The notes below the pieces were generated by a model. It did no database searches and was not told the DNA's origin. It saw nothing but the letters and a program-made list of their open reading frames with translations. Of a DNA stretch of 35,037 nt, positions 1 through 35,037 are shown one piece after another; the stretch's first letter is position 1; the number at the start of each line of letters is the position of its first letter. Origin of the DNA: Chitinophagaceae bacterium (GTDB taxonomy: Bacteria > Bacteroidota > Bacteroidia > Chitinophagales > Chitinophagaceae); contig JAIXOJ010000190.1 in NCBI GenBank assembly GCA_027486835.1, forward strand, positions 1 to 35,037, read 5' to 3'. Position numbers and translations under genes: made by a program.

Positions 1-1103
1 CCATCCGAGCTTTTTTCTATGAGGTAGCTGTTTACATTTATTTCATTGGCGGTCTGCCAACTATTTTCCACTTTGTTCTCCTTTAGTGTTGCAGAAAAAG
101 AAATAAACTTTACAGGCAGTGTACTTAGGTTAATAAACACCGTATCAGTACTCGTAAACCCACCCACCGTTTGGGTCAATACATAGTAAGTATTAGCAGT
201 AGGCCATATCCAAAACCCAGGCCTTGTAGTATCTACTACCGTATTGCCGTTTTGCAACCATTTAATCGTGTCAATTCCATTAGTGTAACTGCCAATAAAC
301 ACGCTATCCCCATTAGCTATGGTAGTATCTCTGCCTGCATCGGCTTTTAGGTGGAAACTATCTAGGTCGTAAACGGCGACATCGTCAACTAAATAAGTTG
401 CACCTCCATAACCGAAGGATTGGAAAAGTCGAGCAGCAGTTTGTGTGCCTTTTCTAAAATTGCCAATAGTTAAATATCGTTCTCCACCTTTTGCCCTAAA
501 AACCCCCGCTACTTTCACCCAATTAAGCGTGTCTTGAATTATCTGCTTATTTTCCACTTGAGGGTTGGCAAGAATTAAATACATATAACGGGTATTCGTG
601 TCCACATAAACAGGTTTATTTGTAAACAATAAACCTTGGTTATTGCAAGAAAATCTACTATCATTTTGCAAATTCACATAGTGTTTGGCGTAATATAGTT
701 TTTGGGTTTTTAAGCTATCTAACAACTTTACTTGAAAGTAATTGTAGGCATCATCAATACCGTTTTTATAAAACATATTAATATAGCCATTACCCGATTT
801 TGCAAATTGATATCCATAATACAATCCATTGTTGTTCGGAACACCTGATGTAGTGTCTATAGAATTTGCACAAGCATTAAAATAAACCCCTCCACCTCTA
901 TCAGGTTTATACCATATTGATGGACAAACAAGGTGTTTGTTAATTTTCCAAATAAATGAAGTTGGACAATCATTATAAAGTTCAAAGCTAGGGTTGGGAA
1001 CTAGATTGAATTGAGATATTCCAGAGTAATAATTTAGACTTAAAACTATAAAAACCAACACCTTAAAAACAAGGTGTTGGTTAAAAAAATGGTTACCGTA
1101 CAT
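1..1103 (-). CDS. Secreted Ig/FN3-like T9SS cargo protein, 3' end outside window
   Basis: This reading frame starts at ATG 1103 and runs off the left edge after 367 codons, so the C-terminus is missing. The N-terminus has a signal peptide ending near GISQ. It continues with FNLVPNPSFELYNDCP, a domain start common in secreted Bacteroidota proteins and probably a galactose-binding-like or jelly-roll fold. An Ig/PKD-like segment follows (ADAGRDTTIANGDSVFIGSY), then the start of an FN3-like domain (LPVKFISFSA, NVNSYLIEKSSDG). It is a tandem paralogue of the gene at 1109-2617, with the same domain order. Only 5 bp separate the two, so they are probably co-transcribed. By comparison with that sibling, the lost part should end in a T9SS type A sorting domain. 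Its exact ligand or role cannot be read from the sequence. Confidence 0.85.
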   Translation of the reverse strand, partial: MYGNHFFNQHLVFKVLVFIVLSLNYYSGISQFNLVPNPSFELYNDCPTSFIWKINKHLVCPSIWYKPDRGGGVYFNACANSIDTTSGVPNNNGLYYGYQFAKSGNGYINMFYKNGIDDAYNYFQVKLLDSLKTQKLYYAKHYVNLQNDSRFSCNNQGLLFTNKPVYVDTNTRYMYLILANPQVENKQIIQDTLNWVKVAGVFRAKGGERYLTIGNFRKGTQTAARLFQSFGYGGATYLVDDVAVYDLDSFHLKADAGRDTTIANGDSVFIGSYTNGIDTIKWLQNGNTVVDTTRPGFWIWPTANTYYVLTQTVGGFTSTDTVFINLSTLPVKFISFSATLKENKVENSWQTANEINVNSYLIEKSSD

Positions 1104-1108
1104 AGATA

Positions 1109-2617
1109 TTAATGTTGGATAATTATTTTATTATTGGTTTGTAATCCGTTGGCAGCAATGGCTTTTACTAAATAAATACCATTCCTTAGTTGGGTAGTAT
1201 TAATTTGCTTTAACCCTATTCCATTGTAAGTTGCAACAACTTTACCATTCAAATCCAGAAGTACAATGTCATTAATATTTTCAAAACCAACATTTGCAAA
1301 TTTATCTGCGGGATTGGGATAAATAACCAAAGCATTTTGCTGATAGTTATTCACAATTCTTTGTACCCCATTATATGTCCTCTTCCCATCATTATCCAAA
1401 GCCAATACCCTATAATAACTAACCCCCTCGCTCACATTTTCATCCGTAAAAGTATAACTATTTCGAGCTTTGTTTTCAGCACCAACTTTTCCAATCATGT
1501 AGAATGCCTTACCATCCGTGCTTTTTTCTATTAAGTAGCTGTTCACATTTATTTCATTGGCAGTATGCCAACTATTTTCCACTTTGTTCTCCTTTAGTGT
1601 TGCAGAAAAAGAAATAAACTTTACAGGCAGTGTGCTAACATTAATATACACCGTATCACTACTTGTAAACCCACCCACCGTTTGGGTCAATACATAGTAA
1701 GTATTAGCAGTAGGCCATATCCAAAACCCTGGCCTTGTAGTATCTACCACCGTAGTGCCATTTTGCAACCATTTTATAGTGTCTATTCCATTTGTATAAC
1801 TACCTATAAACACGCTATCTCCTTTGGCAATAGTGGTATCTCTGCCGGCATCGGCTTTTAGGTGGAAGCTATCTAGGTCATAAACTGCTACATCGTCAAC
1901 TAAATAAGCGGCACCTCCATAACCAAAAGATTGAAATAACCTAAATGCAGTTTGTGTCCCTTTTCTAAAATTACCAATAGTTAAATATTGTTCACCACCA
2001 GTAGCTGTAAAAACCCCAGCTACTTTTACCCAATTGAATGTATCTTGTATAATTTGTTTATTTTCTATTTGTGGGTTTGCAAATATTGTGTAAACCCTTG
2101 GAAAAGTAGAAATCGTATCTACATAAATTGGATTTTTAGTAAACAATAAACCTTGGTTATTGCAAGCTATTCTTGAATCATTTTCGAGATTTACAAAGTG
2201 TTCTGCATAATATTTCTTATTCGTATGCAAGCTATCCAATAGTTTTACTTGAAAGTAGTTGTAAGCATCACTACCATTCCAAAAAAACATAACTATATAG
2301 CCATTACCACTCCTTGCATATTGATACCCATGATATAAACCATAGTTATTGGGAACCCCAAATAAAGTATCATCATTATTTGCACAAGCATTAAGATAGC
2401 CTCCCCCCCCTCTATCTGGCTTGTACCATATTGAAGGCCCAAGAAGGTGTTTACTTATACGCTGAATAATTCTATTGGGGCAATCATTGTATTGTTCAAA
2501 ACTAGCATTAGGCACAAGGTTAGTTTGCGAAAAGCAAATAGAAAAATGAAGTGATAAAATAATAAAACCTAACGCCCTTCTACTTAGGCGCTGGGCAAAC
2601 ATTAAGTAATTATACAT
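1109..2617 (-). CDS. Secreted Ig/FN3-like protein with T9SS type A sorting domain
   Basis: The 502-residue product has a signal peptide (hydrophobic core LGFIILSLHFSICFSQ, about residues 16-31). A domain beginning NLVPNASFEQYNDCP runs to about residue 250 and is probably a carbohydrate-binding-like beta sandwich. An Ig/PKD-like segment follows (ADAGRDTTIAKGDS, about 255-330), then an FN3-like segment with NSYLIEKSTDGKAF and SYYRVLALDNDG (about 335-425). The C-terminus, YPNPADKFANVGF to GIYLVKAI to KIIIQH, is a typical sorting domain that directs export through T9SS to the cell surface or medium. The gene starts 2 bp after the M4 protease gene stops and ends 5 bp before its own paralogue, so the three form one operon. 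Its sorting domain is almost the same as that of the protease. It is probably an accessory binding protein rather than an enzyme. Confidence 0.9.
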   Translation of the reverse strand: MYNYLMFAQRLSRRALGFIILSLHFSICFSQTNLVPNASFEQYNDCPNRIIQRISKHLLGPSIWYKPDRGGGGYLNACANNDDTLFGVPNNYGLYHGYQYARSGNGYIVMFFWNGSDAYNYFQVKLLDSLHTNKKYYAEHFVNLENDSRIACNNQGLLFTKNPIYVDTISTFPRVYTIFANPQIENKQIIQDTFNWVKVAGVFTATGGEQYLTIGNFRKGTQTAFRLFQSFGYGGAAYLVDDVAVYDLDSFHLKADAGRDTTIAKGDSVFIGSYTNGIDTIKWLQNGTTVVDTTRPGFWIWPTANTYYVLTQTVGGFTSSDTVYINVSTLPVKFISFSATLKENKVENSWHTANEINVNSYLIEKSTDGKAFYMIGKVGAENKARNSYTFTDENVSEGVSYYRVLALDNDGKRTYNGVQRIVNNYQQNALVIYPNPADKFANVGFENINDIVLLDLNGKVVATYNGIGLKQINTTQLRNGIYLVKAIAANGLQTNNKIIIQH

Positions 2618-2619
2618 AA

Positions 2620-5600
2620 TTATTTATGTTGAATAATTAACTTGCTATTGTTTTGAGTACCATTTGTACCAATGGCTTTTACTATATAAACACCATTGCT
2701 CAGTTGAGAGGTATTCATTTGTTTTAATCCAACACCATTATAAGTGGCAGAAACTTTTCCATTCAAATCCAAAACTATAATGTGGTTAATATATTCAAAA
2801 CCAATGTTTGCAAATTTGTCTGCAGGATTGGGATAAATATTTGAGGCAGTTTTTAGTACCACTTCTTTTATTGGCTTCGGCTTTAAGCGAATAAATTGTT
2901 TTTGCTGCCTTATGCCCTTGCTTCCTAATTGCCCATCGCAATTGTTCTCAAACTTATTGATGGTTTTCGTGTATGCATTGTACAAATTTCGGAATGCATA
3001 TACCACCACCCCGTCTTTCAATGGACACCGATTAGCATAATCATACAATTTATTCATTTCCTCAGGCTCCGGTTGCCAATCAGGGCTTTCAGCTATTTTA
3101 GTTATCCAAGCATAGTAATACCTAAAGCTTTCATCTACTCTGTCGTCATTACTATTGTCCCAATTGGATAAAGAAAGCTTGGCTGCCTGCATTTTGCCCT
3201 CTTGTAAATTTTTTCCAATTAGGTGAATAATTTCTAAACTACTTAACTGATTGGTATAAATAAACTGTTGTAAATTCAAATTGCCACTGTAAGAAGGGTC
3301 AGATTTTATCATTTCATACAACTGTTGTTGCATTACTTTCAACCGCTCTTCAGCCTCATCTGCTGGAATTTTTACCACACCTTGTGCTATTTCTTCTAAT
3401 ATTCCATCTATTGGGGGATTAGAACTAAAATAAGATGTATGACCTAAACATCTATCACAACTACCCGCCTCACTATTTACAGTTTCTAAAGTCCCATCAC
3501 TTATTGTGTATTTATACCCAGGAGTTGTAGGATCTGAAGAATTCCATGAATCATTCGGATTTAGTTTCGGCTGATTTAAAACAACCAATGTACTTTGGGT
3601 TAAGTCACTATTAATGGCATTAGTCATGTATTGTTTTTTTCCAGGATCCCATTGAGTGCTAGCTTCACTCCAGCTATTATTGGTTGGGCAATAGTGTCCA
3701 GTACCACCATTGGCTGTTGGGTCGTTTATTCCTTGCGTACCAATAAAGCCTTCTTCAACAGTGAGTCCATACAAATTGTTATTAACCATCTCGTTATCCC
3801 ACCACTTCGTTTGCGGGTTGCTACCATAAAAACGGAAACCATGTTTGTTTTTATATACTTGATTGCATTGTACGGTTGCGTTGCTTTGCATACTTAATAA
3901 AATGCCTGTTTGGTCTTTACTTCCAGTTTGATTCGCTAAGTCAAAGCTGCCCGTAACACTATTATTCTCAAGCGTAACATTACTATTGCCCCCTTCTAAG
4001 CTAATACCAAAGTAAGAACTACTGCTAGTACCATTGTCATTAACAAGTGTGATGGTATTGTTTAGTATGCTGGCATTGCTATTTTCCAGCCCGCTAAACA
4101 ATAGGCCATTATATACATTTGAAACCTGATTACCTGTACAAACCACATTGGCTCTGCCAGCTCCCAACATGGGTGTTACGGAAACAGCATTTTTCACATA
4201 TTCCTTTCCAGTACCCCCAGAAAATGCACTGTTTTTATCTAGTATTTTATTGTTAGTAATGGTTAATGTGCCATAGTTAAAGGCAACACCCCTTGGCCCT
4301 TTTTCTATAAATCCATCCTCTGCAATAATGGCATTGCAAACATTATAAATCTGGTTGTTATCCACAGTAATGTTGTTGTAATTATTACTGCCCACTAGGA
4401 TACCTATTTTTTGGTCATCAGGAGTGTAGTTGCTATAATCCTGCGAAGAACGGATATCACAATAAGCAACATTAGAGCTTATGCCCGAATTAATTTTCAT
4501 TGCCGTTTTCATATCAAAAAAAGCATTGTTGGGGGTTGAGTTAGGCGAAGTGGTGCTAATGTCCGCTGTGTAATCATTAAAGTTTTGCGCTAATGAAGCA
4601 ATTTGTCCTAAGCCCAAATTGGGTACTTGCTGAATTTGATAAATGCTGTTGTTTATATCTATTCCTATTCCATCACCTTGAGGGTTCTGAAAAGTGCAGT
4701 TTCTTACTGTAATATTCGTTTGTAAAGCAGAAATACCAATACCTAAGTTATCAAAAATCGTGGTACTATTAGCCCCATCATTGCCAATCACAATACCACC
4801 TCTATTACCTAAAGTATCATAACCCGCCACATTATTAAGTAGTATTCCCACCTTAGGATACTGGGTTGTGCCATTAGTTGTGTCTTTTAAGAAAGCATTA
4901 GGGTAAGTGCTGTTGCTGATATACGGTGCATCATAACTCAACGGCGTAGCAGGATAAGCCGCAGATGCACTACCACTGTTTTTTACCGTGGCCACATTTG
5001 GCCACACCGTGCTACTGTCCTCCGCTATTTTTCTACTGGTGAATAGGGTGTTTTTTATTTGAAAGGGGTAGTTAGTAAGGGTTTCCGAGGTGTAATTCGC
5101 AATGGAAATACCGATTTTGTTTCGGTTGAAGATAGTGTTGTTCACCGCAATGATGTTGCCATTAGAGGAGTAATTACTCAGTTGGTGGTCAAGGGCTATA
5201 GCAGTGTCAGCGTTTTCTATTAAGCTACTCCTTCCGGTAGCTAAACTACCGTCGATGCTTACTTCTGCGTTTAGCTCCATCAGTATTCCCCTCCATTGTC
5301 CTTGGCAAGTGGTAAAGCGAGAGCCATTGATGGCAAGTTTACTCCCGTTTAGTAGATATAAAGCAGCCCTTTCGCCCACATACACCGTGGCATTGTTAAA
5401 GGTAACCGACCAATCTATCCCCAAGCTGTTGGGTATAAAATAAACACCGCCGTTAAAAACTGTATCGCTCCCAATGCTCGTAATCACAGTAGGTTTGGTA
5501 GTAAGGCATTGAGGTATAGCTACCACACTGTCCACGCCCACGGCGTACCAAGCATTTTTAATAGCATCAATAACATACGAACTATCGCCATACAGGTTCT

Positions 5601-7245
5601 TTGCTTGATTAATAGAAACAGTCCTTGCATCATGATAGCCAGAACTACTTACCAAGTTACACTCTAGGCGGTAAGCAATAGCAGCAGCAGTGTCTATACC
5701 TACTCCCCGTACAGCATAGGTGTTATTTAAATCATTAACACCGCTACCGCCTTCCGTTAATAAGTAAAACCACCTTCTTAACACGCCAGCTAAATAATGT
5801 TGACCTACGGTTTTTAGCCAGAGGGGACTATAGTAGCAATCGGGAGAGGGTGTTTTATCCTTTTTGGGTTCTTTTAAGTTACGAATACAGGAATCTAAAA
5901 TGGTTACTTCCTCGCCAAAGAGCCAATTTTTTTTATTGCCACCCCAATTTGCCCATTTTTCTATACAAACAGCCCATATATCGCTAAATCCTTCATTTAG
6001 CCCACTGGCTTCGCTATATGCAAAATCAAGTTTTGCTGTGTATTGGCAAACGCCATGTCCAATTTCATGAGCGCATATATCCAACGAAACAGATGGTTTC
6101 TTGTTTAGGCCATCACCATCACCATATGCCATATCACCTCTTGTGCCCAACCATGCTGCATTATTATATTGCTGTCCTATTTTTTCACTTACATGTATAT
6201 AGCCATTCACTGGCCCAAGGCTATCGTCATAACTTTTTCTTTGGTGAACCTGATACCAGTAATCAATAATTTTTTCATTGGCGGCATGTGCATCAAGTGC
6301 TTGTTGGTCTTGGCTAAATCCTGCCCAATTGGGGGTTGTCCAAATTTTTGTACTAGTAGTGCTTATTGTATCAATATTTACTATTTCGGTAGCATTTGAT
6401 AGGTTATAAAAAGTATAGCCCTTGTTGTCGTAGGTATGAATTTCTACACTGTCCCCGCTTGTTCCAAGAGCCCTCAATTCTTTTAAAATATGCCCACCGC
6501 CTGATTTTCTAAAGTTAGTAAGTATGGGTAATGTACCTGAGTATTTTGTATAAGCTGTATCTTGAAAATTGCTGTTGCAAACCATGGATTTCTTTTTTAC
6601 CAAAGCCCCAGTTATCGCATCAACCATTACCAGTAGCTCGTCGGTAGGATCGGTTGCCGCTACCTTGAAAACCCATACCAATTTGTCCCTTGTGGCGGTG
6701 AGTTCCTTTGGTGCAATTACCAATTCAGGCTTTGGATAATAAGTGGCATTGCTGTCTTTTCGGCTAACCCGTAAGTAAGCTTCTATACTGGAATCTTGCC
6801 AAGCATATTCCGAAGCTCCAATATTGGACAAGCTAATATTAATAGCGGCTGTATCAGTAATCTGCGCATTGGGGTTAGTAAGCTGCACAGGCATAAAGTG
6901 GCCGCTAACATTCTTCACCCTGCCGCCTAAACTGTGTGTAAGGTATTCACCACCATACACCCTAATGCCTTTATAGTACTGTTGGTACTTCCGGTTCGTC
7001 CATCCCAACGCATCAGTTTTGGATGACACCAGCAGAAAATGGTGGCTGGAATCGTTGGTCAATAATTGTTGCAAAAAAGTTGCTTCTTGGCTAGTGTCCC
7101 CATAATTACCTGCCACATAGCGAGCCGCAGATATTACCCCATTGGCATTGTATTCCAAAGCCAGATTGCTGCTTATCTGTGCATTTGCCCCTGTCATCAT
7201 TAACCCAAGCAGCATGAAAAGAAGTGTTGTTTGTAATGTTTTCAT
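2620..7245 (-). CDS. M4 (thermolysin-like) metalloprotease fused to a beta-helix and T9SS sorting domain
   Basis: The 1541-residue product starts at ATG 7245, directly before signal peptide MKTLQTTLLFMLLGLMMTG. The frame is open upstream to a TTG at 7398, but that start would bury the signal peptide. An FTP/PepSY-type propeptide occupies about residues 25-215. The M4 domain follows, with zinc site HEIGH at 393-397 and the downstream glutamate ligand E418 in GLNEGFSD. The catalytic histidine region is GQHYLAGVLRRWFYLL (H483). It keeps the histidine and the following Gly and YLL, but lacks the usual VHxNSGxxN asparagines. Residues of about 640-1150 form a parallel beta-helix with many Asn-rich turns. 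A charged helical segment comes next, then the sorting domain (IYPNPADKFANIGF to SKLIIQHK). It is much longer than a plain M4 protease (500-700 residues in secreted forms). It probably cleaves extracellular proteins while tethered at the surface. Confidence 0.93.
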   Translation of the reverse strand: MKTLQTTLLFMLLGLMMTGANAQISSNLALEYNANGVISAARYVAGNYGDTSQEATFLQQLLTNDSSHHFLLVSSKTDALGWTNRKYQQYYKGIRVYGGEYLTHSLGGRVKNVSGHFMPVQLTNPNAQITDTAAINISLSNIGASEYAWQDSSIEAYLRVSRKDSNATYYPKPELVIAPKELTATRDKLVWVFKVAATDPTDELLVMVDAITGALVKKKSMVCNSNFQDTAYTKYSGTLPILTNFRKSGGGHILKELRALGTSGDSVEIHTYDNKGYTFYNLSNATEIVNIDTISTTSTKIWTTPNWAGFSQDQQALDAHAANEKIIDYWYQVHQRKSYDDSLGPVNGYIHVSEKIGQQYNNAAWLGTRGDMAYGDGDGLNKKPSVSLDICAHEIGHGVCQYTAKLDFAYSEASGLNEGFSDIWAVCIEKWANWGGNKKNWLFGEEVTILDSCIRNLKEPKKDKTPSPDCYYSPLWLKTVGQHYLAGVLRRWFYLLTEGGSGVNDLNNTYAVRGVGIDTAAAIAYRLECNLVSSSGYHDARTVSINQAKNLYGDSSYVIDAIKNAWYAVGVDSVVAIPQCLTTKPTVITSIGSDTVFNGGVYFIPNSLGIDWSVTFNNATVYVGERAALYLLNGSKLAINGSRFTTCQGQWRGILMELNAEVSIDGSLATGRSSLIENADTAIALDHQLSNYSSNGNIIAVNNTIFNRNKIGISIANYTSETLTNYPFQIKNTLFTSRKIAEDSSTVWPNVATVKNSGSASAAYPATPLSYDAPYISNSTYPNAFLKDTTNGTTQYPKVGILLNNVAGYDTLGNRGGIVIGNDGANSTTIFDNLGIGISALQTNITVRNCTFQNPQGDGIGIDINNSIYQIQQVPNLGLGQIASLAQNFNDYTADISTTSPNSTPNNAFFDMKTAMKINSGISSNVAYCDIRSSQDYSNYTPDDQKIGILVGSNNYNNITVDNNQIYNVCNAIIAEDGFIEKGPRGVAFNYGTLTITNNKILDKNSAFSGGTGKEYVKNAVSVTPMLGAGRANVVCTGNQVSNVYNGLLFSGLENSNASILNNTITLVNDNGTSSSSYFGISLEGGNSNVTLENNSVTGSFDLANQTGSKDQTGILLSMQSNATVQCNQVYKNKHGFRFYGSNPQTKWWDNEMVNNNLYGLTVEEGFIGTQGINDPTANGGTGHYCPTNNSWSEASTQWDPGKKQYMTNAINSDLTQSTLVVLNQPKLNPNDSWNSSDPTTPGYKYTISDGTLETVNSEAGSCDRCLGHTSYFSSNPPIDGILEEIAQGVVKIPADEAEERLKVMQQQLYEMIKSDPSYSGNLNLQQFIYTNQLSSLEIIHLIGKNLQEGKMQAAKLSLSNWDNSNDDRVDESFRYYYAWITKIAESPDWQPEPEEMNKLYDYANRCPLKDGVVVYAFRNLYNAYTKTINKFENNCDGQLGSKGIRQQKQFIRLKPKPIKEVVLKTASNIYPNPADKFANIGFEYINHIIVLDLNGKVSATYNGVGLKQMNTSQLSNGVYIVKAIGTNGTQNNSKLIIQHK

Positions 7246-7561
7246 CAAAAAAATTATTTGGTGTAAGAAAAAATGTTGAGTTGCTAAAGTAATAGTCAAA
7301 GCCATACAAAAGCCAAAAACATAAAATAAACAATCCTTTTCGGTGAATACCCAACAATCAATGCAACTAAACCACAAATAGGTAGGATGCTTATTCAATA
7401 AAACAGCAATAGTGTGTCATTCACGAATGGGGGTGCTTGTTTGTACCATTGCAACAGATTTGCATTTCTTAAGTGCAATTATACTCTTTAGTGTATGCTA
7501 TCCAACAGCTTAGAATAGGATATGTAAATGGGTGAAATGTCGGATACCAATGGGCACAAAA
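7246..7561. other. Intergenic region upstream of the M4 protease operon
   Basis: This stretch of roughly 315 bp must hold the promoter for the minus-strand operon starting at 7245. I found no perfect TAnnTTTG element in the expected range. The best minus-strand candidate is TACTTTAG near 7285, with one mismatch, and it has no convincing -33 partner. I see no other gene, RNA or repeat here. The open frame to 7398 uses a TTG start and its translation is not protein-like. Confidence 0.4.
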
Positions 7562-7588
7562 AAAGGACAGATGGGGGGTCTGTCCTTT
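7562..7588 (-). terminator. Rho-independent terminator of the 322-aa gene
   Basis: A perfect 10-bp inverted repeat pairs 7562-7571 (AAAGGACAGA) with 7579-7588 (TCTGTCCTTT), with a 7-nt loop between. Read on the minus strand, the stem runs into a 7-nt T tract (complement of 7558-7564). It lies about 30 bp after the stop codon of the gene at 7618-8586, where an intrinsic terminator is expected. Confidence 0.88.
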
Positions 7589-7617
7589 ATAACTGAAAGC
7601 AGTGGTTTTATTGATTA

Positions 7618-8586
7618 TTAACCAATAATTTCAATTTTATATTTGGAGGGGTTCACTGTGCTGGTGCTTTTTATTATTAAGAAGGGGTGTTTAGGGTCAC
7701 CCAAGGTAGCAGGGTCAATGAGGATGGTTTGGTCAAATGGTACCGTAATGGCTTTGGTAGTGGGGTCGCCATTGGGGGTATCGGATAGATAAATGACAAA
7801 TTCGGAGTTATCGCTTTCATTCGTGGCCACAATTTCTACCTTGTCGGCAAACAAACGATTACTAATCATCTTTTTATCGCCAAAATCTAATTGACCTTCA
7901 ATTACGGTGTGCTTTTCATTAGCCCGAGGGTACAGCAATGAAAAATCGAAAATGGCGGCAGCATGTGCCACATTGCCAGGGGCTTGTGCTGCCACTACAT
8001 GCACAATTTTGGTAAGCACCAATTCCACATCGGTTACGTGTACATCTCTCACCTTCTTGGCATCGGCCACCGAGCCTTTCTTCTTTTCTTGTACATCCCT
8101 AGACTGAGTCCATTGGCTTTCAAAAGCAACCAACTTGTCAAAAAGGGGTTTACCTAATTCCTTTTCATATCTTATAGCAGCAGCATTAATACGATTGGTT
8201 AATACGGGCATATCTGTTTTTGCGGGGTTAGAATATTCTTCTAAACCATTGGGATAAAACTCAAGAAATCTAGGATTTCCTTCTCCGCCTAATGCACGGG
8301 CTATAAAGGGTTTTTCTTCCGACATAGCTTTAGAAAAACTTTTCAACATTTGGTCGTTGGATAAAGTAGCCCCTCTTTTGATGGCCTCGCTAGTGTCCAC
8401 CACGCCTAGGTCAGTGCCTAATATGGTATTAACATCGGTTAGTTCCTTAATGATGTCAGTATTAGCACCGCTCCCATTGGCTATAATGAGGTTGTTGAGT
8501 GTGTTTTGTGCAAACGCATAGAGGCGGGCACTAATAATTTTTGGACTATCAAACAGGTTTTCAAATAATTTATCTGCATTAAGCAT
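7618..8586 (-). CDS. Unrecognised 322-aa protein, helical N-terminus and beta-rich C-terminus
   Basis: I do not recognise this family. I start it at ATG 8586 (MLNADKLFENLFDSP). The frame is open upstream to 8718, but that extension is AT-rich and not protein-like. There is no signal peptide or membrane segment, so it is probably cytoplasmic. Residues 1 to about 220 look mostly alpha-helical, with runs such as AAAIRYEKELGKPLFDKL and a charged stretch EKKKGSVADAKKVRD. The last hundred residues look beta-rich (KMISNRLFADKVEIV, SEFVIYLSDTPNGDP, HPFLIIKSTSTVNPSKYKIEIIG). It is a monocistronic unit with its own strong terminator, transcribed toward the protease operon. Function is unknown; a structural or scaffold role is only a guess from the lack of catalytic motifs. 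Confidence 0.8.
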   Translation of the reverse strand: MLNADKLFENLFDSPKIISARLYAFAQNTLNNLIIANGSGANTDIIKELTDVNTILGTDLGVVDTSEAIKRGATLSNDQMLKSFSKAMSEEKPFIARALGGEGNPRFLEFYPNGLEEYSNPAKTDMPVLTNRINAAAIRYEKELGKPLFDKLVAFESQWTQSRDVQEKKKGSVADAKKVRDVHVTDVELVLTKIVHVVAAQAPGNVAHAAAIFDFSLLYPRANEKHTVIEGQLDFGDKKMISNRLFADKVEIVATNESDNSEFVIYLSDTPNGDPTTKAITVPFDQTILIDPATLGDPKHPFLIIKSTSTVNPSKYKIEIIG

Positions 8587-8833
8587 AAGAGCAAAATTTA
8601 GTGGTAAATAAAAAAATTTAAGTGGATGATTTGGAGGGATAATTTTCAAATTATATGCCAACGCAAACGATTGCTGACAATTTTTCAGTTTACTGGTATT
8701 AAAATTACATTTTACCAAGAATCAGCGCGGTACTTTGATGGATGGCTGAAAAGTTGACATGAAAAATTGTCGTATGCTTGTCTTTACTCGTTTTCAAGAT
8801 GCTATATCGAATATACGCCACCGACACCTATAG

Positions 8834-9490
8834 AAAAAGTACATCAAAACGAGCGGAGGTCTGGTAACTTCATAAGATAGGTTCGCCAAAATGAGCGAAA
8901 CCTTGTATTTCCATCCCAGAGCTATGCAAAACTGGCGGGTGGCTGGTAGTTTCCTACCAGAGGCTGGCCGATACGGCGAGTATCTGGTAATTTTCTAGGA
9001 TAGGCTCGCCGAATCGGCAGGCGTCTGGTAACTTCCTAGGATATACTGGCCGAATCGGCAGCGGTCTGGTAACTCCCTAGGATATACTGGCCGAATCGGC
9101 AGGGGTCTGGTAACTTCCTAGCATATACTGGCCGAATCGGCAGGGGTCTGGTAACTTCCTAGCATATACTGGCCGAATCGGCAGGGGTCTGGTAACTCCC
9201 TAGCATATACTGGCCAAGTCGGCAGGGGTCTGGTAACTTCCTAGCATATACTGGCCGACTAGGCAAGGGTCTAATAACTTCCTAGGATATATTGGCCAAG
9301 TCGGCTGGGGTCTGGTAACTTCCTAGCATATACAAGCCGAATCGGCAGGGGGCTGGTGACTTCCTAGCATATACAAGCCGAATAGGCAGGGGGCTGGTAA
9401 CTTCCTAGGATATACTGGCCGAATAGGCAGGGGGCTGGTAACTTTCTAGCATATACCGGCCAAGTTTGCAGGGGGCTGGTAGCCCCTTTG
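8834..9490. repeat. Intergenic tandem array, about 16 units of exactly 41 bp
   Basis: The sequence repeats every 41 bp without a single indel: unit starts fall at 8875, 8916, 8957, 8998, 9039, 9080, 9121, 9162, 9203, 9244, 9285, 9326, 9367, 9408 and 9449. A partial unit precedes the first. Each unit carries GGTCTGGTAACTTCCTAG and then CATATACTGGCCGAATCGGC, with a short odd-centred palindrome GCCGA-A-TCGGC. Central units (9039-9285) are nearly identical and the left-hand units are the most diverged. There are no variable spacers, so it is not a CRISPR. The 41-bp unit is not a multiple of 3 and contains stops, so it is not coding. It fills most of the 1.1-kb gap between the gene at 7618-8586 and the plus-strand island. 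Function is unknown. Confidence 0.95.
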
Positions 9491-9584
9491 CATCTAGTTA
9501 CTAAAGCTATACTAAGCTTCTACTCAACTTATCAACTTGTACTCTTACGAGATGAACTATTCTAATTTCTTGTTCAGAGGAAAT

Positions 9585-9617
9585 TTTGGGAAACATGTGG
9601 CAATACGCCTATTTTTG
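9585..9617 (+). promoter_or_regulatory. Bacteroidota-type promoter of the Ntn-hydrolase gene
   Basis: TTTG at 9585-9588 and TATTTTTG at 9610-9617 are separated by 21 bp. They match the known Bacteroidota sigma-ABfr consensus (TTTG at -33, TAnnTTTG at -7). Transcription would start near 9623, giving a leader of about 60 nt before ATG 9684. It lies just after the 41-bp array. Confidence 0.7.
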
Positions 9618-9683
9618 GGTTGGTTGACGCAAGTGAATTGCGGAGATTAATATTTAGTAGTATTTTTAAACAGACTTTATAAA

Positions 9684-10535
9684 ATGACATTAGTAATTGC
9701 CCATAAAGTAGGGAACCACATTTCTCTTTCGTCCGATTCAAGAATAACATTTGGTTCTGCTGGATATATTGATTATGGAATAAAAATTTTTACAGTTCCT
9801 GTAAAAATATACTCGCCTACCGACTCTGAAACAAATATCACAGACCTTTTTTATGATTATAAATTGGGACTTGCTATCGTAGGAAGTGCAATGAATTCAT
9901 ACACAGTTAAGGAATCTGTTTATGAAATGCTTCAAAACTTACAGTTCATCCCTGGCTACACAGACTTATCAATGGACGGGATTGCTGGTTTAGTATTCAT
10001 AGTTTTCAATAAAACAACTCACGACTTTGGACAACTTATGAGAGACAATGGAATGAGTATTTTAATTCTTTCAGGCTTTTGCCCAGATAAAGAAAAAATT
10101 AGGTTATTTAAGTTTTATTGTGACACTTCAACCTTTCCAATTCGACCTGACTATGAAGAAATTTTAAAGACTGATGGTATTGAATTTTTTGGAAGTGGAG
10201 GAGAAGAGGCCAAAGCAATACATAATGACAATTCTTCATTGACACCTTTACATATCGTTAGACAAGTAATCAAAGAGGGTAAAGTTGCCACTGTAGGTGG
10301 TGGACTTCAATATGGTGAGTTTCAAAATAATAACTTTAAGATATTTGGAATAGCTGACTTCACACTAAATGACGATGGCACTTTTAAAGAAGATACATAT
10401 AATTTAAGGGGAATCAATTTGTACAAAGACGATTTCGAAAGAGAGAATGACGGTTTTCATATAGCTTATACATTCAAAACTCCTTTTGAGAATGAAAGAG
10501 ATGAAATATTTAAGCGACAAATTGGAGAGATATAG
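9684..10535 (+). CDS. Proteasome-like Ntn-hydrolase (HslV/20S beta-subunit fold), stand-alone
   Basis: The 283-residue product begins Met-Thr. If Met is removed and Thr counted as residue 1, the sequence places Asp at 17 (SSDSRITFG), Thr at 21, Gly at 23 and Lys at 33 (YGIKIF). These positions match HslV and proteasome beta subunits (Thr1 nucleophile, Asp17, Lys33). Two further family landmarks appear: GLAIVGSAMNSYTV (residues 62-75), matching the GSAAD/GGTAD segment, and FFGSGGEEAKA (169-179), matching the GSGG block that carries the accessory serine. VGGGLQYGEF (204-213) resembles the later glycine turn. The protein is about 100 residues longer than HslV (about 175). No HslU-like ATPase lies nearby. 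It is probably a self-compartmentalising or solitary threonine peptidase in the cytoplasm; substrate unknown. The gene is AT-richer than its flanks, suggesting transfer. The fold call comes from motif spacing alone. Confidence 0.75.
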   Translation: MTLVIAHKVGNHISLSSDSRITFGSAGYIDYGIKIFTVPVKIYSPTDSETNITDLFYDYKLGLAIVGSAMNSYTVKESVYEMLQNLQFIPGYTDLSMDGIAGLVFIVFNKTTHDFGQLMRDNGMSILILSGFCPDKEKIRLFKFYCDTSTFPIRPDYEEILKTDGIEFFGSGGEEAKAIHNDNSSLTPLHIVRQVIKEGKVATVGGGLQYGEFQNNNFKIFGIADFTLNDDGTFKEDTYNLRGINLYKDDFERENDGFHIAYTFKTPFENERDEIFKRQIGEI

Positions 10536-10694
10536 AAAAACTACTGCCAACTATTAGATTTGAATTTTTAGGCTACACAATAAAATACATAAACAATCGT
10601 TTTTAGATGTGCTTCAGATATCCATTAACTGAACTTGTACTACTAAACTAGGCAAACATTTTCCTTTGGCAGTAATAATAAATGACAATCATAA

Positions 10695-11387
10695 ATGACA
10701 GAGAAAAAAGTAAGAATTAAAATTCCGCGAGAAAATAAAGTAAGAGCAGAACTACAAAAGGAGATTGGTTCTGTTTGTCCATTTTGTGATAATTCAGAAG
10801 TAGGTCATTTTGAAATTCATCACATAGACGACAATCCTTCAAACAATGATTATAAAAACTTAATTTTTTTGTGCCCAATATGTCATTCAAAAATCACAAA
10901 AGGAGACATTTCTCAAACAGAGGTTTTAAAAAAGAAAATTGACATTTTGACAACCAACAATAAGTCAGAGAATTCTAACGGAAAAGTAATAAACTTCAAT
11001 TCGAAAATTGGGAACGCTATTGTTGGTGACAATAACCAAATATCAATAAAACAAACAAAAAAAACAGTTGAAAAATATCCACTAGGTTGTCTTGGCTATG
11101 ATACAGTTAAAGCGAATTATGTAGGATACTTAATACAACGCTATAATGAATATAAAGAAAGCGAGGTTGGAAAAGAAAAAATTAAGTATGGAGTATTTGG
11201 TTCTATGCTGAAAAAACAATTCAAAATAGGAGTTACAAGGACAATTTATAATTTGCCCATAGAACGTTTTGAAGAACTCGTAAATTTTATTCAAAATAAA
11301 ATCGATTCAACAAAAATTGGGCGAATTAACAAAAATAAACACAAGAATTATTCCTCATTTGAAGAATTCAAAAATCGAGTTGGGTAG
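10695..11387 (+). CDS. HNH nuclease-like protein with C-terminal phage-regulator-like domain
   Basis: The 230-residue product has a zinc-binding HNH fold at about residues 25-75: CPFC, then FEIHHIDDNPSNND, then NLIFLCPICHSKI. The HH pair, the Asn of the motif and the four cysteines are all present, so it should be an active metal-dependent nuclease. A central segment, NSKIGNAIVGDNNQISI (about 102-118), has the alternating Gly/Asn pattern of short beta-strand oligomerisation motifs found in some defence-associated proteins (inference). The C-terminus, about residues 130-225, contains YLIQRYNEYKE and IYNLPIERFEELVNFIQNKI, a pattern like the ORF6C-type domain of phage antirepressors; that likeness is weak. 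It follows the Ntn-hydrolase gene by 159 bp on the same strand. Cytoplasmic; possibly a phage-defence or phage-derived protein. Confidence 0.75.
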   Translation: MTEKKVRIKIPRENKVRAELQKEIGSVCPFCDNSEVGHFEIHHIDDNPSNNDYKNLIFLCPICHSKITKGDISQTEVLKKKIDILTTNNKSENSNGKVINFNSKIGNAIVGDNNQISIKQTKKTVEKYPLGCLGYDTVKANYVGYLIQRYNEYKESEVGKEKIKYGVFGSMLKKQFKIGVTRTIYNLPIERFEELVNFIQNKIDSTKIGRINKNKHKNYSSFEEFKNRVG

Positions 11388-11592
11388 ACAAGAATTTCTC
11401 AAGAAAATTCATGCTTGTAATGATTTGGGCTTAACAAGTGTTGCCATACGCTGGAAGTAGTTTATCGCCAGTGTTTGACAGATATAAAAATCTTGATTGC
11501 CACATTTTCAATACTAGTTCTTTTCCCGCAAACTAAATATCAAACCCATTTAATTAGAAAACAAACCAATAGAGCTTTAATAAACTATACTT

Positions 11593-12291
11593 ATGGAACA
11601 GAATAACGAAATACGTTGCCCTAAATGCAACTCAACCCAACTAACGGCAAATAAAAAAGGATTTAGTGGAACAAAAGCTGTTGTAGGTGGATTACTAACT
11701 GGTGGTGTTGGACTTTTAGCAGGCACTATTGGAAGCAATAAAGTTATAATAACTTGCCTTGCATGTGGTAAGGAATTTAAACCAGGAGAAGGCAAAACAG
11801 CAGTATCTGAACAAGTAGAACAGAAAGAAACTACTACAACAAAAATGGCCGAATTAAAAAAAGAACTAGACGAAAGAAAAAGAATATTTTCTTCTGGTGA
11901 AAATATTGACGATGCACTTCATAAAATTTTAAGAGAAGGATTTGTAAGGGGAGCTGTCAATCACTACAAAACGACAATGAAAGTTAGTCAAGAAACTGCT
12001 GAAGAATATGTAGAAAAGTTTATCGTTGATAATAATTTGACGGACAAAGTAAAACGAAAAGGTTGCTTTGTTGCGACTGCTTGCTATGGTGACTATAATT
12101 CACCAGAAGTAAAAATACTAAGACATTACAGAGACTCTAATTTACTTAAATCTTATTATGGGAAAGTGTTTGTCCAGACTTATTATATTTTATCTCCACC
12201 AGTTGCTTACTTAATTTCAAAGTCAGAATTTCTAAAGAAAAACATAAGACTTTATATTTTACAACCCATTATTCAAAAAATAAACAAATAA
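11593..12291 (+). CDS. Zinc-ribbon, CFI-box (CFVATACYG) protein
   Basis: The 232-residue product starts with a zinc ribbon: CPKC at residues 9-12 and CLAC near 55-58. Between the two cysteine pairs lies a glycine-rich hydrophobic segment (AVVGGLLTGGVGLLAGTIGS) that could insert in or contact membrane. A charged coiled-coil-like stretch follows (MAELKKELDERKRIF, about 85-100). The C-terminal 80 residues match the CFI-box domain: GCFVATACYGDYNSPEV, LRHYRDSNLLKSYYGKVFV, then YYILSPPVAYLI. That domain is widespread in bacteria, usually C-terminal, and of unknown function. It comes 205 bp after the HNH gene on the same strand. The three plus-strand genes share low GC but are not tightly spaced, so a shared operon is possible rather than clear. 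Confidence 0.8.
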   Translation: MEQNNEIRCPKCNSTQLTANKKGFSGTKAVVGGLLTGGVGLLAGTIGSNKVIITCLACGKEFKPGEGKTAVSEQVEQKETTTTKMAELKKELDERKRIFSSGENIDDALHKILREGFVRGAVNHYKTTMKVSQETAEEYVEKFIVDNNLTDKVKRKGCFVATACYGDYNSPEVKILRHYRDSNLLKSYYGKVFVQTYYILSPPVAYLISKSEFLKKNIRLYILQPIIQKINK

Positions 12292-12615
12292 ATGTCATAA
12301 AATGACGACTAAGAGAACACCCTCTCTAGATTTTCGTTGCGTCTAAGCATAATTCTCAACAAGCTATGTAAGGCAGATCGCCTAAAAAAAACTGGGTTTT
12401 CTACTTCCTTTTTCAATTCATGTAGATTCATCTTGACTTATAAATAAACCATCAGCAATATTGCAATCAAAGGGCTTTGGTTATCGACTGACTTCGCCGA
12501 AGTGAACAGGCGTTTTCACGCTTTCTGAGATAGGCAAAAAGGTTTTTACTTTTATTCAAATCAGCTTTTTGGACTTTTCTCCAAATTGTATTGTACCCTA
12601 AAATTACTTCACATC
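12292..12615. other. Intergenic region between CFI-box and PL6 genes
   Basis: No gene is visible. It contains a short inverted repeat ACTTCG-C-CGAAGT around 12490-12502, too small to call. No perfect TAnnTTTG promoter element was found upstream of ATG 12616. Confidence 0.3.
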
Positions 12616-14091
12616 ATGAATCGTATTTTTCTCACACTACTCTTCGTTATTTTTTTGGGTAATGCCCTCCATGCCAAAACCTTTCTTGTAAGCAGCGAAG
12701 CTGAAATGGCCCAAGCTATGCTAACCGTACAACCGGATGACGAAGTGGTATGGAAAGAGGGCAGTTACGCCGATGTAATCATAGACTTTTGTCCCAAACA
12801 TTCGGGTACGCTTGGGCATCCCATAACCCTAAGGGCGCAAACTGCGGGTAAAGCTGTTTTTACAGGAGCCTCCCAACTGTTTTTTTCTGGTAGCTACTTG
12901 GTAGCATCTGGATTGTTGTTCAGCGGCACTTGCACCCTTACCAATGGACATGATGTGGTGAGTTTTGCACCCAGGAAAAAAGGAGGGACTAATGCGGAGT
13001 ATTGCCGCCTTACCAATTGCGCCATCTTGAATTACACCCCAACAGACCGACAAGTGAACCAAAACTATATTGGGTTAATGGGCAGGTATAACGAAGTGGA
13101 TCATTGTTCATTTGAGGGTAAAACCAATCAAGGGCCTTATTTGGTGGTGCGTTATGCTACTGACAACAATTTTGTGGCTGGTAGCGACGCTGCACCCTCC
13201 ACCCATCACCACATACACCACAATTATTTTGGCTACCGAACCCTGCCTTCGGACAATGGCGGTGAAGACATGCGCATTGGCGATAGCAAAACCTCTTTTA
13301 CCCATGGGTTTAACCTGATAGAATACAACTATTTTGAAGAACACCGAGAAGAAGCGGAGGTTATTAGCAATAAAAGCTGGAACAATGTGTATCGGTTTAA
13401 TACATTTTACCATTGCGATGGCGCATTGGTGCTTCGCCACGGGCAGCGTTGCTTTGCTTACGGTAATTATTTTGATGGGGGCAGCGGTCGCAAAACCAGT
13501 GGTGGTATCCGAGCCATTAATCCCAATCAAACCCTGTTTAACAATTATATGGACAACCTCGAAGGGGGTGCTAAACCACTAAAAGCCCCCATTTGCATCA
13601 TGGATGGACTAGAAAACAGTGCCATTTTTGAGTATTTCCCGGCAGATAGTTGCGTGATGGCCTTTAATACGGTGGTCAATAGTGTAGGTCCTGCCATCCG
13701 TATTGGGGTAGGCAACAGCAAGGGCAAAGCGTTGGTTGCGCCCAAAAACGTGCTGCTTGTGGGCAATCTGTTCATCAACAGTGTAGGAAAAGAGGAAAAA
13801 GTGGCCGTGCTAGAAGATAAACAAGTACAGTTGGGTTTATCCGCAGATAATGCATTTACCAATGGCTTGAGTGATATAGCTACTGGTTTTACCACCGTAA
13901 AAACCAAGCATATCACAGAAAATAAAGGATTCAAATACTTAAAACCCACTAAATCCTCGGCTACAACCACCATCATTCACCTCATTAATAGTCGCCTTGC
14001 GGAACAACAGATTCAATTAACAGAAAAAGACATTACCACCTTTAACCCTGCTTGGAAATTATCCAAAACCGATGTGGGGGTGAGGTTTTAG
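12616..14091 (+). CDS. Polysaccharide lyase family 6 (alginate/chondroitinase B-like)
   Basis: The 491-residue product starts at ATG 12616, directly before signal peptide MNRIFLTLLFVIFLGNALHA. The body is a right-handed beta-helix with PL6 landmarks. Glu246 and Glu248 (EEAEVISNKS) would bind calcium, Lys253 would be the catalytic base and Arg274 (LVLRHG) the catalytic acid. These four have the same spacing as Glu243, Glu245, Lys250 and Arg271 of Pedobacter chondroitinase B. The NGGEDMRIG segment (214-222) supplies the conserved Asn. Family members cleave alginate or dermatan sulfate by beta-elimination; which substrate applies cannot be read here. There is no T9SS sorting domain, so the enzyme is probably periplasmic. 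No SusC/SusD pair or other lyase is nearby, so this is not part of a complete utilisation locus within the window. Confidence 0.9.
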   Translation: MNRIFLTLLFVIFLGNALHAKTFLVSSEAEMAQAMLTVQPDDEVVWKEGSYADVIIDFCPKHSGTLGHPITLRAQTAGKAVFTGASQLFFSGSYLVASGLLFSGTCTLTNGHDVVSFAPRKKGGTNAEYCRLTNCAILNYTPTDRQVNQNYIGLMGRYNEVDHCSFEGKTNQGPYLVVRYATDNNFVAGSDAAPSTHHHIHHNYFGYRTLPSDNGGEDMRIGDSKTSFTHGFNLIEYNYFEEHREEAEVISNKSWNNVYRFNTFYHCDGALVLRHGQRCFAYGNYFDGGSGRKTSGGIRAINPNQTLFNNYMDNLEGGAKPLKAPICIMDGLENSAIFEYFPADSCVMAFNTVVNSVGPAIRIGVGNSKGKALVAPKNVLLVGNLFINSVGKEEKVAVLEDKQVQLGLSADNAFTNGLSDIATGFTTVKTKHITENKGFKYLKPTKSSATTTIIHLINSRLAEQQIQLTEKDITTFNPAWKLSKTDVGVRF

Positions 14092-14105
14092 TGGTTAGTG
14101 ATTAG
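14085..14105 (+). repeat. Three heptamers ending in TAG, starting at the PL6 stop codon
   Basis: GTTTTAG, TGGTTAG and TGATTAG follow each other in exact 7-bp register. The TAG of the first heptamer is the stop codon of the PL6 gene (14089-14091). The later TAGs fall in the other two reading frames. Short, so chance cannot be excluded, but it has the same form as the longer arrays at 26436-26512 and 34848-34878. Confidence 0.5.
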
Positions 14106-14202
14106 TCTTTCTCTGGAAGTTTTATGCTTAATTTTTAGTTTAGTCAGCGGTTAATCTTTAATACCACTAAATGCTGTGGCAAATCTTTACTGTTTTAAAA
14201 TG

Positions 14203-14234
14203 CAGATGCCAACCTTTTTTGGGGTTGGCATCTG
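14203..14234 (-). terminator. Hairpin between convergent genes, likely terminator
   Basis: A perfect 12-bp inverted repeat pairs 14203-14214 (CAGATGCCAACC) with 14223-14234 (GGTTGGCATCTG), with an 8-nt loop. It lies between the convergent PL6 gene and the repeat-protein gene ending at 14259, so it can serve both. On the minus strand the stem is followed by an imperfect T-rich stretch (GCATTTTAAAA); on the plus strand there is no T tract. The minus-strand call is the better supported one. Confidence 0.65.
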
Positions 14235-14258
14235 TGCGTAAAGCGATCCATTGTTCTT

Positions 14259-15905
14259 TTATTCTTTGATTAACTGCCCTTGCCAATGTGCGTATTCTGT
14301 TTGCACGGTGAGGGTGTAACTTCCTTTGGCTAAACCGGCAAGCCTAATACCGGGTTTGTTGTTGCCAATCTGTAGGCTCAAGGATTGTTGTTTCACAATC
14401 TGACCTGCGCTATTAACCACTTGCAGCATGGCTTTTCCCGCTTTGGGGGATGTAAACTGAATGTTTACAACGTCTTTAACTGGATTAGGAGTAATGGAGA
14501 ATAATGAATGATGAATGGAGAATTGTACCGACACTGTTTTGCTGTAAGTGCTGCTGCCGTCTTTGTCTATGCTTTGGAGGCGGTAGTAAGATATGCCCTG
14601 TAGCGGTGCATTGTCTGTATAGCTATAATTGTTGCTATAGTTGCTATTGCCAGCAGCTTGCAGGGTGGAAATAGTGGTGAAATCATCTTTGCCATTCCTG
14701 CTGCGCTGAAGGTTGAAATGGCTGGTGTTGGTCTCGTTGGTGGTTTGCCAATTAACCGCTACTCGCACCCCTTCAAGGGATGGGGGCGTGGGTTGTGCGG
14801 TGAAGCTGCTGAGGGTTACAGGGGTAGGGGTGCTGCCATATTTGGCTACATAGCATTTTCCATTGCTGTTTACGAACGTACCCGCAGTATATACATTGCT
14901 GCCTCCATCGGTGGTAAGGGTATAGATAGTTCCAGAAAACGTGCCGCCAAGTTGACTCCAAATGCTGCCGTTCCATAGGAAAACATCGCCGTGATAGCCC
15001 GCAGCATACACATTTCCGCCAGCATCGATGGTAAGGGTATAGATACCACCAATAAACTTTGAAGCGTTGGTGCCACCGAGTTCGCTCCAACTGCTGCTGT
15101 TCCATTTCGCTACATAGCAGATCCCATTCCCGTTCTTAAAAGAGCCCGCAGCGTACACATTTCCGCCCGCATCGGTGGTAAGGGTAACGATTGCATCATT
15201 AAACGTACTAGCATTGATACCACCGAGTTCGCTCCAGCCGCTCCCGTTCCATTTGGCTACATAATATTTCCCATTGCTGTTTGTGAAATAGCCCGCAGCA
15301 TACACATTACCCCCAGCATCGGTGGTAAGGGTTTGGATACCATAACTTCCATTAAACATAGAATTGTTAGTACCACCGAGTTCACTCCAATTGTTGCCGT
15401 TCCATTTGGCTACATAGTAGTTCCCATTGTAATTCTTGAACTGGCCTGCCGCATACACATTACCACCCACATCAGTAGTAAGCCTAGTGATAGCATTATT
15501 AAACGTAGAATTGTTAGTACCACCGAGTTCGCTCCAAGTGCTGCCGTTCCATTTGGCAACATACTGTTTCCCAATGCCGTTTGTGAAATTGCCGGCAGCA
15601 TACACATTACCACCCGCATCGGTGGCAATGGTAACGATGCTACTATTAAACATAGAATTGTTAGTACCGCCAAGTTCGCTCCAACTGCTACCATTCCATT
15701 TGGCTACATACTGTTTACCATTGCCGTTCATACGTCCGCCCGTAGCATACAAATTACCGTTTTTGTCTTTGGTAAGGCAACCGATAAAGTTGTTAAAATC
15801 ACCGTTCGGAGAATTGCCCAATTGTGCCCATTGCGCATTGGCGTTGCTAACTAAAAAACTAAGGGCAATAAGCGCTGCCCACAACCGAAGGGTAAACTTA
15901 TACAT
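14259..15905 (-). CDS. Secreted YVAKWNG-repeat protein with T9SS sorting domain (7 repeats)
   Basis: The 548-residue product has a signal peptide (LRLWAALIALSFLVSNANAQ). About seven copies of a 49-residue unit follow. The unit reads YVAKWNG-x-x-WSELGGTN-x-S-x-FN, then a variable strand, then TTDAGGNVYAAG-x-F-x-NGNGK. The regular beta/Gly pattern suggests a beta-propeller or a related beta-repeat fold (inference). An FN3-like linker follows (TPVTLSSFTAQP, YYRLQSIDKDGSS), then a type A sorting domain (SITPNPVKDVVNIQF to GSYTLTVQ). The FN3-like part contains an insert encoding PPSLEGVR, rich in G/C, that its siblings have only in decayed form or lack. It is one of four related genes here (others at 16017, 19965 and 22967). 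Probably an exported surface protein; ligand unknown. Confidence 0.88.
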   Translation of the reverse strand: MYKFTLRLWAALIALSFLVSNANAQWAQLGNSPNGDFNNFIGCLTKDKNGNLYATGGRMNGNGKQYVAKWNGSSWSELGGTNNSMFNSSIVTIATDAGGNVYAAGNFTNGIGKQYVAKWNGSTWSELGGTNNSTFNNAITRLTTDVGGNVYAAGQFKNYNGNYYVAKWNGNNWSELGGTNNSMFNGSYGIQTLTTDAGGNVYAAGYFTNSNGKYYVAKWNGSGWSELGGINASTFNDAIVTLTTDAGGNVYAAGSFKNGNGICYVAKWNSSSWSELGGTNASKFIGGIYTLTIDAGGNVYAAGYHGDVFLWNGSIWSQLGGTFSGTIYTLTTDGGSNVYTAGTFVNSNGKCYVAKYGSTPTPVTLSSFTAQPTPPSLEGVRVAVNWQTTNETNTSHFNLQRSRNGKDDFTTISTLQAAGNSNYSNNYSYTDNAPLQGISYYRLQSIDKDGSSTYSKTVSVQFSIHHSLFSITPNPVKDVVNIQFTSPKAGKAMLQVVNSAGQIVKQQSLSLQIGNNKPGIRLAGLAKGSYTLTVQTEYAHWQGQLIKE

Positions 15906-15970
15906 GTTAGAAAATTTTAGGGAACGAGGGAAAAAGTCAATATAAGATACTTAAGATTTCTATTTTTTTA

Positions 15971-16001
15971 GACCTGACAGGTTTTAATAACCTGTCAGGT
16001 C
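15971..16001. repeat. Palindromic REP-like element
   Basis: A perfect 13-bp inverted repeat pairs 15971-15983 (GACCTGACAGGTT) with 15989-16001 (AACCTGTCAGGTC) around a 5-nt loop. It sits between two YVAKWNG-repeat genes, 66 bp upstream of one start codon and 16 bp after the other's stop. There is no T tract on the 3' side of either strand, so it is not a classical terminator. Its strict symmetry suggests a dispersed palindromic repeat; copy number elsewhere in the genome cannot be judged here. Confidence 0.75.
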
Positions 16002-16016
16002 AATGAGAACCGACAC

Positions 16017-18683
16017 TTACTCCACCATCAATTGCTTCACCCCATATCCTTCCATATTCAGCCAATAGATTCCTTTTGCCAAACCTTGCAGGTTGATTGG
16101 AAAACTATTATTTCCAGTAGGGAATGTTTGCTTTTGGGCGAGGCAGGGCTTCCCTTCTGAGTTAATGAGTTGGTAATTGACGGTTTGCGGTTTTTTGAGG
16201 TGGATGGTTACTGTGGTAACATTGTGCGCAGGATTAGGGGTTATGGAGAATGGAGAATGAAGAATGGAGAATTGCACCGACACTGTTTTGCTGTAGCTAC
16301 TACTGCCGTCTTTGTCCACGCTTTGGAGGCGGTAGTAAATGGTTTTCTCTGGTAGGTTAGCCGCTTCAAGATCGGAATAGGTGTATTTTTTTGTTTCGGA
16401 ACTGTTTCCTGCTGCGGCTATTTGGGCTATGTTTTGAAAGTTCTCGCCATTGCTGCTGCGCTGCAATTGGAAGTAAGCCGTGTTCGTTTCTGTTGCTGTT
16501 TCCCAAGAAGTTACTACTGCGTTTTCTTTGGCTTGGGCGGTGAAGGTGGTGAGGGTGATGGGGGTGGGGGTGGGGGTGGTGTATTTGGCAACATAACTCG
16601 TATAGTCTGAGGCTGTTTTAATACTATAAATTCCACCGGTGAATACATTGCCACTTACATCACTAGCAAGTGCATAAATGGTATTTGAAAATGTAGAAGT
16701 GTTTTTTCCGCCTAATTCACTCCAACTACTACCATTCCATTTGGCTACATAGTTTTTAGCACTGTCATTTTTAAAAAAACCTGCTACATAAACATTGGAT
16801 TTCTTATCGATAGTGGCACTAAATATTTGATTATTAAATGTAGAATTGCCAGTTCCCCCCAATTCGCTCCAACTGTTACCATTCCATTTGGCTACATATC
16901 GCTTTCCATTACTATTGGTAAAATTGCCCATAGCATACAAACCGCCTGCGGCATCGGTTACTAAATTGTTGATGGTGTTATTGAAAGTAGATTTTAATGC
17001 CCCACCCAATTCCAAGAAACCACCACCACCCGCAGTGGAATATTTTGAAACTTTTTTGCTGTTTTCAACCACATAAATATTGTTATTCCCATCTATTGCA
17101 AAAGCACCATTGTAAGAAAAAAGTCCAGAATCGAGGGAACTCCAAGTTGTTCCATTCCATTTTTTCACAAAATAATCAGTTACTGCAAATACGTTTCCTT
17201 TTGTATCAGGGGTAAGAGTAAGTATTCTTCTGTTCCAAACACTATCAATAGCCCAAACCAACTCTTGCCAGCTAGTACCATTCCATTTAGCTACATAATA
17301 TTTGTTTTTACTGTTTGTAAAATAACCGCCTGCATACAGATTGCCTTGTGTGTCGAAACAAATAGAATTTACCCAACCATTAAATGTTGAATTGTTCTTC
17401 CCTCCTACCTCGCTCCAGCTAGTTCCGTTCCACTTGGCCACAAAGTTTTTACCGCTATCATTCGTACCCCTAGGTGCTGCATACACATTACCACTTGCAT
17501 CGGTAGTAACGCTATTGATTCCTTGAGGAAAGAGTGTTAAAATATCTTTCACACCCAACTCGGCCCAGCTATTTCCATCCCATTTGTTTACAAAAAAGTT
17601 GTTTACATTATTCTTGAATAAACCAGTAGCATAAATATTTCCTGCATTATCTGTAAGGATACTTTTAGTAGGAAAAAGGAAAACCCCACCCAAGCTATTC
17701 CATTTGTTTCCTTTCCAAAGTCTTACATATTGCGAAGACCCAGAACCTACTGCTACACAAATATTTCCATTAGCATCTACAGCAAGGTTGTTTATTTTAA
17801 CGGTGTTGCTGATATTAAAATCGGTGCTGTCTTTCCCTCCTAATTCGCTCCAACTATTGCCATCCCATTTGGCAACATACACTTTGTTTTTTGCGTTCAT
17901 AAACATTCCGCCAGCATACAAAATGCCATTTGCATCGATTGTCATAGCACTTATTTCAGCCTTAGAGAATGGATTGTTCGCACCATTTAATGCTATCCAA
18001 TTGCTTCCATTCCATTTAGTTATGTACATAAAATTGCTAGCATTGGTAAAAGCACCCGTAGCATATACATTGCCATTTGCATCTGCACAAACTATTTTAA
18101 TTGCACCATTAAGTACCGATGTGTTTGCCCCACCCAGCTCACTCCAATTGGTGCCATTCCATATTGCTACATATTGTTTACCACTAGAATTGGTAAACCG
18201 TCCTCCTGCATAGATATTTCCAGTAGGGTCTATGGCCAAACTATTGATTCCATTATTTAAAGTTGATGTGTTTGTTCCGCCCAATTCACTCCAACTAGTT
18301 CCATCCCATTTGGCAACATAATATTTACCATTGGCATTGGTAAACTCACCTGCCGCATACAAATTGCCACTTGTATCCGTTGCAATACTTGAAATGGTGT
18401 TTTTAAATGGCGAGATATTCTTACCACCCAATTCACTCCAAATTTTCCCATCCCATTTGGCTATATAACAATTGCCGCTATCGTTCTTAAATAATCCCCC
18501 TGCATAAATATTTCCTTTGGTATCTTTTGCTAGGCTATTTATGTTGAAAGGAAAAGCAATATAGTTGTCATAATTTTCCAAAATACTCCACTGCGCAATA
18601 GATTGAAAAGAACCTATCAATAACAAAATAACCACTATAGTTTTGGCTGCTGATTTTGCGTAACGTGCATATAATTGTTGCAT
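16017..18683 (-). CDS. Secreted YVAKWNG-repeat protein with T9SS sorting domain (13 repeats)
   Basis: The 888-residue product has a signal peptide (TIVVILLLIGSFQSIAQ) and thirteen copies of the 49-residue unit. Several copies are diverged: YVRLWKGNKWNSLGG, FFVNKWDGNSWAELG, and one degenerate copy, VSKYSTAGGGGFLELGG. The FN3-like linker (LTTFTAQAKENAVVTSW, IYYRLQSVDKDGSSSY) lacks the PPSLEGV insert seen in the gene at 14259. The sorting domain reads SITPNPAHNVTTVTI to GIYWLNMEG. The codons just before it are made of 7-bp repeats (16232-16275) that encode QFSILHSPFSIT. A TACGTTTG promoter element lies 31 bp upstream. The number of units differs among the four siblings (6, 7, 13, 13), as expected for repeat expansion by unequal recombination. 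Confidence 0.88.
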   Translation of the reverse strand: MQQLYARYAKSAAKTIVVILLLIGSFQSIAQWSILENYDNYIAFPFNINSLAKDTKGNIYAGGLFKNDSGNCYIAKWDGKIWSELGGKNISPFKNTISSIATDTSGNLYAAGEFTNANGKYYVAKWDGTSWSELGGTNTSTLNNGINSLAIDPTGNIYAGGRFTNSSGKQYVAIWNGTNWSELGGANTSVLNGAIKIVCADANGNVYATGAFTNASNFMYITKWNGSNWIALNGANNPFSKAEISAMTIDANGILYAGGMFMNAKNKVYVAKWDGNSWSELGGKDSTDFNISNTVKINNLAVDANGNICVAVGSGSSQYVRLWKGNKWNSLGGVFLFPTKSILTDNAGNIYATGLFKNNVNNFFVNKWDGNSWAELGVKDILTLFPQGINSVTTDASGNVYAAPRGTNDSGKNFVAKWNGTSWSEVGGKNNSTFNGWVNSICFDTQGNLYAGGYFTNSKNKYYVAKWNGTSWQELVWAIDSVWNRRILTLTPDTKGNVFAVTDYFVKKWNGTTWSSLDSGLFSYNGAFAIDGNNNIYVVENSKKVSKYSTAGGGGFLELGGALKSTFNNTINNLVTDAAGGLYAMGNFTNSNGKRYVAKWNGNSWSELGGTGNSTFNNQIFSATIDKKSNVYVAGFFKNDSAKNYVAKWNGSSWSELGGKNTSTFSNTIYALASDVSGNVFTGGIYSIKTASDYTSYVAKYTTPTPTPITLTTFTAQAKENAVVTSWETATETNTAYFQLQRSSNGENFQNIAQIAAAGNSSETKKYTYSDLEAANLPEKTIYYRLQSVDKDGSSSYSKTVSVQFSILHSPFSITPNPAHNVTTVTIHLKKPQTVNYQLINSEGKPCLAQKQTFPTGNNSFPINLQGLAKGIYWLNMEGYGVKQLMVE

Positions 18684-18713
18684 ATTTTATCTCTTTTAAT
18701 TTTATTTCTTCCC

Positions 18714-18721
18714 CAAACGTA
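18714..18721 (-). promoter_or_regulatory. -7 element (TACGTTTG) upstream of the 888-aa gene
   Basis: On the minus strand TACGTTTG matches the Bacteroidota -7 consensus TAnnTTTG exactly and lies 31 bp before ATG 18683. No TTTG is present at the -33 distance, so the call rests on one element. Confidence 0.45.
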
Positions 18722-18918
18722 TGGTTTGTATAATTATTATTGGAGAAAACCCTTGAGGGGGCGGGATGTTGATTTGAAAAATTTCCCACTCCAAAACAGT
18801 TTTTCCCATTCGTAACAATAATTAAATACCCATTCTTAGGTTTAAAGGTCTTTTTGTCTTTTTAATTTTAGGGAGAGTACTGAATGCATTGCCTCCATGA
18901 ACACCATTCCAGAACTGC

Positions 18919-19323
18919 CTAGCTGGCGAGGAACTCTTTTGCTGTAACAACAGATATTGTAGAATGTATAAAATCCTTTTTATTTCTTGTAATGATTAAC
19001 CCAATATTATTTTCAATGGCTGTATGATATTGAATGGCATCTTCAAAATCTTCGAAGTTGGAGGCAAGAGATAAGGATATGATTTTATCATTCGTGGGCA
19101 GTACTTCTACTAACCCTTTAAATTTTGTTATTACATTTCTAGCATCCCCTCTTAAATGTTTATAAAGGATATAGTGAACATTGGCAATAGTAAGTGCAGA
19201 AACGTACAGTTTTATTTGTTTCGTATCTGCCAGTGTAAATAATTGCTGTGCTTCTTCATAATAAAGTTCATGCCTATGAAGTAAATCCAATACAATATTG
19301 GTATCAACAAAACCTATGTCCAT
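18919..19323 (-). CDS. PIN-domain ribonuclease toxin (VapC-like)
   Basis: The 134-residue product has the PIN-domain layout: VDTNIVLDLL at residues 6-15 with acidic Asp7, helical EEAQQLF near 23-30, FEDFEDAIQYHTA near 90-102 with the second acidic cluster, and IITRNKKDF near 111-119 with the last Asp. Such enzymes are magnesium-dependent RNases that cut tRNA or rRNA and stop growth when freed from their antitoxin. The start ATG at 19323 overlaps the antitoxin stop by one base (TAATG), so the two are translationally coupled. The full length and acidic residues suggest an active toxin. The pair sits between two YVAKWNG-repeat genes. Confidence 0.88.
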   Translation of the reverse strand: MDIGFVDTNIVLDLLHRHELYYEEAQQLFTLADTKQIKLYVSALTIANVHYILYKHLRGDARNVITKFKGLVEVLPTNDKIISLSLASNFEDFEDAIQYHTAIENNIGLIITRNKKDFIHSTISVVTAKEFLAS

Positions 19324-19643
19324 TATGAATATTTTTTGGCTAAGTAGGAATAATAATCCTCATTCGAATACGCATCATCAGGAATTACTCCTGTTAAACT
19401 TTCTACTAACGGGCTTACCTCCATTTTCTTATGGCCTCCTTTTGCCAAAGTGTTCATCGGTAATTCTTCGCTTTCCGCTAAACTCGAGGTTTCTAGAATA
19501 TCAGAAGCCGTTTGATTGGTTGTTTCGGAATCGGTTATTTCTTCCTCAACATACACCAATGTGTGTACTTTTTTTCCAACATAGCTGCTGGGTATTTTGA
19601 TGAGTAAAGATGTACTATTGGGTATAAATATCCTTTCTATCAT
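19323..19643 (-). CDS. Antitoxin of the PIN toxin
   Basis: The 106-residue product starts at ATG 19643 (MIERIFIPNSTSLLIKIPSSYVGK). The beta-rich first 30 residues resemble the short DNA-binding or dimerisation segment of Bacteroidota PIN antitoxins. The middle is acidic and Ser/Glu-rich and probably disordered. The C-terminus, SLTGVIPDDAYSNEDYYSYLAKKY, is the likely toxin-binding segment and is typical of small partners placed upstream of PIN genes in this phylum. It is encoded first in the two-gene unit and overlaps the toxin by one base. A strong promoter lies directly upstream; the antitoxin would be expected to autoregulate it. Confidence 0.8.
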   Translation of the reverse strand: MIERIFIPNSTSLLIKIPSSYVGKKVHTLVYVEEEITDSETTNQTASDILETSSLAESEELPMNTLAKGGHKKMEVSPLVESLTGVIPDDAYSNEDYYSYLAKKYS

Positions 19644-19667
19644 GCGCTTTTATTAAAACTATGTTTA

Positions 19668-19699
19668 CAAATGTATCTACTGTAAATCCATTGGGCAAA
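19668..19699 (-). promoter_or_regulatory. Bacteroidota-type promoter of the toxin-antitoxin operon
   Basis: On the minus strand TTTG (19699-19696) and TACATTTG (19675-19668) are separated by exactly 20 bp, a full match to the -33/-7 consensus. The expected transcription start is near 19661, about 18 nt before ATG 19643. The rest of this 321-bp gap (to 19964) shows no gene or repeat. Confidence 0.8.
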
Positions 19700-19964
19700 G
19701 TTTATAAGGGGTCGTTTTTTTCATTGTTACTTGTTATAGTCAGAGCTCCATTTGATTCAATGATATCATAGGAATTATCTGTTTTATACCTATCACTGAC
19801 ATTTCTTCCAATTCCTATTCAATAAAATAGTCGTATCAAAAGTGGCTTTACCCTCTTGTAGGATATAACCTCAGAAAAAAAGAAGTAACAGAATCAATAT
19901 TAAAAAAATGATAACCAGCAAGAAACTAAGCACGTATTTATCAAACTTTCTGGCTATTATACCT

Positions 19965-21674
19965 TTACTCCACCACCAATTGCTTCCCCCTATATCCTTC
20001 CATATACAGCCAATAGATTCCTTTTGCCAAACCTTGAAGATTGATTGAAAAACGACTATTTCCGGCAGGTAATGTTTGCTCTTGGGTGAGGCACGGCTTT
20101 CCTTCTGCGTTGATGAGTTGGTATAGAATTGTCTGCGGTTTTTTGAGTTGGATGGTTACGGTGGTAGTGTTGTGTGCGGGATTAGGGGTAATAGAGAATG
20201 GAGAATGAAGAATGGAGAATTGTACGGACACTGTTTTGCTAAAGCTGCTACTGCCGTCTTTGTCTATCATTTTTAAGCGGAAGTAGTTCATGCCGCCGTC
20301 CTCGCCCCTATCGCCTACCGTTGAACTAATTGGAACATGAAAAGTGTATCGATTTGCTCCGTTACCAACAGCTTTCACGGTGCCTATTTCAGAAAACGCT
20401 TTTACGTTCTTGCTTCGCTCTATTATAAAATGACTACTATTTGTTTCAGAGGCTGTTTGCCATGTAAGGGTTATAAATTCACCTTTATTAGCTTCAGCAG
20501 GTTTGGCCGAGAAGTTGGTAAGATTAACTGGCGTCGGGATTGGATAGGTGTATTTGGCAACAAAAAATTTTCCATTGGCATTAGTGAATTTCCCCGATGC
20601 ATACACATTTCCAATTGAATCTGTGGTGAGGCTACTAATGATGTTGTTGCAAATAGTACTGTTTGTTCCGCCCAATTCCGTCCAGCCGATGCCATCCCAT
20701 TTGGCTACGTATTGTTTGCCTGTGTTGTTAGTGAAGTTGCCAGCTATATACACATTGCCTTTGGTATCTGTGATGATGGTATTTATTGCATCGTTAAACG
20801 TGGAGCTATCTTTTCCTCCTAGTTCTCCCCATACTGTGCCATTCCATTTGGCTACATATTCTTTTCCTTTTCCGTTTTTAATTGCACCTACTGCATATAG
20901 ATTGCCCTTATTATCATTGGCCAAACTCTTGATGTAACTATTAAAAGGGGAAAGATTCGTGCCACCAAGTTCTATCCATTTAGTGCCGTTCCATTTGGCT
21001 ACATAATATTTATTTAGGCTGTCCATAAAATTGCCCGCAGCATATACACTGCCAATTGCATCAGTTATAATATACTCAATACTATTATTTATTGTAGAAG
21101 TTTTTGTACCCCCCAATTCTATCCAACCTGTGCCATTCCATTTGGCTATATATGGATTGCCCGATAAATGCGTTGGCCCATTAGTAAAGTAACCACCAGC
21201 ATATACATTACCATTTCTATCCGCTGCTACACTGGTAATAATATCATTAAATGTAGAACTATTGGCACCGCCCAGTTCTGCCCATTTGCTTCCATTCCAT
21301 TTGGCTACATACCTATTTGCACTGCCATTGGTAAACCCACCTGTTGCGTATATATTACCTAATCCGTCTTTTGTTAATCTATTAACGCCACTATTAAATG
21401 TTGCGCCCGTGCCGCCCAATACACCCCAATTTGATCCATTCCATTTGGCTACAAAAGAATACCCCGTATTGTTGGTGAAAAATCCTCCAGCAGCGAGATT
21501 GCCAGCAGCATCTGTAGTTAGCGTTTGTATGTAATAATTGAAGGTGGAGCTATTAGTTCCTCCTAGCTCACTCCATTGGGCGATGGAATAGAAGGGAGTA
21601 GTGAAAAACAGCGCAATTGCAAGAATGGTGGTTGCCAAGTTTTTTAAAAAAACAGTGTGTAGAATTTTAAGCAT
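19965..21674 (-). CDS. Secreted YVAKWNG-repeat protein with T9SS sorting domain (6 repeats)
   Basis: I start this 569-residue product at ATG 21674 (MLKILHTVFLKNLATT). That places the signal peptide at the N-terminus (ILAIALFFTTPFYSIAQ). An upstream in-frame start at 21764 would overlap the 3' end of the nucleotidyltransferase gene and bury the signal peptide. Six copies of the 49-residue unit follow, then an FN3-like linker (PVNLTNFSAKP, NYFRLKMIDKDGSSSF). The linker carries an extra VGDRGEDGGM stretch that the two genes to its left do not have. The sorting domain reads SITPNPAHNTTTVTI to GIYWLYMEG and is nearly identical to that of the gene at 16017. The segment just before it, QFSILHSPFSIT, is again encoded by 7-bp repeats (20186-20230). 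Confidence 0.87.
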   Translation of the reverse strand: MLKILHTVFLKNLATTILAIALFFTTPFYSIAQWSELGGTNSSTFNYYIQTLTTDAAGNLAAGGFFTNNTGYSFVAKWNGSNWGVLGGTGATFNSGVNRLTKDGLGNIYATGGFTNGSANRYVAKWNGSKWAELGGANSSTFNDIITSVAADRNGNVYAGGYFTNGPTHLSGNPYIAKWNGTGWIELGGTKTSTINNSIEYIITDAIGSVYAAGNFMDSLNKYYVAKWNGTKWIELGGTNLSPFNSYIKSLANDNKGNLYAVGAIKNGKGKEYVAKWNGTVWGELGGKDSSTFNDAINTIITDTKGNVYIAGNFTNNTGKQYVAKWDGIGWTELGGTNSTICNNIISSLTTDSIGNVYASGKFTNANGKFFVAKYTYPIPTPVNLTNFSAKPAEANKGEFITLTWQTASETNSSHFIIERSKNVKAFSEIGTVKAVGNGANRYTFHVPISSTVGDRGEDGGMNYFRLKMIDKDGSSSFSKTVSVQFSILHSPFSITPNPAHNTTTVTIQLKKPQTILYQLINAEGKPCLTQEQTLPAGNSRFSINLQGLAKGIYWLYMEGYRGKQLVVE

Positions 21675-21738
21675 AAAGAGTACTATTTTATTTGAAAAGG
21701 TTGAATCTACTGTTACCAATCTCCCGTTGGATGGCTTT

Positions 21739-22371
21739 CTAAAAAGTAATGAATTGACTAACAATGGCTGCTTGAATACGCTGCTTGATTTTTTTAAGAG
21801 AGAGGGGTTTAATCATCTTGGGAGGATCCATTGCTTCGTCGATATCATCAAAATAATTCAATGCTTTTAGCGCAATGATGGCATTGGAATAACTATATTT
21901 TTGTTCGTAAAACCCCACCATTTGCGACATAGAAAGATGCTCCAATAAAAAATAGACATCGATAAAGTCTTTTAACCTTTTGCCGCTTTGTACAATGGCG
22001 TGCAATTTCATGGCGGCTATATCTTCTAATCCTAACATTCGGATTCCTTCTTCCACAATTGGAGGTTTAAGTAAAGGATAGTTATGACGGATGAAGTCTG
22101 TTTTTATGTTGTTAACCAAAGAAATAATGGTATTTTTTCTTTTAAAAATCTCATTATACTCATGCCGTTCTGCAATGAAAGGAATCAATTCTGAATCCTC
22201 GAATTCTATTGTTGTAAACAAATCAATGTCAATAGAATTCCTATGACCTAGTTGTAATGCCAATGCTGTTCCACCAACTAAATAGAATTCCTTTAAGCAA
22301 GGGAGTGACTGCAAGTCTTTGATAAGCTGGAAAGTTGCAGGCGCAATAATAAATGGGTCTTTATGAAGCAT
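21739..22371 (-). CDS. AbiEii/AbiGii-type nucleotidyltransferase
   Basis: The 210-residue product has the minimal nucleotidyltransferase signature: FYLVGGTALALQLGHRNSIDIDLF (residues 29-52, with the GG, Ser and paired Asp residues). Later conserved blocks are LGLEDIAAMKLHAI and GKRLKDFIDVYFLLE (about 113-143, with the Lys/Asp pattern). AbiEii proteins transfer nucleotides and act as the toxin of abortive-infection or toxin-antitoxin systems; the relatives best studied add nucleotides to tRNA. Its start overlaps the small upstream gene by 11 bp, which fits a coupled pair in which the upstream gene plays the antitoxin or partner role. All catalytic residues I can place are present. Confidence 0.88.
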   Translation of the reverse strand: MLHKDPFIIAPATFQLIKDLQSLPCLKEFYLVGGTALALQLGHRNSIDIDLFTTIEFEDSELIPFIAERHEYNEIFKRKNTIISLVNNIKTDFIRHNYPLLKPPIVEEGIRMLGLEDIAAMKLHAIVQSGKRLKDFIDVYFLLEHLSMSQMVGFYEQKYSYSNAIIALKALNYFDDIDEAMDPPKMIKPLSLKKIKQRIQAAIVSQFITF

Positions 22372-22615
22372 ATAATAGGTCTGATTGTAAAAAAAGTTTG
22401 CAGAAATCTTTATCTCTCTGATCTAACTGAGCACTCCATTCTAACGTTGACATGATTTTAGAAAGCGGGTAATACGCCATCATTTGTCTCCATTCTTTGA
22501 GATTGCCCATCTGTAAAATTCTTTCAATCACAATCTTATACGACTTGTCATAATTAAAAGTGTCTAAGTCATACTCCCACAAGAGTGCGCTGTTGATTAT
22601 AGATGGTCTTCTCAT
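22361..22615 (-). CDS. Small partner of AbiEii-like protein (DUF6922-like)
   Basis: The 84-residue product starts at ATG 22615 (MRRPSIINSALLWEYDLD). A TTG three codons upstream (22624) is a less likely start. It has the pattern LLWEYDLDTFNYDKSYKIVIERILQMGNLKEW, seen in small Bacteroidota proteins encoded before AbiEii-like nucleotidyltransferases (DUF6922-like from memory, not searched). The fold is probably helical with a winged-helix-like character. It overlaps the downstream nucleotidyltransferase by 11 bp. The likely role is antitoxin or regulator, by position. Confidence 0.72.
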   Translation of the reverse strand: MRRPSIINSALLWEYDLDTFNYDKSYKIVIERILQMGNLKEWRQMMAYYPLSKIMSTLEWSAQLDQRDKDFCKLFLQSDLLYAS

Positions 22616-22640
22616 AACTTTCAAACATTATTTAGCGTTT

Positions 22641-22648
22641 CAAATATA
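22641..22648 (-). promoter_or_regulatory. -7 element (TATATTTG) of the AbiEii pair
   Basis: On the minus strand TATATTTG matches TAnnTTTG exactly, 25 bp before ATG 22615. No TTTG lies at the -33 distance. It supports 22615 rather than an upstream start. Confidence 0.5.
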
Positions 22649-22802
22649 GCCTTGTTAACCATTAAAATCCGATGCTAATACCGCTTGCCAATAGAGCTAA
22701 AAATCTATTTACACTCATTTATTACCAAACAGTGTTTCTGATTGCAAAGGCGTTCCTAAAACCTACTAAGGATTAGAAATGGTTGCTTCAATCTTAGTTA
22801 AC

Positions 22803-22912
22803 TTCTGTATAACTATTAGCAAACTGTCGCTTGCATCAGTAACAAGGTTTACTATTCAATAATTAAACGTAGAAGCGTTTGTACTACCAACACTGCTCCT
22901 TTGACTCACTGT
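22803..22912 (-). pseudogene. Decayed fragment of a YVAKWNG-repeat gene
   Basis: Read on the minus strand, this stretch translates as SSVGSTNASTFNY, a TGA stop, then IVNLVTDASDSLL. It aligns with the repeat unit SEVGGTNTSTFN-x-x-INSLSTDASGNLY of the neighbouring 909-aa gene. The nucleotides also match the unit (GCATCAGTAACAAGG, AAACGTAGAAG). One internal stop and the loss of both ends show it is no longer coding. It lies 55 bp after the stop codon of that gene, so it may be the remains of a further repeat gene or of a former longer 3' region. The rest of the gap from 22649 to 22966 holds nothing else I can identify. Confidence 0.7.
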
Positions 22913-22966
22913 AAAAAAAATGTAATCATTGTTAATAATTTATCCCTTCTGTAAATCCCTTTTTTA

Positions 22967-25696
22967 TTACTCAACCACCAATTGCTTCACCCCTATTCCT
23001 TCCAAATTCAACCAATAGATTCCTTTTGCTAAACCTTGCAGGTTGATTGGAAAACTATTATTTCCAGCAGGGAATGTTTGCTTTTGTTTAAGGCATGGCT
23101 TGCCTTCGGCGTTGCTGAGTTGGTATTGTATGGTTTGTGGTTTGGATAGATGAATAGAAACAGTTGTAAATTCTTTTGCTGGGTTTGGACTTAAAGTAAT
23201 CGGTTGTAAGTGGTAGGTATTTGGTATAGAAACCGACACTATTTTGCTATAGGTGAAGCTGCCATCTTTGTCTATCATTTTTAAACGGAAAAACCTCACC
23301 CCATGCCCTTCGTCCCCGCCCCTATCCCCAGAAGGGGAACTAAAAGTAAAAGGAACTTCAAACGCATAATTATTTGCCCCAGAACCTACTGCTTTTACAG
23401 TGCCTTTTGCCGAGAATGTTTTGCCATCGCTGCTTTGTTCTACTATAAAGTGGCTGCTGTTTACTTCGGTGGCAGTTTGCCAATTAAGTGCTACTTGCAC
23501 TCCTTCCAGTGATTGAGGCGTGGCTTTTGCAGTAAAGGACGTAAGGGTTACAGGTGTGGTGGTATTGCCGAATTTGGCCACATAACGGGTTGAATAGTCA
23601 ACATTTTGCAATGTAAAATTTCCTGCTGCGTATAGGCTACCGCTAGCATCAGTTAACAAGCATCCGATAGTACTGTTGAAAGTAGAAGTATTAGTGCCAC
23701 CTACCTCGGACCACGAACTCCCATTCCATTTCGCTACATAACCGCTGCTACCGTTGCTAAAAAAACCCGCTGCATATAGGTTTCCGCTAGCATCAGTGGA
23801 CAAGCTTAGTATTCCATTATTAAAAGTAGAAGTATTGGTGCCGCCTACCTCGGACCACACATTCCCGTTCCACTTTGCTACATAATACTTGCCGCTACTA
23901 TTTCTGAAATCCCCTGCTGCGTATAGATTTCCATTAGCATCAGTTGACAAAATATTTATGCTACTATTAAAAGTAGAAGTGTTTGTCCCGCCTACCTCTG
24001 ACCAAATACTCCCGTTCCATTTCGCAACGTAATTTTTTCCATTACCGTTCTTGAAACCACCCGCAGCATATAGGCTTCCGCTGGCATCGGAAGCCAAGCT
24101 GAGTATACTACTATTAAAAGTAGAAGTATTGTTGCCACCTACCTCTGACCATAGACTCCCATTCCATTTCGCAACGTACTGTTTATTGTTGGCGTTAGTG
24201 AACCATCCAGCTGCGTAGAGGTTTCCACTGGCATCGGTGGATAAGGCCGCTATAGTACTTTTAAATGTGGAAGTATTGATACCTCCTACCTCTGTCCAGG
24301 CACTCCCGTTCCATTTCGCTATATATTTATTGCCGTTGCTATTGGTTATAGAACCTGCAGCATATAGGTTTCCGCTAGCATCGGTGGATAAGCTAGATAT
24401 AACATTATTAAAAATAGATTTATTTGTACCACCCACCTCAGACCACTTGTTACCATTCCAATTTGCTACATACTGCCTGCCGCTGTCATTAGTAAAATTC
24501 CCTGATGCATATAAGCTTCCAGCATTATTGGTTGATAAGCACCAAATAGCACCATCAAAAATGGAAGTGCCTACCTCTGAAAACATACTTCCGTTCCATT
24601 TCGCTATATAATTCTTGCCGCTTCCGCTGTAGAAAGATCCTCCCGCGTATATGCTTCCCGAGGCATCAGATGATAAGCATTCTATATTACCGTTAAAAGT
24701 GGAAGTATTTGTCCCGCCTACCTCAGACCAAGCACTCCCATTCCATTTCGCTACATACTGTTTGCCGCTGCCATTGGTGAACCGCCCAGCTGCATATACG
24801 TTTCCACTGTCATCCGTGGACAAGCTGAAAATACTACTATTAAAAGTGGAAGTGTTGGTGCCGCCTAACTCAGACCAAGCACTCCCGTTCCATTTTGCTA
24901 CATGGTTATTTCCGCTGCCGTTGGTAAAATACCCTCCAGCGTATAAGTTTCCGCTGGCATCGGTGGACAAGCTGTTTATAAAATTGTTAAAAGTGGAAGC
25001 ATTGATGCCGCCTAACTCACTCCACATACTCCCATTCCATTTGGCTACATATCTCTTGCCGCTGCCGTTGGTGAAATTCCCTGCTACGTATAAGTTTCCA
25101 CCAGGATCAGAACACACGTTGCTTATCACACTATTAAAAGTGGAAGTATTGGTGCCGCCTACCTCACTCCACGTACTCCCATTCCATTTGGCTACATATA
25201 GCTTGCCGCTGCCGTTGATAAAATTCCCTGCTGCGTATAAGTTTCCACTAGGATCAGTACACAAGCTGTTTATATAACTGTTTAAAGTGGAGGTGTTGGT
25301 GCCGCCTACCTCTGACCAAGTACTCCCGTTCCATTTCGCTATATATTGCTTGCCGCTGTTGTTTTTGAACCATCCTGCAGCGTATAGGTTTCCGTTGCCA
25401 TCGGTAGACAAGCTGTTTATAATACTATTAAAAGTGGAAGTATTGGTGCCGCCTACCTCACTCCATGTGTTGCCGTTCCATTTCGCTACATAACATTTGC
25501 CGTTGCTGTTGGTGAAATCCCCTGCTGCATATATATTACCGCTGTTGTCTTTTGTTAGACATTGGATCGTGTTCGAAAAGCTACCGTTATATATTGGATA
25601 ATTCCCTACAGGATTCCATTGGGCTTGCGCTGAGTTCATTACTAAAAAACACAAGGCTACCAAACCCACCAAAACCCGAATAACATTCTTTTTCAT
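22967..25696 (-). CDS. Secreted YVAKWNG-repeat protein with T9SS sorting domain (13 repeats)
   Basis: The 909-residue product has a signal peptide (VLVGLVALCFLVMNSAQAQ) and thirteen copies of the 49-residue unit. Copies are very alike (YVAKWNGS-x-WSEVGGTNTSTFNS, LSTDASGNLYAAG), more so than in the gene at 16017, so recent expansion or homogenisation is likely. One copy is shortened (MFSEVGTSIFDGAI). The FN3-like linker contains two inserts, PQSLEGVQ and SPSGDRGGDEGHG. The second is encoded by a G/C-rich palindromic stretch (23298-23338). The sorting domain reads TLSPNPAKEFTTVSI to GIYWLNLEG. The sequence before it (SIPNTYHLQPIT) differs from the other three siblings and is encoded by a different 7-bp repeat. 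Surface or secreted; ligand unknown. Confidence 0.88.
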   Translation of the reverse strand: MKKNVIRVLVGLVALCFLVMNSAQAQWNPVGNYPIYNGSFSNTIQCLTKDNSGNIYAAGDFTNSNGKCYVAKWNGNTWSEVGGTNTSTFNSIINSLSTDGNGNLYAAGWFKNNSGKQYIAKWNGSTWSEVGGTNTSTLNSYINSLCTDPSGNLYAAGNFINGSGKLYVAKWNGSTWSEVGGTNTSTFNSVISNVCSDPGGNLYVAGNFTNGSGKRYVAKWNGSMWSELGGINASTFNNFINSLSTDASGNLYAGGYFTNGSGNNHVAKWNGSAWSELGGTNTSTFNSSIFSLSTDDSGNVYAAGRFTNGSGKQYVAKWNGSAWSEVGGTNTSTFNGNIECLSSDASGSIYAGGSFYSGSGKNYIAKWNGSMFSEVGTSIFDGAIWCLSTNNAGSLYASGNFTNDSGRQYVANWNGNKWSEVGGTNKSIFNNVISSLSTDASGNLYAAGSITNSNGNKYIAKWNGSAWTEVGGINTSTFKSTIAALSTDASGNLYAAGWFTNANNKQYVAKWNGSLWSEVGGNNTSTFNSSILSLASDASGSLYAAGGFKNGNGKNYVAKWNGSIWSEVGGTNTSTFNSSINILSTDANGNLYAAGDFRNSSGKYYVAKWNGNVWSEVGGTNTSTFNNGILSLSTDASGNLYAAGFFSNGSSGYVAKWNGSSWSEVGGTNTSTFNSTIGCLLTDASGSLYAAGNFTLQNVDYSTRYVAKFGNTTTPVTLTSFTAKATPQSLEGVQVALNWQTATEVNSSHFIVEQSSDGKTFSAKGTVKAVGSGANNYAFEVPFTFSSPSGDRGGDEGHGVRFFRLKMIDKDGSFTYSKIVSVSIPNTYHLQPITLSPNPAKEFTTVSIHLSKPQTIQYQLSNAEGKPCLKQKQTFPAGNNSFPINLQGLAKGIYWLNLEGIGVKQLVVE

Positions 25697-25786
25697 GGTT
25701 CACTTATTTACAAATTCATCTAGTTGTTTGAATTGCGATGTTAGGGATTTTTTGGGGAAATGGGTATTTGGTGTTTTGCCATTAAA

Positions 25787-25815
25787 AAAGGCTGTGCTTG
25801 GTAGCAACAGCCTTT
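25787..25815 (-). terminator. Rho-independent terminator after the 42-bp-repeat ORF
   Basis: AAAGGCTGT (25787-25795) pairs with ACAGCCTTT (25807-25815). An inner GCT/AGC extends the stem past a one-base bulge. On the minus strand the stem is followed by a 6-nt T tract. It lies 26 bp after the TAA at 25841 and upstream of the 909-aa gene, so the minus-strand transcript it ends must come from the repeat ORF at 25841-26258. Confidence 0.8.
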
Positions 25816-25840
25816 CAATTAGGTAGAAATCCTATTTTAT

Positions 25841-26258
25841 TTATTCAGTTGGGTCTAGGGTTGGGTCATTGCCTTCCTCGCCTTTTTTCTTGTTGGCCTC
25901 CTTTAGCCTGCCGCCAATTGTCGGCAGACCGTCCGAGCCTCGGATAGCCCTATTCCAATTGGCGGCAGGATGTCCGAGCCTCCGATGGCCTCCAATCCAA
26001 TTGGCGGCAGCCCATCCGAGGGTCGGACAGCCCCAATCCAATTGGCGGCAGGCCGTCTGACCCTCCGATTGCCTCCAATCCAATTGGCGGTCGGTTGTCC
26101 GAGCCTCCGATGGGTTCCAAGACAATTGGCGGAAGGCCGACTGAACCTTGAATGGGCAGGTAATCATTGGAAATGGGGATTCCAACCTCCCAAAACAATC
26201 CTACTTCGGAAGGTTGTATAGGATTCCCTCCCATTATTGGATTCCATAAAAAAAGCAT
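25841..26258 (-). pseudogene. 42-bp-repeat ORF (14-aa repeats) interrupted by two frameshifts
   Basis: From ATG 26258 the frame encodes MLFLWNPIMGGNPIQPSEVG and then 14-residue repeats (PPIVLEPIGGSDNR, PPIGLEAIGGSDGL). The underlying tandem repeat starts at 26122, 26080, 26038, 25997, 25955 and 25914 (CCAATTGGCGG cores). Spacings are 42, 42, 41, 42 and 41 bp. Each 41-bp unit shifts the frame by one. After both shifts the repeat register falls in the frame that reads GSDGLPTIGGRLKEANKKKG and ends at TAA 25841. Restoring one base in each short unit would give 420 nt, exactly 140 codons. A terminator follows directly. So this was, or is, a small repeat-protein gene now broken, or possibly phase-variable. 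Read as non-coding, it is simply a 41/42-bp array. Confidence 0.55.
25914..26122. repeat. Tandem array of 41/42-bp units
   Basis: Five units with CCAATTGGCGGCAGG and a TCCGAGCCTCCGA block; the first copy of that block is the perfect odd palindrome TCCGAG-C-CTCGGA. The units are similar but not identical. This is the repeat inside the broken ORF above. Its sequence is unrelated to the 41-bp array at 8834-9490, although the period and the presence of a short palindrome are alike. Confidence 0.9.
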
Positions 26259-26273
26259 TGCCCCAATATTAAA

Positions 26274-26374
26274 GGGTGCATAAAAGTTTTTCGTTTTGAA
26301 TCTTCGTTTTAACTTTCATAGGGTTTGAAATCCTATAAAAATTTGCCAAAGAGGCGAAAAACATTTATGCACCC
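26274..26374. repeat. 101-bp element with 20-bp terminal inverted repeats (MITE-like)
   Basis: The left end 26274-26293 (GGGTGCATAAAAGTTTTTCG) and right end 26355-26374 (CGAAAAACATTTATGCACCC) are inverted copies with 19 of 20 positions matching. The interior contains a smaller hairpin (ATAGG at 26319-26323 with CCTAT at 26332-26336). There is no open frame inside and no clear target-site duplication. It could be a miniature inverted-repeat element or a structured RNA. It sits between the repeat ORF and the heptamer array. Confidence 0.7.
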
Positions 26375-26435
26375 AGTTAGTATCGAATTGCAATGCTTAC
26401 AACATCTATTCAGGAGGTAATTGAACTAACGCTGT

Positions 26436-26512
26436 TTACTACCTAAAACTTAAAACTTACTACCTAATACCCATTACCTAATACCTAATACTTAAAACTT
26501 AAAACCTAAATC
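26436..26512 (-). repeat. Heptamer array, 11 units, downstream of the 1715-aa gene
   Basis: On the plus strand eleven 7-mers follow in perfect register: TTACTAC, CTAAAAC, TTAAAAC, TTACTAC, CTAATAC, CCATTAC, CTAATAC (twice), TTAAAAC (twice), CTAAATC. On the minus strand, the coding strand of the gene ending at 26517, this reads GTNNTAR repeated. Ten of the eleven end in TAA or TAG. Since 7 and 3 share no factor, the stops fall in all three frames just after the gene's own TAA. Confidence 0.88.
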
Positions 26513-26516
26513 CTGC

Positions 26517-29500
26517 TTACCGTATCACCAATTTTTTCACCGAACGGTTGTCCATGCCTTGCACATCTATATAATACACACCTGCTGCTAACCGATGGGT
26601 GCTGCGCAAGGAGAGCGCGTGTACAGATTGGCCTTGGGGAGCGTTGATGGATAGTTCTTTTACCTTTTGGCCAGCGGCATTGCTAACCGTAACCCGAAGG
26701 GTTTTGCTGGTGGCGAGCTGTAAGGTTAAGAATACATCCGCCTCGGTTGGGTTGGGCGATAGGCTGTAACTTTCTGACAGGGGCGCAGCTACTTCTGTGG
26801 TTGCCGCTTTCATCAGTATTTGGTGTTGGGCAAATTGCCCGTCCCAAGCTTCTATTGGGGTATGGCTGGAGCTGATTTGTAACACGGGTGGCGTGGTGAT
26901 GCCAGTGCGCTTGGTTAGCACGAGTTCCAAGATGGTGGTACCGTCTGCCAAGGTAGTGGGTTGCACTTGTGGGTCGGTCCATAAGAAGGTGATGGCGCCT
27001 TTGCTGCTGTGGTTGGTGCCGTAATCAAGTTGCAAGAGGTTATTGTCAATGCCCGTAAAACTGTATTGCGTAGCATCAAAATGAAGCGTGAACTGCAAGC
27101 TTAAGAGCTTATCAAAATGATTGACCTTAATAGGGATTCGTATTTGTGAAGATGCCGCTGTTGTTGCCATTGGTTGGTATTCCAATACCAAGGGTTGGCT
27201 TTCTTTTCGAACACCCAAAGTAGCTGGGTCCCAATCGTAATTGACATCGCCCAGTTTTACCCCGATGAAAGTTTGCGCTGCCGTATTACTACTAAGGTTG
27301 GTAATGCGGATGCTGTCTTTGTAAGGGAAGGGCTTGAGTGGATTGGGGAAGCTGTAACTGCTGTCCACAAAGGCCCAAAGTCTATTGCTGGGGAATAGGG
27401 TATCGATGGTAAGGATCAATCGTTTCATTAACAATAAATCTACGGTAGAAACTTCGCCACTGTTGTTTACATCTGCCGCAATGATTTTATACGGAGAATT
27501 GAGCAAGGCTTTGTTGAGGATATGGCTTTGAATGAGTACAATATCTAGGCTGCTAACACCGTTTGCCTTTGCCACATCATTGTTTTTAGATGGGCGAATG
27601 GTGAAATTAGTATTAGGGAATATTGACAAACTGTAGTTGCCGGCAGTATTAACCGTGGTGGTATTTACTGCGTTTACGTTTATGGATGTTCTTTGAACAG
27701 CAGTACCCGTTGGGTGAATAATATTACCAGTAACGGCATATGGAGCTATTACAGTTAAGGATAAAATGGCCGTACTATCGCAGCCTACCGCATTTACTAG
27801 CTTAGTAAAATAGATGCCTGTGGTGTTATAAGGAACGCCATTGAAAGTATAAGATTGACCTTGATTGATGGTAGCGCGTATGGTATCTGAAACGGTAGAA
27901 AGCTTAACGGTTAAGTTGAGTGTTGCACTACTATCACAACCCTGACTGTTTACCAAGCCTGTTTTGGTTTGAGAACCTGCGGCTGTAAATGTTAAGCCAT
28001 TCCAACTATAAGGTAAAGCGCTGGCGCAAATAGATAGATTGGTGGTTGATGTAGTAGCTGTTTTCACTGTTAAGATTAATGTTGCGATACTATCACAACC
28101 AACACTATTAGTTAAAGTAGCTTTATAAGTTCCTGAAGCAGTATAAGTCTTACCATTGAAAGTGTAGGAACTACCATTGCAAATACTTGCATTGGTTGTA
28201 GAAGCTGAACTGGCTTTTACAACCAATATCAAAGTAGCGATACTATCACAACCAACACTATTGGTTAACGTAGTTAAATACTTACCTGATTTGAAATATG
28301 TATTACCATTGAAGATATATAACCCACCAGAACAAATACTTGCATAGGAAGTAGATGCAGATGTTGCTTTAATGGTTAACTCTAGCGTTGCAGTACTATC
28401 GCAACCACCTGCATTGGTTAAGCCTGTTTTTGTATAAACACCCGTTGCAGTATAAGTTGTTCCATTCCAAGTGTAACTATTGCAAGCACTTAAAGAAAGC
28501 GTTGAACTAGATGGAACATTTACTTTAATATTAAAACTAGCAACCGCATTACCGCAAGAATTGGTAACCGTATAATAAATTATATAGTTTCCCCCAACAG
28601 TGGCTGTAACCTTTCCTCCACTTGTTACTTTTACCCTGCTACTATTGCTACTGGACCAAACACCCCCTGCATCTCCATTTGACGTTAAAGTAGTACTGCC
28701 ACCAATAAAGCAAAACGAACTATTACCGCTGATAACTCCTGCATTCGGCAATGGCTTAACGAATAAATTCAATGTTGCACTACTATCGCAGCCTATACTG
28801 TTTACCAAGCCTGTTTTGGTTTGAGAACCCGCATCATTAAAGGTTAAGCCATTCCAGCTATATGGTAAATCACTTGGGCAAATAGTTAAATTAGTTGTTG
28901 ATGAAGTTGCTGTTTTAACTGTTAAATTGAGTGTTGCACTACTATCACAACCTTTACTGTTTACCAAGCCTGTTTTGGTTTGAGAACCAGCCGCAGTAAA
29001 GGTTAATCCATTCCAACTATAGGGCAATTGATTGCTACAAATGCTCAAATCTGCTGTGGATGATGTTTTAGCTTTTGCATTGAGTACAACGGGGTTGTTA
29101 AAGTATTGCACTTCGCATTGCGTACCTATTGTGCGCATTTTTAAAATGTTATTACCTATTGGAGCGTTATTGAAAACAGCACTATTTTGCCAATTCAATC
29201 CATTATTAATACTAAACTCTGGCTTTTCCAAACCACCTACTTCTAAGGTATAATCGCCAAAGAAGTTTCCACTTAAATAGGTACTCACTACAATTTCAAA
29301 CGTAGCATTTGCTGGAACTGAAATATAAAAGTAATCATTACCCAAGCTTAACACTTTTCCTAAGTGTCCCAAATAGTTTTGGCTGGGATTGCTTGGATTA
29401 AAGCTATTGATATAGGCGGCTACAGAGTAAAAGTTGGAAGAATTATAGTTGGTTAAATTAACAGACACACAAGCGGTAGCACCAGTAGTATTGGTTAAGA

Positions 29501-31664
29501 TATAACTCTCATAAAACCGTTGTTTAGTATCGCCTGATAGCAACCCAGGATTTGTAGGCGTAACGGAGCAAGAGGTGGTAGGTTGTGCTGTAATGTTTAA
29601 ACGGCCTATTTGTTTTTGATCTGTTGCATCTATTGTTCCTCTAAACACCCTTGAGTAATGATAAATTGATGCAGTGATAGTACCAAATGATGAGTCACAG
29701 GCAGGTTGTACAACCACCGCATTATCTAAAATTCCATCTTTTACCGTGCTAAGAACATAGGTAACCAAACTATCGCAGCCACTTGCATTCGTTAATACGA
29801 TGGATTGTTTTCCTTCTTGAGTAAAAGTTAAACCATTAAAAGTATAAGGAAGTTGAGAATTGCATATTGTTATCTCTTTTACTGTTACTGAAGGTTTATT
29901 TATAACTAGATTCAACGTAGCTACACTATCACAACCATTGGCATTAACCGTGTTGTAGGTATAAATACCGCTACTCGTATAGGTTATTGAATTCCAAGTA
30001 TAACTGCTGCAAGCACTAATATTGGTAGTAGCGCTTGTGGATTTATAAATAGTTAAATTCAAAGTAACCAAACTATCGCAACCACCCGCTGTGGTTAAAT
30101 GAATGGTATCCGTATTGTTATTGGCAGTATATATTTTATTACCCTTTGCTACCCAAGTATAACTATCACAAGCAGTAACCGAAAATGTGGTAGCAATTGG
30201 CAAGCAAATACCTGTTTGCTTATATCTAGCAATAAATGCACTTGATGTTCCAGCAACACTGGTTAAATTGGCAGTTGCTGCACTAGGGTCAAAATCTACT
30301 GTGCCAGAATAATAACCCGATATAACTACATTAAACAAAGTATCTACAGCTATACCACCTGATTGATCATTTCCAGTACCACCTATTCGTTTAGCCCATT
30401 TATATTTTCCATCGGTATCATACTTTGCTAAATACATTTCTTCGTTACCAGCACTCGTTAAGTTGGCAGTTGCAGTACTTGGGTCAAAATCGCAGGTATT
30501 ATCAAAAAAGCCTGTTACATACACACTCTTCAATTTATCTAAACACATCTGTATGTGGTATATAGACCCAGAACCACCATTGCCAAAAGCCCATACATAA
30601 TTGCCCGCCGAATTATATTTTGCCACAAATCCTGTAAAAACCCCTCCTCTATTTACAATGGCTACATTAGTACTCGGGTCAAAATCGGTATTTGCCTCAA
30701 ACACACCCACTACATAAATATTTTTATCGGCATCCAATTTAATATCTCTTGCACTTACATAATTAGATGCCGTACCCACCCTTTTAGCCCATACATAAGC
30801 CCCATTAGCATCGTACTTTGCATAGTACATATCATTAGTGCCAGCAGCAGTTAAATTGTTGGTGGCAGTGGATGAGGGATTAAAATCGGCTGTACCCTGA
30901 AACTCTCCTGCTATGTACACATTGTTATCAACGTCAACGGCTATACCATAGCCCTTGTCCTCACCCGTGCTACCAATGCTTTTTGCCCAAACATAGTTAC
31001 CACTAGTAGTGTATTTAGCAAAAAAAGCATCATAAACTGTGGCCCCATTGCTGCTTAGGTTGGCAACACCAGCACCGGGGTTAAAATCTACAGTAGCGTT
31101 AAAAAGACCAGTGATATATACACTACCAGTAGCATCTACAACTATTTTATTAACTGCCTCTGTGCCTGTACCCCCAATGCCTTTTGACCAAACATAATCG
31201 CCATTGGTTGTGTACTTAGCCATGAAAATGTCTATCCCTCCTTTTGGTGTTAAATTGGCAATACCAGTACTAGGATCAAAGTCGGTCGTTGCCTCATACC
31301 TTCCTACTATATAGATATTTTGGTTTGCATCTATAGCAATGCCATCGGCGGTTTCAAGTGATGCCGAAGCAATGGTTTTTACCCATTTCAATGCACCAGT
31401 TGCACTATGTTTCATAAGCAAAATATCGGAAGACCCTTTATTTGCAATACCCAACGATACAAGATTGGTATAAAAAAATCCAGCACTATACACATTCCCA
31501 CTATCATCCGTAACCACTGTAGCAACTGATGCTATAGAGTTATTGGTAAACCCTTTTGCCCAGCTATAAATAGCATTCTGTTGGGCATTGCTACTAACGG
31601 TCATTAGTACTAAAAAACAAACAAAGAGGATGTTTTTTCTTTTCAATTGTAACTTTTTAATCAT
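26517..31664 (-). CDS. 1715-aa secreted adhesin-like protein: SBBP-type repeats, GCDS repeats, dockerin-like and cohesin-like domains, T9SS
   Basis: The signal peptide is ILFVCFLVLMTVSSNAQ. Residues of about 30-485 hold SBBP-type beta-propeller repeats, with six DFDPS/DFNP motifs and DxxxNVYIxGxF strands. Residues of about 490-1300 contain ten units ending GCDS-x-ATLNLTV, with paired Cys (SYTWNGxTYT and LPYSWNGLTFTAAG types). A separate beta-sandwich-like insert lies in the middle. A dockerin-like pair follows (NGVSSLDIVLIQSHIL and ADVNNSGEVSTVDLLLMKRLIL, both calcium-loop-like). After it comes a cohesin-like segment (SSQIRIPIKVNHFDKLLSLQFTL), then the sorting domain (SLSPNPTEADVFLTL to GVYYIDVQG). 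It is probably a long surface adhesin or scaffold. Domain limits are estimates read by eye. Confidence 0.88.
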   Translation of the reverse strand: MIKKLQLKRKNILFVCFLVLMTVSSNAQQNAIYSWAKGFTNNSIASVATVVTDDSGNVYSAGFFYTNLVSLGIANKGSSDILLMKHSATGALKWVKTIASASLETADGIAIDANQNIYIVGRYEATTDFDPSTGIANLTPKGGIDIFMAKYTTNGDYVWSKGIGGTGTEAVNKIVVDATGSVYITGLFNATVDFNPGAGVANLSSNGATVYDAFFAKYTTSGNYVWAKSIGSTGEDKGYGIAVDVDNNVYIAGEFQGTADFNPSSTATNNLTAAGTNDMYYAKYDANGAYVWAKRVGTASNYVSARDIKLDADKNIYVVGVFEANTDFDPSTNVAIVNRGGVFTGFVAKYNSAGNYVWAFGNGGSGSIYHIQMCLDKLKSVYVTGFFDNTCDFDPSTATANLTSAGNEEMYLAKYDTDGKYKWAKRIGGTGNDQSGGIAVDTLFNVVISGYYSGTVDFDPSAATANLTSVAGTSSAFIARYKQTGICLPIATTFSVTACDSYTWVAKGNKIYTANNNTDTIHLTTAGGCDSLVTLNLTIYKSTSATTNISACSSYTWNSITYTSSGIYTYNTVNANGCDSVATLNLVINKPSVTVKEITICNSQLPYTFNGLTFTQEGKQSIVLTNASGCDSLVTYVLSTVKDGILDNAVVVQPACDSSFGTITASIYHYSRVFRGTIDATDQKQIGRLNITAQPTTSCSVTPTNPGLLSGDTKQRFYESYILTNTTGATACVSVNLTNYNSSNFYSVAAYINSFNPSNPSQNYLGHLGKVLSLGNDYFYISVPANATFEIVVSTYLSGNFFGDYTLEVGGLEKPEFSINNGLNWQNSAVFNNAPIGNNILKMRTIGTQCEVQYFNNPVVLNAKAKTSSTADLSICSNQLPYSWNGLTFTAAGSQTKTGLVNSKGCDSSATLNLTVKTATSSTTNLTICPSDLPYSWNGLTFNDAGSQTKTGLVNSIGCDSSATLNLFVKPLPNAGVISGNSSFCFIGGSTTLTSNGDAGGVWSSSNSSRVKVTSGGKVTATVGGNYIIYYTVTNSCGNAVASFNIKVNVPSSSTLSLSACNSYTWNGTTYTATGVYTKTGLTNAGGCDSTATLELTIKATSASTSYASICSGGLYIFNGNTYFKSGKYLTTLTNSVGCDSIATLILVVKASSASTTNASICNGSSYTFNGKTYTASGTYKATLTNSVGCDSIATLILTVKTATTSTTNLSICASALPYSWNGLTFTAAGSQTKTGLVNSQGCDSSATLNLTVKLSTVSDTIRATINQGQSYTFNGVPYNTTGIYFTKLVNAVGCDSTAILSLTVIAPYAVTGNIIHPTGTAVQRTSINVNAVNTTTVNTAGNYSLSIFPNTNFTIRPSKNNDVAKANGVSSLDIVLIQSHILNKALLNSPYKIIAADVNNSGEVSTVDLLLMKRLILTIDTLFPSNRLWAFVDSSYSFPNPLKPFPYKDSIRITNLSSNTAAQTFIGVKLGDVNYDWDPATLGVRKESQPLVLEYQPMATTAASSQIRIPIKVNHFDKLLSLQFTLHFDATQYSFTGIDNNLLQLDYGTNHSSKGAITFLWTDPQVQPTTLADGTTILELVLTKRTGITTPPVLQISSSHTPIEAWDGQFAQHQILMKAATTEVAAPLSESYSLSPNPTEADVFLTLQLATSKTLRVTVSNAAGQKVKELSINAPQGQSVHALSLRSTHRLAAGVYYIDVQGMDNRSVKKLVIR

Positions 31665-31896
31665 TTTTTTTTCAATTAAATTAATATAATATGGGTAATT
31701 AGATGCCTGCTTTTACTCAAAACTGGTCAAGTCTTATGGGCTGCATTTATGTTATTTTATACATCATTTTATTAAGAAGGAACATTGGGTAAAACAATGA
31801 CAAAATCCACAACCAGCCAATTCTTTTAAATAACTGTGCTTAAAAAACCTACAAGTGCATCCATTAAGCGGCTAATTCATCAAATCATCCATCATA

Positions 31897-32637
31897 CTAC
31901 AGCATTTTTAAAAAAGCAGCACGTCTTCTTACCGCAATTTCCAATTCTTTGCCATCGGTCATCCTTACACTTCCCCCTAGTCCTTTAGAAATGCTTTGTA
32001 CATGGTGCTTGTTCACAAGACTCCCGTGATGTATTCTACAGAAAATACTTTCGGGCAATGTTTCTTCAAAATGCCTGAGATTCTTCGAGGAAATGAATTT
32101 TCGGTTATTCGTTATATACACCACCGTATAACTCCTTTTGGCAAGGCAGTATAAGATTTCATTTATCTTAACAAAGCTCTTTTCGTCTGACCCAATCAAC
32201 AGTATTCGTTGTTGCTGTAAATCATTATTATTTAGCTCCAGTAATAAAGCTTTATAATTAATTACAGCCTGCTTCTCTGTTATTCGTTGCTCTGTCTTTT
32301 GAATGGCAAGTTTAAGTTGATTGATATTAATCGGCTTAAGGAGATAATCTATTGAAGCATACTTAAAGGCATCAATTGCATATTGGTTATAAGCCGTTAC
32401 AAAAATAATTTCAAAGTCTATATTGTCCATGGCCGATAACAATTCAAAGCCGCTGCCATTGGGCATTTCAATATCTAAAAACACCAATTGAGGTTTCAAC
32501 TCGTCAATTAATTTTTTTGCCTCCACAATGTTTTGGGCAGTTCCTAGTACTTCCACATTGTCACAGTAAGATTCAATGATTTTGTTCAATACCCATACAT
32601 TCTTTTCTTCATCGTCAACTATGATTGCACTTATCAT
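31897..32637 (-). CDS. LytTR-family response regulator
   Basis: The 246-residue product has a receiver domain (residues 1-120): acidic pocket VDDEE at 7-11, phosphoacceptor Asp55 in LVFLDIEMPNGSGF, Thr in FVTAYNQYA and Lys in DYLLKPI near 101. The LytTR DNA-binding domain covers about 145-246 (ILYCLAKRSYTVVYITNNRKF, FCRIHHGSLVNKHHV, VRRRAAFLKML). It is the transcriptional output of the sensor kinase encoded directly upstream; the two genes overlap by 4 bp (ATGA), so they are translationally coupled. Such pairs often control surface or exopolysaccharide genes in this phylum. The targets here are unknown; the neighbouring surface gene is a candidate by position only. Confidence 0.93.
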   Translation of the reverse strand: MISAIIVDDEEKNVWVLNKIIESYCDNVEVLGTAQNIVEAKKLIDELKPQLVFLDIEMPNGSGFELLSAMDNIDFEIIFVTAYNQYAIDAFKYASIDYLLKPININQLKLAIQKTEQRITEKQAVINYKALLLELNNNDLQQQRILLIGSDEKSFVKINEILYCLAKRSYTVVYITNNRKFISSKNLRHFEETLPESIFCRIHHGSLVNKHHVQSISKGLGGSVRMTDGKELEIAVRRRAAFLKML

Positions 32638-34538
32638 GATATAGGAAATTTTATGGCAACTAAAGTGCCCGCTTCATGTTCATTCAATTGTTGCTTATCT
32701 ACAATCACCACACTAAAATCACTACCCTTTATTTTACTAATCAATGCCAATCTTTTCTGGGTAATATTTATTCCCTTAGATGCATACTCTTCTACAAGGT
32801 TTTTTTTGTTCTTCTGCGAAGCGTTAATCCCAATTCCATTGTCATTAATTGTACATATTAAATGCGTTGCAGTTCTTTCAAAAGTTATCAACAGCTCCCC
32901 TTTTGTAGCGGTAAGGTATCGAAGACCATGATGAATCGCATTCTCTACAAAAGGCTGTATAATCATGGGAGGTATATTGTTGTTAAACCTATCTACACCT
33001 TCTTTAAGCAATATGCGATAACTGAATTTATCTTCAAAACGCAACAGCTCAAGTGTTAAAAAATTTTCTAAATACGCTATTTCATCGTGCAGAGATATGG
33101 ATGTTTCCGAGCTAATGTTTAACGCTTTTCTTATTAGGGTTGCGTATTCCGACAAATAGTTGTTTGCAGTTAGCGTGTCGCTTTTTAAAATAAAGTGTTG
33201 AATAGAGTTTAACGCATTGAACAGAAAGTGTGGATTCATTTGCGAGCGTAGTTGCTTTTGCTCCAATTCAATAATCTCTTGCTTTATTTTTATTTTGTTG
33301 TAATACATCCACATCACCCCAGTAATTGAAAGGAGGGTTAGTAATAAAACCAACCCAATAATGATTACGCTCTTTTCTTGCAGTTTTATTTTCTGTAACT
33401 CATTTTCTTTCTTTAAAATTTCGCTTTTATCTGCTAATTCCTTTGTTTCAAACTTCACTAGCAGTTCGTTGAATGCTTTGTTTTTTTCTTCTACTGTAAG
33501 AGAATCAGTAGCTTCTGTAGAAACGAGTTGGTATTCATAAGCTAATTGATAGTTTTTCAGTCTTTCCGCATTTAGTTCAGCCAGATTGCCAGCAACCAAA
33601 GCAATCATTTCATAGTTTTTTGAAGCCTTTGCCAAGTTCAAAGCCCTGATGTAATACTTATTGGCAGAATCAATCAACTGCCAATCATCGAACAAAATAG
33701 CCATATTGTTACAGACATCTGTTTCCATTAATTTATAAGGATTTAATGCTGCCAGTTCTAAGGCTTTTCTATAACAATACAAAGCAGAATCTTTCTTATT
33801 GGTATAATCATAGCAAATACCAAGGCTAAGATAAGCGTCCGTCATTTTCTTATAACTGTTGATGCTTTCAAAAAGCTGTAATGCTTTTATGGCGTTTAGT
33901 TTCCCTTCCACAAAGTTTCCCTGCTTCACATATGCTGACGACAAAACGGTATAAGTGGTAGCAATCCGATAAATATTCTTTTGCTGTTGGTAAATACAAT
34001 TGGCAATTGCTAAGTATTGATTGGCCTCAGCAATATTTTTTTTATTAATCATAATGCCCGCCATAGAACTATAGATATTAGCGATAAGCATAGAATCTTT
34101 GATTGCTTTTGCAATGCCCAAAGCCTGATTAAAGATTGTAAAAGATTGCTCTTGACTGCTATTAAAAGCTGCAATATTTGCTAATCCAATCAGCCCATTT
34201 ATTTCCAGTTGTTTTTCATTCATTTCATTGGTAAAGCTTAGAAGCATGTTGTAATACTTCTTTGCTTGCTCTACTTCTCCTGTAGCAAACTTTGCTTTCC
34301 CTTGTAAATACAAGGCTTCCACCATTCCTTTTTTATATTGAATGGCTTTAGCTGTTTCAAAAATTTTAGTTGCTTCTTTATACAATAATTTACCTGGGGT
34401 ATCTGATTCTTTATATAGATAAATTTGCTTGTCAAGATCTGCAAACTGCTTTCCTTGACTAAAACCCATCATGGGCATGTTACAGATTCCTATATAAAAT
34501 AAGCAAGCAACTAAATGTTTTATTTTTATCAAGTACAC
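32634..34538 (-). CDS. LytS-family sensor histidine kinase with TPR sensor region
   Basis: The 634-residue product begins with a signal-peptide-like segment (LVACLFYIGICNMPMMGFSQ). TPR-like helical repeats run to about residue 345 (for example AYLSLGICYDYTNKKDSALYCYRKALEL around 235-262). A helical stretch and one transmembrane segment follow (VIIIGLVLLLTLLSITGVMW, 391-410). The His-kinase block is RSQMNPHFLFNALNSIQ with phosphoacceptor His437. The ATP-binding parts are IIQPFVENAIHHGL (N533) and NDNGIGI (about 565). The periplasmic TPR region probably senses the signal or a partner protein. I start it at GTG 34538; a TTG at 34532 is an alternative and no ATG is available near the hydrophobic leader. 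Its stop overlaps the response-regulator start by 4 bp. Confidence 0.9.
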   Translation of the reverse strand: MYLIKIKHLVACLFYIGICNMPMMGFSQGKQFADLDKQIYLYKESDTPGKLLYKEATKIFETAKAIQYKKGMVEALYLQGKAKFATGEVEQAKKYYNMLLSFTNEMNEKQLEINGLIGLANIAAFNSSQEQSFTIFNQALGIAKAIKDSMLIANIYSSMAGIMINKKNIAEANQYLAIANCIYQQQKNIYRIATTYTVLSSAYVKQGNFVEGKLNAIKALQLFESINSYKKMTDAYLSLGICYDYTNKKDSALYCYRKALELAALNPYKLMETDVCNNMAILFDDWQLIDSANKYYIRALNLAKASKNYEMIALVAGNLAELNAERLKNYQLAYEYQLVSTEATDSLTVEEKNKAFNELLVKFETKELADKSEILKKENELQKIKLQEKSVIIIGLVLLLTLLSITGVMWMYYNKIKIKQEIIELEQKQLRSQMNPHFLFNALNSIQHFILKSDTLTANNYLSEYATLIRKALNISSETSISLHDEIAYLENFLTLELLRFEDKFSYRILLKEGVDRFNNNIPPMIIQPFVENAIHHGLRYLTATKGELLITFERTATHLICTINDNGIGINASQKNKKNLVEEYASKGINITQKRLALISKIKGSDFSVVIVDKQQLNEHEAGTLVAIKFPIS

Positions 34539-34741
34539 TAACGTAGTTTTAATTTAAAACGGAACAAATAGAAAATAGAATGCCTTAAAATAGATGATTG
34601 CAATATTCGCTAATAAAACAAACAACAACTGTAGCAAAAAAAATTGCAACAGCAAGCATTAGAATAAATTCATGAAAATGGATTATCATCTGCAATCAGT
34701 GATAAAAGGGACTACTGTCCTTTTTATCTGTGGCAATAAAA
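34539..34741. other. Upstream region of the kinase gene, with a 12-bp hairpin
   Basis: It contains an inverted repeat of 12 bp (34701-34712 with 34717-34728, one G-T pair, loop TACT). A near-consensus -7 element TCTATTTG lies on the minus strand around 34565, one mismatch from TAnnTTTG, and could serve the two-component operon. No gene is visible. Confidence 0.4.
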
Positions 34742-34776
34742 AAGCCCTAAAAGGATAATTCAACCTTTTAGGGCTT
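34742..34776 (-). terminator. Rho-independent terminator of the gene at the right edge
   Basis: A perfect 13-bp stem pairs 34742-34754 (AAGCCCTAAAAGG) with 34764-34776 (CCTTTTAGGGCTT), with a 9-nt loop. On the minus strand it is followed by a 6-nt T tract. It must end a transcript coming from the right, that is, the partial gene at 34876-35037. Confidence 0.88.
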
Positions 34777-34847
34777 GTACAAGCGATTTGTTTTTGTTGA
34801 AAATGTATCGAATTACGATGTTCAAGTGTAAATCGAGCTTAGGCTTA

Positions 34848-34878
34848 TTAATACCTATTGCCTAAAACCTACTACCTA
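34848..34878 (-). repeat. Heptamers at the stop codon of the right-edge gene
   Basis: On the plus strand: TTAATAC, CTATTGC, CTAAAAC, CTACTAC and then CTA, in exact 7-bp register. On the minus strand this reads TAG-GTAGTAG-GTTTTAG-GCAATAG-GTATTAA, where the first TAG (34878-34876) is the stop codon of the gene. Same sequence family as 26436-26512. Confidence 0.75.
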
Positions 34879-35037
34879 GGCATTCCCTGTAATTGTCAAG
34901 CCAATTTTATATTCGATATTTTTTCTAGCATTCCCAATTGGATTTTTCATTTTTGGAGTTGTTTTTCTTAAAAAAACTGATTTTTGGTTGCTTATTTCCT
35001 TACCAGACATAGTTCTCCCAACAGTTCCTTTATTCGG
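34876..35037 (-). CDS. Unrecognised C-terminal fragment, 5' end outside window
   Basis: The frame is open from the right edge to TAG 34878-34876, giving 53 codons before the stop. It reads PNKGTVGRTMSGKEISNQKS and ends KNIEYKIGLTITGNA. It is basic and has no membrane segment in the visible part. A terminator 100 bp downstream on the same strand supports a real transcript. An internal ATG (M of TMSGK) could be the start of a 44-residue protein instead. Function unknown. Confidence 0.45.
   Translation of the reverse strand, partial: PNKGTVGRTMSGKEISNQKSVFLRKTTPKMKNPIGNARKNIEYKIGLTITGNA

Follow-up and report, generated by a model that had tools for sequence, protein, structure and literature searches.

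A diverged family of proteasome-type hydrolases, rare and partly mobile, with a possible part in genetic conflict

The window analysed here, a 35,037-nucleotide stretch of a Chitinophagaceae contig, encodes at positions 9684-10535 (+) a 283-residue protein that almost certainly has an intact active site on a proteasome-type fold, and that belongs to a rare, patchily distributed and partly mobile family. Our main reading, to which we give a probability of roughly 0.55, is that this protein is a diverged proteasome-type N-terminal-nucleophile (Ntn) hydrolase whose single gene makes up an accessory and in part mobile module, and that it acts by the mechanism proposed below. Defence genes stand near several of its relatives, a neighbourhood pattern that is suggestive but not proven, its control being weak.

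Active site, family and fold

The gene is a single open reading frame with an ATG start whose product opens with Met-Thr and has no propeptide. Counting the Thr after the initiator Met as 1, the protein carries Thr1, Asp17, Thr21, Gly23 and Lys33 in the proteasome register, as the initial annotation had claimed, together with Arg19, and the segments GSAMNSYTV and GSGG are present exactly as quoted there. We call this register proteasomal because HslV proteins of Bacteroidota share the same residue positions, with Asp17, Thr21 and Lys33 in 14/14 and Gly23 in 11/14 of them (the 14 are those readable by motif among 25 fetched loci, and Thr1 is 14/14 by construction of that motif). The protein is also longer than HslV, which counts 171-175 residues from Thr1, although the excess measures about 110 residues and not the approximately 100 first given.

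Sequence profiles placed the protein nowhere among named families. No profile of Pfam, NCBIfam or PADLOC-DB 2.0.0 matched it at E<=1, so the search against the proteasome family PF00227, which had been put forward as a check, returned nothing for it. The same profile had no match across the protein's own genome, unlike 45 of the 61 genomes sampled from the phylum, and when the Anbu protein of G005 was used as query, matches were found in 3 of 99 genomes, with neither the window protein nor its own genome among them. The exception was phrog_16034, a PHROGs family to which that resource assigns no function, which matches residues 4-229 of the window protein (E 3.9e-12) and 7 of the 11 family members scanned (best E 4.5e-196). 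Three of these 11 gave weak PF00227 matches (best E 0.0047), and two matched phrog_1040, the peptidase HslV family (best E 0.0085).

We collected 15 members, 13 of them core members and two (G084 and G1079) doubtful. In Bacteroidota, in the sense of the genome collection used, these are the window protein and those of a Chlorobiaceae MAG, MAG RH-23may17-678 (L025), Bacteroidetes 46-16, Taibaiella soli, G707, G1042, G1069, G084 and G1079; the others come from Enterobacter, E. coli, Vibrio, Azoarcus and Ruegeria. They are not all independent, since the 46-16 and Taibaiella members are near-identical. The nearest relative found is that of G1069 (36.6% over 243 aa), and the Vibrio, Azoarcus, Ruegeria, G084 and G1079 members were reached through intermediates or profiles, tblastn with the window protein at 1e-3 missing them. 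The two doubtful members match weakly, G084 in two pieces (E 1.1e-11 and 4.5e-04) and G1079 across 37 profile positions (E 7.3e-04), and may be sister families. Left out before counting were L003-L006 (E 5.3e-04 to 8.9e-04), of which the one ORF inspected, that of L003, resembles MraY by eye, and L010 and L020, which have stops in the match.

With the Met counted, T2, D18, K34, G67, G170, G206 and Q209 are invariant in 15/15 members, and the first 11 members shared all of these and also C133; G205, C133 and a Trp at position 7, where the window protein has His, occur in 13/15. Identity to the window protein is roughly 15-37% where measured, and the invariance of Thr1, Asp, Lys and Gly67 at this distance makes the residue pattern more than chance. 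The combination that characterises proteasome-like families (Thr1 or Ser1, Asp17, Lys33 and an oxyanion Gly) is thus found in every member, although the exact numbers 17 and 33 vary because loop lengths differ, Asp lying at 17-22 (17 in 8/15) and Lys at 33-39 (33 in 6/15).

In the window, all on the plus strand, the codon of Thr1, the proposed nucleophile once Met is removed, is at 9687-9689, the Asp17-Ser18-Arg19 codons are at 9735-9743, the Lys33 codon is at 9783-9785 and the codon of Gly67 (Met counted), a putative oxyanion Gly that aligns with the Gly of the HslV FAG motif, is at 9882-9884. Further on follow the GSGG block (residues 170-173, 10191-10202), the VGGGLQ motif (residues 204-209, 10293-10310) and a C-terminal part past the core (residues 230-283, 10371-10532), in which model confidence is low from residue 240. 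Two of these sites vary in a way that would fit a catalytically inactive scaffold like the proteasome alpha subunits: residue 19 is Arg in 12/15 and something else in three (Cys or Lys in Ruegeria, G707 and G084), and the residue after Gly170 is Ser in 7/15 and Asp in 8/15. Against such a scaffold, the Thr1, Asp, Lys and Gly67 positions stay fixed over very diverged members, and we consider it exceedingly unlikely; judged by its residues, the window protein is very probably catalytically active.

The fold was approached through two AlphaFold2 models with different lead sequences. That of the window protein, from a five-sequence input (pLDDT 66.5, pTM 0.69), orders its strands and helices as a proteasome subunit does, with helices H1 at 69-85, H2 at 97-122, H3 at 173-182 and H4 at 188-197, and drops below pLDDT 50 at residues 21-29, 203-205 and 240-283; the other, led by a relative, reached pLDDT 70.5 and pTM 0.70. 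Both have the conserved beta-sheet core and helices H1-H4 that are a trait of proteasome-like families, at moderate model confidence. When compared with the PDB by Foldseek, the best 50 matches of the window model were all 20S proteasome or Anbu entries (top E 1.1e-06; Anbu entries 5lox at 2.8e-06 and 5nyw at 4.6e-06), and the best 50 of the relative's model were all proteasome entries (top E 2.3e-08). TM-scores of both models are modest, 0.33-0.61 over the matches listed, and identity between the window protein and its best 50 listed matches is 11-18%. Matches at E<=0.001 also came from nine predicted viral proteins that are unnamed or uncharacterized.

At the level of sequence, phmmer and the family profile found no proteasome among PDB sequences. 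Profile-profile comparison was weak (family against HslV, E 0.00016; family against Anbu, E 0.00036), and so were its yardsticks, HslV against Anbu giving 0.25 and 0.054 and the reversed family against Anbu 0.46. The structural comparison that the initial annotation had recommended points, from two models, to a proteasome-type Ntn fold, and neither of the outcomes it had named as damaging, a fold of another kind or freely varying Thr, Asp and Lys, turned up.

Likeness to known proteasome-like proteins

A lengthened hairpin sets the family apart. In the 13 core members the catalytic Lys and Gly67 are 30-35 residues apart, as compared with 15 in G084, G1079 and three HslV proteins, which leaves 15-20 additional residues between strands S3 and S4; in the window this stretch, from Lys33 to the putative oxyanion Gly, occupies 9786-9881 (+), with model strands at 33-43 and 55-67. 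Insertions between S3 and S4 are described for connectase, PMI-5 and PMI-6, that of connectase contributing to its specificity, in Fuchs et al. 2021 (PMC8665760). The window family shares an insertion at this place with all three, the comparison with PMI-5 and PMI-6 being by description only. In PMI-6 the insertion consists of two helices (PMC8665760), whereas a beta hairpin is predicted in the window family. As for the link between H3 and H4, the other trait compared with PMI-5 and PMI-6, it is short in the window model and longer in some members.

The insertion raises the alternative that the protein, like connectase, is a protein ligase (transpeptidase) and not a protease, since 13/15 members carry it at the site of the connectase specificity element (PMC8665760). 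However, connectase is described there as having neither H1 nor H2, both of which are present in the models of the window protein and its relative, and the predicted hairpin again differs from a pair of helices; we regard a ligase of this kind as very unlikely.

Among the better-known proteins, Anbu has the same Met-Thr start without propeptide, the S-D-(S/T)-R motif, the fold and no dedicated ATPase. It differs in its operon, whose ATP-grasp, transglutaminase and alpha-E genes were not among the neighbouring ORFs of the window gene (Pfam, NCBIfam), and in that the S3/S4 insertion belongs to the window family. A C-terminal helix, to be compared with the coiled-coil H5 of Anbu, is modelled at 269-280 in the window protein, at pLDDT below 50, and at 277-299 in the relative. 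In peptidase assays Anbu hydrolysed no member of a standard peptide set (PMC5666114). HslV shares the register of T1, D17, T21, G23 and K33 and the fold class, but the window protein is about 110 residues longer, has no PF00227 match, has Arg19 where 14 HslV proteins have Gln, and carries the S3/S4 insertion. The 20S proteasome beta subunit provides the best Foldseek matches of both models and has the same Thr-Asp-Lys set; it differs from the window protein, which has no propeptide and beside which no alpha-subunit gene was seen. The window family is a diverged family of the kind described by Fuchs et al. 2021 (PMC8665760) and may be one of their 22 new proteasome-like families; for those, the authors report that neither genomic context nor co-occurrence hinted at a function.

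Distribution, mobility and defence neighbours

Members of the family are few and scattered. Not counting the window's own genome, the gene was found in 3 of 393 genomes from the taxonomic family (one stop-ridden hit left aside), in none of 12 from the genus, in 3 of 394 from the class (with the doubtful G1079 in addition) and in 1 of 394 from the phylum sample (four weak hits left aside). Among 5426 E. coli genomes, four have it. Several members are borne on plasmids, typed as conjugative in Enterobacter, where the gene adjoins an integrase, and in Vibrio, as mobilizable in Azoarcus and as non-mobilizable in Ruegeria. Both E. coli copies inspected lie within an integrated element (L029 10110-22187; L030 10110-22189) that brings its own genes for an integrase, a primase, ssb, a capsid, a decoration protein and a terminase small subunit, and the member is the second gene behind the integrase, 18 bases past an HTH gene.

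This place in the E. coli element, like the plasmid copies in Enterobacter and Vibrio, would suit a gene that acts for the mobile element, against competing phages or host defences, and not for the host cell. Against this idea, tblastn with three different members found no homologue in 50,697 phage records, and Bacteroidota loci such as G084 place the gene among Type I restriction genes; we think it quite unlikely. The same distribution bears on another alternative, a peptidase of the Anbu or uncapped-proteasome type that would remove damaged or unstructured proteins as a stress or housekeeping task and whose island location would be incidental. In its favour, Anbu is among the best Foldseek matches, the G707 member sits amid ordinary genes by eye, and PMC5666114 describes Anbu and its operon as lacking an ATPase partner. 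A rare and patchy family carried on plasmids and a satellite-like element is unlike a housekeeping gene, however, and with the Anbu operon genes missing beside the window gene we find this alternative unlikely.

Two further observations concern these mobile copies. The E. coli element interrupts a lambda-like prophage inside the gene annotated as its major capsid gene, and the element's own capsid protein is related to the interrupted one (44.7% to the right piece and 32% to the left piece when the two are compared apart). On the Vibrio nigripulchritudo plasmid the conserved Met-Thr start corresponds to an ATC codon (L013 10001-10003) about 6 bases after AAGGAG; the annotated start is a GTG that lies 42 bases later and would leave out Thr1, and the plasmid copy of a second Vibrio strain is annotated as truncated, with 177 aa.

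At 6 of the 15 loci a recognised defence gene or system lies within about 7 kb of the peptidase gene, and the defence genes beside it differ at each locus. A Type IIG restriction enzyme stands upstream in the Chlorobiaceae MAG, with one gene in between. In Vibrio, PDC-M27 A, B and C are directly upstream and a CBASS cyclase with a Cap15-type 2TM effector directly downstream. L025 has an AIPR gene, again with one gene in between, on a 3.6-kb contig; G1042 has a retron-type reverse transcriptase (RT) 1.1 kb downstream, the system being known here from the RT gene alone; and G1069 has LmuA, LmuB and LmuC (Lamassu) 2.3 to 6.8 kb downstream. The G084 member lies in a same-strand run of HsdM-like, DUF262, 539-aa, HsdS-like, peptidase, SatD-like, DUF3307 and HsdR-like genes, in which HsdM, HsdS and HsdR were assigned by eye, Type I methyltransferase and specificity models matched in the pooled scan, and SatD is below the Pfam cut-off. 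A DUF262 protein (NsnA, 9.1e-60) is 7.7 kb away from the gene on L028, a viral contig of the E. coli type. No named defence system was recognised, by eye or scan, near the window gene or those of G707, Azoarcus and G1079. The neighbours in Enterobacter, Ruegeria, Taibaiella and 46-16 were judged by eye or by the pooled scan only, with Enterobacter, Azoarcus, Ruegeria and 46-16 outside the PADLOC scan.

Proteins with an R-x4-H motif, which occurs in HEPN RNases, adjoin the peptidase gene in the Chlorobiaceae MAG and G1069 and lie one gene away in Taibaiella (L022 7194-8678, L011 6894-8117, L068 10210-11016). BLAST shows no similarity among them (the best E for two different ones is 0.27), and Pfam gave them no significant match.

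As a control, 88 neighbour proteins from six loci were set against 90 proteins from six round-number regions of the same contigs. Both sets comprise non-overlapping ORFs of >=110 aa, with none dropped for size and the first open stretch at either end skipped; neighbours outside this pooled set were picked by eye. At E<=1e-12 the neighbour proteins gave 173 PADLOC models (the best 25 of the 173 families are listed, with per-protein attribution for 10 proteins) and the control proteins 5, a contrast that overstates the difference because several related models match one protein. Counted by protein, it becomes at least 7/88 near the gene against at most 7/90 in the control. The former are the RT, LmuA, LmuB, LmuC and DUF262 proteins, vouched for individually, and two proteins known from the pooled scan, a Type I methyltransferase and a specificity subunit; the control matches are mad3 (three members), mad8, PDC-M66A, PDC-M72A and TPR. 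By locus, 3/6 have a recognisable system or a retron-type RT, the control matches not being placed by locus.

Because of this recount by protein we lowered our estimate for a role in phage or mobile-element conflict from even odds to somewhat short of even. The initial annotation had guessed at a defence or stress unit, and a defence setting is partly borne out through relatives elsewhere, with the 6/15 loci and the weak control, and not through the window itself. Defence islands also hold unrelated mobile cargo.

Proposed mechanism and setting of the window gene

Our best reading is a threonine protease or ligase that matures itself, works without ATP and travels as accessory cargo. The Met-Thr start suggests that methionine aminopeptidase would remove Met1 and thereby expose Thr1, as PMC5666114 reports for Anbu. 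Thr1 would then act with Asp17, Lys33 and the oxyanion Gly to form an acyl-enzyme with a protein substrate, a chemistry to which the conserved residues point. The enzyme would have no dedicated AAA+ unfoldase and would act on exposed segments, a step we propose because no ATPase partner recurs beside the gene. The lengthened S3/S4 hairpin would confer selectivity, as we infer from the position of the insertion alone, making limited cleavage or ligation of particular proteins likelier than bulk degradation; selective action is, on this ground, a reasonably good bet. Finally, the neighbourhoods suggest that the protein could be an effector or regulator that, beside other defence systems, takes part in conflicts with phages or other mobile elements.

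The claimed lack of an adjacent ATPase is supported by Pfam, which recognised none, HslU included, among the four ORFs scanned around the window gene. ATPase-like neighbours do occur in relatives: a divergent AAA_16/STAND-type ATPase gene is adjacent on the Enterobacter plasmid, G1079 has a small P-loop protein, and the Vibrio neighbour is a helicase that is part of PDC-M27. These are unlike one another, and a recurring ATPase partner was not accepted.

The window gene may encode an unrecognised defence protease. In its strongest form, the idea is of a single-gene bacterial immunity module, carried in defence islands, plasmids and satellite-like elements, that without an ATPase would use a gated Thr1 site to cut or ligate a single, specific protein of phage or host; this we hold to be doubtful, having marked it down slightly because of the same by-protein recount of the neighbourhood control. 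If true, it would be a new enzyme class in bacterial immunity and, to our knowledge, the first bacterial case of a proteasome fold employed in defence, and it would suggest that some proteasome homologues serve conflict and not protein turnover. A literature search, which is weak evidence of absence with preprints and most subscription papers outside its scope, found, among the papers listed, none that seemed to report a defence role for such proteins. For a family of the kind described by Fuchs et al., a functional lead is offered by the Type I restriction, Type IIG, Lamassu, CBASS and retron-type RT neighbours and by the cargo of the E. coli element.

Around the window gene, the AT-rich island previously claimed is borne out, with three genes at 29-33% GC (9684-10535, 33%; 10695-11387, 29%; 11593-12291, 33%) between flanking genes at 40-47% (7618-8718, 40%; 12586-14091, 45%; 14259-15905, 47%). 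The second of the three (10695-11387, +) encodes an HNH protein (PF01844, E 2.2e-05; weak PADLOC matches to PtuB, 9e-06, and ZorE, 9.4e-06), and the third (11593-12291, +) a CFI-box-CTERM protein with CxxC motifs (NF041770, E 7.6e-23). Either had been put forward as a possible recurring partner of the peptidase. In tblastn against 18 stretches at 14 other loci, some of them short (L025 has 3.6 kb), a similar HNH gene appeared in just one stretch, that of the doubtful G1079, and the CFI-box gene in none, so that a conserved unit with either was rejected. The G1079 HNH (L070 15609-15836) is 64% identical over 78 aa to that of the window and lies about 5 kb from the peptidase gene.

A reading of the island as an integron-type gene cassette array was also considered, and a repeat search with folding of the intergenic stretches recognised no repeated attC-like element. 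An inverted repeat, ACTGCCAA ... TTGGCAGT (window 10542-10675), encloses most of the DNA that separates the peptidase gene from the HNH gene. A 41-base tandem array (8983-9481; 12.2 copies, 88% matches) lies between the left flank and the island and ends about 200 bases upstream of the peptidase gene. Downstream of the island, the gene at 12586-14091 encodes a chondroitinase B family protein (PF14592, E 2.6e-77), and two minus-strand ORFs contain long coding tandem repeats of 147 bases, at 14994-15758 and 23622-25533.
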